Both the position numbers and the translations under genes were made by a program. This document shows, piece by piece, positions 1 through 64,000 of a DNA stretch of 64,000 nucleotides (the stretch's first letter is position 1; each line of letters starts with the position of its first letter). The notes beneath the pieces are model-generated. The model ran no database searches, had not been told where the DNA came from, and saw only the letters and a program-made list of their open reading frames with translations. The stretch comes from a virus: positions 1 through 64,000 of the IMG/VR virus record IMGVR_UViG_3300022413_000008; one strand, written 5' to 3'.

Positions 1-2
1 TC

Positions 3-107
3 CATTTGAAGGGCCTCTCCAATGTCAAGGTAGCCAAACGCACTTTCAAACGCTCTCAGGGAGGACGCTCAAATGAGGCCATGAAAGCCCTCGATTACCT
101 CTTCTGA
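3..107 (+). CDS. C-terminal end of an unidentified protein
   Basis: An open frame enters from the left edge and stops with TGA two bases before the next start. Only 34 residues are visible; they are Lys/Arg-rich and end in ALDYLF. The 5' part lies outside the window, so no function can be given. The tight spacing to the next gene is typical of this arm. Confidence 0.5.
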   Translation, partial: HLKGLSNVKVAKRTFKRSQGGRSNEAMKALDYLF

Positions 108-109
108 AA

Positions 110-337
110 ATGGACGTGCTCTTCTCAACTTATGCTGACGGTAACACATCCGTTTCGGTCTATCCGTCAGGCCTCGTCGCGACCGACCACACCATCGCTT
201 TCCTGTTCCATGATTCCCCTCCTTCCGAATTCAGCCACATCCCTCTCATGACTCATAGAATCTTCATCCGTGATTTCGACCCTGACGATTGGGTCGGTAG
301 TCCTATCCGATCAGCTTACTTTTCTGCTGGTCATTAG
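110..337 (+). CDS. Small hypothetical protein, 75 aa
   Basis: Starts two bases after the stop of the preceding frame. The product is 75 residues, acidic to neutral, with no Cys motif or membrane segment. I do not recognise the family. A T-run follows at about 350, but the hairpin before it (AGAA-GGGA-TTCT) is too small to call a terminator with confidence. Confidence 0.5.
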   Translation: MDVLFSTYADGNTSVSVYPSGLVATDHTIAFLFHDSPPSEFSHIPLMTHRIFIRDFDPDDWVGSPIRSAYFSAGH

Positions 338-395
338 AAGGGATTCTTTTTTTCATTAGAATGTGTGAAGGGGACCCATTATAGATGAAGTGGCC

Positions 396-647
396 ATGGT
401 GGGGTATCCCCCCCTACCTCCCCCTGCGCGTGCGTATCGCGTGCGTCTCCCTATGTTTTTCAAGAAGTTCGATGACTCCTCGGTTCTGCAAATGCCTGCC
501 GTTGAGGCGCTTACGGCATCCCTTACGTGCGCGGGACACTATCGTTTCCGATCGTCGAAGTGCCGCGAATCCGGTCTCATTGTTGCCATCAGCGGCAAAT
601 CCGGAAACGGAAAGCCAAGCCAACGGTGGCAGATCACACGAAGTTAG
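396..647 (+). CDS. Doubtful small ORF, 83 aa
   Basis: An 83-residue frame with a proline-rich start. A second frame (385-660) overlaps it completely and neither start has a convincing ribosome binding site. An internal ATG at 459 (MFFKKFDDSS) may be the true start. It sits just before the structured non-coding stretch. Kept because this frame has the more protein-like composition. Confidence 0.25.
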   Translation: MVGYPPLPPPARAYRVRLPMFFKKFDDSSVLQMPAVEALTASLTCAGHYRFRSSKCRESGLIVAISGKSGNGKPSQRWQITRS

Positions 648-659
648 TCCACTAGACTA

Positions 660-906
660 AGTTCAGTGAACTAAGCAAAGCCTCTGGCCGACAACGGCAT
701 GTGCCAAGCTTGAACGAGTGCCCCTACTGCTACAGTGTAGGTTATCTGTCGAAGAATTGATCGCGGTCCCTATGTGGGAGTCGAAAGGGTGGAAACACCG
801 CCGACGAAGTGAGTAGGAATCTCACCGGTAGCGAGGCTGGGGCAGTACGTAAAACCGAAGCGTAGTGAGCGCGAGCTATAAAACAGGCGGGTTCTCACGG
901 ATTTAA
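660..906 (+). ncRNA. Gene-free, hairpin-rich stretch, possible structured RNA (5' part)
   Basis: No credible gene here. Successive short perfect stems are visible: GCCG 687-690 with CGGC 695-698; CCTAC 723-727 with GTAGG 737-741; GTCG 780-783 with CGAC 802-805 enclosing GGTG 788-791, a GAAA loop and CACC 796-799; GTGAG 809-813 with CTCAC 821-825; AGC-GCGA-GCT at 868-877. Two loops are GNRA type, as in folded RNAs. It runs straight into the leader structure at 907-1083 and may be part of one long RNA. I could not match it to group I or II introns, tmRNA or RNase P. Confidence 0.45.
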
Positions 907-1083
907 GGAACGGGTTAGACGCCAGGAACAGGTCATGCCATTCCCTCAAGAGTAGTCGGAACCGGGCGAGTGATAGCTCCCCACGAACGTAATGATTGCT
1001 TGAGGCGTCTCATTCAACCGTTCCTTGGATCGGGCAGTCTGGTAAGGCTCGCGGTGAGTCTAGACTGCCCGACTACCAAGGAA
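907..1083 (+). promoter_or_regulatory. Structured leader with ribosome-binding-site-hiding hairpin (riboswitch-like)
   Basis: A three-way junction can be drawn: 907-913 pairs 1018-1024, 917-922 pairs 1005-1010, 925-928 pairs 941-944, and 945-950 pairs 999-1004. A second fold pairs TTCCTTGG (1021-1028) with CCAAGGAA (1076-1083) and CGGGCAGTCT (1031-1040) with AGACTGCCCG (1062-1071), 18 bp without mismatch. Bases 1021-1024 are used in both folds, so they exclude each other. CCAAGGAA contains the AAGGA ribosome binding site of the gene starting at 1090. The pairings are seen directly; the switching role is inferred. No ligand is suggested. Confidence 0.6.
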
Positions 1084-1089
1084 TTGTTA

Positions 1090-1584
1090 ATGAGTGAAAA
1101 TACCGTTACGAAGAATGAGGATTCGACGATCAACGCTAACGCCATGATTGCGGTGAAAACGCGAGACGTGCGAATTACCGTAGGCAAGGCAAACATTGCA
1201 TTGAATGATTGCCTGGCAAGTCGGGAAACGTCGACAGGGGCAGTGAGCCTGACGCCTTGTTCGCGAAAAGCGATGAAGGACCGTCACGATTTGACAGGAA
1301 GTCAGGCAAAGTGGCTCCACCGGCAAGTGACTGATCACCTGAAAACCGTCCAAGCGGGCGTGATAGGCGCACTCTCCTCAAGATCCGACTTCACCGGTCT
1401 CGGGATTCGACAGAACGCTAAAGGAGACCGAATCTCTTTCACGTTCAAGCAAGAGTTACCACCGTCGGAACCGAGCACGAGCAAGGCAAAGGTTGAAAAG
1501 TTGGCAGCCGAGAATGATGAGCTGAAACGCAAGCTTGACCGCATGGAAGAGATGCTCAAGGAAGCTGGCTTGTTGGAAGCCTAG
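1090..1584 (+). CDS. Hypothetical protein with C-terminal coiled coil, 164 aa
   Basis: The frame is open from a GTG at 970, but the ATG at 1090 has a well-spaced AAGGA (1078-1082), so translation most likely starts here; the upstream part would lie inside the leader RNA. The product is 164 residues. The last 35 or so form a heptad-like charged helix (KVEKLAAENDELKRK), suggesting oligomerisation. Its ribosome binding site is buried in a stable hairpin, so its synthesis is probably controlled. The family is not recognised. Confidence 0.7.
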   Translation: MSENTVTKNEDSTINANAMIAVKTRDVRITVGKANIALNDCLASRETSTGAVSLTPCSRKAMKDRHDLTGSQAKWLHRQVTDHLKTVQAGVIGALSSRSDFTGLGIRQNAKGDRISFTFKQELPPSEPSTSKAKVEKLAAENDELKRKLDRMEEMLKEAGLLEA

Positions 1585-1620
1585 GATGTGGACTCCCTAA
1601 CAGCCAAACCTAGCGACTAT
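1566..1620 (+). repeat. Intergenic leader repeat, copy 1
   Basis: Covers the last codons of one gene and the spacer. It shares most positions with 1806-1860, exactly 240 bp downstream, including GTGGACTCCCTAAC and AAACCTAGCGAC. It precedes a ribosome binding site and start codon, so it may carry a promoter or leader signal. Confidence 0.75.
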
Positions 1621-1641
1621 TAACATTAACCGCAGGAACAT

Positions 1642-1824
1642 ATGACAATCGATAGCATCATAGAAAGCCTAGAAATCGAAATATCAGTCCACGAAGCGGA
1701 GGCAGAGCGCGAGGACTACGAACATCCAAGAACACCAAGGGAACGCGGGTTCCTTCTGGGTCAGGCGCAAGGCAAGAAAGACGCCATCCGTCGTTTGCGG
1801 ACGCTCAAGTTGCTGAAAGCCTAG
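1642..1824 (+). CDS. Small charged hypothetical protein, 60 aa
   Basis: ATG preceded by AGGA at normal spacing. The 60-residue product is rich in Glu, Arg and Lys and probably helical, with GFLLGQAQGKKDAIRRLR near the middle. It ends in KLLKA, echoing the LLEA end of the preceding gene. The ends and spacers of the two genes are related at DNA level, so a local duplication is likely. Function unknown. Confidence 0.65.
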   Translation: MTIDSIIESLEIEISVHEAEAEREDYEHPRTPRERGFLLGQAQGKKDAIRRLRTLKLLKA

Positions 1825-1860
1825 GAGGTGGACTCCCTAACGATCAAACCTAGCGACCAT
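1806..1860 (+). repeat. Intergenic leader repeat, copy 2
   Basis: Second copy of the element at 1566-1620, again spanning the end of a gene and its spacer, ending AAACCTAGCGACCAT. The next gene starts 27 bases later with an AAAGG ribosome binding site. Confidence 0.75.
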
Positions 1861-1886
1861 GTAGCGCGAATGAAAGGTAGTATGTG

Positions 1887-2027
1887 ATGAGCACGAACGA
1901 AGCAATTCAAAAGCTACTGTTAAAGAACGAAGTCGAATCCGATCGTTCCCGGCTGCCAGATGAAGAGCGGGAGAAAGCGAGAATTTGGATTCGGAAGCAA
2001 ACGAAAAAGCTCTACGAGAGTGATTGA
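1887..2027 (+). CDS. Small charged protein, 46 aa
   Basis: ATG at 1887 with AAAGG about ten bases upstream. It begins MSTNEAIQKLLLKNEVESD and ends KLYESD before TGA. The product is highly charged and likely helical. It belongs to the run of tiny early genes. The same frame after the stop stays open for about 44 more codons. Confidence 0.6.
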   Translation: MSTNEAIQKLLLKNEVESDRSRLPDEEREKARIWIRKQTKKLYESD

Positions 2028-2210
2028 TTACGAGAACCAGACGGGAAAACCTACTGCGTGACCACGTCGAGTGGACGGGGCAGGCCAAAGCGCACGCAGT
2101 CGTGGCAATGCGTACCGATGGACACAGAAACAGTGACACGGAAACGGAGCCGCACACGGTAAGGTGCTGGACGCAATACCCGTCGGGTTCTCCTCAACTG
2201 AAAGGAAGTG

Positions 2211-2411
2211 ATGAGCCGATACGAAGAAAGGAAGCGGTCGCTACTGCGGTCTCCGACGGTAAGCTACTGGCTGAAGGAAGCGATCGAAAGGCTGGACAGT
2301 CGCGATGCGGTTGATGCGCTCCGCGATGCGGAATTCTTAGCGGAACTGCAGCGGAAGCGATGGGAAACCTTAGCGGGCGGAAGCGATGAAAGGAAATATG
2401 AGCAAAAGTGA
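2211..2411 (+). CDS. Small acidic/charged protein, 66 aa
   Basis: ATG preceded by AAAGGA. A GTG directly before it (2208) is a less likely start. The product is 66 residues, helical and rich in Arg/Glu (DSRDAVDALRDAEFLAELQ). The gene overlaps the next by 14 bases. The 180 bases before it hold no confident gene, only weak overlapping frames. Function unknown. Confidence 0.65.
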   Translation: MSRYEERKRSLLRSPTVSYWLKEAIERLDSRDAVDALRDAEFLAELQRKRWETLAGGSDERKYEQK

Positions 2412-2601
2412 GACAGCAAAGCTAAGGATAGGTGAGATAGCCCTTGAACAGCAAACCGGTCGATTGCGACAGTATGCGCTTGAGCGCATCCCGGAACTAA
2501 CCACATCGATCAACGCCATGCGCGGCGTTGAGTATATGGTAGTGAACGCCTTCGAGACCGAGCTAGAAAGTATTGCGCGTTACCTCGAATGGAATGGCTA
2601 A
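2398..2601 (+). CDS. Small hypothetical protein, 67 aa
   Basis: I chose the ATG at 2398 because AAAGGA lies just before it; an in-frame ATG at 2386 would put that site inside the gene. The product is 67 residues and looks helical (IGEIALEQQTGRLRQYALER). It overlaps the end of the preceding gene in another frame, suggesting translational coupling. Unknown family. Confidence 0.65.
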   Translation: MSKSETAKLRIGEIALEQQTGRLRQYALERIPELTTSINAMRGVEYMVVNAFETELESIARYLEWNG

Positions 2602-2610
2602 TCACGTCGC

Positions 2611-2645
2611 CTAACAACCAAACCTAGCGACCACATCGAAAGGAA
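2611..2645 (+). repeat. Intergenic leader repeat, copy 3
   Basis: Contains CTAACAACCAAACCTAGCGA, matching the copies at 1620 and 1860, then ACATCGAAAGGA, which doubles as the ribosome binding region of the next gene. Confidence 0.7.
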
Positions 2646-2650
2646 AGAGT

Positions 2651-2860
2651 ATGAGTCCCACTATGAGAACTATTCAATGGCGCGTAGACATCCGAGAAAT
2701 CGACCGGCAAGGGAAACAGCTCACGAGTTGTGGGCTCTACGTTTCAGCGGAAGACCAAGCCGGCGCGATTTCGCAAGCGCGACGCCACTACCGGAAAAAC
2801 ATGGATGCGCATCCGAACCGTCACCGTCTATCGCTGCGACCGCGAGTTGTATGCGACTGA
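2651..2860 (+). CDS. Small hypothetical protein, 69 aa
   Basis: ATG follows the AGGAAAGAGT ribosome binding region in the leader repeat. The product begins with a strand-like WRVDIREID segment and contains SAEDQAGAISQARRHYRKN, resembling small phage proteins built from one beta strand plus a helix. No catalytic residues are evident. Function unknown. Confidence 0.65.
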   Translation: MSPTMRTIQWRVDIREIDRQGKQLTSCGLYVSAEDQAGAISQARRHYRKNMDAHPNRHRLSLRPRVVCD

Positions 2861-2870
2861 GTAGAGACGT

Positions 2871-2889
2871 AGCGACCGCATCGAAAGGA
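2871..2889 (+). repeat. Intergenic leader repeat, partial copy 4
   Basis: AGCGACCGCATCGAAAGGA differs by one base from 2626-2644 and again supplies the ribosome binding site, here for the 22-residue membrane peptide. Confidence 0.65.
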
Positions 2890-2895
2890 CACCAC

Positions 2896-2964
2896 ATGAC
2901 ATACGAAGAACTAATAGCGGCATTGATACTGACATGCTGCTTTCTGTACGGGCTCGTGCTATGA
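2896..2964 (+). CDS. Single-span membrane micropeptide, 22 aa
   Basis: ATG with AAAGGA at good spacing, and an ATGA overlap with the next gene. The peptide is MTYEEL followed by about 15 hydrophobic residues, so it is almost entirely one membrane segment. Its length is below most gene-caller limits. It may be a membrane-acting early peptide; the role is not known. Confidence 0.55.
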   Translation: MTYEELIAALILTCCFLYGLVL

Positions 2965-3206
2965 AGGCGAGCACGAAAGCAAACCTGCCGCACACGGTGA
3001 GCGCGATAGCGACCGACATCCTGATAACGATAGGGGAAGTGAGCCCCCCGGATGGAGTAACGCGCAATGATGTGCTGGGGACTCTGTCCTGCAATCTGCG
3101 TGTCCTTGCCAATGCGTTAGCAGAGGAGCGGGAGGGAGCAACATTTAATGGCATTCGACCATCGGAAGCGGTGAAACAACTACTCGGAAAGTTGGAAAGA
3201 ATATGA
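2961..3206 (+). CDS. Small hypothetical protein, 81 aa
   Basis: Starts at the ATGA overlap with the micropeptide and ends in an ATGA overlap with the next gene. The 81 residues look helical, with LSCNLRVLANALAEEREGAT and AVKQLLGKLERI. No known domain recognised. Probably translated by coupling from its neighbour. Confidence 0.7.
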   Translation: MKASTKANLPHTVSAIATDILITIGEVSPPDGVTRNDVLGTLSCNLRVLANALAEEREGATFNGIRPSEAVKQLLGKLERI

Positions 3207-3388
3207 AGACGAGCAAGATAGAGGAGTTCCTCCTTGAATGGGGGCGAGGGTGGCGTCGCTGGTTGGAGACTCCAGAGGCCGACGAAATGCTATGCGAGCT
3301 CGAGAATGCGCTCGCAGAAGTATCGGACGGCATGCTACGAGAGGTAGGGAAAGCACTCAATGAAGACCACGCCGAGATTACTGATTGA
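3203..3388 (+). CDS. Small acidic protein, 61 aa
   Basis: ATGA overlap with the preceding gene. The product is acidic and helical with an aromatic start (EFLLEWGRGWRRWLE). Its last 29 bases overlap the following small gene in another frame. Function unknown. Confidence 0.7.
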   Translation: MKTSKIEEFLLEWGRGWRRWLETPEADEMLCELENALAEVSDGMLREVGKALNEDHAEITD

Positions 3389-3479
3389 GCGGCTGTCAGG
3401 TGGCCGGAAAGTCTGGGTTGGCAAGGTCGTGCTGCGTGAGCAGACGCACGCCGAAGCAGTGACGAAGGGAGGCGTATGA
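3360..3479 (+). CDS. Basic micropeptide, 39 aa
   Basis: ATG inside the 3' end of the preceding gene; stops at the ATGA overlap with the next. The sequence (LLIERLSGGRKVWVGKVVL) has alternating hydrophobic and basic residues, suggesting beta strands. The coupled stop/start supports it as a real gene. Confidence 0.55.
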   Translation: MKTTPRLLIERLSGGRKVWVGKVVLREQTHAEAVTKGGV

Positions 3480-3709
3480 TGACGCGACAACAAGCAACAT
3501 CAATCGCAACCACACTGTTAGAGTGTGGCATTCATCATCGAGGAACGACTCGATGGGCCTCTGAATACCACGGTGTCTCGCTAGCGAGGGTGCGCAAGAT
3601 CAGGCGCACCATGCTGCGATATGGCCGTGGTGAAAGAATGGTGGAGTCGATGGTAGATGCCATCGCCCACGGGTGGGAAGATGACACCCTCGGATTGGAG
3701 AGGCAATGA
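3476..3709 (+). CDS. Small HTH-like protein, 77 aa
   Basis: ATGATG start overlapping the previous stop, with GGGAGG upstream; ends in an ATGA overlap. Residues about 28-50 (RWASEYHGVSLARVRKIRRT) fit a helix-turn-helix, so DNA binding is possible. Size matches small phage regulators. The specific target cannot be inferred. Confidence 0.65.
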   Translation: MMTRQQATSIATTLLECGIHHRGTTRWASEYHGVSLARVRKIRRTMLRYGRGERMVESMVDAIAHGWEDDTLGLERQ

Positions 3710-3948
3710 CTATGACAGAAGAAGAAAAACTTCAGGAAGGCATCGAAAAGTTGCAAGCCATCCGGCTACCAAACTCAGAAGATTGGTATTATTACGCTGT
3801 TGAAACATCGGAATACTACCGAATCCGAAAAGATGAGTTAATCTATCTCTCGGAACTAATGCACCACCCAGACGCGGAAATGCGACGCGATTCTTACAGT
3901 CACTGGTGCTCGGGGACAGGCGAACTATTGACCGCAAGTCAAACATAG
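3706..3948 (+). CDS. Acidic hypothetical protein, 80 aa
   Basis: ATGA-coupled to the preceding gene. Rich in Glu and Tyr (DWYYYAVETSEYYRIRK), helical in prediction by eye. An acidic small early protein of this kind could bind a host protein, but nothing specific is recognisable. Confidence 0.65.
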   Translation: MTMTEEEKLQEGIEKLQAIRLPNSEDWYYYAVETSEYYRIRKDELIYLSELMHHPDAEMRRDSYSHWCSGTGELLTASQT

Positions 3949-3954
3949 AAAACA

Positions 3955-4194
3955 ATGAGACAGCAAAGGATCTTGAATCTGCTTCGAGAAGTAAAGGATC
4001 AGCATCTGACGGACTACCACATGGCTCTTCTGCGCAAGAAAGAGCCGACTGCTTTCACTCTAGCGGCTCGGCTCTGGCAGTATCGCATCATTGGCAAGAC
4101 TAAGCTTCCGAGATGGGCGAAGTCGGAGCTAGAAGGGCACCTTGATGCGCTCTACAGCCTGGTGGCAGCTGAGTGGTACAGGTCAAAAGATTAA
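3955..4194 (+). CDS. Basic hypothetical protein, 79 aa
   Basis: Begins six bases after the preceding gene. The product is basic and Leu-rich (RILNLLREVKDQHLTDYH), probably all-helical, ending AAEWYRSKD. Not recognised. Confidence 0.65.
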   Translation: MRQQRILNLLREVKDQHLTDYHMALLRKKEPTAFTLAARLWQYRIIGKTKLPRWAKSELEGHLDALYSLVAAEWYRSKD

Positions 4195-4207
4195 CTAATG
4201 AGGAGTC

Positions 4208-4420
4208 ATGAGGAGATACACATGGAGAATTGAATTGATCGGTGACGGCGATACAGAAGAGGAAGCGCAAGACCATTGCCTTGACGATGTGTCGCAAAAC
4301 CTCGTGCTGGAAGAGCCCGTGCTAGTTGAGGAACTGTGCGACGAATGCAATGATGAAGTGGTGGAAGATGATAGGCTATGTCCCGACTGCAAAGCATGGT
4401 TGCAGACCCGTAAGCCGTGA
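4208..4420 (+). CDS. Small zinc-ribbon-like protein, 70 aa
   Basis: ATG preceded by GAGGAG. The C-terminal half has CDEC and CPDC, a four-cysteine zinc ribbon pattern (about residues 44-60), following an acidic helix. Such small ribbons bind nucleic acid or partner proteins. It is the last gene before the hairpin-rich non-coding stretch. Confidence 0.7.
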   Translation: MRRYTWRIELIGDGDTEEEAQDHCLDDVSQNLVLEEPVLVEELCDECNDEVVEDDRLCPDCKAWLQTRKP

Positions 4421-4429
4421 GTGCGGAAA

Positions 4430-4750
4430 GGTTAGCCCTATGCGGATCCTAGCCTACTTCGATGGCAGTAGGCTTAACCGACAACCACGGCCGCCATCCA
4501 GAAAGGGAAACCAATTTACCCTAACAACCCGACCATGAGACTGACCCGAGTCTAACAAGCGCGGCGTGCTTACCGCTGAGTGGCGGCCTCAAGCGTGCCG
4601 TAGTCATGTCCGCCCTTCAAAGCGAGCATGACAAGGGGCGAAAGCCTGACGCCCTGGGCGTCTGTCAAGGGCAGTGTCGGTTAAGTAGGGTCACCTACGA
4701 AACCGGCCGAATTTCGGCTGAGAAAAGGGGCGGGCAGGCAACTGCCCGTC
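4430..4750 (+). ncRNA. Candidate structured non-coding RNA, about 320 nt
   Basis: No convincing gene in 4421-4763. Stems visible by eye: AGCCTAC 4451-4457 with GTAGGCT 4468-4474; AGACT 4538-4542 with AGTCT 4549-4553; CGGCGTGCTT 4562-4571 with AAGCGTGCCG 4591-4600 (two G-U pairs) around CCGC/GCGG; GTCATG 4603-4608 with CATGAC 4627-4632; GACGCC 4648-4653 with GGCGTC 4657-4662; GTAGG 4685-4689 with CCTAC 4694-4698; GCCG 4706-4709 with CGGC 4715-4718. It ends at a GC-rich hairpin that may terminate it. No tRNA fold fits. Confidence 0.55.
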
Positions 4751-4757
4751 CTGCTTA
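4727..4757 (+). terminator. Possible terminator hairpin
   Basis: GGCGGGCAG (4729-4737), GCAA loop, CTGCCCGTC (4742-4750), with one G-U pair, then a moderately T-rich tail. It closes the structured stretch. The T-tract is weak, so termination is uncertain. Confidence 0.45.
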
Positions 4758-4763
4758 TTGATT

Positions 4764-4895
4764 ATGAGTTACGAAGGATGGATATTTCTAGTGGCGTGCT
4801 TATGCATATGCAGCATACTTGTGCGCAAAGCCAAGGCCCATGATGCTGCGGCGAAACGAAGCGGAACCAAACACAGGACAGGCAGGCTGACATGA
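4764..4895 (+). CDS. Small membrane protein, 43 aa
   Basis: Starts 14 bases after the hairpin at 4729-4750 and ends in an ATGA overlap. Residues about 6-20 (WIFLVACLCICSILV) form one membrane segment, followed by a basic tail (RKAKAHDAAAKRSGTK), giving an N-out/C-in single-span layout. Function unknown. Confidence 0.6.
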   Translation: MSYEGWIFLVACLCICSILVRKAKAHDAAAKRSGTKHRTGRLT

Positions 4896-5173
4896 TGATC
4901 CGCAAGATTGAAGACCTGTTCAGAGTGTTCGGTGTCGAAGGCATGGCCGTGCTAAAGAAAGAGATCTTCAAGACCACCGAATGTGGGGCGTGGATTCGTG
5001 AGGTCGACGGAGGAGTGGTGATCGGGAGCATTGTCGAAGGGTCCGATGCAGAAGTCGGGCCGGTCACCTTGCCGTATCCGTTTCCTGTAGAGGACTTTTG
5101 GGAGAAATTGCAGGATGTAGACAACGAAGCATGCAGGCTATGGGAGGAAGTGAATGAGGATTGGGATGACTAA
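4892..5173 (+). CDS. Acidic hypothetical protein, 93 aa
   Basis: ATGA-coupled. The product mixes strands and helices, contains PYPFPVEDFWEKLQDVD and an acidic C-terminus (EEVNEDWDD). A compact soluble protein with no recognised motif. Confidence 0.7.
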   Translation: MMIRKIEDLFRVFGVEGMAVLKKEIFKTTECGAWIREVDGGVVIGSIVEGSDAEVGPVTLPYPFPVEDFWEKLQDVDNEACRLWEEVNEDWDD

Positions 5174-5279
5174 CATACTGATTGCTATTCTGTGCCTGGT
5201 GGCAGCCCTACTGCTATTGATGTCATTGGATGAGGCACCTAGAACCGAGCAGCAACAGATACTAATGGGAGGGCCATGA
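5166..5279 (+). CDS. Small membrane peptide, 37 aa
   Basis: Overlaps the end of the preceding gene and stops at 5279. Residues 4-19 (ILIAILCLVAALLLLM) form one membrane span, followed by an acidic/Gln-rich tail. Third tiny single-span protein in this arm. Its end (GGGAGGG) also supplies the next ribosome binding site. Confidence 0.6.
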   Translation: MTNILIAILCLVAALLLLMSLDEAPRTEQQQILMGGP

Positions 5280-5280
5280 A

Positions 5281-5436
5281 GTGGAACCAAAACTAACGAC
5301 AGCGCAACAGCGCATGAAGCAATTTCTGGCGGAGTATGCGGCCTTCAAACGGGGCTTGAAGCCTACCTCACGTCAGAGCAGACCACCAAGGAAACAAAAG
5401 AATGACACTGGACGATGTAATACTGGTGCGAATTGA
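5281..5436 (+). CDS. Basic small protein, GTG start, 51 aa
   Basis: GTG at 5281 lies about eight bases after a strong GGGAGGG. The 51 residues are very basic in the C-terminal half (RQSRPPRKQKND), suggesting nucleic-acid contact. It overlaps the next gene by 35 bases in another frame. Confidence 0.5.
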   Translation: MEPKLTTAQQRMKQFLAEYAAFKRGLKPTSRQSRPPRKQKNDTGRCNTGAN

Positions 5437-5608
5437 CCGAGGGCGGGGCCGACGATTCTGTGCGGTACACGTTACCACGACCGGCCAAAAGGTTGGCGAG
5501 ATAGCTGGCGTGCAAGCTACGGACGAGCAGATAGAGCTATTAATACAAGCGAAGGAGGAAGCGAATGACAGGGACGATGATGAGCGAGGTCTCTCTCCTA
5601 GGGACTAG
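5402..5608 (+). CDS. Hypothetical protein, 68 aa
   Basis: Begins with strand-like stretches (DVILVRIDRGRGRRFCAVHV) and ends in a charged helix (LLIQAKEEANDRDDDERG). Overlaps both neighbours. Not recognised. Confidence 0.6.
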   Translation: MTLDDVILVRIDRGRGRRFCAVHVTTTGQKVGEIAGVQATDEQIELLIQAKEEANDRDDDERGLSPRD

Positions 5609-5768
5609 CCTCCGGCTGGAGGAAGGGCAACAGGTGCGAATGGACATGCCCACAAACATTCCGGGTGCAGTGGCATCCGGTAAATGGTTTGTCTCCCCGA
5701 TTGACGGTAGATGGGGGGACAGCAGCATACTGGTAGATAAACACGAAGTGAAGGCAAATGAAAACTGA
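5565..5768 (+). CDS. Hypothetical protein, 67 aa
   Basis: ATG preceded by GAAGGAGGAA, the strongest ribosome binding site nearby. The product is strand-rich, contains NIPGAVASGKWFVSPIDGRW, and resembles a small beta-barrel or OB-like protein only in general character. Function unknown. Confidence 0.65.
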   Translation: MTGTMMSEVSLLGTSLRLEEGQQVRMDMPTNIPGAVASGKWFVSPIDGRWGDSSILVDKHEVKANEN

Positions 5769-5937
5769 ACCACTCCTGGTTCCGGTCGACCTATTGCGGC
5801 AACTTCGCTACTATCTGTATGCATACCGGAACCGGTGTTGGAATTGGTCGTTGGAAGGCAGGAAGGATGAGTATGCGCAACTCGAACAAACGATCAGCGA
5901 TCTAGACAAACTCTTACACAGCTGCAATGAAAAATAA
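5758..5937 (+). CDS. Small helical protein, 59 aa
   Basis: Starts within the end of the previous gene. Begins MKTEPLLVPVDLLRQLRYYL and ends with a coiled-coil-like segment (YAQLEQTISDLDKLL). Overlaps the next gene by 11 bases. Likely a small helical binding protein. Confidence 0.6.
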   Translation: MKTEPLLVPVDLLRQLRYYLYAYRNRCWNWSLEGRKDEYAQLEQTISDLDKLLHSCNEK

Positions 5938-6256
5938 ACCAATACCGGGTGCTGAGGTCTGGTGGTCGAGCGGCTCGGGACGCATAGAATTCAAGATGCC
6001 GGAACAGGCAGCGATGGATTGTTATCATGTCGGTGCATGCGATGAGGATGTCGAGCATTGGTTGCCTGAGATGCGTGAGCGATTGGCTCATGTGTCTGAC
6101 GAGGCAATGGTCTTGGAGCTGAGAGAATACGGGGCATGGGATGCCGAAGAGCTTGCCGACCGTGACGCTAACATTCGTCGGCTAACATGGCTGGCAGCTG
6201 GTGACTACCATGAGGAGGAGGAGCATGACTATGAAGAGCCGGGGAGTATCGAATGA
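5927..6256 (+). CDS. Conserved-type phage hypothetical protein, 109 aa
   Basis: The segment HWLPEMRERLAHVSDEAM followed by LREYGAWDAEELADRDAN and RRLTWLAAGD is a pattern I have seen in many phage hypothetical proteins, often with an acidic tail as here. No enzymatic role is established to my knowledge. The fold is probably helical. Confidence 0.7.
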   Translation: MKNKPIPGAEVWWSSGSGRIEFKMPEQAAMDCYHVGACDEDVEHWLPEMRERLAHVSDEAMVLELREYGAWDAEELADRDANIRRLTWLAAGDYHEEEEHDYEEPGSIE

Positions 6257-6452
6257 TCCAGTATGGACGCTGTTCGAATGCGAGCGCGGCGCACGGTGGT
6301 CTTCGGTGTCTGACAAGTTAGCTCCTGAGTGGTGCGAGTTCTCTGGCTGCGACAGCCGACGGCATATGGCAGTGATAGTGAAAACAACGACAGATAGAGA
6401 CGAAGCAAGCAAGTGGTTCAGGAGACCGGAGGTAACCAATCATGATCACTAA
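6225..6452 (+). CDS. Hypothetical protein, 75 aa
   Basis: I chose the ATG at 6225, which follows GAGGAGGAG; the upstream ATG at 6201 would bury that site. Contains WTLFECERGARWSSVSDKLA and a C-terminal RPEVTNHDH. Overlaps its neighbours on both sides. Unknown. Confidence 0.6.
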   Translation: MTMKSRGVSNDPVWTLFECERGARWSSVSDKLAPEWCEFSGCDSRRHMAVIVKTTTDRDEASKWFRRPEVTNHDH

Positions 6453-6858
6453 AGAACAGAGAAAGGACATCCAGCGCCGACTCGCCAACCTTTACCGGTG
6501 GATTGCTCGGATGCGCCACCGAAACAGATCAGACTGGGCGAGCTGGAAAGCTGGATCAGAGCCCAGCTACTGCGTAGTGACGAACGAAGAGAGATCGTTA
6601 GCGGAAGTGTTTGACTGGGTGCATGACCCTCCATCCGAATACTTCCTATACATTGACGTAGAGAAAGGGAAGGCTACGACGTGGATGGGTGACTCGTTAG
6701 GGGACGTGACGCTCGGCAAGCCATATCGAGTCCCGGCGTTCGGGCAGTCATCCGAGCGATGCGCGGTGTGGGTCACCGGGACAAATGGTTGCAAGTATTA
6801 CGGCACCTACTACAGGAGCTCCGGCGACTACGCTCGGGTGAAGAGGTGCAAACAATGA
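6442..6858 (+). CDS. Hypothetical protein, 138 aa
   Basis: A mixed alpha/beta product with an Arg/Trp-rich first 40 residues and several strand-like stretches in the C-terminal half (CAVWVTGTNGCKYYGTYYR). Basic C-terminus. Coupled to the next gene by an ATGA overlap. Not recognised. Confidence 0.7.
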   Translation: MITKEQRKDIQRRLANLYRWIARMRHRNRSDWASWKAGSEPSYCVVTNEERSLAEVFDWVHDPPSEYFLYIDVEKGKATTWMGDSLGDVTLGKPYRVPAFGQSSERCAVWVTGTNGCKYYGTYYRSSGDYARVKRCKQ

Positions 6859-7049
6859 GGAAAGGAAAGCACTTCCACACGATAACAATCCAAGCCAAGA
6901 ACGGCACCTTCACCTTCGAGGGAAAGAAGATCCAGGCCAACCTATGGCAGACCCAAGGTAAGCAGTGGGTACACGTCCAACCCAATGGTGAAGCGGTCAC
7001 CTACTTCAAGGAGCCAACACATTTATACTACGAAACGATAATTCTATGA
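6855..7049 (+). CDS. Beta-rich small protein, 64 aa
   Basis: ATGA-coupled at both ends. Alternating hydrophobic residues (HTITIQAKNGTFTFEGKK) suggest an antiparallel sheet of four to five strands. No known motif. Confidence 0.7.
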   Translation: MRKGKHFHTITIQAKNGTFTFEGKKIQANLWQTQGKQWVHVQPNGEAVTYFKEPTHLYYETIIL

Positions 7050-7240
7050 GAGTAGCAATCAGCTTTCTCGCGAATGACATGGGCGATGTTGAGCATGTGG
7101 TAGCCCAGCTTGCCCCCAAGATTGAGCACCAACTAGTCAGGCCTCAGGCATTGTGTAAACATGAGGAGGCAGAGGATCAACTAAGGGACCGCAACGGGAA
7201 CGTGTGCGGCACAATAAAAGTAACAAAGGACACAGAATGA
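7046..7240 (+). CDS. Small hypothetical protein, 64 aa
   Basis: ATGA overlaps at both ends place it in the same translational string. It begins MRVAISFLANDMGDVEHVV and has one Cys/His pair in ALCKHEEAED. Function unknown. Confidence 0.65.
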   Translation: MRVAISFLANDMGDVEHVVAQLAPKIEHQLVRPQALCKHEEAEDQLRDRNGNVCGTIKVTKDTE

Positions 7241-7770
7241 GTACAGGAATAGACTACGGACGAGGAATAACAAACATCGACACATCAAATGGCATTCGCT
7301 TCGGAGTGGTGGCATGCAACGCCCTGTCGCCATGGATATGGGATGATCTAGACCCAGTCTTCGGGCCTCCTGTCTGCAAGGATTGCCAGCATGAAATGGA
7401 TTACGAGTCGCCGGACGATTCAGGCAGGTTCTCGTGTCCAGAGTGTAGCACCCTAACAGATGAGGAGGATGCCTATCCTCATGAACCGGTAGGCTACGAG
7501 TATAAATCCGAGACGTTGGTGATGCATACCGCATTCGACAACACTGAGCTCTTTGTGACGAAAAGCACACATGCCCGCTGCGTAAAGTTCTGTTCACCGT
7601 GTGCTCCCGGCGCGGGAGACATTGATTCACCGGACGAGAGCGGAGTCTGGGCATACTGCCCACCACCGGAGTGGTTTGGCGAATGCCCGCCGACAGACAT
7701 TGTGACAACGGAAGAAGCACTCGAGATCATGAAGAATAACCCACAAGAACATGAACACGGCGTATTTTGA
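7237..7770 (+). CDS. Cysteine-rich hypothetical protein, 177 aa
   Basis: The ATG at 7237 has AAAGGA upstream and an ATGA overlap; in-frame codons upstream are ignored. CKDC and CPEC (about residues 48-70) form a zinc-ribbon pattern, and CSPC follows later. Acidic overall. A metal-bound structural module is likely; the role is unknown. Confidence 0.7.
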   Translation: MSTGIDYGRGITNIDTSNGIRFGVVACNALSPWIWDDLDPVFGPPVCKDCQHEMDYESPDDSGRFSCPECSTLTDEEDAYPHEPVGYEYKSETLVMHTAFDNTELFVTKSTHARCVKFCSPCAPGAGDIDSPDESGVWAYCPPPEWFGECPPTDIVTTEEALEIMKNNPQEHEHGVF

Positions 7771-8128
7771 ACTCACTGTAAGGACGAAGGACATCGAGAA
7801 GTTCAGTGACTTCGATGAGGCTGAAGGAGATGTCAATGTTAGCGTCCTGCGTTGGAAAAGCGGCACCACGGTAGCGCAACCGCACATCGAAGGGGTGCCC
7901 TATGTCGGCTATTGCGGCCCAACTGGCAACTCCCCTGCCGAGCGATGGGTTTACACCGGAGTGGGTTCCCAGGTCGAAGTAATGGAACTGGTCGATGATA
8001 CCTATGCGATCATGGCGCCAGTTAATGACAAGGGTCGGGTCTACAGAGACCAAATCGAAGATCAGATCAGAGAGATTGAAAAGTTTGAAGCAACCAGAAG
8101 ATCAGTGATAGAGGAGATTAACAAATGA
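7751..8128 (+). CDS. Hypothetical protein, 125 aa
   Basis: Overlaps the preceding gene by 20 bases and the next by four. Contains a strand-rich centre and a charged coiled-coil-like C-terminus (DQIEDQIREIEKFEATRRSV). Probably a partner-binding protein; family not recognised. Confidence 0.7.
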   Translation: MNTAYFELTVRTKDIEKFSDFDEAEGDVNVSVLRWKSGTTVAQPHIEGVPYVGYCGPTGNSPAERWVYTGVGSQVEVMELVDDTYAIMAPVNDKGRVYRDQIEDQIREIEKFEATRRSVIEEINK

Positions 8129-8964
8129 TGAACCAGGAACGAATCGAATGGATACTGGAGCTCGCTCGCTCCGTCGCCGGAAGGGAAGCACTCAACAGGA
8201 TTGAGGAGATACAGTTCGGAGAAGTAGGCGAGCGAGGCTATGATAACGAGACACTGACAGCGTTCGCAAATTGGAACAGTGTCAGGGCGTGGGTAAAAGA
8301 CAAGGGCTACGTTGGTGAGGAAGACAAAACCATGGAGCGTCTGGCCGCCATCTTCGAGAAGGGAGGCCTCCAGATTGAGTGGTCGGACGAATGGTCTGCT
8401 TGCGGCGAGTGCTACAAGTATTACCGCACGTCACCGGACGGTTACGATTGGCTACCATCGCTCGTGTGGGAGACTGATTGCGATCTGGTCTGTCCCGAGT
8501 GCCTTGACCACGAGACGTATCTGGAGAGCATCGAAGGCGACCACAACAAGGCGGTTACCTCTGATGATATCGACCCATCAGAACACGGCTATCACAAGAT
8601 AGACACCGACTTCGAGACCGGCTTCCATTCGCACCAAGACGATTCTCCGGAGAAGGTAGCCAAGGCACTCGAGAAGCAAGGGATCGGTCGGTATCTATTC
8701 CAGATCGACAGCACTGGACAGTTCGATACGAGCTGGGCAGTGTGGATTCACGAAGAGGAGCTCGAGAAATTCAAGGGCCTTGGCAGTGAGGATACCAGAT
8801 TCGACCTGGGTCAGTCGCCGGCCGAAGTAATGAAGCGGGGCCTTGAACAAGCAAGCCACGAACACAAGCCGGGCTGCGTCACGGTGAACAAGATCACTCA
8901 GACCGGGTGCGAAACCAAGTTCGTTCCGCACCAGGACTTCATCGATGGAAAGGCTTTAGAATGA
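8125..8964 (+). CDS. Conserved phage hypothetical protein with zinc motif, 279 aa
   Basis: ATGATG start at an ATGA overlap. CGEC ... CPEC around residues 90-120, then HGYHKIDTDFETGFHSHQDD and a strand segment RYLFQIDSTGQFDTSWAVWI. I have seen this arrangement (YYRTSPDGYDW, a cysteine pair, then GFHxxQDD) in other phage proteins of unknown role. Largest gene of the early arm. Confidence 0.7.
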   Translation: MMNQERIEWILELARSVAGREALNRIEEIQFGEVGERGYDNETLTAFANWNSVRAWVKDKGYVGEEDKTMERLAAIFEKGGLQIEWSDEWSACGECYKYYRTSPDGYDWLPSLVWETDCDLVCPECLDHETYLESIEGDHNKAVTSDDIDPSEHGYHKIDTDFETGFHSHQDDSPEKVAKALEKQGIGRYLFQIDSTGQFDTSWAVWIHEEELEKFKGLGSEDTRFDLGQSPAEVMKRGLEQASHEHKPGCVTVNKITQTGCETKFVPHQDFIDGKALE

Positions 8965-9155
8965 ATTACTGTGACTTCAATCACGCAACCCCCAGAGAAG
9001 TAAGGCTGCTACCAACCGGTGGCGGAGGCAACACCATAGTATGCCAGACCTGCTACTACAAGGAGATGCGCAGACGCAGGGAAGATACGAACGAGCGAGG
9101 GGTGGATAACGATATCCCCACATGGGAATCGCTAAAGGTTTACGATCCATCATGA
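8961..9155 (+). CDS. Small cysteine-containing protein, 64 aa
   Basis: ATGA overlaps at both ends. It has one early Cys and a CQTC pair, compatible with a three- or four-ligand zinc site with His9. Basic centre (KEMRRRREDTNERG). Unknown. Confidence 0.65.
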   Translation: MNYCDFNHATPREVRLLPTGGGGNTIVCQTCYYKEMRRRREDTNERGVDNDIPTWESLKVYDPS

Positions 9156-9352
9156 GACCACCACCAGAAGACATTGAATCAGCACTCCGAATCGAGACCG
9201 AAGCGCTCGGACGAGATTGGGAGAACTATATGGACTGGCTGAATAACAAGCCGATGAGTCACCGCTTCACTGACCGCGAGCTGCGTGACGGGTGTATTTT
9301 GGCCCACGAGTATAGGGGATGGAAGAACAGAAGCGATCACGATCCCGCATGA
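9152..9352 (+). CDS. Acidic hypothetical protein, 66 aa
   Basis: ATG at 9152 overlaps the previous TGA. Helical and acidic (PEDIESALRIETEALGRDWE). Ends in an ATGA overlap with the next gene. Not recognised. Confidence 0.65.
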   Translation: MRPPPEDIESALRIETEALGRDWENYMDWLNNKPMSHRFTDRELRDGCILAHEYRGWKNRSDHDPA

Positions 9353-9582
9353 ACCTGTTAAAGCAAAACACCATCCTGTTACGCCGTGGCTCGGACAACA
9401 CTGAGAAAAGGTTCTTCATGTCCAAGCCAACCTGGATGGCAGGGGCTATCATGTTTGCCAATGGCAGCGACCTATTCGTAGTTCAATTGGGGAGCAACGA
9501 ACCGGAAAGAATCGCTGCCCGTCAACCGGAACTCATTCCAGAGTTTCGAATCAAATCCAGAACTAACCACGACAATAACTAA
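9349..9582 (+). CDS. Hypothetical protein, 77 aa
   Basis: I use the ATG at the ATGA overlap (9349) rather than the upstream ATG at 9319. Strand-rich (SNEPER after DLFVVQLG). Function unknown. Confidence 0.65.
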   Translation: MNLLKQNTILLRRGSDNTEKRFFMSKPTWMAGAIMFANGSDLFVVQLGSNEPERIAARQPELIPEFRIKSRTNHDNN

Positions 9583-9587
9583 AGGTA

Positions 9588-9905
9588 ATGGAAATCAAAG
9601 TAGAACACATTCACATGATGCTGCAGGCTGCACGCCAGCACGTATGGAACACAATGGCTCGCCTCGACCAGGAGCTGGCGACGCACATGACGCTCGAGAG
9701 CACGCAGCCATGGGCTCCGTCTCCGGGCGCCGACATCACACCGAGAGCTGGTCGGATACGCACCCTTCAGGATGAACTAGACAGACAGAGATCCCTGCTG
9801 TCGTTTCTTACCGACACGATCAGCAACTCGGGCAACCCTAACGATCGTATTCTCCTGTTCCAGAAATACTTGGCTGGAGACCGTTCGTTTCTCAGGCCGG
9901 GGTGA
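9588..9905 (+). CDS. Helical hypothetical protein, 105 aa
   Basis: Starts six bases after the previous gene. A long amphipathic helix (MMLQAARQHVWNTMARLD), a Pro-rich linker, then a coiled-coil-like segment (RTLQDELDRQRSLLSFLTD). Likely a dimeric helical protein. Not recognised. Confidence 0.65.
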   Translation: MEIKVEHIHMMLQAARQHVWNTMARLDQELATHMTLESTQPWAPSPGADITPRAGRIRTLQDELDRQRSLLSFLTDTISNSGNPNDRILLFQKYLAGDRSFLRPG

Positions 9906-9994
9906 TGAAGGCTTTATCCAGGGATGAGTCGTTGCGGCACAGGCCTGTGTCGCCTCTGAACTGGCGGTTACCGGACCGTATCCGGCAAGAATAA
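9905..9994 (+). CDS. Basic micropeptide, 29 aa
   Basis: ATG shares its A with the preceding TGA. The peptide contains SLRHRPVSPLNWRLPDRIR and is strongly basic. Stop at 9994, two bases before the DUF932 gene start. Plausible by position and coupling, but short. Confidence 0.4.
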   Translation: MKALSRDESLRHRPVSPLNWRLPDRIRQE

Positions 9995-9996
9995 GT

Positions 9997-11169
9997 ATGA
10001 GTGATACACTAAGACAACCCACACAAGGCGCACTGACGCCTGACAGCGCATCGGTAAGCACCTCGGAGGCGTACCGGCAATGGGCAAGCCGCCCGGAAGA
10101 CGAGCGCTACAGCGACCTCGAATCCCTGTTCGACGCATGCGCCTCACGGCGAACCCGATCACGTGAGGTTCACGTTGAAACGGACAAGCTTCAGGTCAAG
10201 CAGCATGAGGCGACCGGCGAGCTGGTGATCAATGGCGAAACATCCGAATCGAAATGGACTCATTGGAGTTTTGGCCAGACTTGCAATCTGGTTGGGGCGC
10301 CAGCGAAATACCTGCGCGATCTTCCGGATGTCCTGATCAGAGCCAACCTGACCTACGGGCTGGCAACCCAACGGGAAACGATGAAGTTCATGACTGTCCA
10401 GCCTGATAATGACACCGAGCAGCTCAGCACGCTGCAGGCTGTCACGTCGACTACTTACGGACGGATATGGGACGCTGACTGTGTCAAGGCATGCCAGCAC
10501 ATCGTGGAGCGATCCAATGGGCGGTTCCACAACCCACTGGCTTATGCGGCGGGCGACTACATGGGGCACAAAGGCACGGAGCCAAGGCCGTCAGGTCTCT
10601 ACGCCTCCGATCGTGATGTGTTCATGTTCATGATCGACGGCGGCTCACTGTTGGAAGCTGGGCCTCGGGCCAAACTCAACCGGGGGTTCTTCATGTGGAA
10701 CAGCGAGGTTGGCTCGCGATCGTTCGGATTGATGACGTTCCTATTCAACCAGGTCTGTGGGAACCATCTGATCTGGGGTGCGCAGGACGTAAACAAGATC
10801 ATCATCCGCCACTCGTCCGGTGGGCCATACCGGTTCGAGACCGAAGGGACGCCAGCGCTGAAGCAGTTCGTGGAGGCGCCGGCTGCCCCGATTGAGGAAG
10901 TCCTCCGCAAAGCACAAGACTACATGCTGCCTGTCCGGATGGACGGAGACGAGGAGAAGAGCATGCGTGAGTTTGTTGCGAAACGCGCCAAGTTCTCCGC
11001 CGCTGAGGTAAGGGATGCCATGAAGTTTGCGAGAGCCGAGGAAGGCGAATGTCGCACCTTGTGGCAGCTCGTGCAGGGTTTCACTGCGTCGGCACGTGCG
11101 ATCCCACACATGGACACTCGGATCGACCTCGAGAAGCGAGCGGGCAAGCTCATGTCGTTCGCTGAATAG
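9997..11169 (+). CDS. DUF932 (phage/plasmid-like TIGR03299) protein, 390 aa
   Basis: Full-length member of the DUF932 family found in phages, plasmids and integrative elements. Recognisable stretches include RSREVHVETDKLQV near residue 55, KFMTVQPDNDTEQL, and the N-H-L-I-W-G block around residue 257. The family lacks an established biochemical role; its spread among mobile elements suggests a function in DNA metabolism or defence interaction. Its 3' end is included in a tandem duplication that leaves a decayed copy behind it. Confidence 0.85.
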   Translation: MSDTLRQPTQGALTPDSASVSTSEAYRQWASRPEDERYSDLESLFDACASRRTRSREVHVETDKLQVKQHEATGELVINGETSESKWTHWSFGQTCNLVGAPAKYLRDLPDVLIRANLTYGLATQRETMKFMTVQPDNDTEQLSTLQAVTSTTYGRIWDADCVKACQHIVERSNGRFHNPLAYAAGDYMGHKGTEPRPSGLYASDRDVFMFMIDGGSLLEAGPRAKLNRGFFMWNSEVGSRSFGLMTFLFNQVCGNHLIWGAQDVNKIIIRHSSGGPYRFETEGTPALKQFVEAPAAPIEEVLRKAQDYMLPVRMDGDEEKSMREFVAKRAKFSAAEVRDAMKFARAEEGECRTLWQLVQGFTASARAIPHMDTRIDLEKRAGKLMSFAE

Positions 11170-11316
11170 TCACTGACAACCAACTAACGACCATTGGGGA
11201 AACCAATTGGACAACAATCGAAAGAGAAAGGCAAGCTCATGTAATTCGATGAATAGGCAGCGACAACCAACTAACGACCATGGGGGAGACCAATTGAACA
11301 ACAATCGAAAGAGAAA
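11143..11316 (+). repeat. 87-bp tandem duplication, two copies
   Basis: 11143-11229 and 11230-11316 agree at roughly nine positions in ten. Each begins with GGCAAGCTCATG (end of the DUF932 gene), then GACAACCAACTAACGACCAT and AACAATCGAAAGAGAAA. The second copy retains a broken gene end (GKLM, stop, FDE, stop). The spacer part resembles the leader repeat of the left arm and ends next to the following start. Confidence 0.85.
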
Positions 11317-11319
11317 AAC

Positions 11320-11694
11320 ATGGATAATGCAGAGCTAATACTTAAACTTCTGAAGCTATTACCGAACGAAGACAACGAACAGAATCCTCAGAGCGATTCT
11401 GAGTGTGAAATGAACCCCATCACTGGCACGGTGCTGAGATCCGTCGTTTACCCGGGTGCGAAAGTGCTGATCAGGACAGTGACCAGCTACTTCGCGGGAG
11501 TGGTGAGTGAGGTGGACGACCACTTCATCGCATTGGCACACGCTTCGTGGGTTGCTGACACGGGACGTTTCTCGGACGCGCTAAAGAGCGGGTCATTCAC
11601 CGAGGTGGAGATGTATGATCGGGCCGTGATCGTCGCCGTGGCCGCCGTGGTTGACGTGACGACCCTTCCGGAGGTTCCTGCGAAGCAGAAGTAG
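11320..11694 (+). CDS. Conserved phage hypothetical protein, 124 aa
   Basis: The core GAKVLIRTVTSYFAGVVSEV, then HASWVADTGRFSDALKSGSF, matches a family I have seen in many phages, with a strand-rich fold and a terminal VVDVT strand. The role is not established. The N-terminal 30 residues are acidic and variable. The start is placed right after the tandem duplication, with GAAAGAGAAA as ribosome binding region. Confidence 0.75.
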   Translation: MDNAELILKLLKLLPNEDNEQNPQSDSECEMNPITGTVLRSVVYPGAKVLIRTVTSYFAGVVSEVDDHFIALAHASWVADTGRFSDALKSGSFTEVEMYDRAVIVAVAAVVDVTTLPEVPAKQK

Positions 11695-11714
11695 GACGCA
11701 CGATAAAGGCAGGA

Positions 11715-11738
11715 GCAGGCCCATGCACTTGGGCCTGC
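11715..11738 (+). terminator. Strong GC hairpin, possible terminator
   Basis: GCAGGCCCA (11715-11723) pairs TGGGCCTGC (11730-11738) without mismatch around a 6-base loop. No T-run follows, so it may be a structural barrier rather than an intrinsic terminator. It separates a normal gene from the repeat gene family. Confidence 0.5.
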
Positions 11739-11784
11739 CCTATACCGCAGCAAGGTCACTGTCACATTCATGGAGGTTTGCACT

Positions 11785-12078
11785 ATGACGTATCTAGCGA
11801 GTCGGGCATGTTCAAATGCACGGGCAGAATCAAGGTCACTGACACAGGAACTTGCGCTGTCACGGTCACGGTCACGGACAGGATCGTGGTCACTGGCATG
11901 GTCTTTCTCATGGTCACTGGAAAGGGCATGGGCACGGGCATGGTCACAGTCAAGGGCAGGGTCACAGGCAGGGTCGGAGGCAGGGGCGCTGTCACGGTCA
12001 ACGACAGTGTCGTGGTCACATTCACGAACATGTTCAATGTCACTGTCATGGGCACGGCCAAGGAGGTTTCTAATATGA
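11785..12078 (+). CDS. Ser/Arg/Trp dipeptide-repeat protein A, 97 aa
   Basis: First of five related ORFs. GGAGG precedes the ATG. The shared start is MTYLAS; the body is repeated S-R, S-W and A-W pairs made by a degenerate GGTCAC-type hexamer. Its stop TGA overlaps the next ATG (ATGA). All reading frames are unusually open here, so coding is judged from starts, ribosome binding sites and coupling. No family recognised. Confidence 0.45.
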   Translation: MTYLASRACSNARAESRSLTQELALSRSRSRTGSWSLAWSFSWSLERAWARAWSQSRAGSQAGSEAGALSRSTTVSWSHSRTCSMSLSWARPRRFLI

Positions 12079-12311
12079 CGTATCTAGCGAGTCCGTCATG
12101 GCCATCATCACGATCGCGATCATCGCACCGGTCACGTTCAGTGGCCGGGTCAGGGCCATCATCACGATCGCGATCATCGTACCGGTCACGGTCAGGGGCA
12201 TGGGCACGGTCATGGTCCCGGTCAATGACAAGGATACGGTCAGGGGTAGGTTCATGGGTAAGGTCAGGGTCACGGGCAACGTCATGTCCCGATAAGAAAG
12301 GCACGATATGA
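12075..12311 (+). CDS. Ser/Arg/Trp dipeptide-repeat protein B, 78 aa
   Basis: Starts at an ATGA overlap, with AGGAGG nine bases before the ATG, the best ribosome binding site of the five. MTYLASPSW then Ser/Arg-rich repeats; ends [12 protein letters not shown]. The DNA of this ending recurs in protein C. A Val/Thr/Ile-rich frame is also open over the same DNA and ends at the TAA at 12295. Confidence 0.45.
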   Translation: MTYLASPSWPSSRSRSSHRSRSVAGSGPSSRSRSSYRSRSGAWARSWSRSMTRIRSGVGSWVRSGSRATSCPDKKGTI

Positions 12312-12514
12312 CATATCTAGCGAGTCCGGATGAGCCCTGTTCGAAGGCATCAGCAAGGTCATGGACAGGGTCACGGTCAGGGGCAGGGACACGGTCATGG
12401 GCAAGGACACGGTCATGGGCAAGGGCATGGTCATGGGCAGTGGCAGGGCCACGGGCATGGTCAAGGTCAGGGTCACGGGCAACGTCATGTCCCGATAAGA
12501 AAGGCACGGCATGA
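12308..12514 (+). CDS. Ser/Arg/Trp dipeptide-repeat protein C, 68 aa
   Basis: ATGA-coupled. [19 protein letters not shown], then Trp/Arg/Ser repeats, ending [12 protein letters not shown]. An alternative start at 12330 opens a Gly-His/Gly-Gln frame ([15 protein letters not shown]) that continues into the next cassette, so the coding frame is not settled. Confidence 0.45.
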
Positions 12515-12708
12515 CGTATCTAATGAGTCGGGGTGCGCCCTGTTCGAGGGCATCAGCACGGATGAAGCATGGCACCCGGTCGTGGGCAAAGTCACGGACA
12601 GGTACACTGTCGCTATCACTCACATTCGCATGGTCGTGGGCATGGTCAATCACACGGGGGTGCGCATTCAATCGGTCACGATCACTAGGTAAAAAAGGTT
12701 TGTTATGA
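12511..12708 (+). CDS. Ser/Arg/Trp dipeptide-repeat protein D, 65 aa
   Basis: ATGA-coupled. [19 protein letters not shown], with the fewest repeats of the five, ending [12 protein letters not shown]. In another frame this cassette reads [18 protein letters not shown], which looks like ordinary protein, so it may preserve the ancestral sequence from which the repeats expanded. Confidence 0.45.
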
Positions 12709-12947
12709 CGTATCTATCGAGTCCGGGTGAGACCCGTTCGAAGGCAGCATCAAGGTCATGGACAGGGCCACGGTCATGGACAGGGCCACGGTCATGGGCA
12801 AGGTCGGCATGGTCAAGGTCATGGTCACGGTCACGATCAGGATCCTTGGCATGGTCACGGTCATGGTCATGTTGCCGGTCAAGGTCATGTTGCCGGTCAC
12901 GGGCATGGTCACTGGCAGGGGTATGGTCGTGGTCACAGGCAAAATGA
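12705..12947 (+). CDS. Ser/Arg/Trp dipeptide-repeat protein E, 80 aa
   Basis: ATGA-coupled to [20 protein letters not shown], followed by Trp/Ser/Arg repeats with two S-C-C-R-S units. Its TGA again lies in an ATGA. A Gly-His frame from a GTG at 12727 stays open into the conserved gene downstream and could be an N-terminal extension of it. Confidence 0.45.
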
Positions 12948-12951
12948 TTCA

Positions 12952-13164
12952 ATGGCCATGAGCGCACGAGGGGTCGAGGTTCTCTGTCAGATCTCGGCCC
13001 CTCACTTTGTCGCGGGGATTGTGGCTTGCAATGGCCGGGTTACTCATGCCGCACCGATCGTGCGTTACATGATTGGCTGGACTGGCAAGCAACTTCGGGA
13101 TTACTGTAGGAAGAAATCATGGACAATCACCGTAATCACGAAGACCCAAGAAATCCGCAGTTAG
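12952..13164 (+). CDS. Conserved phage hypothetical protein, 70 aa
   Basis: The core [18 protein letters not shown] and [19 protein letters not shown] is a pattern I know from many phage small proteins of unknown role. Starts at 12952 or 12958; the frame is also open back to 12727 through the Gly-His repeat. Encoded just before the recombination genes. Confidence 0.7.
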
Positions 13165-13517
13165 AACCACTCCTCCGGTTTGCTGAGAAGAAGATCCTAC
13201 GCCACCGGTGCATCGCCTGCCAGGAAAAAACAGGTAAAGAGGAGACCATGCCGATCAAGAAGACTCAAGACCCACTCGCCCCGGACACCACGGCTGATGT
13301 GACTTGGGGCCTGTGTCCTAACTGCCAGGCCATCATCGATGAGAAAGGCACCATTATTTTCTGTGATGGGCAGCGGTCCAGATGCGCCACGTTTAAGCAA
13401 GAATTAGCCGGCCGGCTCTTCAAGCCCGAGGCCCTAGGCCAGTGTCTGAAAGTAACATCTGCTGAGTTTGACGTGCTTGAAGAGACGTGCCGGAAAATGG
13501 CACAAGAAAAAGGTTGA
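13119..13517 (+). CDS. Cysteine-containing hypothetical protein, 132 aa
   Basis: ATG at 13119 overlaps the preceding gene by 46 bases; an alternative ATG at 13248 follows GAGGAG and would give 89 residues. The long form has CIAC near residue 32 and CPNC near residue 66 with a later Cys pair, suggesting zinc binding. Function unknown; the start is uncertain. Confidence 0.6.
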
Positions 13518-13543
13518 CAGTTCGAAACCCCTGGCGCTATTGT
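13514..13543 (+). promoter_or_regulatory. Possible sigma-70-type promoter
   Basis: TTGACA (13514-13519), 18 bases, TATTGT (13538-13543). A start about seven bases later would fall on the ATG at 13550, which lacks a clear ribosome binding site, so a leaderless transcript is possible. It lies before the recombination module. Judged by motif only. Confidence 0.4.
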
Positions 13544-13549
13544 GCCGGT

Positions 13550-14500
13550 ATGTCTGAACACAACGATCTTGAACTCATCTCCTCGGCCGAGTCCGTCAAT
13601 GCTATCGAACGGGCGCAAATTGACACGCAGGTAGCGACGGCCAAGAAATACCCTCGTTCCCTATCAGAGGCTAAAAAACGCATGCTGGACGTGGTTCAGC
13701 TAGACCAGGAGACGGCAGCTGCCTGCTTCTACACCCTTCCAACCCGACGAGGCGGGGACAAGCCTATCCAGGGGCCGAGCATCCGCCTCGCAGAGGTAGC
13801 GATAGCCGCGTATCAGAACCTGTCGGCGGGCGCACGAATCGTCGCCGATGACGGCAACTTTGTCACGGCCCAGGGAATTTGCTTCGACATGGAGAATAAC
13901 ACTCGGATCACAATGGAGGTCAAGAGACGGGTAGTGGACAAGAACGGCAGAAGGTATTCAGAGGACGTAGTCGGAACCACGATGAACGCCGCTTGTGCCA
14001 TCGCTCTTCGGAATGCTGTGCTCAAGGTTATCCCTGGCGCTTTGGTTAAGCCTGTCTACGAGAAGGCATTAGAGTTTGCTGTAGGGGATCAGAAGACACT
14101 GGCGATGCGGCGGGCAAAAGCGGTGAAGCATTTCGTGCAGATGGGGGTAGAGGAACCTCGAATCTTTGCGGCAATTGGTGTCCGGGGCCTAGAGGAAATA
14201 GGGATCGAAGAGCTTACGGTTCTCATGGGGTTGCACACTGCGATTACTGATGGGGCGTCAACTCTTGACGAAGCTTTCCCGGAACTTAGCACACCCAAGA
14301 AGTCAGGGCTCACTGATCCGCCACCACCACAGCCTGCGCCGCCGCGCAAGCGCAAAACCAAGGCAAAAGCCACCGAGGCACCACCACCCGAACCTGAACC
14401 CGAACCCGAACCCGAACCCGAACCCGAACCCGAACCCGAACCAGAACCAGAAGAACTGGCAGGGACTCCTCCGGACGACGATGAACCACAACTATTTTGA
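13550..14500 (+). CDS. Probable phage recombination protein with Glu-Pro repeat tail, 316 aa
   Basis: The pattern LDQETAAACFYTLPTRRGG, IQGPSIRLAEVAIAAYQNL and TMNAACAIALRNAVLKVIP belongs to a widespread phage protein family encoded beside exonucleases and SSBs, and thought to act in single-strand annealing or recombination. This assignment is from memory and context, not from a decisive motif. After about residue 250 come Pro-rich and Lys-rich segments, then about 11 Glu-Pro pairs and an acidic end. The family core stops before these, so the tail is an add-on, perhaps for partner binding. Neighbours are nucleases and SSB. Confidence 0.65.
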   Translation: MSEHNDLELISSAESVNAIERAQIDTQVATAKKYPRSLSEAKKRMLDVVQLDQETAAACFYTLPTRRGGDKPIQGPSIRLAEVAIAAYQNLSAGARIVADDGNFVTAQGICFDMENNTRITMEVKRRVVDKNGRRYSEDVVGTTMNAACAIALRNAVLKVIPGALVKPVYEKALEFAVGDQKTLAMRRAKAVKHFVQMGVEEPRIFAAIGVRGLEEIGIEELTVLMGLHTAITDGASTLDEAFPELSTPKKSGLTDPPPPQPAPPRKRKTKAKATEAPPPEPEPEPEPEPEPEPEPEPEPEELAGTPPDDDEPQLF

Positions 14501-14502
14501 TT

Positions 14503-14712
14503 ATGACAACAGATGAAGTGAACAACGCGTTCTCGTATCACCCTCCGAAGGGTGATCAGGCAGAGAGGTATTCGAAGATCCGAGATGCAGGACATGGACT
14601 TGCATTCGTAATTCAGAAGCGTTGCCCTGAATCGAGAGAGAGATCATTGGCTCTAACCAAGCTGCGCGAAGCCATCATGTGGGCCAACGCTTCGATTGCG
14701 TGCAATGAATAA
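14503..14712 (+). CDS. acb2: Acb2-like anti-CBASS cyclic-nucleotide sponge, 69 aa
   Basis: Small protein with F-x-Y-H-P-P-K-G-D-Q at residues 10-19, Arg-Tyr at 22-23, CPESRERSLALTKLREAIMW at 41-60 and a final NASIACNE. This is the signature of the Acb2/Tad1 hairpin domain family (DUF7681). Known Acb2 proteins form hexamers that bind cyclic di- and trinucleotides made by CBASS, blocking abortive infection. Length matches the family. It lies between recombination genes, a usual place for small accessory genes. Identification rests on motif memory; nucleotide binding here is inferred. Confidence 0.8.
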   Translation: MTTDEVNNAFSYHPPKGDQAERYSKIRDAGHGLAFVIQKRCPESRERSLALTKLREAIMWANASIACNE

Positions 14713-14878
14713 CCGACGAGCCAAGTGGATCAATCGTCTCGCCGCCAGGCTGTGGATCATGAAACCTGACGAAGGCTCAGCTAAGACCATTGGCCGAAGA
14801 ATCAAAAAGGCCTACCAACAGGTGCCGCGCAACGAACGATTCAAATGGATGTGTGAACTAGAGGACCAAATGAGATGA
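14705..14878 (+). CDS. Basic hypothetical protein, 57 aa
   Basis: Overlaps the end of the Acb2-like gene and joins the next gene by an ATGA overlap. Very basic first half (NNRRAKWINRLAARLW) and a helical second half. Possibly nucleic-acid binding. Not recognised. Confidence 0.65.
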   Translation: MNNRRAKWINRLAARLWIMKPDEGSAKTIGRRIKKAYQQVPRNERFKWMCELEDQMR

Positions 14879-16014
14879 GTGACGAACGAGAAGGATTGCC
14901 TAGCGCAAGCGAGCTCGGCGCAATCGTAGCCTGTCCCGGGTATCAAAACGCGAAGGCTAAATTCCCGACCTCCCCCGAGCGGTACGCGCTGTTTGCCGCA
15001 GCTGGTGAGCAAATGCACGAGGCTCTCCAGATGTCCGTTGACGGGGAGGATCAGGAGTGGGAAAACCTCTCGGCGCGAGAAGAGTGGGTTGTCAGCGAGT
15101 GCATTAAGATTAGGCGTGCCCTATGTGAGGAACTTCTCGGCAACAAAGATCCATCAAAGTCTTTCACCGAGCAGAGATTCTGGCTGACATCGGCCGGCCG
15201 ACGGTTATTCTCCAGTCGCCTGGATTACGCTGCGTTGCGTGCTGATGGGCGCCACCTGCTGGTTGTCGACTACAAGACAGGGCCGGGCCATTACCCCGAA
15301 GCGACAATGAATTGGCAGATTCATGGCGGAATCGCAGCCTTCTGCTCCCAGGAAAACGCATCCCTCAATGGTCTTCAGCGGGTCTATGGAGCAATCATCC
15401 AGCCTCTAGTCACACGGAAACCTGTCGTTCTGGAACTAGATCCTGGCGAGATAGCTCCCCTGCAGACGCAGATCAGCCATGCAATTGCCGCGAGCAACCT
15501 CAAGAGTCCTCCCAGGATACCTGGAATGCACTGCATCTATTGTCCTGCTAGAGGAGCCTGCCCTGAGGCACAATCCGCCGCACCTCTGACCATCGAGACT
15601 AGATGGAAGGAGGGATTGCCACATCTGACGCCTGCTGCGATCACCAAGTTGTTGCCTTTTATCCCAGTGATCCAGAGCCGACTCGATGCACTGCGGGAGT
15701 TGGCCAAAGAAATTCTGGCGAAAGATCCTGATGGGTTGCCAGGTTACACCCTGAAGGAAGTAGGCGCCGGCCGTAAGATCACCGACGTTAACAAGTTTGC
15801 CGCAGTGGTGGCTGATTACGTGACACGCGATGAACTCCGTCCGCTGATGACCATTCCCAATGCTAAGGTGCGAGAGCTGTGGGTCTCCCGGGCAGCCAAA
15901 GACCAATCGATCACGAAGAAGGAAGCTACCGACCGTTGGGAACTGCTAATCGAAGAAGTGTCAGAACCTAACCCGACACAGAAGCGATTGTTCAAGAAAG
16001 GTAAAAGCAAATGA
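14875..16014 (+). CDS. Cas4/RecB-type PD-(D/E)XK exonuclease, 379 aa
   Basis: Motifs in order: Cys20, His48 (EQMHEAL), Asp117 (SSRLDYAAL), D132-Y-K134 and a C-terminal CIYCPARGACP cluster (Cys220, Cys223, Cys229). With Cys20 these make the four-Cys iron-sulfur site of Cas4/AddB-like nucleases (phage DUF2800-like group). It would resect DNA ends to make single strands for the annealing protein encoded upstream. ATGA overlaps on both sides show it is in the recombination operon. Confidence 0.8.
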   Translation: MSDEREGLPSASELGAIVACPGYQNAKAKFPTSPERYALFAAAGEQMHEALQMSVDGEDQEWENLSAREEWVVSECIKIRRALCEELLGNKDPSKSFTEQRFWLTSAGRRLFSSRLDYAALRADGRHLLVVDYKTGPGHYPEATMNWQIHGGIAAFCSQENASLNGLQRVYGAIIQPLVTRKPVVLELDPGEIAPLQTQISHAIAASNLKSPPRIPGMHCIYCPARGACPEAQSAAPLTIETRWKEGLPHLTPAAITKLLPFIPVIQSRLDALRELAKEILAKDPDGLPGYTLKEVGAGRKITDVNKFAAVVADYVTRDELRPLMTIPNAKVRELWVSRAAKDQSITKKEATDRWELLIEEVSEPNPTQKRLFKKGKSK

Positions 16015-16502
16015 GCAAAAGAAAACAAGATAATCAGACCGAAGAGGCAGTCATCTCCGAACACGAGCAGCTCGCCCGTGATATCGCAAGGTCGTTGCTC
16101 GCTGGCATGGCGAATACTTCCTTAGAACAGCGAGAGGCACAAGTCATTGCATGGGCGGCAGTCAATACGATTGACCTATTGAAACACCACTGGTTGAAGG
16201 ATGTGCGGCAAGGCCTTATCGGCAATGACGCCAAGCTGACCCTCAACTGCTCCCACGTGGTGGACTTCAACACGGAACTGGGCGCCCTCGAGAGCAAAAT
16301 CACCGGGAGCTTAGGTAAATGGAAGGACACGACAGGGCTGATTCCGCTCGCTGACCTAGACCAACTGGAGCTAGGATTCATGGAATCTAAGGAAAAAACG
16401 GTCGAGGTGCCTCCGGAAATACCCTGCGAGGACAACGCTGAGGACAACGACGAGGAGGAACATGGGACTGACGAGGACGATGGCGCGACGGATCTTACGT
16501 AA
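16011..16502 (+). CDS. Acidic-tailed hypothetical protein, 163 aa
   Basis: ATGA-coupled to the nuclease. A helical N-terminal part (ARDIARSLLAGMANTSLEQR) and a very acidic C-terminus (CEDNAEDNDEEEHGTDEDD), as in proteins that mimic DNA or contact SSB partners. A recombination accessory role is inferred only from position. Confidence 0.65.
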   Translation: MSKRKQDNQTEEAVISEHEQLARDIARSLLAGMANTSLEQREAQVIAWAAVNTIDLLKHHWLKDVRQGLIGNDAKLTLNCSHVVDFNTELGALESKITGSLGKWKDTTGLIPLADLDQLELGFMESKEKTVEVPPEIPCEDNAEDNDEEEHGTDEDDGATDLT

Positions 16503-16734
16503 GACACTTGACTGTTACTTAGCCGCAAAGCTCAAGGCTGCGGAGGAAAGAGAGCGAGCCAAGTGTGATCCACTGATTAGCGATGAAACCGTCAGTCAGA
16601 TAGTTGAAGCAGCAAAGGAGCTGAAGCTTAATGAGGATGACCCAGGCAGAAGTGGACGCATTCCTCAAGAGGAGGGGGGTAGCCAACGCATCAGTGTCCA
16701 AACTACCCCTCCCGGTAGCGGCCGCAAAGGCTGA
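16462..16734 (+). CDS. Basic hypothetical protein, 90 aa
   Basis: ATG preceded by GAGGAGGA. A basic helical protein (MARRILRKTLDCYLAAKLKA). It overlaps the preceding gene by 41 bases and the next by 104, a long overlap; the last third, rich in Gly, Ser and Pro, may simply follow the other frame. Unknown. Confidence 0.55.
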   Translation: MGLTRTMARRILRKTLDCYLAAKLKAAEERERAKCDPLISDETVSQIVEAAKELKLNEDDPGRSGRIPQEEGGSQRISVQTTPPGSGRKG

Positions 16735-17095
16735 CACTCCTCCCCCCGACTGGAAAGCTACGGCTCCCAGAACGGAGGTAGCATACGATGGGATCCTTCA
16801 ATCCCATGGCTACGATGTCATTCTGCATGAACCGATGCGCTTCATCCTGGGACGGAAGTGTAGCTACACTCCTGACTTCCTGACGATTGCAGATGGGTGT
16901 ATTTGGTTCCATGAAGTAAAAGGGGGATTCACCTATGACGACGCGAAAGTTAAATTCAAGGTCGCCGCAAAGATGTACCCGTTCTTTGGATGGGTACTGG
17001 CCGTGCAATCGAAGAAGGTCTGGACACGGCTGGATCTCCGAACAAACCGCCCGATAGACATAAACCAAATACTAAATACTTATGGACTGGAATGA
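16631..17095 (+). CDS. PD-(D/E)XK endonuclease, DUF1064-like, 154 aa
   Basis: Catalytic pattern: YTPDF (Asp82), then WFHEVKGGF (Glu95, Lys97) and basic residues after it, as in DUF1064 nucleases thought to act as Holliday-junction or replication-associated endonucleases. AAAGGAG lies ten bases before ATG 16631; an ATG at 16637 is possible. Length fits the family. Probably resolves branched intermediates for recombination or packaging. Confidence 0.7.
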   Translation: MRMTQAEVDAFLKRRGVANASVSKLPLPVAAAKADTPPPDWKATAPRTEVAYDGILQSHGYDVILHEPMRFILGRKCSYTPDFLTIADGCIWFHEVKGGFTYDDAKVKFKVAAKMYPFFGWVLAVQSKKVWTRLDLRTNRPIDINQILNTYGLE

Positions 17096-17462
17096 ATACC
17101 TAAAGGCATCGCAGCGAACCTCCGCCGAGGACAGCCTGCAACACGCCGTGCTCGGGATAGGCACCGAAGCCGGAGAACTGCTTGATGCCTACAAGAAGAA
17201 TCGATTCTACGCGGCACCGCTCGATCGAGTGAATCTCAAAGAAGAAATCGGAGACCTCATGTGGTATGTGGCTATGCTCTGTCGGAACAAAGGATTCGAT
17301 CTTCATGAGTGCCTCGATCTCAATATAGCCAAACTCAAGAGGCGATATCCAAATGCGTTCGACGAAGTGAAGGCAGTTTATCGAAACCTGCCTGCCGAAC
17401 GGAACGCGCTCGAGACACCGCTGGACGCAAGCGCAAGAATCCAAACAGGAGACGATTTATGA
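17082..17462 (+). CDS. MazG-like NTP pyrophosphohydrolase, 126 aa
   Basis: All-helical NTP-PPase pattern: E29-A-G-E32 in GTEAGELLDAYKK and E55-I-G-D58 in KEEIGDLMWYVAML, the two metal-binding pairs. Such enzymes hydrolyse (d)NTPs; phage versions may clean the nucleotide pool or alter alarmones. Length is typical of single-domain MazG-like proteins. Overlaps the preceding nuclease gene by 14 bases. Confidence 0.85.
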   Translation: MDWNEYLKASQRTSAEDSLQHAVLGIGTEAGELLDAYKKNRFYAAPLDRVNLKEEIGDLMWYVAMLCRNKGFDLHECLDLNIAKLKRRYPNAFDEVKAVYRNLPAERNALETPLDASARIQTGDDL

Positions 17463-17872
17463 GCGATGACCTAAGACAAGGACAATTCTCCGGAGTGCTC
17501 GTACGTAACTCGGAGTATTCGAACGATCGAGGCTTCGACATGCTGAAGTTCACGATCGCCGTCGAGAAATATGTGAGACCCGGGCAGGCCGAAGACAATA
17601 GCATGTATGTCCAATGCACGCTGTTTGGCAAGCGTGCCTCGGCACTCGAGGATCACTTGAGGAAGGGCACCACCATCAACGTCGCCGGGGAGATCTGGCT
17701 CCGACAATGGGTGACCAAGCAGGGCAAGCCAGGAGCTGGACTTCAAATGACTGTGAGTCAGTTTTCTTTCCAGCGAGCGTCGGCCGGCAAGTCAACAGAG
17801 AAAGCCGTTGCTCCGCAACGATCGAAACCGAAACCCGAAACCGACGATGAAGACGATGATGTCCCGTTCTGA
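17459..17872 (+). CDS. ssb: Single-stranded DNA-binding protein, 137 aa
   Basis: OB-fold SSB: GFDMLKFTIAVEKYV, CTLFGKRA and INVAGEIWLRQW are standard SSB strands; the C-terminus is acidic and ends DDEDDDVPF, the partner-binding tail. ATG at 17459 overlaps the MazG-like gene by ATGA. It covers single strands at the fork and during annealing, next to the nucleases and helicase loader. Confidence 0.92.
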   Translation: MSDDLRQGQFSGVLVRNSEYSNDRGFDMLKFTIAVEKYVRPGQAEDNSMYVQCTLFGKRASALEDHLRKGTTINVAGEIWLRQWVTKQGKPGAGLQMTVSQFSFQRASAGKSTEKAVAPQRSKPKPETDDEDDDVPF

Positions 17873-18137
17873 TATACTCATTGAACTGCAAATCCTCCGG
17901 GGCTTCTCACCGACAGCGGCCAGGGTGATGGTGAAACGGGCGGCTGTAGTTGAAGGTGCGACAACCGAGTGGCTCAATGGTCGGCCGGATTGCTCGGCTC
18001 AGTGGACGGAAATGATCGAGACTCTAAAGAATGAAGGCGAATTACCAAAGCAAGTAGTAGGTGCCATCATCATGCGCTTTCTCGAAGATGAAATGAATCA
18101 GTATGACAAAGGCATCCAAAAACCGCAGCTTAACTAA
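17856..18137 (+). CDS. Small helical hypothetical protein, 93 aa
   Basis: Overlaps the SSB end. Several in-frame ATGs (17847, 17856, 17859) are possible starts. Contains RGFSPTAARVMVKRAAVVEG and VVGAIIMRFLEDE, helical. Between SSB and the primosome protein, so a replication accessory role is plausible. Not recognised. Confidence 0.6.
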   Translation: MMSRSDILIELQILRGFSPTAARVMVKRAAVVEGATTEWLNGRPDCSAQWTEMIETLKNEGELPKQVVGAIIMRFLEDEMNQYDKGIQKPQLN

Positions 18138-18603
18138 ACAGGTTGAAGACTACCTCGACGGGAACGTCAAGCCCGATGCGCCGTTCATTGTGGAGCTCCT
18201 GAATGGATCGCTCCTCGCTCCTGGCATTGATAAACAAGGTGAGTACACTGATGCCACAACCGCGATCCTGAAAGTCCTCCTGGAAAGGCTTGGCAAAAAG
18301 CGACCGACAAAGGTTGACCCTCGAGCGGTCGAAGCAATCTATAACCTCTATCCACGAAAGGTCGGCAAGAAGGCTGCGCTCAAGGCCATAACAAAAGCTG
18401 TCCTCGACAAGGCGCTGCCATTCGATGCGACCGACCTAGGTTCCAGAATCGAATTCCTCGTCAACCGCACTAGAGAATACGCTGAAGAACGCCTGAACGA
18501 GGACCCAAATTTCACGCCACACCCAGCAACCTGGTTTAATCAGGGGCGCTACCTCGATGAACCGATATTACCAGAGAGAGAGGCAACCGGATGGACGACG
18601 TGA
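18103..18603 (+). CDS. Replication protein, primosome/O-protein C-terminal type, 166 aa
   Basis: The segment AIYNLYPRKVGKKAALKAI followed by TPHPATWFNQGRYLDEP is the usual C-terminal module of phage replication initiators that recruit the helicase loader. The first 70 residues lack an obvious wHTH, so this is a short form. It sits just before a zinc protein and the DnaC-like ATPase, supporting a helicase-loading role. Confidence 0.75.
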   Translation: MTKASKNRSLTKQVEDYLDGNVKPDAPFIVELLNGSLLAPGIDKQGEYTDATTAILKVLLERLGKKRPTKVDPRAVEAIYNLYPRKVGKKAALKAITKAVLDKALPFDATDLGSRIEFLVNRTREYAEERLNEDPNFTPHPATWFNQGRYLDEPILPEREATGWTT

Positions 18604-18866
18604 ACTCACAAGGCAAACAAACGGTAGGCCGCGTTAAGGTTTGCCAAGGGCACAAGTGCGGCAAAGCGCCGGACGGGTATAGCTACTTCTTTTGCAAGGA
18701 ATGCGAGACTGAGGTGCCGAACAATCTCCTCGAAAAGATTCGCCGAGCTTATAATGCGGATGACGGGAAGGTACTAAGGGCGCTCATGACAAGGGCAGCA
18801 ACCGATTTGCTTGCCAAACGAGAGGGACTATGCCGCAAGAAACGGAAAAACCGGAAGAAGCGCTAA
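18591..18866 (+). CDS. Small zinc-finger protein with basic tail, 91 aa
   Basis: C18-x4-C23 and FCKEC (34-39) give four Cys ligands. The end is a run of Lys/Arg (CRKKRKNRKKR). Overlaps both neighbours. Nucleic-acid binding is likely, perhaps as part of primosome assembly given its place between two replication genes. Confidence 0.65.
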   Translation: MDDVNSQGKQTVGRVKVCQGHKCGKAPDGYSYFFCKECETEVPNNLLEKIRRAYNADDGKVLRALMTRAATDLLAKREGLCRKKRKNRKKR

Positions 18867-19645
18867 CTAAGATTGATGGCGTATGCCAGGTGTGTGGCAA
18901 AGCTTTCAGTATGATGTGCCACTCGGAGGGCCTAGCCTTTTTCAGTGACGGCATGTCAGATGGAGAGGGGTTCCGGTGGGTGTGCCACGATTGTGCCCAT
19001 GCCGATCAGCCTGACATGGCGGAGGCGAAGGGCCAGATCATGCAGCACATCCCGGTCACCTACCGGAAGTCAGACTGGCAGCAGCTTGAGTCAATCTCAG
19101 GCTTGTCTCATGCAACGTTCAGCCGCCTGAGGGATTGGCCTCATACCGACAGCTTCCTGCTATGCGGCCCCTCACGCATGGGCAAGACCAGGCTCATGTG
19201 CATGCTACTAGGCCGGTATGCTGAGGAGGGCCGGGCCATAGAGTTCCACTCTCAACACAGCTTCCGGAAGGGTGTCGACGAGGGGATAAGGATGGGTTAC
19301 TTCCATGACTGGTTTGATCGCCTGGCCTCGGCGGACGTGCTCGCACTGGACGATCTCGGCAAAACCAAGGGTGTCGGCAAGCGGTTCGAGGAGGAGCTGT
19401 TCAACATCATTGACCGGCGCGTATCAGCTGGGCGGACAATCCTCGCGACAACCAATGCCAGCAAGCAAGGACTCCAGGCACGCTTCTCTCCTGAGATTGG
19501 AGGCCCTTTAGTGGCTCGACTGGATGAGATGTGCGCCTGCTTTGTATTCGGCCTACAGCAGGAGCCACTAGGCCTGACGGAAAAGCCTGAACCGGAACCG
19601 GAACCCGAAGAGGAAGAGGAAGAGGAAGAGGATATTGAGATATGA
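18830..19645 (+). CDS. dnaC: DnaC-like helicase loader ATPase, 271 aa
   Basis: AAA+ ATPase: Walker A GPSRMGKT at 113-120, Walker B LALDD at 171-175, sensor-like ILATTNAS. Before it is a zinc ribbon (C19-x2-C22, C52-x2-C55). The end has Glu-Pro pairs followed by about eight Glu. It would load the host replicative helicase. No phage helicase or polymerase is visible here. Confidence 0.85.
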   Translation: MPQETEKPEEALTKIDGVCQVCGKAFSMMCHSEGLAFFSDGMSDGEGFRWVCHDCAHADQPDMAEAKGQIMQHIPVTYRKSDWQQLESISGLSHATFSRLRDWPHTDSFLLCGPSRMGKTRLMCMLLGRYAEEGRAIEFHSQHSFRKGVDEGIRMGYFHDWFDRLASADVLALDDLGKTKGVGKRFEEELFNIIDRRVSAGRTILATTNASKQGLQARFSPEIGGPLVARLDEMCACFVFGLQQEPLGLTEKPEPEPEPEEEEEEEEDIEI

Positions 19646-20001
19646 AGAACGATCTGCTTAGCCACCTAGACCAAATGCCACCGTTGGCGTGCCGTCTGGT
19701 TGCCAGGCACCGCTCCCATAAACTCATGTCGTTACGGATGCTTAAACAAATGTCCGGACTGTCCATGAACATGGTGAAGAGACTCAGCACAGCCATTACA
19801 TGGGAAAACGTAAGGATTGCTGACGCAATAGCTTTTGCAAGTGCGTGCGGCGTCAACTTGCTCAAACCTAGACCCAAGCGTTTCTATCTGAAACGAGTGC
19901 TGGACGGCCCCACCCCAATCAAGACGCTGGCCGGCAAGGCAACCCAAGAAGAATATGTCACCAAACTACTAAAGCATTATGCGGAGAAAGCAACAGACTG
20001 A
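19642..20001 (+). CDS. HTH protein, 119 aa
   Basis: ATGA-coupled. SLRMLKQMSGLSMNMVKRLS (about 30-49) is a helix-turn-helix of the type in phage proteins that add KPRPKRFYLKR later, as here. May regulate the adjacent recombinase or replication genes. The operator is not visible. Confidence 0.7.
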   Translation: MKNDLLSHLDQMPPLACRLVARHRSHKLMSLRMLKQMSGLSMNMVKRLSTAITWENVRIADAIAFASACGVNLLKPRPKRFYLKRVLDGPTPIKTLAGKATQEEYVTKLLKHYAEKATD

Positions 20002-20887
20002 ACTCGAGGTAGGCATCGCACGATACATCAAGGACCAGGAGCACCGCTGGGCTTCCGCTACGCTACATGAGAACACCGTACGTCTCGCCAGATTCGCAGC
20101 CAGCATGGGGAGCCAGACAGTGACTGCCAAGGCTGTCTGCTCCTACTTGAGAGAGCTGAAGCAGGACTTGCGTGAGCAAACGGTCGGGTTCCACCAGAGG
20201 ACGATCAAGGCCTATCTCAAATGGGCCGCGCTCAACGGATACGAACAAAGGGGCATAGCAGACAACGTGCATGTCCGGTGCCGTAACTCCCCGCTGAAAC
20301 GCGAGACCGTTACTAACAAGGAATTCGACAAAATACTTGAGGCAACAGAGGAACTGTTTCCGACCTTAGTAGGCCCAATGAAGATGGCTTATTGGACAGG
20401 GCTCCGTGCGAGTGATGTCTGGCGGTTAAAGCCTGAACACGTGGATGTGAGTATCCCTTGTATCACCATCGTGCCGCTCAAAACGAAACGGCTCGGAACC
20501 CAGGTGACGATACCATTCGAATGGGGCACCCAATTGGGTGATCTCATTGAGGAGTTACTCAAAGTGACATCGAGTGGGCAAACCTTCTTCCCTTTCCCGA
20601 GCAAAGGCACTGCGAGACCAACGAACTCCTTCCATAGGAAAATGAAAAAAATCCAAGAGAAGGCGGGAGTGAGGAGGTTTACTTTCCATAGCTTGCGACG
20701 TACGTTCATTTCAAACATCATGAATTCAGGTGCATCTCCCCAGATTGCGGGCGCAGTTGTGGGAATCAGAAGCCCCGTCGTGCTCGCACGCTACGCCGTG
20801 CCGCAAATGGATGGGCTCCAGGAAATGATGGAGACCGCAAGGAAATATACAACCAGAAAGGACAGGACATGGAATCGGCGGCAGTAA
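19979..20887 (+). CDS. Tyrosine recombinase/integrase, 302 aa
   Basis: Catalytic residues in order: Arg143 (GLRASDVWRL), Lys170 (LKTKR), His237 and Arg240 (HSLRR), Tyr272 (ARYAVP). The usual second His/Trp in the H-x-x-R ... H/W ... Y set appears replaced (VGIRSP). A SAM-like N-terminal domain covers residues 1-95. Could integrate the phage, resolve genome dimers or move a cassette. No attP-like core with flanking arms was recognised nearby. Confidence 0.85.
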   Translation: MRRKQQTELEVGIARYIKDQEHRWASATLHENTVRLARFAASMGSQTVTAKAVCSYLRELKQDLREQTVGFHQRTIKAYLKWAALNGYEQRGIADNVHVRCRNSPLKRETVTNKEFDKILEATEELFPTLVGPMKMAYWTGLRASDVWRLKPEHVDVSIPCITIVPLKTKRLGTQVTIPFEWGTQLGDLIEELLKVTSSGQTFFPFPSKGTARPTNSFHRKMKKIQEKAGVRRFTFHSLRRTFISNIMNSGASPQIAGAVVGIRSPVVLARYAVPQMDGLQEMMETARKYTTRKDRTWNRRQ

Positions 20888-21444
20888 AGGCCCTCAAGAA
20901 GGGCGATGTAATCCAGGTGCTTCAAGGAGATCACATCGCCACACTCGGCATCGTTACAAGCGCAGGCACATCCCTGTTGAAGTGCTGGTGCAGAAGCCCT
21001 CACCCTGACGCAAAGCAATATCACTTCGAAGTCGAAAGGTATTGCGTCAGGCGAATCGGACGAGGGGCCAAAGGGCCACCCCGCGCCAAACAACAAGAAC
21101 CGGATAAGATCGTTCACAGGCCAGTTGCTAAGCCACCTCCGGAACTCCCAGCGGAAGTCCTGGAAAAAGCTAGGGAAATTGCGGAGAACATAGTGCCACA
21201 GGACGACTCAATTCTTGTGAGCCAGGCACCGGCCGCATGCCACCCGCTACCGATCAAGGATTACCATGAACCAGAACGAGATACCAATACCGCCCCCAAG
21301 AAAGCTAAGAGAAAAAAGCGTAAGTCCACGCGGAAGAAAGTTCAGTCTCCGGGTCAGGATAGCCGAAGTCGACGGAGGGAAGTATCTGTTCCGGTGGAGG
21401 GTCAGAATACAGGGCAAAATCTACCGGCGCCAGAAAACTCGTAG
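20869..21444 (+). CDS. Hypothetical protein with basic tail, 191 aa
   Basis: Overlaps the recombinase by 19 bases. The first 70 residues look like a small SH3/OB-type strand protein (KKGDVIQVLQGDHIATLG). The tail is very basic (KKAKRKKRKSTRKK). Its last 179 bases are shared, in another frame, with the next gene. Probably DNA or RNA binding; not recognised. Confidence 0.6.
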   Translation: MESAAVKALKKGDVIQVLQGDHIATLGIVTSAGTSLLKCWCRSPHPDAKQYHFEVERYCVRRIGRGAKGPPRAKQQEPDKIVHRPVAKPPPELPAEVLEKAREIAENIVPQDDSILVSQAPAACHPLPIKDYHEPERDTNTAPKKAKRKKRKSTRKKVQSPGQDSRSRRREVSVPVEGQNTGQNLPAPENS

Positions 21445-21574
21445 GTTCGTTTCTGACTTGGCGGCTCGCGAGTTTGCTAACGCACTACTGCTATCAGCCA
21501 AAAAGGAATGCCTAGGTTTGAACGCAAAGCCGGGACCGTTTACTTCGCCCATTCAGGAGATGCTGGAGATCTGA
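21266..21574 (+). CDS. Integrase-arm-like basic protein, 102 aa
   Basis: Begins inside the preceding gene. KYLFRWRVRIQGKIYRRQKT followed by DLAAREFANALLLSAKKE resembles the three-strand AP2/arm-binding domain of integrases (strand, strand, Lys/Arg, helix), but no catalytic domain follows. Could be a stand-alone arm-type DNA-binding protein serving the upstream recombinase; this is inferred. Confidence 0.6.
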   Translation: MNQNEIPIPPPRKLREKSVSPRGRKFSLRVRIAEVDGGKYLFRWRVRIQGKIYRRQKTRRFVSDLAAREFANALLLSAKKECLGLNAKPGPFTSPIQEMLEI

Positions 21575-22278
21575 TCTACGCGCTGCCCGCGATGCGAGCG
21601 AAGGCTGGCCGACAAAAGGTGGGGATTATCTTGACGAGACGAACCAAGGTGAGACGGCCATGGGATCCAGAGTGGGTTTGCAACGCAAGGTCACTGCTTG
21701 AGTTGCAACCATATGTTTCTCACGTTCATTACCTTGAGGGCACTGATCAACGAACACGACTGTGGGATCACGATGTGGATCCGTTCCGACCCTACCTCAT
21801 CAAGAGTTACAGATGGGGTGCTACGATAGCCGACTATGTCTCCATTATTCTTGGTGTCTCTGACCAGTCATCGCATCAGCCATGGCTTGAGGTCGATGAG
21901 CCTTCCTTCGTTCCGGGGCGGAGCGTGATCTTCGCTCGTTCCAGTCGCTACCATAATCGGAACTTCCCTTGGAAGCGGGTCTATGAAGCTTATCGGGGAA
22001 AGTCCGTCTTTGTCGGCACACAAACTGAACATGCGGTTTTCCAGGGAACTTACGGGAAACTCCCGCTCGCTGTCACGCCTACCCTGCTTGACGTAGCTCG
22101 CCTCATTGCAGGCTCTAAGCTTTTCATCGGTAACCAGTCGGTACCTTACGCCATCGCGGAGGGGCTTAAGCATCGCACTGTTCAAGAGCCGTCGACCAAG
22201 ATACCTGATTGCATGTGGGCACGACCTAACGCTACATTTGGGTGGCGGGCGACAGTGCCATTGCCTGAGATAATATGA
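21508..22278 (+). CDS. Glycosyltransferase family 9-like protein, 256 aa
   Basis: Heptosyltransferase-type start: YFAHSGDAGDLIYALPAMRA, the GT-B phosphate-binding turn, and later VARLIAGSKLFIGNQS, the acceptor/donor loop of GT9. Shorter than bacterial GT9 (about 320-350), so one lobe is reduced. First gene of the glycan cassette, overlapping the gene before it by 67 bases. Confidence 0.65.
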   Translation: MPRFERKAGTVYFAHSGDAGDLIYALPAMRAKAGRQKVGIILTRRTKVRRPWDPEWVCNARSLLELQPYVSHVHYLEGTDQRTRLWDHDVDPFRPYLIKSYRWGATIADYVSIILGVSDQSSHQPWLEVDEPSFVPGRSVIFARSSRYHNRNFPWKRVYEAYRGKSVFVGTQTEHAVFQGTYGKLPLAVTPTLLDVARLIAGSKLFIGNQSVPYAIAEGLKHRTVQEPSTKIPDCMWARPNATFGWRATVPLPEII

Positions 22279-22682
22279 AGCCAATTACTGTTAAGAAGGA
22301 TTGGGGGTCCGAAGAGTGGCTCGAGAACGAACTGTATTGCGTCAAGCGAATGACGTTGACCCAAGGCTGCATCTGCTCCCGGCATAGGCATCCGAGTAAA
22401 ACCGAGACGTTCTATGTGATCTCTGGAAAGATGCTTGTTGTTACCCTGCCAGACGGGGATGGGAACGACCTCACGAATACTCTACTAACCCCAGGCGGGC
22501 ACATCACGATACCGGCTGGCATCTGGCATGAGTTTGTTGGACTCGCGCCAACCACTTTCCTGGAATGTTCAACCTTCCATTCGGATGACGATGTGGAACG
22601 ATTGACACAATCACGAGCTCTCACTGAGAGCGAGTTAAAACGCTATCGAGACACTGCCGATGCCTGTTCAGAACCTGCTTAA
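22275..22682 (+). CDS. Cupin, sugar isomerase-like, 135 aa
   Basis: Both cupin motifs are present: H37-R-H39, Glu44 then Gly51 in motif 1, and PAGIWHEF with His85 in motif 2. The VKKDWGSEEW start resembles mannose-6-phosphate isomerase/GDP-mannose pyrophosphorylase cupins and lyxose isomerase-like proteins. It may supply or modify a sugar for the glycosyltransferases around it. ATGA-coupled. Confidence 0.75.
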   Translation: MKPITVKKDWGSEEWLENELYCVKRMTLTQGCICSRHRHPSKTETFYVISGKMLVVTLPDGDGNDLTNTLLTPGGHITIPAGIWHEFVGLAPTTFLECSTFHSDDDVERLTQSRALTESELKRYRDTADACSEPA

Positions 22683-24069
22683 ACTTGCAAAGGACTCCGG
22701 ATATCCGGACCTATCATACCACAATTGGCTGCTCGCCCAAGTCGAGGCGGTCAAGGCAACCCATATACTAGAGGTAGGAGGGCTCCAGGGTTCGACAGCC
22801 GTGGCCATGGCAAAGGCAAAGCATAACCCAAAGATCTCGATCATCGATGACTTTGAATGGGCCGACTACGATGCGTTGCGAACCAACCTCAGTAATTGCG
22901 TTGCCAAAATTTGGGAAATCGATAGGGGCAAGGACCTTGCTCGCATGCCAGAATTCTTGCTGTCGAATCCGGACGTGGACTTTATCCACCTGGATGCCGA
23001 CCATGCCACCTACGGAGTTTTGGGGGAGTTGATTGCGGTTCACATGTATTCAGACTGCCAAACGGTAGTGGTGCATGACCGGATCGACCCCTCCGTTCAA
23101 AACGGGGTGAAACTTTTCAAGCACTGGTATGGGGAACACTGGGACATCCAAGAGGTGACCAATGTCTTTAACCATGCATACCTTATTCGTCGTCACGACC
23201 GCTCACGAAAACAGAGTTCCGCACTTACCAATATCATTGTCCCCCCGGGGATTGGGGACATCGCATGGGTATGGCAGAAACTTCCAGAAGATTTTGGGCC
23301 TACGTCTGTGCAGATATGCCGAGGCGGGCCGCCAAGATCGAAGCCATTCTGCGAGATCCTTCCGGGTGTAACTCATGCTGTTGAAATCAACGAACCCTAC
23401 CATTGGCTTTCTGTTCAGCGGATCCCGCATTACGCAGACCCACGCCTGTTCCGTGGGACATCCTTTCCAATGGAAGTCAACAGCTTCCTTGAGGGAGACT
23501 ACACAATGGAGACGGTCTTCCCAACTGTGCCGACGCGTTACTCCATCCCGTTCAATATTGCTCCTGCGGTCGCAGAACGAGCACGACAGGCCATACCTGA
23601 CAGCATACCGACGATCGGTATCTACACAAGTAGCCAGGCGAACAAGTCGTGGGGCAAGCATTCACCAATCGACTGGCTGAACAGTGCCTCCAGAATCTAT
23701 GAAACAATTAAGCCATGCCGGATCGCAGTAATAGGAGCTGGCTTCGATCGTGAATATACTGATCCGATTTGTGCCGGATTGATGCAACGTAACATCCCTT
23801 ACCTGCCAATCGTGGGCCAGCACATTGGCTTTGTGATTGAAGCTGTGCGCCACATGAAGGCGCTCTTCGCGTTCCCTAGCGGCATCGGCATCATCGGTTC
23901 GTTAGTCAACACGCCGACCGTAATGGGAATGCCTGGCCACCTACCTAAGCTGCAATACAAGTGGGTCGATCCAGCGATGAGAGCATCGGGCAGATTTATC
24001 CATCACCCAATTGAAGACCTCAACGGAATGACCAAGGTATTTCTAAATGAACTACGCACAGGACCCTAA
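22660..24069 (+). CDS. Fused SAM methyltransferase and GT9-like glycosyltransferase, 469 aa
   Basis: Residues about 1-185: class I methyltransferase with the SAM loop ILEVGGLQGSTAVA (36-49) and an acidic motif FIHLDADH (108-115). Residues about 190-469: GT-B glycosyltransferase-like, starting NIIVPPGIGDIAWVWQKLP and ending with an AFPSGIGIIGS loop. Two chemistries in one chain suggest that one glycan is both extended and methylated. Overlaps both neighbours. Confidence 0.7.
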   Translation: MPVQNLLKLAKDSGYPDLSYHNWLLAQVEAVKATHILEVGGLQGSTAVAMAKAKHNPKISIIDDFEWADYDALRTNLSNCVAKIWEIDRGKDLARMPEFLLSNPDVDFIHLDADHATYGVLGELIAVHMYSDCQTVVVHDRIDPSVQNGVKLFKHWYGEHWDIQEVTNVFNHAYLIRRHDRSRKQSSALTNIIVPPGIGDIAWVWQKLPEDFGPTSVQICRGGPPRSKPFCEILPGVTHAVEINEPYHWLSVQRIPHYADPRLFRGTSFPMEVNSFLEGDYTMETVFPTVPTRYSIPFNIAPAVAERARQAIPDSIPTIGIYTSSQANKSWGKHSPIDWLNSASRIYETIKPCRIAVIGAGFDREYTDPICAGLMQRNIPYLPIVGQHIGFVIEAVRHMKALFAFPSGIGIIGSLVNTPTVMGMPGHLPKLQYKWVDPAMRASGRFIHHPIEDLNGMTKVFLNELRTGP

Positions 24070-24751
24070 TAAGACAGGCGGCAGCACCCGCAACAAAACA
24101 TTCATTGCGAACTCTACGTTTGAGTTTTGGAACATGGAGTTGATCGTCGAGACTCCTCCAACCACACCGATTGCGTACGACAAGGACTACTTCGAAGAAT
24201 TTAAGAAACGCTCCAGCTCCGAGATCGCCGAACGGCTAAAGGCATTCCGCAAAGGGTTCGCTGAGAAACATTGTGAGTCCCCGTCAGACAACATCCTGGA
24301 CTATGGCTGCGGCTATGCGCCAATTGTGCGCGACGATATCTTGGCGGAGAGAGCCGGCCAGGCCAAAGCGAGGTGGTGGGCTTACGATATCAATGAGGCT
24401 TGTCGCAAGGGCATCGACGAAAGGTGGGCTAGAACTTACCAAAAGTATCCCATGTGGTGCTTCTTTGATTGCATGGAGCATTTTTTTCGCCCCGACCTGC
24501 TCCTTGATTGGATCCCCAAAAGGTTTGTTGCCACTGTGCCTTGCGTTCCCGATATAAGCTGGCTCCATCCCGTGTTACTCCCAGCCTGGAAGCATTTCAA
24601 GCCCGGGGAACACTACGTCTACGGGACGGCATTTGGTTGGGCTCACCTATTCCGGACTAGCGGATTTAAGGTGATAGAAGTAACCACAACAGAAAGTATT
24701 CTCGGTCGTGAACACTCCGTCACATTCGCCTGTGTCAAAGATTCCAGTTAA
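24047..24751 (+). CDS. SAM-dependent methyltransferase, 234 aa
   Basis: SAM-binding motif ILDYGCGYAPIVRD near residue 80 with a later CFFDCMEHFFRPDLLLDW, as in Methyltransf_11/23-type enzymes. The start may be 24047 or the ATG at 24134. It overlaps genes on both sides. Likely methylates a sugar or polyketide-like group in the cassette product. Confidence 0.7.
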   Translation: MNYAQDPNKTGGSTRNKTFIANSTFEFWNMELIVETPPTTPIAYDKDYFEEFKKRSSSEIAERLKAFRKGFAEKHCESPSDNILDYGCGYAPIVRDDILAERAGQAKARWWAYDINEACRKGIDERWARTYQKYPMWCFFDCMEHFFRPDLLLDWIPKRFVATVPCVPDISWLHPVLLPAWKHFKPGEHYVYGTAFGWAHLFRTSGFKVIEVTTTESILGREHSVTFACVKDSS

Positions 24752-25541
24752 GGGGTTAGCTGGCCCATGGGTCGGAGAGCTCGGATGGGAGATCATGTGC
24801 TGGCAGGGTCACCTCAGATGGCGGGCCGAAAATGAGTGCAGTGATCTGACAGTAGTCTGCGAACCGGGACATGAATTACTGTATCAGGACTTCGCCAAGA
24901 AGATTGTGAATACCCGCCCGGGTGTCATCTCGGATCAAAGGGATTGTTGGGCAAACCGGATAACAACCGAAGGGGCAGCGCTACAGCATTCCGACTACAC
25001 CCCGACAAACTTCACTAAAGTATGGGCACCTTCGCGCTTGAAGATTAGCCACATGCCACGGTCGTCCGGCTACCAATACTTCCAAGCCCAGACGTTCCGA
25101 AAGTTTCAGCTCGCGTTCCCCGCTGCTCAACCGTTGGTGCTGGCCCACATTCGCAACACCACCAAATGCGGAACGAGTGTCCGCAACTACACACGGTTCG
25201 CCGAGGTCTTAAATGCCATGCCGAGCCACACGAAGGTAGCGACAATTGGAACAAAGGATCAGGCACAGCATCATGTGGGGGCTATCGATGCCCGCGCAAA
25301 CTGCCTCCAGTCGCAAGCAGAGCGCTGCGGGGAGGCCTGGTGCATGGTCGGCCCATCGTCAGGACCAATGGTCTTTGCCATGCATTGCGGCTGCCCTGTC
25401 GTAACATGGGGTCCCGAGGTGCTGGCTCACCGTTACACCGACACATGGAACCCATTCAAAACACCCGCCGAATTTATTGTTGCCAATGATTGGCAGCCAA
25501 ACCCAAAGTTAGTAGTAGAAAGGATAAAGACGTTCTTATGA
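24708..25541 (+). CDS. GT9/GT-B-like glycosyltransferase, 277 aa
   Basis: AGPWVGELGWEIMCWQGHLR near the start is the loop typical of phage and marine-virus GT-B proteins; CMVGPSSGPMVFAMHCGCPV is the C-terminal donor loop. No ATG; GTG at 24708 or 24732 is used, the latter giving a cleaner start. ATGA overlap with the following gene. Confidence 0.6.
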   Translation: MNTPSHSPVSKIPVKGLAGPWVGELGWEIMCWQGHLRWRAENECSDLTVVCEPGHELLYQDFAKKIVNTRPGVISDQRDCWANRITTEGAALQHSDYTPTNFTKVWAPSRLKISHMPRSSGYQYFQAQTFRKFQLAFPAAQPLVLAHIRNTTKCGTSVRNYTRFAEVLNAMPSHTKVATIGTKDQAQHHVGAIDARANCLQSQAERCGEAWCMVGPSSGPMVFAMHCGCPVVTWGPEVLAHRYTDTWNPFKTPAEFIVANDWQPNPKLVVERIKTFL

Positions 25542-26299
25542 TAGCCATTCTTGATCGCACATATAAGGGCGGAATCTACGAGTATTCCGCAAAGTTGGCC
25601 GAAATGCTTGGAGTGGAGCTGCACGCAGAAGATCCCGATCTGCCAGAAGGAGAGGCGCGGTACACGTTACTTCAGTATCACCACACCGTATGGACAGCAC
25701 TTGCCGTCAGAAGCGTGCTGTCAAAAATAGAAGAGGGGGACACCGCATCCATCATGTTGCATGACCAACATTTTTCTGATCTTTTGCCCACTATGCTTGG
25801 TCAGTTCGATAATCGTTTCGTGTTGTCTCGAGAGCTCGAAGCCAGGATTCCGGACGCTACCTACATTGCCCCACCCTGCTTGGAGAAAAGCCCAATGCTC
25901 TTAGGGTTCGGCGAATGGAGGAACAACCATGATCGAAACGCTGCTGCATGCGCTCTAGCTGGCTGCCAGTATGATGGAGAACCCGGGGTATGGGACTCCA
26001 CTGACGATTTCAAGCGTCGCCTCAATGCCTGCGATGGGGTCATACTTAGCTACTGTGAAGCGGATGCAATTTGCTGGGCATCGTCGCTTGCCACCGCTCT
26101 AAGTACCCATAAACCTGTCTTCCTATCAAACATCCGACACTTCGCGAGCGCACCGCAATGCTCGACAGTCTTTAAGCACGAGACCAAAGACGAGCTGGTT
26201 AACCAACTCAAGGATGTCTACCGCATGCCATACATGGAGGAACACGATTGGCTGAAGCATTCGCAGTCAGTTAAGGCAGCAATGCTACCGTTGCAATGA
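25538..26299 (+). CDS. Glycosyltransferase-like protein, 253 aa
   Basis: ATG at the ATGA overlap; the longer frame from 25490 is ignored. Starts IAILDRTYKGGIYEYSAKLA, like the N-terminal lobe of GT4 enzymes (G-G-x-x-E/S), with no clear EX7E donor motif. It may be a reduced GT-B or a sugar-binding partner. Confidence 0.5.
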   Translation: MIAILDRTYKGGIYEYSAKLAEMLGVELHAEDPDLPEGEARYTLLQYHHTVWTALAVRSVLSKIEEGDTASIMLHDQHFSDLLPTMLGQFDNRFVLSRELEARIPDATYIAPPCLEKSPMLLGFGEWRNNHDRNAAACALAGCQYDGEPGVWDSTDDFKRRLNACDGVILSYCEADAICWASSLATALSTHKPVFLSNIRHFASAPQCSTVFKHETKDELVNQLKDVYRMPYMEEHDWLKHSQSVKAAMLPLQ

Positions 26300-27180
26300 G
26301 AACCGCAATCTTAGTCCCGGCTTACAACCGCCCTGACTTTTTTCGGCGCACACTCACCTCGTTCAAACGATGCCCCGAAGTAAGACAGGGGCAACTCCCT
26401 GCATTCTTCTACCTCGACGCCGGCCCCAACTCCCGGATCAGCCAGAACGCGGCCATTGCCTCGGAGTTTACGTTCCCAAAAACAATCGTGCGCAGGCCTG
26501 GGCATTGGGGGCTAGGAGTCAATCAGATCGAAGCTCGCCGCGAGGTATTTGATCGTGGCTTTGATAGAGTCTTCCTTATTGAAGATGACGTGGAGGTCTC
26601 AGCCTCATACTTTGGACTCATGTCGCGTCTCATGGATTGGTGTGAGGCCAAGGGCTACAATGTTGGATGTGTTGGAAGCGTCATCAACTGTCGGCTACCC
26701 GTCCAGCAAAAGCGGAACGCTCTCCGGCACGCTGGTGATGTATGTGCTCCATGGACAAACTACCTGATGACTGCGAAGGCATGGAAAGATATCTGGCCGA
26801 CCGTCTATGAATACCAGGACCGTTTCATCGTCAATCGTCCCTACATGAAGCGTGACGTAAAGACAATCCAGCAGTGGATGAAAGCCAAGTCAGCAACCTT
26901 CACGACCAACCCGACAAATTTTCCGGCGACCTACAATGTGCGACATCGGTTCTGCCGAACTGACTGGCACCCACCCACAGGACAGGACGGAGTCTGTGAG
27001 ATGGCTCTGAAGATGCATGGCTACGCCCGAGTCCACACGATCGTCAACCGAGTCTTGTTCTACGGTGAAACCGGCACACATAGCACGCGCCAATGGTTCA
27101 TGGAGCAGAGGCTAAACGAGGTGCGCCTTGATGAGTTCCCGGAAGATGCAACGTTGAAGGATTTTGAGGAAAGAATATGA
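26296..27180 (+). CDS. GT-A (family 2-like) glycosyltransferase, 294 aa
   Basis: AILVPAYNRPDFFRRTLTSF is the nucleotide-binding start of GT-A enzymes, and VFLIEDDVEVS supplies the Asp-x-Asp-type metal site (Asp97-Asp98). Length fits. Probably transfers a sugar from an NDP donor. ATGA-coupled on both sides. Confidence 0.8.
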   Translation: MRTAILVPAYNRPDFFRRTLTSFKRCPEVRQGQLPAFFYLDAGPNSRISQNAAIASEFTFPKTIVRRPGHWGLGVNQIEARREVFDRGFDRVFLIEDDVEVSASYFGLMSRLMDWCEAKGYNVGCVGSVINCRLPVQQKRNALRHAGDVCAPWTNYLMTAKAWKDIWPTVYEYQDRFIVNRPYMKRDVKTIQQWMKAKSATFTTNPTNFPATYNVRHRFCRTDWHPPTGQDGVCEMALKMHGYARVHTIVNRVLFYGETGTHSTRQWFMEQRLNEVRLDEFPEDATLKDFEERI

Positions 27181-27902
27181 AAACCATCACCATACCCACC
27201 ACCAATCGGCTTCCATACTTCTTGACATGCATGAGTGGACTGGCTGGCAACCCGGAACTGTCAGACTGGAAGGTTATCGTACTGCAGACACGGAAGAATT
27301 TCTCGCCAACTCTCACAGAAATGCTCGTGCGAAATCCTGAGCTCGATGTGTCGGTAGTTGTCGAGGATTGCCCGACACCAGACGAGGCGGTCTATCGGCT
27401 CCATGATTTGGCTTACGGGAGATTCCACTCGGACGCCAACCTCTTCGTTTGCGATGACTTCCGGCTGGAATCGGACGCGCTTGAGTTATGTGATTGGTGG
27501 TTGCGGAAGAACGCCGAAATCGCTCGAGTTGGAGACGAACCGATTAGGGATTGCCTCAGCCTCTGCCTGTCCTGTGCCAACCGTCCGTCAGACAAGTCTG
27601 AGCGACTCGAAATACTTCGCTGGTTTCACGCCGGCGCATTTCTGACCACTCGAAACAGATGGGTGGAATACTTCGCGTCAAGCCGCGAGGTCGACTCTAG
27701 GGGTTGGGATTACTCTATCAACTCCGTGCTCGCGAAACATAAGATGTATTGCTTATTTCCTGCTGTGTCACGCGCAAACGAGTTCGGACGCTGCGGCAAT
27801 GCACACCTTACGCCAGCAGATTTTAAGGCACGCCACCCTGGAATCCAGTTACCGCCGCAACACTTCGATGTTGTGCCGGAACCGTTAGAAAACAAACCAT
27901 GA
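27177..27902 (+). CDS. GT-A-like glycosyltransferase, 241 aa
   Basis: TIPTTNRLPYFLTCMSGL resembles the GT2 start, and NLFVCDDFRLES the acidic metal site. The C-terminal domain contains GWDYSINSVLAKHKMYCLFP, as in viral glycosyltransferases that work on surface glycans. Coupled at both ends. Confidence 0.7.
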   Translation: MKTITIPTTNRLPYFLTCMSGLAGNPELSDWKVIVLQTRKNFSPTLTEMLVRNPELDVSVVVEDCPTPDEAVYRLHDLAYGRFHSDANLFVCDDFRLESDALELCDWWLRKNAEIARVGDEPIRDCLSLCLSCANRPSDKSERLEILRWFHAGAFLTTRNRWVEYFASSREVDSRGWDYSINSVLAKHKMYCLFPAVSRANEFGRCGNAHLTPADFKARHPGIQLPPQHFDVVPEPLENKP

Positions 27903-28081
27903 ACTTGCCGGAATCCACCCAGAAGGCAGCGAAGTTTGAGCTCGTCTTGCAGGCACTCAAAGAGGCCAACAGGATTCTGAAGGAGCATGAGCGACGCATC
28001 GATCAACTCGAGAGACGCATCATTGTTAAAACTTCGGCCGAGGATCGTAGTGCTTGTGGAGGGATGCCCGCTCCGCAGTAG
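27899..28081 (+). CDS. Coiled-coil protein, 60 aa
   Basis: Heptad-like KFELVLQALKEANRILKEHE and RRIDQLERRI. ATGA-coupled to the glycosyltransferase. Its 3' end overlaps by 56 bases the end of the opposing - strand gene, so the two transcription units converge and overlap without an obvious terminator. Confidence 0.6.
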   Translation: MNLPESTQKAAKFELVLQALKEANRILKEHERRIDQLERRIIVKTSAEDRSACGGMPAPQ

Positions 28082-28805
28082 TCCACTGTTTATGTCGAGC
28101 ATCTGGAATCCCAAACCTCTCAGCCCACGCGAGATATTCCCCGGATAGGTTCTGGTAGCGTCGCAAGAAATACTTCGCGTGCCGTCCGGAATGGTCCGTG
28201 ATCTCGGGGCATAGATGCACACGGTTTTCGAGGGCGCTATTCCTCACGGCATCCCAGAATACTTCCACGAACTGATCCTGGTAGCTCTTAGAATGGTGGA
28301 TCTGATGTTCATACGCTTCCTTTAGCCACTGCGCTGACAACATCCCAGGTCCCACGCGCATGAATGCAACGTCAGTTAGCATTGCGAACTTGGCGAACTT
28401 GGTGTGCCCACGGTGGATCAGCCGAGCATTGGGACTGCCAGGGAAAACTGCTGCAACAGCCGGATTAGCCGCAAATCGTTCTTCGACTATTCGCTTCACA
28501 TCCTTATGGATGATCATGAACCGTTGAGAGGTCTTGACCGCCACGTCAGCACCTACATGCTCGGCAAGCGCTAGAGCATCAATGAAGGCCTGCATGTCAC
28601 CCTGGAAGTGACCAACCGGAGAATCATTGGTCTTGAATGAACACCTATGTTGGCCGGCTATGGCACGATTCTGCGGTGTCTCTGGAGACCGGTCGTCCCT
28701 GACCTGAATGGGCAGGTCATCGCCAAAGACGCCCCTAAGGAATCGGATGTTCAGCTCTGTGAAATGGGGAAGCCCAGCACTACCTACACATGCGGCATAC
28801 TTCAT
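28026..28805 (-). CDS. Glycosyltransferase-like protein, 259 aa
   Basis: ACVGSAGLPHFTELNIRFL and PIQVRDDRSPETPQN look like a GT-A start and Asp-Asp site; ADVAVKTSQRFMIIHKDV is typical of GT2-like phage enzymes. Start ATG overlaps the stop of the 2955-residue virion gene (ATGA), so it is made with late proteins. This points to action on the particle or on sugars needed late. Confidence 0.6.
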   Translation of the reverse strand: MKYAACVGSAGLPHFTELNIRFLRGVFGDDLPIQVRDDRSPETPQNRAIAGQHRCSFKTNDSPVGHFQGDMQAFIDALALAEHVGADVAVKTSQRFMIIHKDVKRIVEERFAANPAVAAVFPGSPNARLIHRGHTKFAKFAMLTDVAFMRVGPGMLSAQWLKEAYEHQIHHSKSYQDQFVEVFWDAVRNSALENRVHLCPEITDHSGRHAKYFLRRYQNLSGEYLAWAERFGIPDARHKQWTTAERASLHKHYDPRPKF

Positions 28806-31800
28806 AAATCACGCACCGATCGTCTGGTTCTCGCTGCACGGAACCGGCTAGAAGCTAAGCGTCTGTCAATGCTGCTCCCGCCTCGAGCTCGCCGCACCTG
28901 AACAAGCCCGCCTGCCAACTGTTTAACGTCAACGTCTTGCCCTGTAGCAAACGTCATGTTTACCCCGATGATCTCTCCGCCACGACGCAGTAGCTCCTCA
29001 GTCCGAAGCACCTTCTCTCTTTCGTCAGGCCTCATTCTTGCAAGCATGGATGCACGCTGAGCAGCAGTGATCTTGCCTTTGAAGGCTCGGGTGTAAGGGT
29101 TCCGCGTAGAGAAGATCTGACGAGCAGACTGTTCGGGATTCTTGCGGCCGAGCGTTTCCGCTACTGTTACTGCTTCCCGGAAAGTCTCCTCTAATTCGTC
29201 GAATTCACCCAGCATTGCGTGATTCAGCATCCGATTGCCATAGGGAGACAGGGGGGTCGCTGTCGGCCCTACGCGTGTGATGCCAGACGGGGGCTTCAGC
29301 GAATCGAATGGGCCATAACGCACAAGCAGCCTCGAGGTATTACTTGCTTCCAGGGTGCCCTGCGTCTGAGGCAGGTTGTTTAACAGCACCTGGCCAATCA
29401 GGGGGTTGAAGGTGCGCAATAAGCGCCCGGCACCAAAGGAGATATCCCCAGTGTTGATTACCCCACCGACATAATCAGCCAGAGCAACCGCTTGGTTTTG
29501 TGCAAGGATAGTCGGGTCAAACGCCCTGCGAGTAGGCAGATCATTGATTGCGACATTCACCGCCGTGGCAACAAATGGCATCGCGGAAAACGCATCGATC
29601 GCAAAGCCCTTCGCAACACTCTCTGCACCCTCACGCTCCCATGGTTGGCGCGTGGATCTTTCTTGTCCGATGATCGAATACCAAATCCTAATGAGCTCCT
29701 CGGTGCCAGCATTGGTCAACGCGGAACCCACGAGTGACGCTAAGAAAAAGGCTCCGATAGATGCCGGGACGAATACCTGTGCCGCCGTCGAATTGCGTTG
29801 GGCCGCTCCGCCCATGGCCCGAAACCACCGGCTAATGGTGTTCATGTTCCAGCCCATTAGAGCCATCGTAATGCGGCTGAAGGGAGAACGACGGGCAACC
29901 AACGGACGATTCGCGGGAGTCGCAACATTGATCTCCTCCATCTGGATCGTAGCAAGAGACACCTGCTGTTGCCGCGTAAGCCAACGAACTTCTTTGGGGT
30001 TGTCGGCAGCATCAAGCCTCGCGTAGTAATCGTTAATCGATCCACGGAGGTCGATGCCTGCAAGACCGAACCAGTCATTGATCTCGTTCAGCCGTGTCTT
30101 ATCGATGTCCCCCGCAAACCATGACGGAATCACGTCACTCGGGCGGAGTTCATTAAGCAGGTTCGGGATCCCGCGTCTTTTGTTGTTCAAATAGCGGCGC
30201 CTCAAATGAGCTTCAAGATAGTTAGATGCGGAGATCGAACTGTTAGCCGCTACTACGTTAGCCATAAGGTCTCCGAACCGTGGGAAGAACGGGCGAAGGA
30301 ACAACTGCACTTGAAAGTCGACAAGGCCTAACACTCCACGGCCAGTCTTTGAGACAAAGTTGACAAACGGTTGGTTCCGTTTCTCGAAGCCTTCCTTGGA
30401 AATTTGACCCCATGTCGACAAGCTTTCCGCCATTGAATCAACGTGAGCCTGATGTGCCATTGGCATATCGAGCCCCCGTTCTCGCAGCTCACGGAAAACA
30501 TTGGAACGCTGGAACCCTGCATTCGATAGCTCTTCGATAGGCCCCGCCAATACTGAGGATTCTGCTAGGAGCCCAGCACGTAATGCTTCCTTGAAGGCTT
30601 TCCCTAAGCGTCCTCGCATCGCCGCACTCATGCTCGTTTTGGCGCCCTCCCAGAGGATGCCTGCTCCAGTCGGAACACGCACTAGGGATTTGGTAGCAGC
30701 AGTCGGGATGTCGACTGCCAGGCCGCCAAGCCCATTGATCGCCTGCCTCGCAAAACTCCCAAGTGCCCAGCCGTACGAACGGAATCCGGCATTAGTCAGG
30801 CGCGACATGCGTTGCCCAGTATAGAAGAAGCCTCCCTGGAACGCGTTGCGGATCAGGGTGGTAACGCCTGTCAACACATTCCCAACCGCAGTGTTGGACA
30901 ACCGGTTGAGAAAGACAATGTCGTCTTCCGACATGCGACCGCCCGGGCGGAATGTTTGCTCGAGATCATTGATGAACCGTTCCAAGCTGGACGCAGCAGA
31001 CTGAAGTTCATCGTATTCGATCGTGTCATCGCCGGAACGCAGAGCAGCACGTTCACGTTTCCGAGTACGCAATCGGCCAGTTGCTTCATTGAGAGGGGCG
31101 CCACCTCTGGGATCCAGGCGACCTTCATTTAACGCTGATGACCGAGACGCCAGCTCAACATTCAAGGCATCAACGGTAGACCGTGCGGCACGTACAACCT
31201 CATCAAAGTATCGGCTACTGCCATTAAGCCGAAAGTTGATGATGTCGATGGAATTCTGGAAACCATGGTTATAGAACCAATAATGTCCCAGGCGACGGCC
31301 ACGACCCTTCGTGAAACTGTTGGCACTTTCCGTGAGCTTGGAGTCGATCTTCTGACTGTCCGGCTCAAGTGGGCGGGCAGCCAGCTTTTCGATTTTCATC
31401 ACCATCCCACGGATCTCACGCCTCATGTTGGTCGCACCACCAAAGTCAGGATCCCCAGTGGTGCGTTCATTCACGAAGCTATCGAGATCCTCCATGGTTT
31501 GGATCGTGCCTTGCCGGATCTGCTTAGCGGCATCGGCATAGATCTCATCCAGCCCGGTGCGCTGCGAATAATCAGACGAGCGGTCGGTCAAAAACGGAAC
31601 GATGAACTCCCCGAAATGAGCGTTCAGTAAATCGTTAATCTTCTGGGCATCCTTAGCACGATCGAGCTCCGCATACCGACGCGAGAATTCAAGAGCGACT
31701 GGGTTAAACCGGCGAAATAGAAGACGCTCGCCTGTTCGTAGCGGCCGGCGACGGATTGTGACGCCAGGAACCCACTCGCTTTCAACTGTCTGGCCTTGAA

Positions 31801-34800
31801 GGAAAGTCCGATTCGCCCGAGTGTCAATCGCATGAGCCTCATCAGTGGCTTTGGACTGGAGATCCAGGATTGCAATGTCCTCTTTAGTGATGACGCACTG
31901 GCAATCCGGCAGGAGGTCGCCCTCATTAATACGAACACCTGGGGTCTGGCTTCGTGCAAATAATTCTCTCCCAATCCGGTTATACCAGTCCGATACGAGC
32001 TCGACAGAATTGCTAGCCGCAAAATCTGAGAACTCTGCCGCAGTGGCCTCCAAGTCATCGGCGTGAGAGCGAGCAGCCCGAAACAGGCCCACTCGAATGG
32101 CAGCTCCATTGTTGACCTCCCATTGACCGAACTTCAAATGGGAATCAACCCATGTCTGCATGGCTATTCGAGCCGGCTGAATCTGTCGGGCACCGATTTG
32201 CCGCGATAATCCTTCCCATATTTGTGCGACACGATTTACCAGGGAGGAAACCCCGAACCAGTTGAACACGTGGTTCTTGCCGAACTGCGTTACGGCCGAA
32301 GACTGCGTGACGAACGTGGAGAAATCGAACCAGGCTTCCCAGAACCTACGCTCCGGCTTCTGAAGGTTGTCACTATCAGCTAACCATTCACCGATTTTGT
32401 TGAGCGCTTCGTTCGCAGATTGCTGCGCTTGCGACCACCGCGCATCGTCGGAATGAAAGTCCACGCGAAAGGTCTCGCCACCTGGTGTCGGGATCTCAAT
32501 GCTTGCCCCATGTTGTGGGAGCCCCAGCTTCTCCCATGCATCCGGAACAAAGATCTCTCCCGTGTCTGATGCCACCAGCTGACGGAACGCAAGCCATTGT
32601 GGGTCATTCGTAAGGCGTGTCGCAAACTCGACGCCAGTCGTCAGCGTGTCAAACCGGTTTAGTGCCATTGCAATGCGCCGATTGGCAGTGCGGTAAAGGT
32701 GCGCCGCTCGATCCAGATCGCTTTGCACGCGACCAGAAAAATTGAGCAGTCGGTTGACCTCGCTCATATCACCTGCCCTCAAGCTGGCAGCCAGACGCAC
32801 GGCCAACCCGCTTGCAGCTTCGGAGATCCGATCGGTATTCGAGTAGCTTTGAGCCAGCAACTCGGCTCGGTGCTTCGTGTTTCGAGCAACCCATAGAAGG
32901 GCAACATCCGTGATTATCTTCCGGTCACCTCCCTCAAGCAGACGAGGAGCGACTCGCTGCATCACCGCTGCGACATCGCCAGCTTCAAAGATTTCTGGGG
33001 ACATGAGCATTGCCGCTCCATCATTGTCCCCTTCCATCGCTTCGATCATTTGCTCGGCCTTCTGCTCAACCCCTGCGGCAACCTCACCAGCGTGCTCCCA
33101 GAAGCGGCGATCCAACATGGCCTGCTCAATCTCTGCCTCGCTTGCGCCATCCCGCCTAGTGGCGTTCAGCGCAGCCGCAATCCCTGTGTCGATTTGCGTG
33201 CGAACCGACAGGCGTAATGCTTCGTTGTCGAAAATTTCTCTCTGAGCCGTCTGGGCTCGAGTGACAAGGTCGGCAAACCTCTGGGACCTTAATCGTTCTC
33301 CAAGGACGGAGAGCTTTTTCCGAAGCTTATCAAGCCGGTGCTCATAGAAACGAATGCCAGAAAGCATATTGTTCTTCAACACCTCAGCGAGCGCTGTAGG
33401 CAAATCTCGAACTGCTGCCTGATAAGTCTGGGGATCAACATTAAAGGTTGCACGAACCGCGTTGTTAGTCTCATTCAAGTTCACTAACCCCACATCGCGC
33501 TTGACAGTAGGCGTCATCTCGAACCCTTCATCAGACATCTCATCCGCAACGCGAGTAAAGTTGTCCGCAAGAGTCGTGTTCGTTGTGGCAAAAATGGTGC
33601 CTAGATCAGTGCGAGCATCCGGCTGAGCAAACCGAAACTCCTGCTGAACCTGCTCACGCGTCAGGGCCAGAGTCGCGATAGGAGCCCGACTGTTGATATC
33701 AGATAGGACACCACCACGTGCGGTCACTTCAAAATCTCCATTCCGGAGACTCGTCAATACCGAATCGAAGAAGGCGTCCCGGGTGCGTTGCGCTCCTCTG
33801 AAGACTTTCTTGAAAGCTAGAACCAACTGATCAAAAAAGTTCCGAGCCCAATCCAGCATGCCTGAAAGAGTCGGGTTGCTTCGTGCTCGCTGTGATGCAG
33901 ACGTAAGCTGTTGGGCAAAGAACTCGTCGTCGTTGATCAGTGGGTAAAGGTTTGTGAGATCTGCCGCATTGGGAAGCTGAGCAAACTGAGCCGAGGTAAT
34001 CGCCCCACCTTGGCGATCAAGTTCTTCCAGAAACTCTACTGCCCGTGGGCTTGCATCCGGTGATGCACGGAGAGTCTCGAGTTCCTGCTGTCGAAAGGTA
34101 GCAACCTGTTTCCGGAACGATTCCGGAAGGAAGGTGGCAGCCGAATGGGCAAACTCTTCGGCTAGACCTGACGCAGTGTTGGCTCCAGCCGATACCTTGA
34201 TCAGTCTCAGTGCCTCCGAAAAGGTGCCACCGAATTCGACGTTCGCCCCAGCAACGGTTGAGCGCCCTGGCTGAATAACAAAGGTCATATCCTCAAGGTA
34301 TTGAGGATTCATGTGCTCAAGAAATCGCAATGCGGTATCTCGAGTCGATTCAGACAGCCCGTTGTTTGGGGCAGACACCAACGCTGCTATGTCGTCACGC
34401 CCAGATGCCGGCTGATTCAAGATTGCTGGATCAACCTCGGACAGAGGCACAACCTCTTTCGCCCGCAAGGAAGCGAGTGCAGTGCTATCCACACGTAGCG
34501 TGTCGCGAATGCCTTCGAATACCTCCTCGAGTGTTTCCCGAATGTTCTGGCCCTCAGGAGCAAGGGGAGTCAGGAGTTCCGTGGCTTGATCAAGAGCCTC
34601 TAACCAGAACGCATCATCTTCAGGATCATGATCCGAAATCGAATCAGCAAGTTCTGGTTCAATATCTTCCAGTCGCTGAATGAATTGAGCACTGAGCCGG
34701 GCATCCGATCGTTGCTCGGCTGTGTCTAAACTGGACGACTGAACTGCTGCAGCCGCCGTGGCTTCCTCTCCTTCAACAATTTGAGCAACAACTTCCTGTT

Positions 34801-37669
34801 CATCCTCCAACGCGGCACCCGGAGCGGCAGCGAAACTTCCGCCTGCTGCAGTATCCTCAAAACTGACAACATCGGGGCTTTGTCCCTGCATCGGAAAGGA
34901 ACGGCGCCCCTTCTGCTTGAGCTCGCGACCCGGCAACACGAAATCTTTCTCCCTCTCGTCCACCGGAACGAATTGACTGGGATCTGACAGGATACGTCGC
35001 GAAAGATGAAAGCCACGAACGGTGACAGTGCCTTCCGGTATCCACTCTTCTACCAGCCCACCATCGATCAATGGCTTCAATGGGATCCGACCGACCGACT
35101 TCAGCTTGGCGCTGGTCTTCTCCTTTACCTTCACCACCAAGGACTGAACTCCGCCTGCTCGGCCAACAGACAGGAATGTGGGGACAGGTTCGCCAGTTTC
35201 TCCGTCAACCACGAAACCCCCAATGTCAACATTGGTTAACTTGCGGGTCGTAGCATTCGTTTGCAGGCGCTTTGGCAACCCTCGGAACTCACTGGAGCTA
35301 GCGTTGAATGATCTTGGATTCCGAATTCGGAACTCGAAGCCAAGCTTGGGTGGTGGCAACAATGACCCAGTCCCTTCAGGTATGTCCTGAACTGGGACAT
35401 CAGTGACTCCTTCCAGGACAGGGGCTGTCCGAGGTGGCGTTACCTGCTCGGGCTCTTGCCTGACAGCTTCCAAATCCTCTTGGGTCAGTTGCCCAGCTAC
35501 GCCCTCTCGTTGATTCTGAAGACCTCCGCTAGCTGTGTTCGTAGCGGCTTCGATTGCCTCTCGGAAAAATTGGCGTCTGCGTTGTAGATCAATCCGACTG
35601 TCGGTGTCGCCAGCTTCACGTGCCTCTTCCGCTGCAGCGCCAACCTGGTTATTTGCGTCGATGATTGCCGCAAGCTCGTCGCGAGTGGACAGCCTTAACC
35701 CCAGTTCTCTCGCGGCTCCGGTTAATGACTGCCCGGCAAATGCGGTCGACGGCTTGAACTCCGCAGCCTTAGACAGAACGTTCTCGACCGTAATAGGGAA
35801 GTCCCCTGGCAACTGGCCTGAAGGCACAGGTGGTGGTGGTGGTGGAGTTCTACGTGGAACTTTTGCAGCGACTTGAGCATCCCGCCATTCATCCACAGTT
35901 GGAGCTCCAATCACTTCCCATCCATGAATACGAAGCACTTTGTCGGTCGTGCCGCTACGATTCGCCATCCGGCCTTCCGCAACCTGACTTGGCACCTGCT
36001 GTTCAGGGCGGATAATTGCCTCAACTGGATCGATACCGAAACTGGCAGCTTCAATGCGTGACTCCCGATAGCCTTCAAACTTCCCCGCAATTACATCGCC
36101 GGTCTCCGTATTAAAGATGACGACAGGCTGTCCTGTACTGGCAGAGAAACCACCCACTGACACATCGTCCTCAGCGACAAACGAGTGATCTGAAACCCGT
36201 TTTGCTATCGCGTCTGGCGTATTGGAGATGGCCAGATGATCGTTGACATCTGGAGTCGTGTCGACCGCTGCCTTGGCTACCCCTGCATCTGCTGCCTGTT
36301 GTTCCTTCGTTGTGCGTGCTGGCTCTGCTACCGGTGCAACATCAGACGGTAACGGCGGAGATTGTTGGGATCTAAGGTCCTCTTCGCGGCCAATGATCTC
36401 TTTGGTGTGCTCCTCTGTGGCAACTTCAGCGGCAGGAACGTCGGTGGGAGCAGGAAGCAAGAGCTGTGTTCGTCGTCTTTCTCTTTCAGCCCTACGCTCA
36501 CCACGCTCACGCCTCTGACGACGGCGAGCTCTTTCGCCACGAGCTGTTCCTCTTGCTATGCGCTCCCTGAATTCGGGCGTATCATCAAACGCTCTGCGCC
36601 CCTGACGGATGAACGCTGGGCCACCCAGCCCCTTCGGCCCAAACACTTGATCCCCGTAGCGCTGCCGCAAAGCCTCAAGGTCGGCATCAATCTGGTGCGG
36701 ATTCCCCTTGATTCGCTGAGCAATCTGGATCGGAGTCTCGACAGCTCCACCCAGCCCAGCACCAAGGCCCAAGGCAAATGCCATCTGAACAGCCAGATCC
36801 TGGGTCGTTAGATCGGGATTGACTAGAGCCTTCTGGTTCATCCATTGAAGAAACTCATCCGATGTTTCCTCGAGACCTTCAAGCCCGGCCTGATTCACTA
36901 TATTGCGGAAGGCAGATTCGAACGCTGACTTACCTATTGGCCTCGCCAAGCGCTCCACTCCAGTTGAGCCGAAAATCCCGGTGGTTAACCCTGTGGCAAT
37001 GCCACCAACGATGCCCGGGAGAACAGCCATCCTCTGCGCATCATCCTCCGATAAGCCTTGATGGCGGAAATGATCCTTAGCTTCCTCGAAACTGAGGCCA
37101 CCAGACAGCAATGTGCCAAACGTCACCGCACCGGCCATTCCTCCCATGGCTGCGGCAGGAATAGAGGGGGCGCTAAGCAACGCACTGGTAACGCCTTCCT
37201 TAGCGATTGTGCCAGCTACCCCAGAGTTGAGACCTTCGGAAGCTTCAGCCAGTTCGGCTAATTGCAGATTGCTGCCTGCGGAAAGCCGTCGACCACGCTC
37301 CTTGAGGGTTTCGCTTCCGAGAACGTTCCCAAGCAAGGTAGCCCCGCCACCAAGGGCCTTAACGCCGGTGGGGGCAGCCGCCTCGGCACCGAGAGCAGCC
37401 TGGAGGGCGACAGACTGGAAATTATCGGACGGTTGATTGAGACGCTGACGCTCACCTTTCAATCTGGCACGTCGAATATCCTGGCCAAATTGTTTCCCTT
37501 CGTCCGAAGCGAGAAAGGCAGAGAACGTAGTCTCGAAGCGCTCCTCAGGTGTGGTCTGCCCCAGAACCTCATCCACCTGCCGGAGAGCGTCAGGAGAGAT
37601 CTCCGGTGGTTCTGCCGACTTGTTAGCTGTCGGATCAGCTACATCGATTGTCGCAAATGGAGTTGCCAT
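28802..37669 (-). CDS. Giant internal virion/DNA-ejection-type protein, 2955 aa
   Basis: Largest gene here, at the end of the tail operon. Gly/Ala-rich hydrophobic stretches near residues 160-330 and about 2625-2655, a Pro run near 600, long charged helices and a late region with LTNAGFRSYGWALGSFARQA. A degenerate metalloprotease-like motif EEFAHS lies near residues 1171-1176 (EExxH, first His missing). Such large polyvalent or ejection proteins are packed in the capsid and enter the cell with DNA. No RNA polymerase signature seen. Confidence 0.75.
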   Translation of the reverse strand: MATPFATIDVADPTANKSAEPPEISPDALRQVDEVLGQTTPEERFETTFSAFLASDEGKQFGQDIRRARLKGERQRLNQPSDNFQSVALQAALGAEAAAPTGVKALGGGATLLGNVLGSETLKERGRRLSAGSNLQLAELAEASEGLNSGVAGTIAKEGVTSALLSAPSIPAAAMGGMAGAVTFGTLLSGGLSFEEAKDHFRHQGLSEDDAQRMAVLPGIVGGIATGLTTGIFGSTGVERLARPIGKSAFESAFRNIVNQAGLEGLEETSDEFLQWMNQKALVNPDLTTQDLAVQMAFALGLGAGLGGAVETPIQIAQRIKGNPHQIDADLEALRQRYGDQVFGPKGLGGPAFIRQGRRAFDDTPEFRERIARGTARGERARRRQRRERGERRAERERRRTQLLLPAPTDVPAAEVATEEHTKEIIGREEDLRSQQSPPLPSDVAPVAEPARTTKEQQAADAGVAKAAVDTTPDVNDHLAISNTPDAIAKRVSDHSFVAEDDVSVGGFSASTGQPVVIFNTETGDVIAGKFEGYRESRIEAASFGIDPVEAIIRPEQQVPSQVAEGRMANRSGTTDKVLRIHGWEVIGAPTVDEWRDAQVAAKVPRRTPPPPPPVPSGQLPGDFPITVENVLSKAAEFKPSTAFAGQSLTGAARELGLRLSTRDELAAIIDANNQVGAAAEEAREAGDTDSRIDLQRRRQFFREAIEAATNTASGGLQNQREGVAGQLTQEDLEAVRQEPEQVTPPRTAPVLEGVTDVPVQDIPEGTGSLLPPPKLGFEFRIRNPRSFNASSSEFRGLPKRLQTNATTRKLTNVDIGGFVVDGETGEPVPTFLSVGRAGGVQSLVVKVKEKTSAKLKSVGRIPLKPLIDGGLVEEWIPEGTVTVRGFHLSRRILSDPSQFVPVDEREKDFVLPGRELKQKGRRSFPMQGQSPDVVSFEDTAAGGSFAAAPGAALEDEQEVVAQIVEGEEATAAAAVQSSSLDTAEQRSDARLSAQFIQRLEDIEPELADSISDHDPEDDAFWLEALDQATELLTPLAPEGQNIRETLEEVFEGIRDTLRVDSTALASLRAKEVVPLSEVDPAILNQPASGRDDIAALVSAPNNGLSESTRDTALRFLEHMNPQYLEDMTFVIQPGRSTVAGANVEFGGTFSEALRLIKVSAGANTASGLAEEFAHSAATFLPESFRKQVATFRQQELETLRASPDASPRAVEFLEELDRQGGAITSAQFAQLPNAADLTNLYPLINDDEFFAQQLTSASQRARSNPTLSGMLDWARNFFDQLVLAFKKVFRGAQRTRDAFFDSVLTSLRNGDFEVTARGGVLSDINSRAPIATLALTREQVQQEFRFAQPDARTDLGTIFATTNTTLADNFTRVADEMSDEGFEMTPTVKRDVGLVNLNETNNAVRATFNVDPQTYQAAVRDLPTALAEVLKNNMLSGIRFYEHRLDKLRKKLSVLGERLRSQRFADLVTRAQTAQREIFDNEALRLSVRTQIDTGIAAALNATRRDGASEAEIEQAMLDRRFWEHAGEVAAGVEQKAEQMIEAMEGDNDGAAMLMSPEIFEAGDVAAVMQRVAPRLLEGGDRKIITDVALLWVARNTKHRAELLAQSYSNTDRISEAASGLAVRLAASLRAGDMSEVNRLLNFSGRVQSDLDRAAHLYRTANRRIAMALNRFDTLTTGVEFATRLTNDPQWLAFRQLVASDTGEIFVPDAWEKLGLPQHGASIEIPTPGGETFRVDFHSDDARWSQAQQSANEALNKIGEWLADSDNLQKPERRFWEAWFDFSTFVTQSSAVTQFGKNHVFNWFGVSSLVNRVAQIWEGLSRQIGARQIQPARIAMQTWVDSHLKFGQWEVNNGAAIRVGLFRAARSHADDLEATAAEFSDFAASNSVELVSDWYNRIGRELFARSQTPGVRINEGDLLPDCQCVITKEDIAILDLQSKATDEAHAIDTRANRTFLQGQTVESEWVPGVTIRRRPLRTGERLLFRRFNPVALEFSRRYAELDRAKDAQKINDLLNAHFGEFIVPFLTDRSSDYSQRTGLDEIYADAAKQIRQGTIQTMEDLDSFVNERTTGDPDFGGATNMRREIRGMVMKIEKLAARPLEPDSQKIDSKLTESANSFTKGRGRRLGHYWFYNHGFQNSIDIINFRLNGSSRYFDEVVRAARSTVDALNVELASRSSALNEGRLDPRGGAPLNEATGRLRTRKRERAALRSGDDTIEYDELQSAASSLERFINDLEQTFRPGGRMSEDDIVFLNRLSNTAVGNVLTGVTTLIRNAFQGGFFYTGQRMSRLTNAGFRSYGWALGSFARQAINGLGGLAVDIPTAATKSLVRVPTGAGILWEGAKTSMSAAMRGRLGKAFKEALRAGLLAESSVLAGPIEELSNAGFQRSNVFRELRERGLDMPMAHQAHVDSMAESLSTWGQISKEGFEKRNQPFVNFVSKTGRGVLGLVDFQVQLFLRPFFPRFGDLMANVVAANSSISASNYLEAHLRRRYLNNKRRGIPNLLNELRPSDVIPSWFAGDIDKTRLNEINDWFGLAGIDLRGSINDYYARLDAADNPKEVRWLTRQQQVSLATIQMEEINVATPANRPLVARRSPFSRITMALMGWNMNTISRWFRAMGGAAQRNSTAAQVFVPASIGAFFLASLVGSALTNAGTEELIRIWYSIIGQERSTRQPWEREGAESVAKGFAIDAFSAMPFVATAVNVAINDLPTRRAFDPTILAQNQAVALADYVGGVINTGDISFGAGRLLRTFNPLIGQVLLNNLPQTQGTLEASNTSRLLVRYGPFDSLKPPSGITRVGPTATPLSPYGNRMLNHAMLGEFDELEETFREAVTVAETLGRKNPEQSARQIFSTRNPYTRAFKGKITAAQRASMLARMRPDEREKVLRTEELLRRGGEIIGVNMTFATGQDVDVKQLAGGLVQVRRARGGSSIDRRLASSRFRAARTRRSVRDL

Positions 37670-37670
37670 C

Positions 37671-38816
37671 TCATCGGGTCCCGTTTTCCTTCTCGACTCG
37701 TATTATATTAGCCAAGCGCTGCCGGGCAGTGACTGTTGCCTGCTCAACAGCATCCTCAGCAGGAATCCCGCGAGATACAAGTTCGGCAGCGATTTGCCGC
37801 AATGTGCGATCGAAGAACGCTACATCGGATCGTTGAATTGTCTCAGGTGCGCCGTCTACATCGAACGTTACGTTCGCACCCTGAGCATCAAAGAAAGGAG
37901 AGGTGTCCATTTCGGGCGGAACATTGGTAGACGGTAATCCACCAAGCCCTGTCACATCAAAGATACCAGCAGCTCGTGGAATCCCCCCTTGCTCCCCTGG
38001 CGCTATCTGAGTGGCAATCCCCGGCCGTTGAACGGGCACGGTCTGTGAGCGGAAAGGTGTCGCCTGAACTCCTGCCGGCAATGGAGGAAGCCCTGCCATA
38101 AGCGGGTCAATACCAACAGGCTGCTGAAGTTGGTTGGCGTCCGATATTGCCGCAAGCCTGCCGCCTTGAAGGACAACCTGTCTCGACAATCGAGGATCGG
38201 TAGCCACCTCCAAGGCAGCCTGTCTCTGTTGCTCCCGTAAAGTGTCGGCAGCTAGTAATGCCTGCTGTCGCAACTCTTCGTTCTCAACCTCCCTGGGATC
38301 ATCGCCCCCAAAAAACGTGCGGAACCGCTCTCCCAATGTAAGGTCTCGTTCTTCTTGCGTCAGAAAATCCCTACGAGCTCTTTGCAGATCCTGCTCAAAA
38401 GGCTCAATTAACGCTTGGTTAAGCGAAGCCGCAACTGCCGCCTGTTGGCGGGTGCGTTCCTGCTCTTGAGCCCGCGCCGCTCGTTGTGCAGCTGTGAGAG
38501 CCTGTTGCTGTGAAGAATCAAACTGGCCGAGAAAAGGCGCAAGCTCTTCCTGCCCAAGCTGTCCTTGTCGCGCAGCGTTAAAGACATCCGAGAATAGTCG
38601 ATCACTTCGTTGCTGTTCTGCCCGGCGATCTTGTTCTTGTTGCTGAAGCTGCCTTAGCTCCCGCGTTTGCTGTTGGGCGCTCTCCTCTCGCCGGCGCTGT
38701 GAACCTACGGTGATGAAGCGATTCAGCGCACCTTCGAACTGAGCTACGGAGGAACGTCGCTCATTTTCGGCCTGCCTGGCAAGCGAGTCGAAACTGTCTC
38801 CAAAGATGGTTGGCAT
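37671..38816 (-). CDS. Gln/Arg-rich coiled-coil internal virion protein, 381 aa
   Basis: The first 190 residues are an extended helix very rich in Gln, Arg and Glu (RELRQLQQQEQDRRAEQQRS). The second half is Pro/Gly-rich, then a short helical end. Between two virion proteins; resembles internal core proteins that form a helical bundle above the portal. Role inferred from position and composition. Confidence 0.65.
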   Translation of the reverse strand: MPTIFGDSFDSLARQAENERRSSVAQFEGALNRFITVGSQRRREESAQQQTRELRQLQQQEQDRRAEQQRSDRLFSDVFNAARQGQLGQEELAPFLGQFDSSQQQALTAAQRAARAQEQERTRQQAAVAASLNQALIEPFEQDLQRARRDFLTQEERDLTLGERFRTFFGGDDPREVENEELRQQALLAADTLREQQRQAALEVATDPRLSRQVVLQGGRLAAISDANQLQQPVGIDPLMAGLPPLPAGVQATPFRSQTVPVQRPGIATQIAPGEQGGIPRAAGIFDVTGLGGLPSTNVPPEMDTSPFFDAQGANVTFDVDGAPETIQRSDVAFFDRTLRQIAAELVSRGIPAEDAVEQATVTARQRLANIIRVEKENGTR

Positions 38817-39686
38817 TTAGAATCCAGGGGTAACTCCAGGGATTGGTGTCCCCGAAGGACTCAGAGGAAATGGATTACGCGGAATACCTCGCCCAAACAA
38901 TCCACCACCACCACCACCGCCTAGAACGGTGCCAATGGCGCCAACATTAAGAAGACCTCCGCCAATCGCCCGTCCCGCACTGGCTATCCGGCCCAAGGTG
39001 GTAGGTTCCTGTTGCAGCCCTTCAACACGATTTGCACGATCTGTCTCAGCAATGCTTCGAAGGGTATTGAGGGTCGATCCTTGCACCTGCCCCCTGGCAA
39101 GAGTCGGCTGGATGCTTCGGTTAAGTAGAGTGTCTAGGAGTTGTTGGCGGGTTAACGCGTTACCGAGACGCTGCTGCAACAGGAACCCGAAATCTGCACG
39201 TTCCTGCTCTGTGTCTTCCAGTGATGCGTCAATCTCAGCGTCTCGTGCGAGTCGTGCGAATTGCAAATCCTGGAAAGTGTTGCCGCCAACGATACCCCTG
39301 CGAGCACGCAAGCGTTGGTTGGCTTGCTGGATTCGATCCAGAGCGCGTTGCGTCGCCGAGGCTCTGGCACCTCGACGACGCGCCCGCAGTCCCCTCAGGT
39401 TTTGTTCCGTCTGCCCGCCGAAAAGATCCTCTATGTCTCGAACGCCCTCTCGTGTAAAGCGCTCAACATCTGGTGTCTGTTGCCGGAACCGTCGTCCGAA
39501 GTCAGCCAGGTTGGACTCTTGTAAATTCAGAGTCTCGTCCGATGTCCCAAGCTGTCTCCTGATTTGACGATCGACTTCAGGATTCCGAACGATCGAAATG
39601 AGCTCGGGATCACCTCCTTTGTCGAACGCTCCGGCAATTCCGCTTGCTGCTCCTAGGGCAGCTCCACCTAAAGCTAATGCACCCAT
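38817..39686 (-). CDS. Internal virion protein with Gly/Ala membrane-like start, 289 aa
   Basis: Residues 1-20 (GALALGGAALGAASGIAGAF) are a small-residue hydrophobic helix, as in ejected pore-forming or core proteins. The centre is an Arg/Gln-rich helix; the end is Gly-rich. Its stop lies directly before the next gene's start. Probably part of the ejection apparatus. Confidence 0.65.
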   Translation of the reverse strand: MGALALGGAALGAASGIAGAFDKGGDPELISIVRNPEVDRQIRRQLGTSDETLNLQESNLADFGRRFRQQTPDVERFTREGVRDIEDLFGGQTEQNLRGLRARRRGARASATQRALDRIQQANQRLRARRGIVGGNTFQDLQFARLARDAEIDASLEDTEQERADFGFLLQQRLGNALTRQQLLDTLLNRSIQPTLARGQVQGSTLNTLRSIAETDRANRVEGLQQEPTTLGRIASAGRAIGGGLLNVGAIGTVLGGGGGGGLFGRGIPRNPFPLSPSGTPIPGVTPGF

Positions 39687-39689
39687 GGG

Positions 39690-39749
39690 TTATTTGGGTT
39701 TCGGTTTCGGCCTTGGCCGAGGCCTTTTAACTGGATAGGGAGAAGGCAC
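39690..39749 (-). CDS. Lys/Pro-rich micropeptide, 19 aa (doubtful)
   Basis: GTG directly follows the stop of the upstream gene. The peptide is PSPYPVKRPRPRPKPKPK. It ends three bases before the next start. It could be translated by reinitiation, or be only a spacer. Confidence 0.25.
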   Translation of the reverse strand: MPSPYPVKRPRPRPKPKPK

Positions 39750-39920
39750 TTATCGATCAATTTCTCCCATTTTTCGAGGCCTCGCATCAGCCAACATGCC
39801 CATGACCGAGTTCTTGTTCACTTTCGGCTTCTTCGCCGTGGCCATGATGTCGGCATCCTTGCCGGTCTCCATCGTCTTGGTTCGATTGGTGGGGGTACCC
39901 CCGATTCCTGGTTTTGGCAT
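39750..39920 (-). CDS. Small basic protein, 56 aa
   Basis: Begins MPKPGIGGTPTNRTK, contains MATAKKPKVNKNSVMGMLAD and ends KMGEIDR. Basic and probably unstructured at the start. Lies between the GNAT gene and the internal virion genes, so a minor structural role is possible. Confidence 0.6.
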   Translation of the reverse strand: MPKPGIGGTPTNRTKTMETGKDADIMATAKKPKVNKNSVMGMLADARPRKMGEIDR

Positions 39921-39925
39921 AAGCT

Positions 39926-40348
39926 CTACTCGTTCAGTGTTAACGTTGACACGACTTCCGTTGCGTGAAAACCTAATCGTTGATAGCGTTTAAGTATAGT
40001 GTTTTTTGGAAAGTGGCTAGTGACGTGTGCCCTAGAGTATCCCAGGCCAGCTAAGAGAAGGAGAAGCTCCTCAAGGATTACGATCTCCTTCATCCTCATA
40101 AAATGCCAGAAGAGGATGTGAACATCATTGAAGCTATTGTTCCAAATGAATGGCATGGCAATTGCCCCGGCGACAGACTTGTCTCCAAAGACCACCCAAC
40201 CTTTTTTGATGGTCTCTTCCAGCACCCTGCGAATGTCGCCTTCTCTCATGGGAACTCCGTATGATGGCTCACCAACTTTGCGTGCGCCATCTAACATGAT
40301 CGGCATCAATCGTGGGATGTCATCCAAAGATGCCAGGGCGGCTTTCAT
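39926..40348 (-). CDS. GNAT-fold acetyltransferase-like protein, 140 aa
   Basis: The ATG at 40348, just after the preceding stop, is preferred to 40411. Features of the fold: RLMPIMLDGARKVG start, VVFGDKSVAGAIAMPFIWN strands, then KRYQRLGFHATEVVST, the GNAT C-terminal end. The CoA loop is hard to place. Small GNAT genes occur in many podovirus tail operons; the substrate is unknown. Confidence 0.65.
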   Translation of the reverse strand: MKAALASLDDIPRLMPIMLDGARKVGEPSYGVPMREGDIRRVLEETIKKGWVVFGDKSVAGAIAMPFIWNNSFNDVHILFWHFMRMKEIVILEELLLLLAGLGYSRAHVTSHFPKNTILKRYQRLGFHATEVVSTLTLNE

Positions 40349-40350
40349 CG

Positions 40351-40554
40351 CTAGCTGACATCTTGTTCCGGGTTCTTCACTTCGAATAATCCTTGCAGCC
40401 GCTGAGCCCACACAAGGAGGTCTTCATTCCATTGCTCTAGCTCCGGGAAACGATCCAACATCTCTTGCGGCATCGCAGGAGGAAGCGGGAACTGAACCTC
40501 TCGAACCGAGGCCTGAGTCCGAACCAGTCGCCTAACCTGTATAGGGGCAGCCAT
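40351..40554 (-). CDS. Small hypothetical protein, 67 aa
   Basis: Contains PAMPQEMLDRFPELEQWNED followed by a helix. Overlaps the nozzle gene by one base. Probably a minor structural or assembly protein; not recognised. Confidence 0.6.
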   Translation of the reverse strand: MAAPIQVRRLVRTQASVREVQFPLPPAMPQEMLDRFPELEQWNEDLLVWAQRLQGLFEVKNPEQDVS

Positions 40555-42989
40555 TACCCTTGTTCACACCTTCCGACTTTCGCAAAGGCGCTCGAGAAAC
40601 AAAGTGACCCGCCAGTGCCGCGAACCCTAAGTCGCCACTGGAAGAAGATCCCCCGCCTATAAGGGAACCACTTCGCCGGCTCGTCAGCTCGGGTCCCTGC
40701 AAGATCGTGTGCTGTATCCGAAGTCAATGATTGGCATCCAATAGGCCGGCCGTCGAGCACGCTGCCATCTGTGTCCACAATCCGTTCCAGTTTGAATTGA
40801 CCGCACTCCGGCGACGGTCCATAGCCAATGAATAACTCAAGCGTTGACGGTGTCGTTTGAACCGGAGCAGTGAAATTTACCAGGAATTCGGAAATGGTCT
40901 TCTCCAAGTCGCTTTTGAAATCATCAGCACCAGATTCCAGAACAGTGGTATAGCCATCCAGAACATAGACCGCACCATCAGTGATCCTCTCCCTGGAGAA
41001 GATCTCGTCATCGTATTCCTTCAACGCGAAATCCGTGGCGCTAGCCATCACGAAACGTTCCAATCGTTCACACTCTCCGCACAGCTCGAATTCAGAGAGA
41101 TCCCCAATCCTTGCACAGGCAGAATCAGGGTCGGTCGGAAGATTCACGTCCTCGGTAGGGTTAATGATCGATGTTGGTGGATCAGTAAACGGAAGGCTCA
41201 CCTCAGGATTCGAAGGCCCCTCTTTGACTGTTTGAGCAGCCTGTTCTTCTCGCGTGCAAATCTCCAGCTCCTCAAGAAACGCAGCAAGCGTTTGTGCGGG
41301 CCGCCCACTCAACCAATGGAAAGCGGTGAAACCATGGTCAACCAAGTCCGCCCCGAACTGCTGGTTCGTCAGGTTGAATACGAGGCTCATGTTCGGACAT
41401 TGATTGTCGTCAGTCGGCCAGCTGAACCACATTTCCTTGAACTGAGGGTTCCATCCTCCAATGAAATGGGAACAGGCTTCCTCATTCAATGGCCCGAACG
41501 AAATGTCGTCTCGGGTAATGCCATCAAACACGACATTGCTCACCAGCCGTTGCCAGTCCACTTCTCGAGGTCTTTTGTCAAAGGACGTGAATTGCAGTAG
41601 CCGCTCTTCAGACCAATAGTAATGGGCATCACCAGTATTAACGAGACTCCACTTATACTTCAGTGCGTCACCCCCGTCCTGCTCATGGTAAACCTGTTCA
41701 ATGAAGAAGACCGGATCAGTGCTCGTCGCGCCCGCTGTAAGAGCCACTCGGTAGATTGAACGATTGGTGTAGACGAAAAGAAAATCGTTCAGGCCTTCAA
41801 TCCTTAGAATTGTCTCACCTACTCCCAGATCCTGGAACCCGGCCAGCGAATCGTCTGCCGGCACGTAGGACGTAGGATTGTTGAAGTCTGACCATACCAA
41901 CCGAGCCCTCTGGCGTGTGCCGTCCTGCACGACATTGCCGAAGAAGATGAACCCCTTCCATTGGCTGACAACGGCAGCAGAGTCAATGTTGAGTGTCTCC
42001 AAATCATCGATCGGCACGGCCGCATGGAGCTCGCATCCTTGATGGGTCGCAAGCATGTTCCAATACAGTGGTGCGTCGAAATCATTGGTGAAGACAATGG
42101 AGTTCTCATGTACGGCACTCATGAACTTGAGCTGGTTGCACGTATTGCAGTCTGCATCTTCGTTCAGTGTGCCGCCCAAGCCATCAGCAAGTATCCGCCA
42201 ATTACCGGTATCCTCATTGAGGGCATATAAGCGACTCTTAGTTCCAGCGACCAACATGCGAGCCCCCTCAGAGCTAGTGGCATGATCCAGCATCGTGATC
42301 GCTTCAAGGCAGCCAGGCCGTGTCATTCGCTCGTCCCCACAATAGAGGTAGGTGTAGCTCAGGTCGGTCGAGTAGACGGGAATCGGATCCCCGTATCCGT
42401 AGCCGGGAATAGTTGAACCCGGCGTCACGACCGGAAGCTTCAGATCGAAATAGCTTGTCTGCCAATAGTCAGGATATCCGGACGTGCAAGGAGGATCATA
42501 AGCGCTGAGTAATGGGTCGAAGAAAGCAGCCTGCAGCACGTACGGATGCCCAACAAAGTATGGGTCACAAATCGTGAACTCACCATCGACGAAGTTTGGA
42601 AAATTATAGATCCCAAAGAAGTCTGGCGCATAGCCACACTCTGTCCCGTACGGCAAATTCGTCTGTTCGGGCGATGTCACCGAAGACGGGAAAAAGAACG
42701 GGTACTGGACTCCTGTCTGCTGGCCGGGAACATTGATAGGGATTGAGAATTCTTCGTAGTAAAACTGGAGGCCAGTCAACTGATCATGGAGATCAGAGTT
42801 GTTGTATGGATCATTGATGTCGGCAAACAGTCTTCGCCACCCACCACGTCTGCATCGCTTTCGGCGCCCACGGTTGGCGGCATTCAGGACAAGCCGGTAA
42901 GCATCAGCCCCAGTTTCGTCTGGCTGCGATCTCGCATCAAAAACTCCCGCCAACGACCGGAGCTTGATTGATCTGAAAGGACTAGGCAT
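40554..42989 (-). CDS. Tail nozzle/tube-B-like protein, 811 aa
   Basis: Tyr/Phe/Asp-rich, strand-rich protein with stretches such as GWRRLFADIND, LVAGTKSRLYALNEDTG, WKGFIFFGNVV and FLFVYTNRSIYRVALTAG, typical of the beta-propeller nozzle proteins of podoviruses. Unusually many cysteines for such a protein. Lies next to the collar fibre. Forms the distal tail in the known families. Confidence 0.7.
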   Translation of the reverse strand: MPSPFRSIKLRSLAGVFDARSQPDETGADAYRLVLNAANRGRRKRCRRGGWRRLFADINDPYNNSDLHDQLTGLQFYYEEFSIPINVPGQQTGVQYPFFFPSSVTSPEQTNLPYGTECGYAPDFFGIYNFPNFVDGEFTICDPYFVGHPYVLQAAFFDPLLSAYDPPCTSGYPDYWQTSYFDLKLPVVTPGSTIPGYGYGDPIPVYSTDLSYTYLYCGDERMTRPGCLEAITMLDHATSSEGARMLVAGTKSRLYALNEDTGNWRILADGLGGTLNEDADCNTCNQLKFMSAVHENSIVFTNDFDAPLYWNMLATHQGCELHAAVPIDDLETLNIDSAAVVSQWKGFIFFGNVVQDGTRQRARLVWSDFNNPTSYVPADDSLAGFQDLGVGETILRIEGLNDFLFVYTNRSIYRVALTAGATSTDPVFFIEQVYHEQDGGDALKYKWSLVNTGDAHYYWSEERLLQFTSFDKRPREVDWQRLVSNVVFDGITRDDISFGPLNEEACSHFIGGWNPQFKEMWFSWPTDDNQCPNMSLVFNLTNQQFGADLVDHGFTAFHWLSGRPAQTLAAFLEELEICTREEQAAQTVKEGPSNPEVSLPFTDPPTSIINPTEDVNLPTDPDSACARIGDLSEFELCGECERLERFVMASATDFALKEYDDEIFSRERITDGAVYVLDGYTTVLESGADDFKSDLEKTISEFLVNFTAPVQTTPSTLELFIGYGPSPECGQFKLERIVDTDGSVLDGRPIGCQSLTSDTAHDLAGTRADEPAKWFPYRRGIFFQWRLRVRGTGGSLCFSSAFAKVGRCEQG

Positions 42990-43645
42990 TACGTCTTAAT
43001 CAGGAATCTGAATACAGCATAGGGAGGAAGATTGTCATGCGATAGCCCACCACCTGTATTTCGTGTTTCTCCGAGTGCGGCCGCGACGTTGTTAGGTTGC
43101 CAATCAACCTCTTCACCACCCCCGACACGCAACCTCCCGGTCTCTCCATCGGTTGGTAGCCCATCATCTTCAACGCCAAACGTGTGGTTATGGGCTGGAA
43201 TCTGTGTCACGTCCAAGGTCACCGTCTTGGCCCCGCCGCTCCCCGCTAAAGGAAAATCGGCATCGGTTCCACTGAGACCAAAGAGTGACTTGCCTTGCAG
43301 ATCCGGCAAATTGAATGTGGTCGCAGCATCGCCAGCACCATAAACAGTTCCAATCTTTGTGAAAAGGTTGGCGTATGTCGTGCGAGACACTTCCTGTCCA
43401 TTGCACCAAAGCCAGCCTTCAGGAATGTCCGCGCCAGCATAGGCCTGAACAATACCTGGAGGTAGTTGGAACACTTCATCACGAAACGTCTGGCTCAGGG
43501 TGCCATCCGCGTTGAGCATGTAGTTGAGGAAATCACAAATCAGCTGTGGTTGCTCATACAGCACTCGCCGCAACGCTTCGCACCGATCAGTCGTCGGTGT
43601 CGGAGTCAGCTCACAAAACTCACTGGGTGTTACCGGACTCGGCAT
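42989..43645 (-). CDS. Tail collar-domain fibre protein, 218 aa
   Basis: Collar domain (PF07484 type): PEGWLWCNGQEVSRTTYANL, then GAGDAATTFNLPDLQGKSLF and the QIPAHNHTF motif. The end is YAVFRFLIKT, the usual collar C-terminus. The first 75 residues probably attach it to the tail. Overlaps the upstream glycosyltransferase gene by 26 bases. Confidence 0.85.
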   Translation of the reverse strand: MPSPVTPSEFCELTPTPTTDRCEALRRVLYEQPQLICDFLNYMLNADGTLSQTFRDEVFQLPPGIVQAYAGADIPEGWLWCNGQEVSRTTYANLFTKIGTVYGAGDAATTFNLPDLQGKSLFGLSGTDADFPLAGSGGAKTVTLDVTQIPAHNHTFGVEDDGLPTDGETGRLRVGGGEEVDWQPNNVAAALGETRNTGGGLSHDNLPPYAVFRFLIKT

Positions 43646-44702
43646 GGTCTATGATCCCGTGTTTTAGCAAAAGTTTCACTAGTCGTTCCGCGAATCTTAG
43701 CTCAGTGAAGCGTGACGCAGATTCAGTTGCCAGCAATCCACGGCTTCGGACCATGTCGCGATTCGAGTAAATCCATTTCAACTGCGAAATCGCTGAGTCA
43801 CGATCCGGCTCCATCCATATGCCAGATCCGTCGTAAATACCCTGCGCTGGAACGAACGAAAAGTCCACAGGAAAGGAGTTGTTTCGATCCATGAACATTT
43901 CAAGTGCCGTGTAAACTGGGCAGACACATGGCCGGCCAAGACTCATTGCTTGCTGCTGCCATAGCCCCCATCCTTCACCGCGAGACAAGGAGAAGAACAC
44001 ATGCCCTGATGCAAGCCATCGTGCCAGTGCCTCAGGCTTCATGTCTTCCCGTCTGATCGTAACGCGAGGGTCGTCCCACACATCTTCCAAGTCGCACCGT
44101 GGGGTGATCTTCAAGTGTAGTTCCACATCGGGCGTATCATGGAATGCAGCTATCCAGGTCTCCACCAGCTCAGGAAGCATTTTACGTGTGCCTCCAACCT
44201 CCCTTTGCCCGGCCGCTTTCACGATGAGTGGGCCATCTAAAGACATTGGCTTGAACGCAAACAAATCCGGATTGATGCCAAGCGGAAGCACTTCGATCGG
44301 CGCAGTAACCCCAGCTGCACCAAAGACGCCTGCATTCCAGAAGGATGGAACCATTATTAGGGAAGCCTTATTGAGTTCCTCCACATATGATGGATGCAGC
44401 CCATTCGTTTCCCACATTGTGAACCAGGCGATCTTTTTACCCCTGGACTCTGCCAGCGGATCCGTGGTCGGTGGGTGGAAGAGGAGTTCCCAGGGCTCGG
44501 GGCCGGGGCGCTTTACGAAACACTCACGAATCTTCGGAGGGATGGCTGGATCATCATGGGCCGACGATACGGTAGGACGAACATCGACATGTAAGCCTTG
44601 GTAGGTCAAATAGCTTACTGCCATCTGGGACACGCGGCCCCATGCGGAATGACCATCAATTTGACATCGTAGATTAAGACGGCGCGACGAATTCATCGCC
44701 AT
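43620..44702 (-). CDS. GT4-type glycosyltransferase in the tail operon, 360 aa
   Basis: GT-B fold: the N-terminal lobe has KKIAWFTMWETNGL, the hinge IEVLPLGINPDLF, and the donor lobe HVFFSLSRGEGWGLWQQQAM, giving the E-x7-E pattern of GT4. Placed between a small tail protein and the collar fibre, in the same direction, so it is expressed with the tail. May modify virion proteins or host receptors. Confidence 0.8.
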   Translation of the reverse strand: MAMNSSRRLNLRCQIDGHSAWGRVSQMAVSYLTYQGLHVDVRPTVSSAHDDPAIPPKIRECFVKRPGPEPWELLFHPPTTDPLAESRGKKIAWFTMWETNGLHPSYVEELNKASLIMVPSFWNAGVFGAAGVTAPIEVLPLGINPDLFAFKPMSLDGPLIVKAAGQREVGGTRKMLPELVETWIAAFHDTPDVELHLKITPRCDLEDVWDDPRVTIRREDMKPEALARWLASGHVFFSLSRGEGWGLWQQQAMSLGRPCVCPVYTALEMFMDRNNSFPVDFSFVPAQGIYDGSGIWMEPDRDSAISQLKWIYSNRDMVRSRGLLATESASRFTELRFAERLVKLLLKHGIIDHAESGNTQ

Positions 44703-44707
44703 CCAAC

Positions 44708-45160
44708 TTACGAGGTGTCGTCTTGCCCGTAAACGGTAAAAGTCAAAGCATCAGACACACTGACCCGAACTGCCATGGCCCCATTAGCTCCAACAATGAA
44801 GGGTCCGCCCATTGACAAAATAGAGTTCCCTGCGAGAGAAACGTCCCATGCCAGAGCTGTCGACTCATCAAACGTAGCCCCGTCATCATCATTCATCAGG
44901 CGGAATGTCACTGCCCCGGCTGTCGTGTTCGCAACCTGGATCGTGTTAACTGTTTTCTTGGTACCGCCACCAGCTAACAGAGTTGTCGGGGATGTCCCAG
45001 GGGGGCGAACCTGTGCCAGTTCCGTGTCCTGAGCTGTGTTCCGAACTGCTTCAAAGACCGAAACAATCAGGTCCCGCATGTCTTGAGCGCTAATCTGCCT
45101 GGTGTTGTTGTCGGGAAACAACGCTAGCAATTCCGCTTCGGTTCTAACTGTATCACTCAT
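44708..45160 (-). CDS. Small tail/head decoration protein, 150 aa
   Basis: N-terminal module TEAELLALFPDNNTRQISAQDMRDLIVSV is a common phage structural start that anchors fibre or decoration proteins. The remaining residues form a strand-rich domain (AVTFRLMNDDDGATFDES). Start overlaps the end of the upstream gene by one base. Confidence 0.7.
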   Translation of the reverse strand: MSDTVRTEAELLALFPDNNTRQISAQDMRDLIVSVFEAVRNTAQDTELAQVRPPGTSPTTLLAGGGTKKTVNTIQVANTTAGAVTFRLMNDDDGATFDESTALAWDVSLAGNSILSMGGPFIVGANGAMAVRVSVSDALTFTVYGQDDTS

Positions 45161-46053
45161 TATCCAAATCCAAATCCAAATGCGTCAGGGTCAAATGCAT
45201 TGAGGGTCGCTCCTTCAGCCAAGTCGGTAGACGGATGCGGATAAACTGGAGGGAACATCATCGAAAGCTGTCCTGCATCAAGTCCTTGGCTGCAATCGCG
45301 ATCAGCTTGGACTCTCCGATGTTCGTTGCACCAGTACGCCAGATCTGCAAAAGCGTTCTCGGATTCTTGCCTCAGATCCCGAGCATGTGCCGCATTCTTA
45401 TCGTTCCTAAGAGCCACCTCTGCTTGAATGGAAAGTGCCACATAATTCTGAATTCCTGAATCATCAGGGATCGCATCGTTGTCGCGCCAATTTGTTCGCA
45501 ATCCTTCCCAATGGACAGCGACGATGTAGCCACACGGGAACCGAGGCGCCAAGTAGATCTTTCCTTCCTCTTGGACAGAAAAGAACCGAGATGCACACTT
45601 GAAATTGTCATCCGGTTCCTCTGTCTCCGTCGCAAAATACGGGTAGCACACAGCCCCGCCAGACGAGTAAACAGTCGTGTCAGGATTCACCCACCGACAC
45701 CCATCCTCGGCAGCCCAGCAGCTCAGAAACTGAGCCGTCTTGTGATTGTAGAAGAACTTCTCACAACTCGCTGTGGGCTTGAACGCGTAGACAGCCTTGA
45801 TTTTGGCGCGGGATGGGCCATGAATGAGCGACATCCCACAATGATCGAAAGCCTGGTCCTTGTAAAAGAAATCGACCTGATTAGCCCTCCAGCATTCAAT
45901 GAACATCTGCAGCTTGCTCAGAGCATTCTTGAAGTACAGGTCATGAGCAAACGCCATGCTTTCGCCAGCACCCTCCGGGAATACGACACGCCGAACCGCT
46001 GTCTTGAATGCGGAGTATGTCGTGTATTCAATGGTTGATTCTGGCGCGATCAC
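45160..46053 (-). CDS. Putative head-tail adaptor or tail tube-A-like protein, 297 aa
   Basis: Rich in Cys, Tyr and Phe; contains MAFAHDLYFKNALSKLQMFI and GYIVAVHWEGLRTNWRDNDA. Length and position (after capsid, before nozzle and fibres) fit an adaptor or tubular-A protein. Ends in a Phe-Gly repeat. The exact role is inferred from order. Confidence 0.55.
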   Translation of the reverse strand: MIAPESTIEYTTYSAFKTAVRRVVFPEGAGESMAFAHDLYFKNALSKLQMFIECWRANQVDFFYKDQAFDHCGMSLIHGPSRAKIKAVYAFKPTASCEKFFYNHKTAQFLSCWAAEDGCRWVNPDTTVYSSGGAVCYPYFATETEEPDDNFKCASRFFSVQEEGKIYLAPRFPCGYIVAVHWEGLRTNWRDNDAIPDDSGIQNYVALSIQAEVALRNDKNAAHARDLRQESENAFADLAYWCNEHRRVQADRDCSQGLDAGQLSMMFPPVYPHPSTDLAEGATLNAFDPDAFGFGFG

Positions 46054-46496
46054 TCTGACACTTTCCCTACCTTCGGTATCACAAATTCAGTTTCCACTTT
46101 CAGTGGTTCCACCTTTTGAGCACCGGCAACGCCTGTAGCCACCTGCCCGTTAGGAGTAACCTTAGTGTCCGCATCGACGGCAGCGGCGACGCCTGGCTTG
46201 AGGTGGCTGAGCGTTGGGGGACCCACCAATTCTCGTCGCTTTGGCGCTCGCAGATTGAAGGTCGATGTGCTTTTTTTTTCAAGGAAGACCTTGTATTCTG
46301 ATTCGGAGATTTCTGACACTCCGCCCGCTCCCCGAGCCATCAATTTGTTGAGCTCGGTGATAATATATCCGTTGGTTGTCGCCAGATATCCGTAATGCTC
46401 ATCGGCAGCCTCAAATGGAATCGGTGAGCCGTGAGGCAAATTGATCGGCTGCCTCGGACATTCCTTCTTGAAATACTTTTGGTCCATCTCCCGCAA
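46050..46496 (-). CDS. Hypothetical virion-associated protein, 148 aa
   Basis: First gene after the capsid terminator. The first 55 residues look folded (FEAADEHYGYLATTNGYIIT); the rest is Lys/Val/Pro-rich and probably loose. Start may be 46496 or 46487. Overlaps the next gene by ATGA. Confidence 0.6.
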   Translation of the reverse strand: MREMDQKYFKKECPRQPINLPHGSPIPFEAADEHYGYLATTNGYIITELNKLMARGAGGVSEISESEYKVFLEKKSTSTFNLRAPKRRELVGPPTLSHLKPGVAAAVDADTKVTPNGQVATGVAGAQKVEPLKVETEFVIPKVGKVSE

Positions 46497-46524
46497 TGTA
46501 ACGCCCTGGCCTTACAAACGCTAC

Positions 46525-46558
46525 AAAAAAGCCCGGCAGAATGGGCGTCTGCCGGGCT
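46525..46558 (-). terminator. Rho-independent terminator after the capsid gene
   Basis: On the - strand: AGCCCGGCAG, 9-base loop, CTGCCGGGCT, then TTTTT. Ten perfect base pairs and a T-tract. It lies 35 bases after the capsid stop and before the adaptor genes, and would raise capsid mRNA relative to the tail genes. Confidence 0.9.
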
Positions 46559-46592
46559 CACCTCACTCTTGTCTCACTCTCCCTCTGTGGGC

Positions 46593-48290
46593 TTAGGCGA
46601 TGTCAGTGTAGAGATCGGTGTAATCTCCGGTCTCTCCTGCATGTTCCGGTACCACGTCGCGGAAATTTTCCACGATCAGATTGTCCGGTGGACATTCAAC
46701 GATTGCCGTCCAGGTCAAGGAGTTCAACGATACCTCCTGGGTCGGGTTCTCCATGACACACGCATAGGCGGCATCGATCTTGGCCAGATCCTCCAGGCGC
46801 CCAGTACGGAACACCTTGCGATTGGATGCAATAATCCCGGGATAGATGCCACCACCCAAGTCGAGAATCCAAAGCATCCGCGCAGTGCTGGTCATGCTCT
46901 CTGCTTCGGCTGCCGACCCCATGTCATCGAAGAAGAAGTGACAGATGATATTCATCGTCACACCCTTCGGGAAGATCAAGTGGTAGGACATCCATCTGAA
47001 ACCAAGAACACCGTGCATCCCTTCTTCGACCGAGATGTTGAACCGCGCCAAACCCTCATATTGGGTGTTGTAGTAACGGATCATTGCACGGTGAATCAGG
47101 CCTGCCGTCACCGTGTCTGTGTACACATCGATCGAATCCGCGAGTTTGCCCTGGTTCGACCGTGATCGGTGGATGTCGTAGAGCCGGTTGAACAACTCGA
47201 CCAGGTTGAGCTGCTCGTTTTGCAGATCCATTACCTGACCGCATTCATGCAATTGCTCGTAGACGCCAACCGCATTTGCTCGGAACCCAACGCAAACAGA
47301 CTCATTCGGAATGTAGAGATCGGATCCGCCGTAGGTCTGGATTTGCTCGAGTGACCTCCAATTTGCCAACGTCTGGTTGGCCGAGATCTGCTTGTTCCAA
47401 AAGAAGGAATTCAGCCATTCGCGCTGGAAGAGCATGCCGTATTGACGATTGCGCTCCGCCACTGGCACGTCACCGAATTGACGGAAATACTCATTCGTTT
47501 CCATCAACTTCGCGAACCACTCTTCGTAGAGTGAATCCACACACATGGTCCAACGACTTGACTGTACCCAGAACGGCACCGATCTGTTAGGGTTGAGAGC
47601 CGGCCGATTGTGGCAGTAAGACTCCCAATCCGACACATTGTTGGTTCCGATGACCAAGATTCCAGTTGACGGGAATTCGACCTTTGGAGCCGGTGAATTC
47701 GAGGCCGCATTCTCTGATACGAGAGTCAGCTGAGTGGTGTCGTCACCGCCAAAGGTGCTAGCCACTGCTGTTACGACCCTCCATGCCGTGCGCGTCGCCG
47801 TCCCTCCGGCCGTTCTGGAAAAGATGAAGACCCGGGTGTCAGGAACAAACCAAGCATTGTCAAGTGGCACGCCCTGTCGGGAAAGAACCTGGACGGTATA
47901 GGCGCCTGCCGTGCCGCTGCCGTCGACCACTGCCCAGTACTCATCGTTCACGATCGACTTTTGCTGGGCCAAAATAAATGGCTCAACTAACGAGCCGGAA
48001 CCCCGCACTTGCCTCTTGGTCACAAAGCCACTGAAACCACGGGCAGATGCCATCAAGAAGTCGAAGAGTCCGTTAACTCGAGCGCCACATGCCTTGATCT
48101 CCAACTGCGTCAACAAAAGGCTTTGCATGTCGCGGAAATCTCCAGATCCATCCTGGAAAATTGACGACAGCTCTGCCGGGGTTGCGCCGATCACATCGCA
48201 CTTTGTTACGGTGCCACATGAATCAAATGAGGTTCCGATCGCTACATCGCAACGACCATCCGTTGAGAAAATATTATCACCAATTGGCAT
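46593..48290 (-). CDS. Putative major capsid protein, 565 aa
   Basis: Assigned by order (portal, small protein, scaffold, this, terminator), size and composition. Contains TGILVIGTNNVSDWESYCHN, MRIRY-like aromatic segments and LWILDLGGGIYPGIIASN. No HK97 motif can be proved by eye. It has its own strong terminator and an unusual leader hairpin, as expected for the most abundant late protein. Confidence 0.7.
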   Translation of the reverse strand: MPIGDNIFSTDGRCDVAIGTSFDSCGTVTKCDVIGATPAELSSIFQDGSGDFRDMQSLLLTQLEIKACGARVNGLFDFLMASARGFSGFVTKRQVRGSGSLVEPFILAQQKSIVNDEYWAVVDGSGTAGAYTVQVLSRQGVPLDNAWFVPDTRVFIFSRTAGGTATRTAWRVVTAVASTFGGDDTTQLTLVSENAASNSPAPKVEFPSTGILVIGTNNVSDWESYCHNRPALNPNRSVPFWVQSSRWTMCVDSLYEEWFAKLMETNEYFRQFGDVPVAERNRQYGMLFQREWLNSFFWNKQISANQTLANWRSLEQIQTYGGSDLYIPNESVCVGFRANAVGVYEQLHECGQVMDLQNEQLNLVELFNRLYDIHRSRSNQGKLADSIDVYTDTVTAGLIHRAMIRYYNTQYEGLARFNISVEEGMHGVLGFRWMSYHLIFPKGVTMNIICHFFFDDMGSAAEAESMTSTARMLWILDLGGGIYPGIIASNRKVFRTGRLEDLAKIDAAYACVMENPTQEVSLNSLTWTAIVECPPDNLIVENFRDVVPEHAGETGDYTDLYTDIA

Positions 48291-48341
48291 TTGTCTAGTT
48301 CGCGCCGCTGCCGAGCTTCAGCGTACGTCCTTACTAGACAA
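48291..48341 (-). promoter_or_regulatory. Two-tier hairpin immediately before the capsid start codon
   Basis: TTGTCTAGT (48341-48333 on the - strand) pairs ACTAGACAA (48299-48291), nine perfect pairs; inside, CGCTG pairs CAGCG. The outer stem's last base touches the capsid ATG and its first lies just after the scaffold stop. No ribosome binding site stands near the ATG; AAGGA occurs inside the hairpin. May be a processing or translation signal. Confidence 0.6.
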
Positions 48342-48342
48342 A

Positions 48343-49905
48343 CTACCGAGGGAATAGTTGCTTTACCAGCGTTTGGCTCCATGCCTCTGACCGAGCAGGA
48401 GCCTTCTCTGGGCTAGAGTCTACTTTGGGACCACTGGTAGCGCTGGGAGATGCATGTCTCTTTGCTTTGGACGCGGACGCATTGCCGTTCGCGCTTCCAG
48501 GCGGTGGTGACAAAATTGCGTCCTCTGTCAGATCAATACCTTGCGCCTTAGCAAGCTTTATCAACTCCTTAGCCTTGTTTTTCGCCAGCGTTTGAGCCAA
48601 TGTTACAGCTTCATTCTTGATAGCTCCTATCATTTCCGGTTGGCCGATTGTCCAATACCGACTTAGGTGCGACGGATTTGACTTCGCTATTTGCGCGTAT
48701 TGCTCTGTCGTTAGAAACTGTTTCCCATCTTTCAACTGCTTCGCGGTCGGCAATTTGGCGACAGCACTGTTCAATGCTAACTCGATGTCGGCCAGAACTT
48801 GGTGTACCGGGTCTTTGGGATTGAACTTTGTCGCACCGCTGTAAATCTCAACGACTGCACTCACGTGCTTTTCGAGCTCGCCAGCAACTTCTGCTGCCAC
48901 TTGTTGCCGCAATGTTCCGTCAGCCAGCTTGGATCTCCCGGAAGGAGTTGATAGATCAACGTCACCTTCGATGGGGAAACCCTCCGTTAATCCCTTGAGC
49001 GCATCACGCGATTCCCGGGCTGCAGCCTCCCTAGCATCTCGCTGACGTAATTGCTGTTCGATTTGCGTCAGCTTAGCGGCCGCATCGGTATCTACTGGCT
49101 TTTGACTCAGCCCATCGCGGGCCTCAGCATAATCATCGTCATCGTAAGCCACTTCAACAGATGCCAAAAAGGCCTCATGCTCCTCGTCACGCCAATTGAA
49201 AGCCTTATCCCGATTCTCCTTCTTCCACTCCCTTTTGTAATCCTGCTTTTGGGTGAGCTCTTCCTCGAATTGCTTTGCAAGATCGGAGTATTCACTTGGC
49301 CATTTCTTCCCCATCTCCTTGAGGATCTTGTAAGTGCGTTCCGCCTTGCGATTCCCCTCAATAATTGTCGGCACTGCGGCTTTAGCTGCGGAGTCTTCTA
49401 CCTTAGCGGGAACCGAAGCTTGAGCGGCGGCAGTCGCAGCATCTGTAGCGATTCGAGTTACATCCGACAGGGTGATCTTAGGTTCGTCGCCGTCATCATC
49501 TGGACCCGCATCGGCTTTCTGATCTACTTCCGGGTCTGGCTCCTTGACTGGATCCTTCGGTTCCGGCTCTTGCGCATCCTTCTTCCCTTGATCGTTCGCA
49601 TCGCCTTCCTTTCGGGAGCCGAAAAGCTTCTGCCTCAAGATCTCTGCCGGACTCGGGCCTTGCTTCTTGTCGTCATCGTCAGACTTGGCGGGCGGGCCTT
49701 GCTGCGTTCGGGGGGTGCGTTGTACCCCCATCTGATCTGTTGAGTCTTCCCCAAGAGGTCTTGTCTGGACTTGTTGTGTCTGTTCCTTGTTCGGCGATCT
49801 GGTTCCTTGCTGGATTCGTTGCTGGCGAATCCGATCCAGCGTTGTCTCCGCTCCAGCCACGTTTCGGCCGCTTTCTTGAATGGTGTCCTGATTATCGTCG
49901 GGCAT
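48343..49905 (-). CDS. Scaffolding-like protein, 520 aa
   Basis: Highly charged with low hydrophobicity: an acidic, Pro/Lys/Asp-rich first 170 residues, long helical segments (QIEQQLRQRDAREAAARESR), and a basic end (KAKRHASPSATSG). Just upstream of the capsid gene, the usual place for a scaffold that guides head assembly and leaves before DNA packaging. A protease domain was not seen. Confidence 0.7.
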   Translation of the reverse strand: MPDDNQDTIQESGRNVAGAETTLDRIRQQRIQQGTRSPNKEQTQQVQTRPLGEDSTDQMGVQRTPRTQQGPPAKSDDDDKKQGPSPAEILRQKLFGSRKEGDANDQGKKDAQEPEPKDPVKEPDPEVDQKADAGPDDDGDEPKITLSDVTRIATDAATAAAQASVPAKVEDSAAKAAVPTIIEGNRKAERTYKILKEMGKKWPSEYSDLAKQFEEELTQKQDYKREWKKENRDKAFNWRDEEHEAFLASVEVAYDDDDYAEARDGLSQKPVDTDAAAKLTQIEQQLRQRDAREAAARESRDALKGLTEGFPIEGDVDLSTPSGRSKLADGTLRQQVAAEVAGELEKHVSAVVEIYSGATKFNPKDPVHQVLADIELALNSAVAKLPTAKQLKDGKQFLTTEQYAQIAKSNPSHLSRYWTIGQPEMIGAIKNEAVTLAQTLAKNKAKELIKLAKAQGIDLTEDAILSPPPGSANGNASASKAKRHASPSATSGPKVDSSPEKAPARSEAWSQTLVKQLFPR

Positions 49906-49913
49906 ATCCTATC

Positions 49914-50210
49914 CTATTGGTTCTGTGACGACTCTAGGATTTCGCTACGAATCTGCAACAGTTTATTTTTCGTAACCTCATATTGAGCCGCGTTCTCGAT
50001 GGCTGCATTCAAGCCCTGCATTTCCAACGCATTACCACATGGCATTTCGGTTGCGGCCTCAATTAAGAGATCGGCCACGATCTGGGCTTGAGTGTCCCTG
50101 TAGGAGACGAGCAGATCTATGAGTCGTTCAAACGCTTCCGAGTGAGCGAGCTCTCTCAGTTTGCGGCGATCCGCTTGAGGGAATTGATCCCAAATTATTG
50201 CGTCCAGCAC
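49914..50210 (-). CDS. Small head protein, 98 aa
   Basis: Helical (RRKLRELAHSEAFERLIDLL). Its first 83 bases overlap the portal gene end in another frame. Small proteins between portal and scaffold are often head completion or portal-binding; nothing more specific is visible. Confidence 0.6.
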   Translation of the reverse strand: MLDAIIWDQFPQADRRKLRELAHSEAFERLIDLLVSYRDTQAQIVADLLIEAATEMPCGNALEMQGLNAAIENAAQYEVTKNKLLQIRSEILESSQNQ

Positions 50211-52497
50211 TTCTTACCACCTGTTCTAATTGTTGTGAGATTTCGACCAATGCACTTTGCAGCTGAGGTATTGCTTCTGCCTGTGACGCGACAGCCTCCG
50301 CGACTGGAGTCACTGTCTCCTCGATTAGTTGGCCAGCATCCTGAGCCGCAGCTTCCCGGATCTGTGTTGCCAGTTCCGTTAATTGTGTCCTGAAATTTTC
50401 GCCAGTCTCTTCGCCGCCTTCGCCGCGTTCCAATTGTTGAACCCTGTCCACGTTGGCAACCCTCAGTTGGAAATCGCGTGGCAATCCCGCTATTCTGATG
50501 ATGAGATTAGTCAGATCAATCGCTTGCTCAGCACCGACAGCGGCCGCCGTAATTGGGTTGCTCATCAGATTGATCAAGACCTGACTCATTGAGATCGCGA
50601 TCTCCGCATTGGACGATCGATCGTCAGCATCCCGGGTCGAAGCAAACCCTTCAACCAATAGTGCATCCTTCTTCCCAAAGACTTCGGCTTTGTCGGAATC
50701 ATTCTGGGACGGTCGAGTAACCTGGAAGCCGGCTTCCTGCAGCGCCTCGGCTGTCACCGGATGCACGGTGGCAATCTGCGAATAAATCTCCTCCTCACCG
50801 TATGCCATCAAGGCCGCATAAAGCTGACGCTTCCACGCAGCTATCCCGTCATCGGTAAAACCAGCTGTCAGAGCTACACGGTTTGACACGTTGTTCCCAA
50901 TCGTTCGCACCTCCTCGGCCGTTTGCTCATGAGCTGCCACTGCCCCAACCTCCTGAGCTGAGAAGACAAGGACACGCTCAACCATATCCAGGAGGGTTCG
51001 AAAGGCCCCGAGGAGAGAGACTGTGTCGAACATCGGAAACTTCACGGTATGAAAGGCCTCTCGAACATCCTGTTGCGCCATCCGGTGCTTGCGGCCGGAA
51101 AAAGGGATAAATGGAATGGATCGATACCATTTTTCCCCTAAGTTCCTAAGCTCGTCAAGGTGCTCCTGAGCAACCAGATCCGAATTCACAAACACAGCCT
51201 GAGCAAGATTCTTTTTCGCGGCCAAAATGTGCTGACTCAGAAGGTTGGACATGTGATCTTGGAACGGGAGCAATTCGAGCGATAGGCTCGCAACGTTCTT
51301 CCTCTCCTCGTGAGCATCATACCCCATGTAAATTGCTGGCGTGTAGAGGATCGGTGCCACATAGACCGGAGTATCATCGTTCGCCAAAACGAATCTCATC
51401 CAAATGGGCGCATCATAGGTACCGAGGCCCCATTTGCTCGGGGTCAGTTTCATGTAATGCTCCGTCAAGACTACGCCTTGATCCCTGTCCTCTGTAGTCG
51501 AGAACCCGATCCGAGTCTCTCGATCCTTTGGTCCAGCGCCGCTACGAGCTGCGATTCCCTCTTCGCAAGTCGGCAACTGAATCGTGCAGGGACACAGTTG
51601 CCTGATAAGGATGTCGCCTTTCGGCAGAATGTCTCCCGTGTTACGAGAAATCATGTCCTTATTGAAGAACGCTTCATTGTCGTCAATCTCCGAGAACCGG
51701 ACGACCCTCCAGTATCCTAAGAATTCAACCCCGCTGTCCGTATTGATAGTCCCTAGCCGATACCTGTCATCCCAAAACGTTCTCGACGGATGCGGAATGT
51801 TGTAACGAAGCCCTTCCTTGATAAGCCTATCCTCTGGCTCGTCCCCATCACCAATCTCTTTGACATTTTGTGTGAACCATTCCTCGGCCGGAAACGCAAG
51901 CATCGTTCCGTAATGGAGCTGATGGAAGATCATCTGACGAAGCGTTTCACGGTATCCTAGCTGATCCGACATGAACCGTATCCGGTCGGTAATAATCTCG
52001 GTGCGAATCCGATCGCGACGAGTCGACTTCGCTGGCTCGTACTTGAGTAATGGGTGAAGGTCCCGGTCATTGAACAGTTTGCTCCACCGAATATTCAGAT
52101 AGGCACGCACCAGGGGAATTATGATTTCGTTGAAGGTAGGCAAATCAAGCTCGGCCTCTGCTTTCTCCTCTCCCTTGCGTGAGGTCAAGTTGGTGGTCGG
52201 TCCCCTTTCTTGCAATATCTGGAGGGCTTCCTTACTCTTGTTCGCCGCCAAACTCCGAAGCGCCCCATGCATTAACGTAGGAGTCACCTGGTGATCAGGC
52301 GCGTCATACGCCAAGTCGAGCGCCCAATGATGCCTCCAGTTGCCAAGGTTTTCCTGCCGGCCATCTCGGCTTCGAGAGCACAACATATCGACAAGCTTCT
52401 TGATATCTCCCGAAAATAATTTCTTCCTCGCATCGAACTTCAGCCGGAGCTGTTCCGGTAGAAGCCCGAATTTTTCAAGCTGGCTAAACGTAATCAT
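50128..52497 (-). CDS. Portal protein, 789 aa
   Basis: Large podovirus-type portal: a long N-terminal helical part, a strand-rich clip region with GVVLTEHYMKLTPSKWGLGT, then VPVYV-like segments, stem helices around LGAFRTLLDMVERVLVFSAQE and a C-terminal coiled coil rich in Gln/Glu. Position beside terminase and scaffold supports it. Forms the dodecameric DNA gate of the head. Confidence 0.75.
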   Translation of the reverse strand: MITFSQLEKFGLLPEQLRLKFDARKKLFSGDIKKLVDMLCSRSRDGRQENLGNWRHHWALDLAYDAPDHQVTPTLMHGALRSLAANKSKEALQILQERGPTTNLTSRKGEEKAEAELDLPTFNEIIIPLVRAYLNIRWSKLFNDRDLHPLLKYEPAKSTRRDRIRTEIITDRIRFMSDQLGYRETLRQMIFHQLHYGTMLAFPAEEWFTQNVKEIGDGDEPEDRLIKEGLRYNIPHPSRTFWDDRYRLGTINTDSGVEFLGYWRVVRFSEIDDNEAFFNKDMISRNTGDILPKGDILIRQLCPCTIQLPTCEEGIAARSGAGPKDRETRIGFSTTEDRDQGVVLTEHYMKLTPSKWGLGTYDAPIWMRFVLANDDTPVYVAPILYTPAIYMGYDAHEERKNVASLSLELLPFQDHMSNLLSQHILAAKKNLAQAVFVNSDLVAQEHLDELRNLGEKWYRSIPFIPFSGRKHRMAQQDVREAFHTVKFPMFDTVSLLGAFRTLLDMVERVLVFSAQEVGAVAAHEQTAEEVRTIGNNVSNRVALTAGFTDDGIAAWKRQLYAALMAYGEEEIYSQIATVHPVTAEALQEAGFQVTRPSQNDSDKAEVFGKKDALLVEGFASTRDADDRSSNAEIAISMSQVLINLMSNPITAAAVGAEQAIDLTNLIIRIAGLPRDFQLRVANVDRVQQLERGEGGEETGENFRTQLTELATQIREAAAQDAGQLIEETVTPVAEAVASQAEAIPQLQSALVEISQQLEQVVRSAGRNNLGSIPSSGSPQTERARSLGSV

Positions 52498-52781
52498 ACT
52501 ATTTGAGCGCTCTTGCTCGTAATCTTGTTAAGTGCCCTTTGCACGTTGATGTCAGCGGGGGAAGAAAGAACCACTCTCAGAACCACCCTAGGAGTCATCT
52601 CAATATCGTAGGCCTCCACTGTAGGAGCTCGTTGATCAATCACCCTCTGAAACGATTTTGGAGTAGCTTGCTCCAGTTGTAAATTTCTTGCCGTAATGGC
52701 CAAGTTGACCGACCCGTCTGCATTCGTGCTCAGGAGAATCTTCAAGTCCTCCTGGCTCAAACTATTGTCCCGTCGCGCCAT
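52494..52781 (-). CDS. Small hypothetical protein, 95 aa
   Basis: Start at 52781, preceded by AGAGGAT; the longer frame from 52847 would enter the divergent terminase gene. Contains DLKILLSTNADGSVNLAITA and a strand-rich end. First gene of the - strand late operon and coupled to the portal; only 50 bases separate it from the terminase start. Confidence 0.6.
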   Translation of the reverse strand: MARRDNSLSQEDLKILLSTNADGSVNLAITARNLQLEQATPKSFQRVIDQRAPTVEAYDIEMTPRVVLRVVLSSPADINVQRALNKITSKSAQIV

Positions 52782-52831
52782 GTGATCAATATCCTCTTGA
52801 GGAAGGTTCGTGGCAAGGGGATAATGGGTAC

Positions 52832-54367
52832 ATGCCAAAGGACGCAAATGGTGTGTGGTATCCGGATCTCTGCGGGAAACAACTCGAAGTCTTCAACTGC
52901 ACGTCTCGATACACACTCGTAGATGGACCAAAGAAGAGCGGGAAATCCATCGCCAATCTCCACCGTGTGGCCAGACACCTGTGGGAAATCCCCGGGCGTA
53001 TCGGGGTCTTTACCAAGACGTTGAGGAACGCAAAGTCGGGTGGAGTTTGGAACGACCTGGTCGACATTATCCTGCCTGAATGGTTCGAAGCGGACATCGG
53101 GATGGAGTTTACAACTCGCAAAGCCGATGGAACCTATGGCCCCAAACAGGACGCAAACACTCGGATGCAGTATTTCAAAGTCCGAAATGCTCACGGTACC
53201 GAATCCGAAGTCCAGCTCCATTCCATCGACAACGAACGTGAAGTCGAATCCATTGCCAAAGGCACGCGATTCAGCATGTTCTACTTCGCCGAACTTTCAA
53301 ATTTCAAAGATCGCCTCGTATTCGACATCACGTCTGACCAGCTCAGGATGCAGAACATTGCATTCGAAGATCACATGTGGCTGGCGGATACTAACCCTTC
53401 CGACGATGGGCCAGACTCGTGGATCTACAAGCTCTGGTACGACTTGCTCGAGATGGAGGACTGTCCGCAACCGACACTTCAAAAACACCTGCGACGGATC
53501 CAGATCATGATCGAAGACAATCCGTTCCTGTCTCCAGACGAGGTCGCAGACCTCAAGGAACGCTTCGCCCATGACCCTGACCTAGAAGCCAGATACATCC
53601 ACGGCAGATGGGTGCATGCAGTGAAGGGAGCCATCTTTCAAGACCAATTCCGGCCAGCTGTACACGTGCTTGGAGACATTGATCCTCTAGATGAGAAAGA
53701 ATGGGAGATCTTGCTGCCTTCGAATCATTGCTCTCAACTACTCTCAGGATGGGATTTGGGGGATCGGTTTCATTCCTCGCACATTGCGGAGAAAGTCACA
53801 ACCGCTAAGGGGCAAACCTTCCTGGTGCTGGACGAACATTGCATGCTCGACCCAGAGAAACGCGTTTCGTTACGTGACTTCACTGAGGAGTTTATCTCTC
53901 TCTACGAGCTATGGGAAAAGCGGGCTCTCAATGAACGCGTCGGGCCAGACGGGAAACCTCTAACCTCTTTGCCATGGACTCACTGGGCGGACTCTCAAGC
54001 AATTACCTCCTACCGGGCCGGCGCTGATAATTACGATGCGAATTTGGTCTATCAATTTTCTGAAGGCCGCATCGCATTCAACGCTGCACCCAAATTCCCG
54101 GGGTCGATTCAGGCACGGATACGCCTTGTGAAAAACCTTCTGTTTGAGCAGCGCTTATTCATCTCTGCCAAGTGCATCCACACCATTCAAATGTTCAAGT
54201 CCCTCAAGGCAGGAAAGGGCGCCAAAGCGATAGCACCATCCAAACACAGGCATGTATTCGATAGCCTTTCTTACCTGGTCGGATCCGAGGAACCGTGGGG
54301 ATTGCTGGAGGACGTTGAAGGAGCTGCTCGCGCAAACAAAGAGCCGGCCATAGTCATGATGACATAG
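52832..54367 (+). CDS. terL: Terminase large subunit, 511 aa
   Basis: Packaging motor. ATPase: Walker A variant GPKKSGKS (32-39), Walker B FSMFYFAE with catalytic Glu154, coupling-type ADTNPS near 185. Nuclease domain begins near GWDLGD (Asp308, Asp311) with HWADS later. On the + strand, opposite to portal, scaffold and capsid, which is unusual. AAGGGG precedes the start. The small subunit was not identified with confidence. Confidence 0.88.
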   Translation: MPKDANGVWYPDLCGKQLEVFNCTSRYTLVDGPKKSGKSIANLHRVARHLWEIPGRIGVFTKTLRNAKSGGVWNDLVDIILPEWFEADIGMEFTTRKADGTYGPKQDANTRMQYFKVRNAHGTESEVQLHSIDNEREVESIAKGTRFSMFYFAELSNFKDRLVFDITSDQLRMQNIAFEDHMWLADTNPSDDGPDSWIYKLWYDLLEMEDCPQPTLQKHLRRIQIMIEDNPFLSPDEVADLKERFAHDPDLEARYIHGRWVHAVKGAIFQDQFRPAVHVLGDIDPLDEKEWEILLPSNHCSQLLSGWDLGDRFHSSHIAEKVTTAKGQTFLVLDEHCMLDPEKRVSLRDFTEEFISLYELWEKRALNERVGPDGKPLTSLPWTHWADSQAITSYRAGADNYDANLVYQFSEGRIAFNAAPKFPGSIQARIRLVKNLLFEQRLFISAKCIHTIQMFKSLKAGKGAKAIAPSKHRHVFDSLSYLVGSEEPWGLLEDVEGAARANKEPAIVMMT

Positions 54368-54424
54368 CCGGCCCATTCTCCTCTTAGAGCTAACCTTAAC
54401 TCCTCCTCGGTATCCCGCTCGGTG

Positions 54425-54448
54425 GGAAGCCTCCCGGCTACTTAGCCG
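54425..54448. other. Hairpins between convergent transcription units
   Basis: GGGA-AGCC-TCCC followed at once by CGGCT-ACTT-AGCCG (54435-54448). No clear T-run on either strand. It lies between the terminase end (+) and the lysis-type genes (-), where a bidirectional terminator would be expected. Confidence 0.4.
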
Positions 54449-54457
54449 AAGGAGAAA

Positions 54458-54664
54458 TCATGTGGGCTTGTGCCCATTATCTTGGGCTTTGTCCATAGAC
54501 CTGCTTTGGGTGTAGAGGGCAAGCACCGCAACAACTAGCGTGGTGAAAACCGATGAGTCCAGCTTTTCAACCCAAGTCAAATGCCACGCCGAACCAACGA
54601 CAGACAGGGAAATGAAGAAGCGGGTCCACTTCAGGGTCAGCGCAGGTTTGATAGGATCAATCAC
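54458..54664 (-). CDS. Small two-span membrane protein, holin candidate, 68 aa
   Basis: GTG start in a GTGA overlap. Two hydrophobic segments (FFISLSVVGSAWHLTW at about 17-31 and VFTTLVVAVLALYT at about 39-52) and a charged, soluble tail, the layout of class II holins. Near a lipoprotein that may be a spanin. No endolysin was found nearby, so the lysis role is inferred. Confidence 0.5.
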   Translation of the reverse strand: MIDPIKPALTLKWTRFFISLSVVGSAWHLTWVEKLDSSVFTTLVVAVLALYTQSRSMDKAQDNGHKPT

Positions 54665-54855
54665 TGCGTTCCGGCCTTTTTTGCCCGCGCCTCCGCAAGG
54701 TAATCGTCGTAACCCGTTTTGGCGGTCTTGAACCAATCGTCCATTTGTGTGTCCGTCACGTTGTCTGACCGGAAAAGGGTAAACATTTTTTGCGCCGCAG
54801 GCAGGCCAAACTTGAGAGCGAGCTGCGCAATGGTCATGATCATTTGTGGGGTCAT
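54661..54855 (-). CDS. Small amphipathic protein, 64 aa
   Basis: Starts TPQMIMTIAQLALKFGLPAA, a moderately hydrophobic helix, then a charged helix (DDWFKTAKTGYDDYLAEARA). Coupled to neighbours on both sides. Possibly a membrane-associated lysis or assembly factor; not recognised. Confidence 0.55.
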   Translation of the reverse strand: MTPQMIMTIAQLALKFGLPAAQKMFTLFRSDNVTDTQMDDWFKTAKTGYDDYLAEARAKKAGTQ

Positions 54856-55265
54856 AATACTGTGATGATCGTGTTAATGATAGCGAGAATTGCACCTGAA
54901 GATTCAGAAAGGGTTAACAGAGCTCGATCGAGTGAATCCTTGTCTCCACCCCCAGAGTCACGCGCCGTCTTGTAGATGAGCCACGATGCCTCGGCTGCTT
55001 GCATTGCTGACTGATAGTCCGTATAGGCCGACTTGACATTTACCTCGGAAGCATGGAGCTCTGAAAGGAGCTCGGCCGACTTCATAAAGTCACCCTCAGA
55101 CGCAAGTCTGTCCACCTCCGCTTCCACCGAGACGTAATACTCCGCCCAGGCCTGCATGGCCGTATCGACCGTTTCGACTGTCGCACCGATTGTTTTCTTC
55201 GCGCTCTGCTCGAACGTCGCACAGCCACCAAGGCTAGCTACGACCAATATCCATAAGAATCTCAT
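54852..55265 (-). CDS. Lipoprotein, possible unimolecular spanin, 137 aa
   Basis: The ATG at 55265 gives MRFLWILVVASLGGC, a lipoprotein signal with lipobox Cys15. The centre is helical and charged. The last 15 or so residues (SGAILAIINTIITVL) are hydrophobic. Outer-membrane lipid at one end and a membrane segment at the other is the layout of u-spanins such as T1 gp11. The C-terminal segment is short, so a plain lipoprotein remains possible. Confidence 0.55.
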   Translation of the reverse strand: MRFLWILVVASLGGCATFEQSAKKTIGATVETVDTAMQAWAEYYVSVEAEVDRLASEGDFMKSAELLSELHASEVNVKSAYTDYQSAMQAAEASWLIYKTARDSGGGDKDSLDRALLTLSESSGAILAIINTIITVL

Positions 55266-55272
55266 GACAACC

Positions 55273-55812
55273 TTAGCAGATGCAGTAACGGCCGACCTGT
55301 ACCAATCCAACGGCAACTTGGAGTGCCCCCTGCCCTGGCGCACGAAACCCAACGGAGATCTTCTCTCCGATGTCGGCAGGCTTTACCAAATAATGTTCGG
55401 CGACAGGCGCAAAATTGCCGCTGCCCTGCGCGATTGGGTGGACAGTAGTCTGGCAAACGATGTCGTCCACATAGAAGTCGATCAGGATCTTGCTGGCTCC
55501 AAAGCCATCCTTGCGGCTGCCAACAGACAGCGTAGCAAGGTAGAGGTCCGTGTCTGCTGGGATCGTTTCGAGCTCTTGTTTCAACCCGTCCGTTTGCCCT
55601 GCGTAAGCAACATTCGGAGGGGTCGGGACTTGCCCTGAGTTGAAATAGATGGGGTTCGATGGGTTCCAGATGCCGCACGTAAACGAGAATGCAAGCTTCC
55701 ACAAGGTGTCCGCCTCGAATTCAGCTTGGCTCGGGGAGTTGCCAGTTCGGAAACCATTGGGCGGCAACGTGATGTTATTGAAGTTAGCGTTTAGAACCGT
55801 TACATTGTCCAT
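55273..55812 (-). CDS. Structural hypothetical protein, 179 aa
   Basis: Strand-rich (LYLATLSVGSRKDGFGASKI and ILIDFYVDDIVCQTTVH) with few charged helices, typical of a beta-sandwich fibre or decoration domain. Just before the tail-fibre paralogues. Not recognised. Confidence 0.6.
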   Translation of the reverse strand: MDNVTVLNANFNNITLPPNGFRTGNSPSQAEFEADTLWKLAFSFTCGIWNPSNPIYFNSGQVPTPPNVAYAGQTDGLKQELETIPADTDLYLATLSVGSRKDGFGASKILIDFYVDDIVCQTTVHPIAQGSGNFAPVAEHYLVKPADIGEKISVGFRAPGQGALQVAVGLVQVGRYCIC

Positions 55813-55849
55813 ATTCGTTCAAAGTAGGTGTGTTCGTATTTCTGTCAAG

Positions 55850-56686
55850 CTAGAATGCTCCGTAAAAGCTATTCGTATCCGCCAGTCGTGCCGCTTCATC
55901 TGCCGCATCAATTGTGTCGATAACCTGGCATTCAGTGAAACGTCCGATTGATCCGGCTCCTAACAAATAGTTGGCACCTATCGTCACCCCAGCCAGACCA
56001 TTGGTTCCAGGGTTTCCACCCGTCACCTTCGCGTTGTCATCAACACGCAAAAATGAGCTAGCCCCATCAAATCCCGCCGAAATGATCGATGATGCACCGA
56101 TCGACATATCAGTATTGGCATTGGCTGACGCGCCTGCGTATTGATCGATGCGCGGGGAAACGCCTTGCGTCCAGATTAGCTGCCGATTCGTAGCGTCACG
56201 CCCATCAAGAATTCCTCTTGCCACTACCCATGTCGTATGTTCCCACACTAGCCACAGGGTATTGGGTTGGGCCAATGTGCCAGGAACGAACGCTGTTGAT
56301 TGAAGCGCTTTAGTACCCCCAAAAGAGCATGCCGGGTGACCCTCTGCGTTCGTGACTAAGACTCCTCCAGATACAATCAGTGGCTGCAACCCAGCAACCG
56401 ACTGTTCGAGATTGGCAGAGGACACAATCTGCCCGATAACCGTCACGACAAAGCCATCGTCAGTCGGGCCAGTCCCGACAAACGACAGGAGGTTGGCAGT
56501 GTCGAGTCTGCCGTTAAGCTGTGGAATATCCTGCTCCGCGTTATCAGAACTCCGCCGAACTCGGATCAGTGGACCTAGCGACAGTGGATTAAGCCGTCGC
56601 GCCACCGACCAAAGAGCGTAAGCATTCTCTGAATAATCAAAGGAATCTTGAGAATGCGCCCCTCCTCTTCGAATAATCCTTCTCAC
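55850..56686 (-). CDS. Tail/fibre protein, arabinofuranosidase-like beta domain, paralogue 1, 278 aa
   Basis: AYALWSVARRLNPLSLGPLI followed by RVRRSSDNAEQDI is the start motif of phage tail proteins related to the ArfB-type concanavalin-like domain. Shares length, the start MRRIIRRGG, IDQYAGASANANTDMSIGAS and the end NSFYGAF with the gene at 57014-57850, so they are duplicates. Likely binds or degrades host glycans. Confidence 0.75.
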   Translation of the reverse strand: MRRIIRRGGAHSQDSFDYSENAYALWSVARRLNPLSLGPLIRVRRSSDNAEQDIPQLNGRLDTANLLSFVGTGPTDDGFVVTVIGQIVSSANLEQSVAGLQPLIVSGGVLVTNAEGHPACSFGGTKALQSTAFVPGTLAQPNTLWLVWEHTTWVVARGILDGRDATNRQLIWTQGVSPRIDQYAGASANANTDMSIGASSIISAGFDGASSFLRVDDNAKVTGGNPGTNGLAGVTIGANYLLGAGSIGRFTECQVIDTIDAADEAARLADTNSFYGAF

Positions 56687-57012
56687 ACAGCAGTGTCAAT
56701 GTAGTTCCATGGAGGTACCGCTACTCGAGCCGCAGCCTCCGGCAGCATCGTGCCGGCAAAAACAAAATCCGGTATCCCAGGAGGTTTAGGCGGCCCTGCA
56801 GCCCATGCTGCTTCGACCGCCGCAAAGTCCGGAATGAATAAGCCACCGGGATTCGGGGAAGCTCCTCTCGTTGCTGGTTGGTATTTTCTCCGTGTAATTG
56901 TATCTGGATCCGCAATCGTTGCGGGAGTTTGAAGCTCCTGCATGAGCTGTTCCGATAACGCCTCAGCTGTCCCTGGAGGCCCTGGAGTAGGTAATACTGA
57001 TCCTGATGGCAT
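56683..57012 (-). CDS. Pro-rich hypothetical protein, 109 aa
   Basis: Pro/Ala-rich (SVLPTPGPPGTAEALSEQLM) with a central stretch ATRGASPNPGGLFIPDF. Between the two fibre paralogues and coupled to the second. May be a short connector or chaperone; not recognised. Confidence 0.6.
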   Translation of the reverse strand: MPSGSVLPTPGPPGTAEALSEQLMQELQTPATIADPDTITRRKYQPATRGASPNPGGLFIPDFAAVEAAWAAGPPKPPGIPDFVFAGTMLPEAAARVAVPPWNYIDTAV

Positions 57013-57013
57013 A

Positions 57014-57850
57014 TTAAAAGAGTCCGTAGAATGAGTTGATGTTGTCCAACCTTCCGGTTTCGTCTGGCGTGCTCACCGCGTTGATAACGTAGGCCTCGTG
57101 GAATTTCTGGATCGTGCCGGCGCCCCCAATCGCGTTCGCAGCTACCGTCAGTCCGTCAATTCCAGCGGCCCCTGGATTCCCCCCAGTCACTTTCGAATTG
57201 TTGTTGACGGCAGTAAAGGAGCTCGCCCCGTCAAATCCGAAATAAACCGCAGAAGCGTTGCCGATCACGAGATCCGTGTTCGCATTGACTGACGCGCCCG
57301 CAAACTGGTCCATTCTCGGGGTCACGCCTGCCGTGATGATTGCGTTCCTATTTGTGAGATCATTTCCGTCCATGATCCCACGACTGATCACCCAGGTATC
57401 AAGCTGCCCAACCCACCACAAAGTATTTGGTTGCGCTAAAAGCCCTGTGAAATCCACCGTCTGGAGATACTCGGTCCCTTGGAATCCCGCTGCTGGCTTC
57501 CCTGTTGATCCTACTGTCAACACCCCATTGTTAACGATCCCGGGCTGCAGCACCATGCTCGCCTGAACCAAGTCTGGCTGGAATGGGTTCTGGGAATAAA
57601 TGGTCGTGATGAACCCATCGTCTAAAGGCCCAGTACCAACAAATGATAGCACCGCAGCCGAATCCATTGCTCCACCACCAGTGAACCCGATGTCCTGCTC
57701 GTTGTTATCCGAATTACGCCGAACTCGGATGCAGGACCCCACGTAGGCCGGATTCAGCTTCCGAGCGACCGAATACATTCCGATCGCACTCGCCGTCAGA
57801 TCGAAGACGTTTCCAGAATGAATGCCCCCACGTCGGATAATGCGCCTCAT
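57014..57850 (-). CDS. Tail/fibre protein, arabinofuranosidase-like beta domain, paralogue 2, 278 aa
   Basis: Same length and layout as paralogue 1: MRRIIRRGGIHSG, then YSVARKLNPAYVGSCIRVRR with SSDN replaced by NSDN, PRMDQFAGASVNANTDLVIG and the end NSFYGLF. Divergence is spread along the chain, so the duplication is not recent. Possibly the two form different receptor-binding parts. Confidence 0.75.
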   Translation of the reverse strand: MRRIIRRGGIHSGNVFDLTASAIGMYSVARKLNPAYVGSCIRVRRNSDNNEQDIGFTGGGAMDSAAVLSFVGTGPLDDGFITTIYSQNPFQPDLVQASMVLQPGIVNNGVLTVGSTGKPAAGFQGTEYLQTVDFTGLLAQPNTLWWVGQLDTWVISRGIMDGNDLTNRNAIITAGVTPRMDQFAGASVNANTDLVIGNASAVYFGFDGASSFTAVNNNSKVTGGNPGAAGIDGLTVAANAIGGAGTIQKFHEAYVINAVSTPDETGRLDNINSFYGLF

Positions 57851-57853
57851 GGC

Positions 57854-58603
57854 TTATGCCGTGTCACCTGCCAGAACCCATTCATCGGTCGCGATCTTGG
57901 TCAGAGTCGCAATCGCATGCTGGGCTCGCAGGTTTGTTCCATTCGCCGAATCAAGTGTCACTCCACCAGCGGCAGCCAGTTGCACCTGTCCAGCACCGGA
58001 TTGAATGATTTCGATACATGTTCCAATCGCGAAAGCTGCCGTCGCATTAGCTGGAACCGTCAATGTTACCGTTGTTCCCGCTGTGAAACGCTTGGTTTTG
58101 CCGTGATCTGCTAGAACCAGCGTGTAGCTGGTGCCAGCCTCCGTCTCAATATCAGCAATCGCAATGTTGGTGGCATGGATATCCCCTTGATCCTCTTGTG
58201 CCCAGTCCACATGTTCGGCCGGGACAAACCCCAAGAGGTTGTCATGGTTGACGATCGCCTCGATTTCGCCCGCTGTCATTCCTCCGCTAGCCCCACCTAG
58301 CGCAGCATCAACAAACCCAGGAACTATCCCCTGGACGAATTCTTTCGCCCCATAGTTCGTGTCGATCGTAACGCTTGCCGCGCCGTTAACCAGATCGTTC
58401 GGCTCAAACGCCTCGACCGTAATGTTGTTGGCTGATGCATTGCCATCTGTGTCAATGACAGTCCAGGATTTGCCAGGCGCTGCACCTGCCGGCAACCTAA
58501 CCGTAATAGCCGCAACGCTCGTACGCACGAGGATGAGCTGGTCATCACGAAGCGCATTGTAGTCACCAGTGATGGCGACAGTTTTGGGTGCTAATTGACT
58601 CAT
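57854..58603 (-). CDS. Fibre/baseplate-type protein, 249 aa
   Basis: Strand-rich with a repeated-type segment EAIVNHDNLLGFVPAEHVDW that also occurs three times in the protein encoded at 58795-59763. The C-terminal part (TSYTLVLADHGKTKRFT) resembles a common phage capping domain. Probably a partner in the fibre complex. Confidence 0.7.
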   Translation of the reverse strand: MSQLAPKTVAITGDYNALRDDQLILVRTSVAAITVRLPAGAAPGKSWTVIDTDGNASANNITVEAFEPNDLVNGAASVTIDTNYGAKEFVQGIVPGFVDAALGGASGGMTAGEIEAIVNHDNLLGFVPAEHVDWAQEDQGDIHATNIAIADIETEAGTSYTLVLADHGKTKRFTAGTTVTLTVPANATAAFAIGTCIEIIQSGAGQVQLAAAGGVTLDSANGTNLRAQHAIATLTKIATDEWVLAGDTA

Positions 58604-58788
58604 GGGTGTTCCTCTTCTTTCTCAGCCCTTAAGGCCTCGTTTTCTTTTCTCAACGCCTCGTTCTCTCCGATTAATGCCTCCAAGGCTTGCTTTAGCATTG
58701 TCGTCCCTACCGTGTGAGCCCCAGCCAACGCTCCGAATGCATCAATAACGCGTTGTGATGTGGCGCTTATTTCTGGACCCTTATCCAT
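58600..58788 (-). CDS. Small coiled-coil protein, 62 aa
   Basis: The C-terminal third is a clear heptad helix (ENEALRKENEALRAEKEEE). Overlaps the next gene by ATGA. May trimerise fibre parts or be a chaperone. Confidence 0.6.
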   Translation of the reverse strand: MDKGPEISATSQRVIDAFGALAGAHTVGTTMLKQALEALIGENEALRKENEALRAEKEEEHP

Positions 58789-58794
58789 GTTGAT

Positions 58795-59763
58795 TTAGGC
58801 CACTCGATTGAGTGTCATTGCACAATCCTGAACGGTCGCGGCCGAAGTGTCAGTCTCATTCTGCATCCACAATTCAACCGTATCCCCAGCGGTAAGTGTG
58901 GCCTGGGCAGCTACTACCGCAGAACCGATGTCCCCACCTGTCCCTAACTTCCGAGTTGTGCGAGCCCCTAGCTGCGTCGCCCCATTGTTCTTGAAAAACG
59001 CAAGGGAATAGGTATCGCTAGTCCCGCCTGAGAACGACACTGCGGCAACCATCTCGTAATCCCCATTTGCACCTACAGTAATATGATCATTCGTGTGGTC
59101 TGGCGTCGCATTGTTTGAAGGACCATTTGTGTCGAAAACAGTAATCTGGCTAGCATTTGAAAAATCAGAGCTTGAGCCAGCAAAAGTCGTCGTTGTTGCG
59201 TTGCTCTCGACCTCTAGCGAACCGTGTGCATTGGGAAGATTATTCGCAGCGATCGTTCCAGCTCCTGGGGAAGACCAGTCAATGTGCTCAGCAGCTACGA
59301 AGTTCAGTAACGAATCATGATCGATTGAAGCGACCGGGAGATTCGACACATCAATCGTGCCTGCCGCAACACCTGTCCAATCAATGTGCTCAGCAGCCAG
59401 GAAGTTCAGTAGCGAATCATGATCGATGGAAGCGACTGGGAGATTCGACACATCAATTGTGCCTGCCGCAACACCTGTCCAGTCAATGTGTTCGGCAGCT
59501 ACGAAGTTCAACAACGCATCATGATCGATGGCTCCCGGGACAAGCGTCCACTCAATGACACTGCCATTCAGCGCGATCGTTATCCCCCCAGAAACAGACG
59601 CTACCGGCCGGAATTGAAGATCCACGGCCAGCTTGGAATCAAAAATGCCAATGCCTCCCCCAAGGTTCGACGCCGTGTTGGCCTCGCCCGAACCAGCAAC
59701 AGCCGGAGGAGGCATCAATCGCGTAACCTCGGACGCGTTCCCGTCAAAATACAGCATGTTCAT
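58795..59763 (-). CDS. Fibre protein with three 34-residue repeats and C1q-like end, 322 aa
   Basis: N-terminal attachment region to about residue 78, three repeats at 79-112, 113-146 and 147-180 (IDHDSLLNFVAAEHIDW core), then a beta-sandwich end with DYEMVAAVSFSGGTSDTYSL and LTAGDTVELWMQNET, the pattern of C1q/TNF-like trimers. A trimeric receptor-binding fibre is likely. Confidence 0.75.
   Translation of the reverse strand: MNMLYFDGNASEVTRLMPPPAVAGSGEANTASNLGGGIGIFDSKLAVDLQFRPVASVSGGITIALNGSVIEWTLVPGAIDHDALLNFVAAEHIDWTGVAAGTIDVSNLPVASIDHDSLLNFLAAEHIDWTGVAAGTIDVSNLPVASIDHDSLLNFVAAEHIDWSSPGAGTIAANNLPNAHGSLEVESNATTTTFAGSSSDFSNASQITVFDTNGPSNNATPDHTNDHITVGANGDYEMVAAVSFSGGTSDTYSLAFFKNNGATQLGARTTRKLGTGGDIGSAVVAAQATLTAGDTVELWMQNETDTSAATVQDCAMTLNRVA
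59224..59529 (-). repeat. Three tandem 102-bp repeats within the fibre gene
   Basis: Each unit encodes 34 residues around D-H-D-S-L-L-N-F and A-E-H-I-D-W. Units 1 and 2 are nearly identical at DNA level; unit 3 diverges at its end. Copy number can change by slippage or recombination and would alter fibre length. Confidence 0.85.
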
Positions 59764-60107
59764 GGCTTTTTGAGTGAATCGACCAGCTCGGCCATTTGGG
59801 CTTTCTGTTCCTTTATGTCGCTCCGGATCTCCGTCAGGGCTTCACTGTCCGTCCTGATGAAATGGACTATGTCCTTAACTAGCATGCCCACTACCGCGAC
59901 TACTGCCACCCACATGAATTTCTTCATGCCTCCAGCCCACCGCGTCAGCCGGTCTATTTGAATCACGTGCGATTTCTCGGCGTCTCCATTCCCCAGGATA
60001 ACTTTCTTGATGTCCCCCACATCCTCTTCCATTTTCTCGAGGGCTGTCACCGCTTTCTCAAGATCGTTGATTCTCTTCTCACACTGCAAGCACCTCTGCT
60101 CATCCAT
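59760..60107 (-). CDS. Membrane protein with flanking coiled coils, 115 aa
   Basis: Cys pair and heptads at the start (CEKRINDLEKAVTALEKMEE), one membrane span (KKFMWVAVVAVVGMLVKDIV, about 62-81), then another charged helix. Similar in layout to XhlA-like phage haemolysin/holin partners. Coupled to the fibre gene by ATGA. Role inferred. Confidence 0.6.
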   Translation of the reverse strand: MDEQRCLQCEKRINDLEKAVTALEKMEEDVGDIKKVILGNGDAEKSHVIQIDRLTRWAGGMKKFMWVAVVAVVGMLVKDIVHFIRTDSEALTEIRSDIKEQKAQMAELVDSLKKP

Positions 60108-60126
60108 TTGGGTACCTTAACCCTTC

Positions 60127-60987
60127 TTACACATCGACCACAAATGGATAGCGAGGCTTCACATAGTTGTTATAGATTGCCTGCATGCATACTTTCGTGA
60201 TCGCCGTCGTCTCCCAAAACGCGAAATCCAAACAATACCATTCCGCGTAAGGTGCCGACACATGGCTCACCCGATCGCGCCCGAGACGTGTGAACGTCAG
60301 CGTTTGATTGAAGGTCCCCTCCGCCTCAGCCGTCTGCCGATTGTTGATGTAGGCTGAACCATTGCCAGGTCCATTCTCCCCACCGGTCGCCGAAATTAGG
60401 AGGAAGTTGACAGGCAAACTTGGCCCGCTGGTTAAGTTGTTGTAGACAATTGCAGCCGAATTGCCGGAATATCCAGCCGTCAACGCCGGAACAGACGAAT
60501 CATAAAGCATCATGTTCGACGTGTTGACATTCAGATTCGCATCCCCAGCAATTGCTCCAGCCGATATCATGCGACCCACTGCCATCGACGAATAGTCCGT
60601 AGACGCAAGCACGATATTGGTGTCCAAAGTCAAGAACCCTCCAACATTCGGGAAGATCGTCGTATTGGGTCCATTGAAGTAAATGCACTGATGATCAGGA
60701 AATGGTGAAGACCCACCTAGATTCGAAGGCCTGAAGAATCTCGCGCCAAACCCAATCGCGTTCGTGAAGGCGTTGTTTCCAGCGAGACGGTCGGTCCACT
60801 GATAGGTGGGCGCCAGGAGTTCCGTCTGATCCGGGATCGAATTGTCGAAGAAGTCAGCTCGCCAATGATAATCAGGGGCCGGACATCCAACTACCTCTTC
60901 CAGTTCAAGCAGAGAAGCCCCTCCGCCGTAGTCACGAAACAGCGGCAGGCCTTTCTTGAAATTGCCAGGTAGAACGATTCTCCCCAT
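60127..60987 (-). CDS. LamG/concanavalin-like fibre protein, 286 aa
   Basis: Strand-rich with HWRADFFDNSIPDQTELLAP, NGPNTTIFPNVGGFLTLDTN and GSAYINNRQTAEAEGTFNQT, the typical strands of LamG-like sandwiches in phage fibres; the end EWYCLDFAFWETTAITK is the closing strand. Likely binds surface glycans. Confidence 0.65.
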   Translation of the reverse strand: MGRIVLPGNFKKGLPLFRDYGGGASLLELEEVVGCPAPDYHWRADFFDNSIPDQTELLAPTYQWTDRLAGNNAFTNAIGFGARFFRPSNLGGSSPFPDHQCIYFNGPNTTIFPNVGGFLTLDTNIVLASTDYSSMAVGRMISAGAIAGDANLNVNTSNMMLYDSSVPALTAGYSGNSAAIVYNNLTSGPSLPVNFLLISATGGENGPGNGSAYINNRQTAEAEGTFNQTLTFTRLGRDRVSHVSAPYAEWYCLDFAFWETTAITKVCMQAIYNNYVKPRYPFVVDV

Positions 60988-61289
60988 CAGTCGGCGTACC
61001 AGCTGTAGGCAACATCACTGCTCCCAGCTCTGGCTACACGAAATTCAGAAAGCTTGTCACCAGGAAACCATTGCTCCTTATCCGGATGGACAAAACACCC
61101 ATCCGGGTCTCCTGGCCCATAAACGAGGAGGCCCTCTGCAGAGTCTTCATTCGAAAACCTGACCCCGTTTTGCAAATAATGGTCGGTCGCAGAAACCGCA
61201 GCCGGTGTAGCTGTCGCGGTTCCGCCATCGCTACGTGGCCCGCTATCCGTCACGTTCGGATGCGTGATATTTGGTGCATAAAATGGCAT
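60987..61289 (-). CDS. Small structural hypothetical protein, 100 aa
   Basis: Gly/Asp-rich, strand-type protein (GLLVYGPGDPDGCFVHPDKE). Overlaps both neighbours by one base. Resembles small decoration or fibre accessory proteins; not recognised. Confidence 0.6.
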   Translation of the reverse strand: MPFYAPNITHPNVTDSGPRSDGGTATATPAAVSATDHYLQNGVRFSNEDSAEGLLVYGPGDPDGCFVHPDKEQWFPGDKLSEFRVARAGSSDVAYSWYAD

Positions 61290-61792
61290 TAGCTTCCCTT
61301 CACTTCGACTTTCGACGGTTGAACAATCTGTATTGCGACGCCCTTCATCGGGCCTTGCGCTGCCCCTTTCGACCTATTTGGCCTCGAAGATGGGTCGTCC
61401 CCATGGGTCTTGACCATGCTGCGTACTGCCTCATCGCGATCTCTTAATAAACTACGCTGAAGCTGAGCGAAAGCCAATAGCTCGTCAGTATTGTCGTCGC
61501 GGTCAGCTTTATTGACTCGTTTGCGACATTTTTGAATCAGTTTATCCCGCTGGTCGTTGCCGTAGTAGTGCTCAGTAACACCAATTGCATGTACCCCTAT
61601 GGCAACCATCTCTTTGTGCAGAGGTTTGGCGGCCTTGATTCGGCTCCAGCCCTTCTCTCGGATGCCAACAGCACTGAGTATCTCGCGTGCCTCTGCGTCC
61701 GTTAGTGGCTTAGAGGCTGGCTCTGCCACTTCAACCGGCTTATCGGCCAGATCAGCCACTTCAGGTAGATGTGTCTCCGTCATTGTTTCCAA
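61289..61792 (-). CDS. Charged helical protein, 167 aa
   Basis: Central helical domain (EAREILSAVGIREKGWSRIK, then RKRVNKADRDDNTDELLAFA) between loose ends. Size and charge would fit a terminase small subunit or a regulator, but no HTH is clear. Overlaps the upstream gene by 32 bases. Confidence 0.55.
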   Translation of the reverse strand: METMTETHLPEVADLADKPVEVAEPASKPLTDAEAREILSAVGIREKGWSRIKAAKPLHKEMVAIGVHAIGVTEHYYGNDQRDKLIQKCRKRVNKADRDDNTDELLAFAQLQRSLLRDRDEAVRSMVKTHGDDPSSRPNRSKGAAQGPMKGVAIQIVQPSKVEVKGS

Positions 61793-62009
61793 TGTAGTCT
61801 CCGTTTAGCTCTTTTGGCCAACCAAAGCTTGGCTTCTCAGGTTGCTCCCATGCCCAGCACACCTTCTCTACGGCCGTAGCCGCGTAGGGCATGAAGCACC
61901 AGCACCCAATACGCTCCTCGCCAGCATAAGACCCAGGGGTGCCGCAGGAAAGCAAGGATGTGTTGAAGATTGGGCAGCTAAGACAGAAGCTTAGTCTCTC
62001 CGGCGACAA
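61761..62009 (-). CDS. Cysteine-rich small protein, TTG start, 82 aa
   Basis: No ATG; the best start is a TTG at 62009, inside the end of the upstream gene. Has CLSC, CGTPGSYAGEERIGCWCF and a later Cys, a spacing known from small phage zinc-binding proteins. A much longer frame from 62258 would be unlikely overlap. Function unknown. Confidence 0.5.
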   Translation of the reverse strand: MSPERLSFCLSCPIFNTSLLSCGTPGSYAGEERIGCWCFMPYAATAVEKVCWAWEQPEKPSFGWPKELNGDYIGNNDGDTST

Positions 62010-63009
62010 GTTCCTTGAGCGTTGCTCTATCGCTGGTGATGGGTACTTTGTTAGAGAGTACCAAAGCGTCGGAAACACGCTCCATGCAAGCCGGCAAAGC
62101 CCGAGGGGATTTAGTGTCCGGCAGTATTCGAAAACCATCCTTACAGCCAACCTTAGAAATGTAGGCAAAAGGAGAGCTCGCTCTGACGGCCCAAGATCTA
62201 ATTGATTCTCGAGCAAAATCTCGAAGCCTCTGGATTCGCCTGACAACGTTTTCTGCATAACCTACCCTGTTGTAACGCTGCAGCCGCGTTTGTTCAACCC
62301 CGCGTGATGCCTTTTCCCATGACTCGGTGGATACGCATTCAAGGTGTGGCATAATCGTCTGATCCTGCTTGCTCATCGCAAGGAGCTCGCGAGACAAGAG
62401 GTCGTCGGCTACCCCACTTCGAAGGAACTCGGGCTCTGTCGCCGCTGCCGCCCGAATCCTTGGCCACTTTTTCGCAAGCGTCTCCTTCCATTGCGGACGA
62501 TACGGAACCGCACCAAGTTTACAGAATCCCAAGTCCAATATCTTGTCCTTCCCAAGGATCCATGTCAGAGCAACCTGCTTGAATGCCACCCAAATGAGTG
62601 CCATTTCTTCCAAACTGCACACGTTGGCTTCTCGATGTAGCTCGACGAGGAAGGGATCCGACACGCCACCACCGCGAACTGGCTTCTCTAGCTCCTCCTC
62701 TTCGAACTGATCCTCACCATCCCAACGGAAATGCCTCTCAGGCGTAATCCCGTCGACCTTTGTCAGTCCTCGGAACGCCTCCGCGTTCAAGAGCCATGAC
62801 CCAGAGTCGACCCTGTGACTCGACATCCTGCCCATCACAACCTTGAACTCGCGCCACTTATCGAGAGACAACACAACGCCTGACGTGATTGCGTAATAGA
62901 CGGTTGGGTCGTTGGAAAGATGCCCTTTCACAGCCAATACCGGTACCAGGCAGCCTTCGCGCACCTCTACGACACGCAACATTTGATCCCCACGCAGGAA
63001 AACCTTCAC
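61978..63009 (-). CDS. Hypothetical protein, 343 aa
   Basis: The GTG at 63009 makes a GTGA overlap with the upstream HTH gene and is preferred to the ATG at 63045. Contains KGHLSNDPTVYYAITSGVVL, an acidic stretch EDQFEEEELEKPV and a basic C-terminal half. I do not recognise a family; it could be a nucleic-acid enzyme, but no motif proves it. Confidence 0.65.
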   Translation of the reverse strand: MKVFLRGDQMLRVVEVREGCLVPVLAVKGHLSNDPTVYYAITSGVVLSLDKWREFKVVMGRMSSHRVDSGSWLLNAEAFRGLTKVDGITPERHFRWDGEDQFEEEELEKPVRGGGVSDPFLVELHREANVCSLEEMALIWVAFKQVALTWILGKDKILDLGFCKLGAVPYRPQWKETLAKKWPRIRAAAATEPEFLRSGVADDLLSRELLAMSKQDQTIMPHLECVSTESWEKASRGVEQTRLQRYNRVGYAENVVRRIQRLRDFARESIRSWAVRASSPFAYISKVGCKDGFRILPDTKSPRALPACMERVSDALVLSNKVPITSDRATLKELVAGETKLLS

Positions 63010-63257
63010 TTCGCACGCGAGGCCTTGCGTTTCAGGTCGGCGCAAATCGTCGCTGGCGACACTCCCAGTTCCTTTGCTATCTGCCGCAAAGGAAACCCTT
63101 GCCTCTTCATCTTTAACGCAGCCTTTCGCCGTTCATTTCGACGGCGAATGTCAGCATGTGACGCTTCTCGACGGCGCTTCTTCTCTTCAATAACTGTGAC
63201 TTGTAGCCGTGCGACCCTTGCTCGGGCCTTTTTTAATTGATCAGTGAGCCTCTTCAT
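63006..63257 (-). CDS. HTH DNA-binding protein with basic coiled coil, 83 aa
   Basis: N-terminal Lys/Arg-rich coiled coil (KKARARVARLQVTVIEEKKR), then a helix-turn-helix FPLRQIAKELGVSPATICAD at about 54-73, as in resolvase and sigma-4-like regulators. Coupled to the next gene. Probably controls this operon or the late genes. Confidence 0.7.
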   Translation of the reverse strand: MKRLTDQLKKARARVARLQVTVIEEKKRRREASHADIRRRNERRKAALKMKRQGFPLRQIAKELGVSPATICADLKRKASRAK

Positions 63258-63999
63258 TTCGTTTACGAGCGATGAATCTTAGTTCCTCTCCTTGCCCACT
63301 CTCCCCTAATTTCGAAACTTTCTTGATCACGGCTTCCGGCTCCAAGTCAGGGTTCCTGGAACGCACAACCTTAGCAACTTCAGCTTCGGTGTAATCCCCG
63401 ATCCGGGTCCACTGCTCCATTAGTTGGAAGCCTCCCCGCCCCAACATTTCCTCCAATGTCTTTGGAGTGTAGTGAACATAATGGTAGTTCGGATCCAGCC
63501 AATACCAGTCCTTCCCAAGCTCCACGGAACAATACGAACCGAAATTCGGCACGATCCCAATGAACAACCCGCCAGGCTTGAGATGGCGCTTCACGCAATC
63601 TAGATATTTCAATGGGTTTGGGATGTGTTCGAAGACGTGACACATCGAAACCAGGTCGACTGGATCCCAATGCGTTACATGTTCAAGTGGTGAGGTCGTA
63701 ATCTGCAACTTCAAATGTTCTCGGCCCCAGAACGCCATCTTCCTACAAATCTCAATCCCCACTGGATCATACCCATAGTCTTTCAATGTCACCATGAAGG
63801 CGCCCCACCCGCACCCAATATCAATGGCGGTGCCGCTGTTGATCTCCGTCTTCTCTCCCACTTCAGACATGAAATCCTTCCGTCGCAATGCCGATGAGGC
63901 CACCCCTTCAAGGCCGGGCCATACCATGTGAGACCCCTCATCAGCGTAGTCCTGGTAGAAGTCGACTAAATCCCCACGAATCCCATTACGCTGAGCGAA
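63241..63999 (-). CDS. SAM-dependent methyltransferase, 5' end cut by window
   Basis: Class I methyltransferase: AIDIGCGWGAFMVTLKDYGY is the SAM loop, with VSMCHVFEHIPNPLKYLDCV as the acidic and post-motif strands and HLKPGGLFIGIVPNFGSYCS after. The frame stays open to the window edge (FYQDYADEGSH before the first Met). Resembles glycan-modifying methyltransferases, linking it in theme to the 21-28 kb cassette. Confidence 0.8.
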   Translation of the reverse strand, partial: FAQRNGIRGDLVDFYQDYADEGSHMVWPGLEGVASSALRRKDFMSEVGEKTEINSGTAIDIGCGWGAFMVTLKDYGYDPVGIEICRKMAFWGREHLKLQITTSPLEHVTHWDPVDLVSMCHVFEHIPNPLKYLDCVKRHLKPGGLFIGIVPNFGSYCSVELGKDWYWLDPNYHYVHYTPKTLEEMLGRGGFQLMEQWTRIGDYTEAEVAKVVRSRNPDLEPEAVIKKVSKLGESGQGEELRFIARKRNEEAH

Positions 64000-64000
64000 C

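Follow-up and report, generated by a model that had tools for sequence, protein, structure and literature searches.

Several Sm and LSm proteins act together with disordered partners. In Escherichia coli Hfq, RNA binding by the Sm-type core is tuned by a disordered, acidic tail that competes with nucleic acid on that core (PMC5606850). The phage locus described here would share this plan of an Sm-type core with a disordered tail, but it differs from Hfq in that the tail is a separate, sometimes multi-copy gene, that a sequence match to Hfq is absent, and that ring and RNA binding of the phage protein are what we infer. Archaeal SmAPs and eukaryotic Sm/LSm proteins, including the LSm14/Edc3 scaffolds, are the best structural matches of both phage protein models that we built; unlike them, the phage protein has no detectable sequence family match, is phage-encoded and has an alternating-dipeptide microprotein as its partner. 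A related Pfam family, DUF6948 (PF22253), exists as a name only. In the open-access literature, which is what our search covered, we found no paper on DUF6948 or on such a pairing of gene and microprotein, and no published description of a two-gene module that is widespread across very different phages. Proteins built from two alternating amino acids are as a rule written off as artefacts of annotation; in this case they accompany a folded gene as its conserved partner.

The window, a stretch of 64,000 bases, comprises positions 1-64,000 of a 73,174-base viral record with phage genes for a terminase, a helicase loader, an exonuclease and a structural protein, of which the exonuclease gene lies within the window and local to the module. 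The features discussed below, all on the + strand, are:

11320..11694, +, gene of the predicted Sm-fold ('RTVT') protein, 124 aa, the module's first gene; homologues adjoin arrays in 34 other array loci among the matches listed

11785..12078, +, cassette 1, an ORF for a ([S/A/T]-[R/W/G])n microprotein of 97 aa, with a GGAGG-type ribosome binding site (RBS) and an ATGA overlap with cassette 2

12075..12311, +, cassette 2, ORF of 78 aa with a GGAGG-type RBS

12308..12514, +, cassette 3, ORF of 68 aa with the upstream site AAGAAAGG

12511..12708, +, cassette 4, ORF of 65 aa with the upstream site AAGAAAGG; its repeat is the most degraded of the five

12705..12947, +, cassette 5, ORF of 80 aa with the upstream site AAAAAAGG

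12944..12961, +, 5-codon ORF MIQWP, read from the sequence and ATGA-chained to cassette 5 and to the gene at 12958-13164

12958..13164, +, downstream gene (MSARGVEV...) for a conserved small phage protein (APHFVAGI...), with 17 viral relatives that lack arrays

The five coupled ORFs of the initial annotation were confirmed to the base, with starts at 11785, 12075, 12308, 12511 and 12705, a last ATGA at 12944 and spacings of 290, 233, 203, 194 and 239 bases. Its near-identical MTYL starts are present in all five cassettes, which open with ATGAC(G/A)TATCTA, and each start is preceded by an RBS of the types given above. That all spacings equal 2 modulo 3, which had been taken as a sign of selection on the Ser-Arg/Ser-Trp (SR) frame, is true but does not constitute independent evidence, because each ORF ends at the next ATGA. 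Similarly, the hexamer repeat is real, but its unit is better given as GGNCAN, with variable bases at positions 3 and 6, than as GGTCAC. Across the five cassettes, the SR frame contains no internal stop, compared to 17 in the Gly-His frame and 5 in the Val-Thr frame. The alternation of [S/A/T] with [W/R/G] exceeds that of all 2000 codon shuffles in every cassette, and that of the best cassettes is equalled by no ORF outside the locus.

Relatives were sought at several levels. A first BLAST matched an unannotated repeat near gogB in Gifsy-1, a tblastn search of phages with the repeat peptide gave no match, probably due to masking, and the MTYL start pattern yielded three chance-like matches in viral contigs, without arrays. 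Scanning viral contigs for seven GGNCAN units, we obtained at least 120 matches, and among those listed two classes could be distinguished: Gly-Gln linkers inside long unrelated proteins, and ORFs of about 40-110 codons in the Ser-Trp/Arg/Gly frame (e.g. MNTAVLRTGFDRSWSGSRSGSG), with an ATG shortly before the array and usually an RBS. Tandem cassettes sharing one N-terminus, as in the window, were found among these listed matches in contigs L053, L094, L065, L036, L111 and L124. The Gly-Gln linkers in unrelated long phage proteins (L051, L054, L060, L088, L109) are a trap for pattern-based searches. When the neighbours of 41 array loci from the listed matches were clustered, one gene family was present in 35, the window included, on the same strand and typically about 200 bases upstream of the array. 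This is the family of the 11320-11694 gene, which is single-copy in the 73-kb record. It is characterised by the motif IRTVT..TG..V......L..AAWIADTGRF, and a second branch lacks this motif and keeps the pattern (LLGKNVTFFCLNYIYTGKLVGVNDTFVKLE). The listed RTVT proteins end in ...LPRxQK or similar ahead of the microprotein, with no disordered tail in the same polypeptide. Compared to Pfam, PHROGs and NCBIfam, RTVT and the microproteins gave no family, only weak matches covering few members.

As the array matches had been picked by DNA pattern, they are uninformative on codon use. Viral contigs were therefore searched using nothing but the RTVT alignment, and loci with at least 500 bases were counted (n=69). 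A strict alternating-Ser peptide lies directly downstream of RTVT in 63 of these 69 loci. The corresponding counts are 11 for the upstream side, 2 for positions further downstream and 11 for the opposite strand; some of the upstream peptides are genuine additional cassettes, and the set includes a few near-duplicate loci. Of 62 unique loci, 56 have an S-X microprotein, one a G-like one, and five no recognisable microprotein. Serine is encoded in the RTVT-found set by TCG (1135), TCA (371), AGC (297), TCT (212), AGT (122) and TCC (24), and the residue alternating with Ser is R, G or W, encoded almost without exception as NGG. Within one phage the Ser codon is uniform (mean 93%), and between phages it changes, the dominant codon being TCG in 35 loci, TCA in 13, AGC in 8, TCT in 5, AGT in 3 and TCC in one; this includes the TCN/AGY switch, which is beyond any single synonymous change. 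Since the Ser codon differs between phages and the S-X alternation stays, conservation lies in the peptide pattern rather than in the GGNCAN hexamer or the Gly-His frame. The arrays seem, on these sequences, to have been re-expanded repeatedly at the DNA level with the peptide pattern kept; this pattern persists across very different phages despite wholesale codon replacement. The proposed selection on the Ser-Arg/Ser-Trp frame is thereby supported, in relatives chosen without any DNA-pattern criterion. We had initially preferred the Gly-His frame, because its third codon positions are where the variable bases lie, but the TCG, AGC, TCT and AGT units of relatives ruled it out. Metal binding in that frame, which the initial annotation had entertained, is excluded as a general reading, since the frame does not survive in TCG or AGC units. 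GGTCAN as a conserved DNA element or iteron was also discarded, given that the unit differs between phages and the peptide does not.

Of 57 unique loci, 32 have a microprotein start that overlaps the RTVT stop by 4 bases (ATGA), and in 6 more the overlap is a single base; in relatives the S-X-frame ORF is constant, but the ATGA coupling is common rather than universal. Genome contigs contributed eight MAG loci, and a plasmid search gave no match. Comparison shows that the five ORFs are repeats in tandem of one low-complexity microprotein, and that this microprotein is the second member of a conserved module of two phage genes. That this module exists and that its microprotein is read in the Ser-Arg/Ser-Trp frame we regard as virtually certain. 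No phage family of such microproteins had been known to the initial annotation; they have turned out to be no orphans, but a widespread phage gene class paired with a predicted Sm-fold gene.

A tblastn match in Vibrio phage IKEMa6-1 led to a second family: the relative found there fits Pfam DUF6948 (E 1.6e-30), and a (G-[Y/S/D])n protein is encoded behind it. Comparison of RTVT and DUF6948 profiles with hhalign gave a probability of 97.7 and an E of 1.8e-12 over 64 columns, the N-terminal helix included, and the Pfam DUF6948 model did not match the window protein or other RTVT proteins. Judged by their profiles, RTVT and DUF6948 share ancestry, and RTVT is a sister family rather than a member. 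In DUF6948 phages (e.g. Pectobacterium phages Ymer and Koroua, Iodobacter phage phiPLPE, Vibrio phage IKEMa6-1) the gene has an alternating-dipeptide partner, as RTVT does, and the two share gene order, overlap, the N-terminal helix (MNIDDLTIGQAKEL), profile homology and the predicted Sm fold; they differ in that the DUF6948 partner is acidic and Gly-based, whereas the RTVT partner is basic and Ser-based. A (G-[Y/S/D/N])n microprotein lies downstream of DUF6948 in 49 of 50 unique viral loci, upstream in one and further away in none, and by class the microproteins behind DUF6948 are 53 G and one S-like, with one locus having none. Almost without exception, each Sm paralog is paired with one microprotein class; the two deviating cases, one G-like and one S-like, are ambiguous, being SGSG or A/T-rich sequences. 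Contig L343 carries both paralogs, with almost identical N-termini and each with its own microprotein class, in the order DUF6948, G-X microprotein (whose end switches to S-X), RTVT and three S-X cassettes, with two further S-X cassettes before. Searching E. coli genomes with the DUF6948 locus gave no match. The pairing rule offers a way to spot many unannotated or wrongly framed phage ORFs. In Chlorobiaceae phage CV-1-33 (L260:2286-2531), the deposited QOE32032.1 (MAMAMALAMALAM...) is an out-of-frame reading of the (G-[Y/D/S])n microprotein behind DUF6948, and such ORFs are probably annotated out of frame elsewhere too. Two human gut phage contigs (L258:2288-2809 and L261:2267-2836) have a longer, folded-looking protein behind DUF6948, with a short SGYGSGYGDGYG or DGSGYGYGSGSGDGSG embedded near its N-terminus, possibly a fused form of the microprotein.

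AlphaFold2 modelled the window protein with a pLDDT of 84 and a core above 90, and in a Foldseek search of the PDB nearly all of its top matches were Sm/LSm proteins (probability ~1.00), led by the archaeal SmAP 1i8f (E 1.5e-3, probability 1.00, TM-target 0.77). A separate model of a DUF6948 protein also had a confident core and matched Sm/LSm almost exclusively (best E 2.4e-3). Matches of both models comprise archaeal SmAPs, yeast and human Sm proteins and LSm1-8, as well as LSm14 for the window protein. As the Foldseek E values are modest (1.5e-3 and 2.4e-3 at best), the agreement of the two models outweighs any single score. The 11320-11694 protein is thus predicted to adopt an Sm/LSm fold, with an N-terminal helix and a five-stranded small barrel. 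Sequence searches of Pfam, NCBIfam and PDB sequences gave no match to an Sm, LSm or Hfq family. The candidate Sm1 Gly is invariant (86 of 86); at the Sm2-like site, Arg occurs in 51 and Gly in 57 of the 86, and the Arg-Gly found there in most relatives is absent from the window protein.

Based on these models and on the analogy with Hfq, we propose, with a probability of roughly 40%, that the module encodes an Sm-type nucleic-acid-binding core and, in the coupled microproteins, its disordered tail, supplied in trans. The predicted Sm-fold protein would form a ring-like core binding RNA (or single-stranded DNA). Small spacers (S/G/A/T) that alternate with stickers (W/Y, R/D) may allow the microproteins to coat the complex of core and nucleic acid, to bridge it or to condense it; annealing, release or storage of RNA would be tuned in this way early in infection, beside recombination and replication genes, and tandem cassettes would raise the dosage of the tail. 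The net result would be an Hfq-like core with a fast-evolving tail encoded apart. The precedent of the Hfq tail makes the tail-in-trans reading reasonable, and the sticker-spacer composition makes condensation plausible. Aromatic content is about 13% in both microprotein classes. Charge complementarity was considered as a rule and rejected: in the S-type, a core mean of -2.5 is matched by +11 for the microprotein, but in the DUF6948 type both are negative, at about -1 for the core and -7 for the microprotein, and within families no correlation between core and microprotein charge was found. Simple electrostatic contact between tail and core is therefore not general. If the Sm prediction is true, phages encode Sm-type proteins of their own, with the tail supplied in trans, offering a minimal, genetically tractable setting for the role of low-complexity sticker-and-spacer sequences at a nucleic-acid-binding core. 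More tentatively still, the module may represent a new class of phage ribonucleoprotein, in which the disordered tail of an Sm-fold core comes from a gene family of its own. The alternating-dipeptide microproteins of this family are translationally coupled, expand fast and fall into two contrasting chemistries, basic S-[W/R/G] and acidic G-[Y/D/S]; inside the infected cell, such a system would make condensates or complexes that chaperone RNA.

It is conceivable, if rather unlikely, that the Sm-fold protein is only a regulator, one that would bind the mRNA of the array and control how it is translated, with the microproteins hitting a host target, such as a nucleic-acid-binding or defence protein. 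The coupled two-gene layout, the fast change of tandem copies and the early-gene location by exonuclease, RecT/Erf and SSB genes would fit such a function; however, the RNA sequence of the array is not conserved, and the basic S-[W/R/G] and acidic G-[Y/D/S] microproteins each keep their own Sm paralog, which suggests a physical match to the Sm partner. We consider it improbable that the microproteins are structural, assembling into fibres of a beta-rich or silk-like kind, or into a matrix enclosing phage DNA or RNA, and that the Sm-fold protein anchors them: in an extended strand, strict two-residue alternation, common to both classes despite their opposite charge, would line up the small residues along a single face, but late or structural gene context is absent. 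Trp/Arg-rich peptides can have membrane activity, and an overlapping small two-gene operon is reminiscent of a toxin-antitoxin or host-takeover unit, in which the microproteins would harm membranes or ribosomes unless restrained by the Sm-fold protein; this is very improbable, as the sister microprotein class is acidic, glycine-rich and very hydrophilic, and neither partner matches a toxin family in Pfam, PHROG or NCBIfam. Scarcely credible, finally, and by sequence comparison already refuted as a general explanation, is an array acting as a DNA- or RNA-level element (GGTCAN binding sites, a microsatellite) or as a Gly-His metal-binding protein with the SR ORFs as by-products, for although the window's variable bases 3 and 6 are third codon positions of the Gly-His frame and TCA-type arrays are common, the relatives' TCGNGG, AGCNGG, TCTNGG and AGTNGG units abolish both GGNCAN and the Gly-His frame while S-X stays, and it is the SR frame that has ATG and RBS without an internal stop.

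Returning to the surroundings of the module, any other gene family is common to no more than about 10 of about 110 loci. Recombination and replication genes near the module include a RecT-like ORF in contig L251, recognised by reading of the sequence, exonuclease VIII, an Erf-type annealing protein and an SSB in Pectobacterium phage Ymer, and RecE in phiPLPE. The protein of the 12958-13164 gene matched no PHROG family, and this gene probably lies outside the module, because its relatives lack arrays. Searches for relatives of 13119-13517 and an Rfam search of the array region returned no match. In the gene at 13487-14500 (phrog_3657), a hexamer repeat at 14386-14452 codes for a (PE)n stretch close to the C-terminus of the product. 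The window also contains a direct tandem repeat at 11143-11316 (unit 87 bp, 89% identity), which is a duplication of the 3' end of a DUF932-like gene (9997-11169) plus the stretch preceding the Sm-fold gene, and a further tandem repeat at 59275-59531, with a unit of 102 bp, 2.5 copies and 89% identity.
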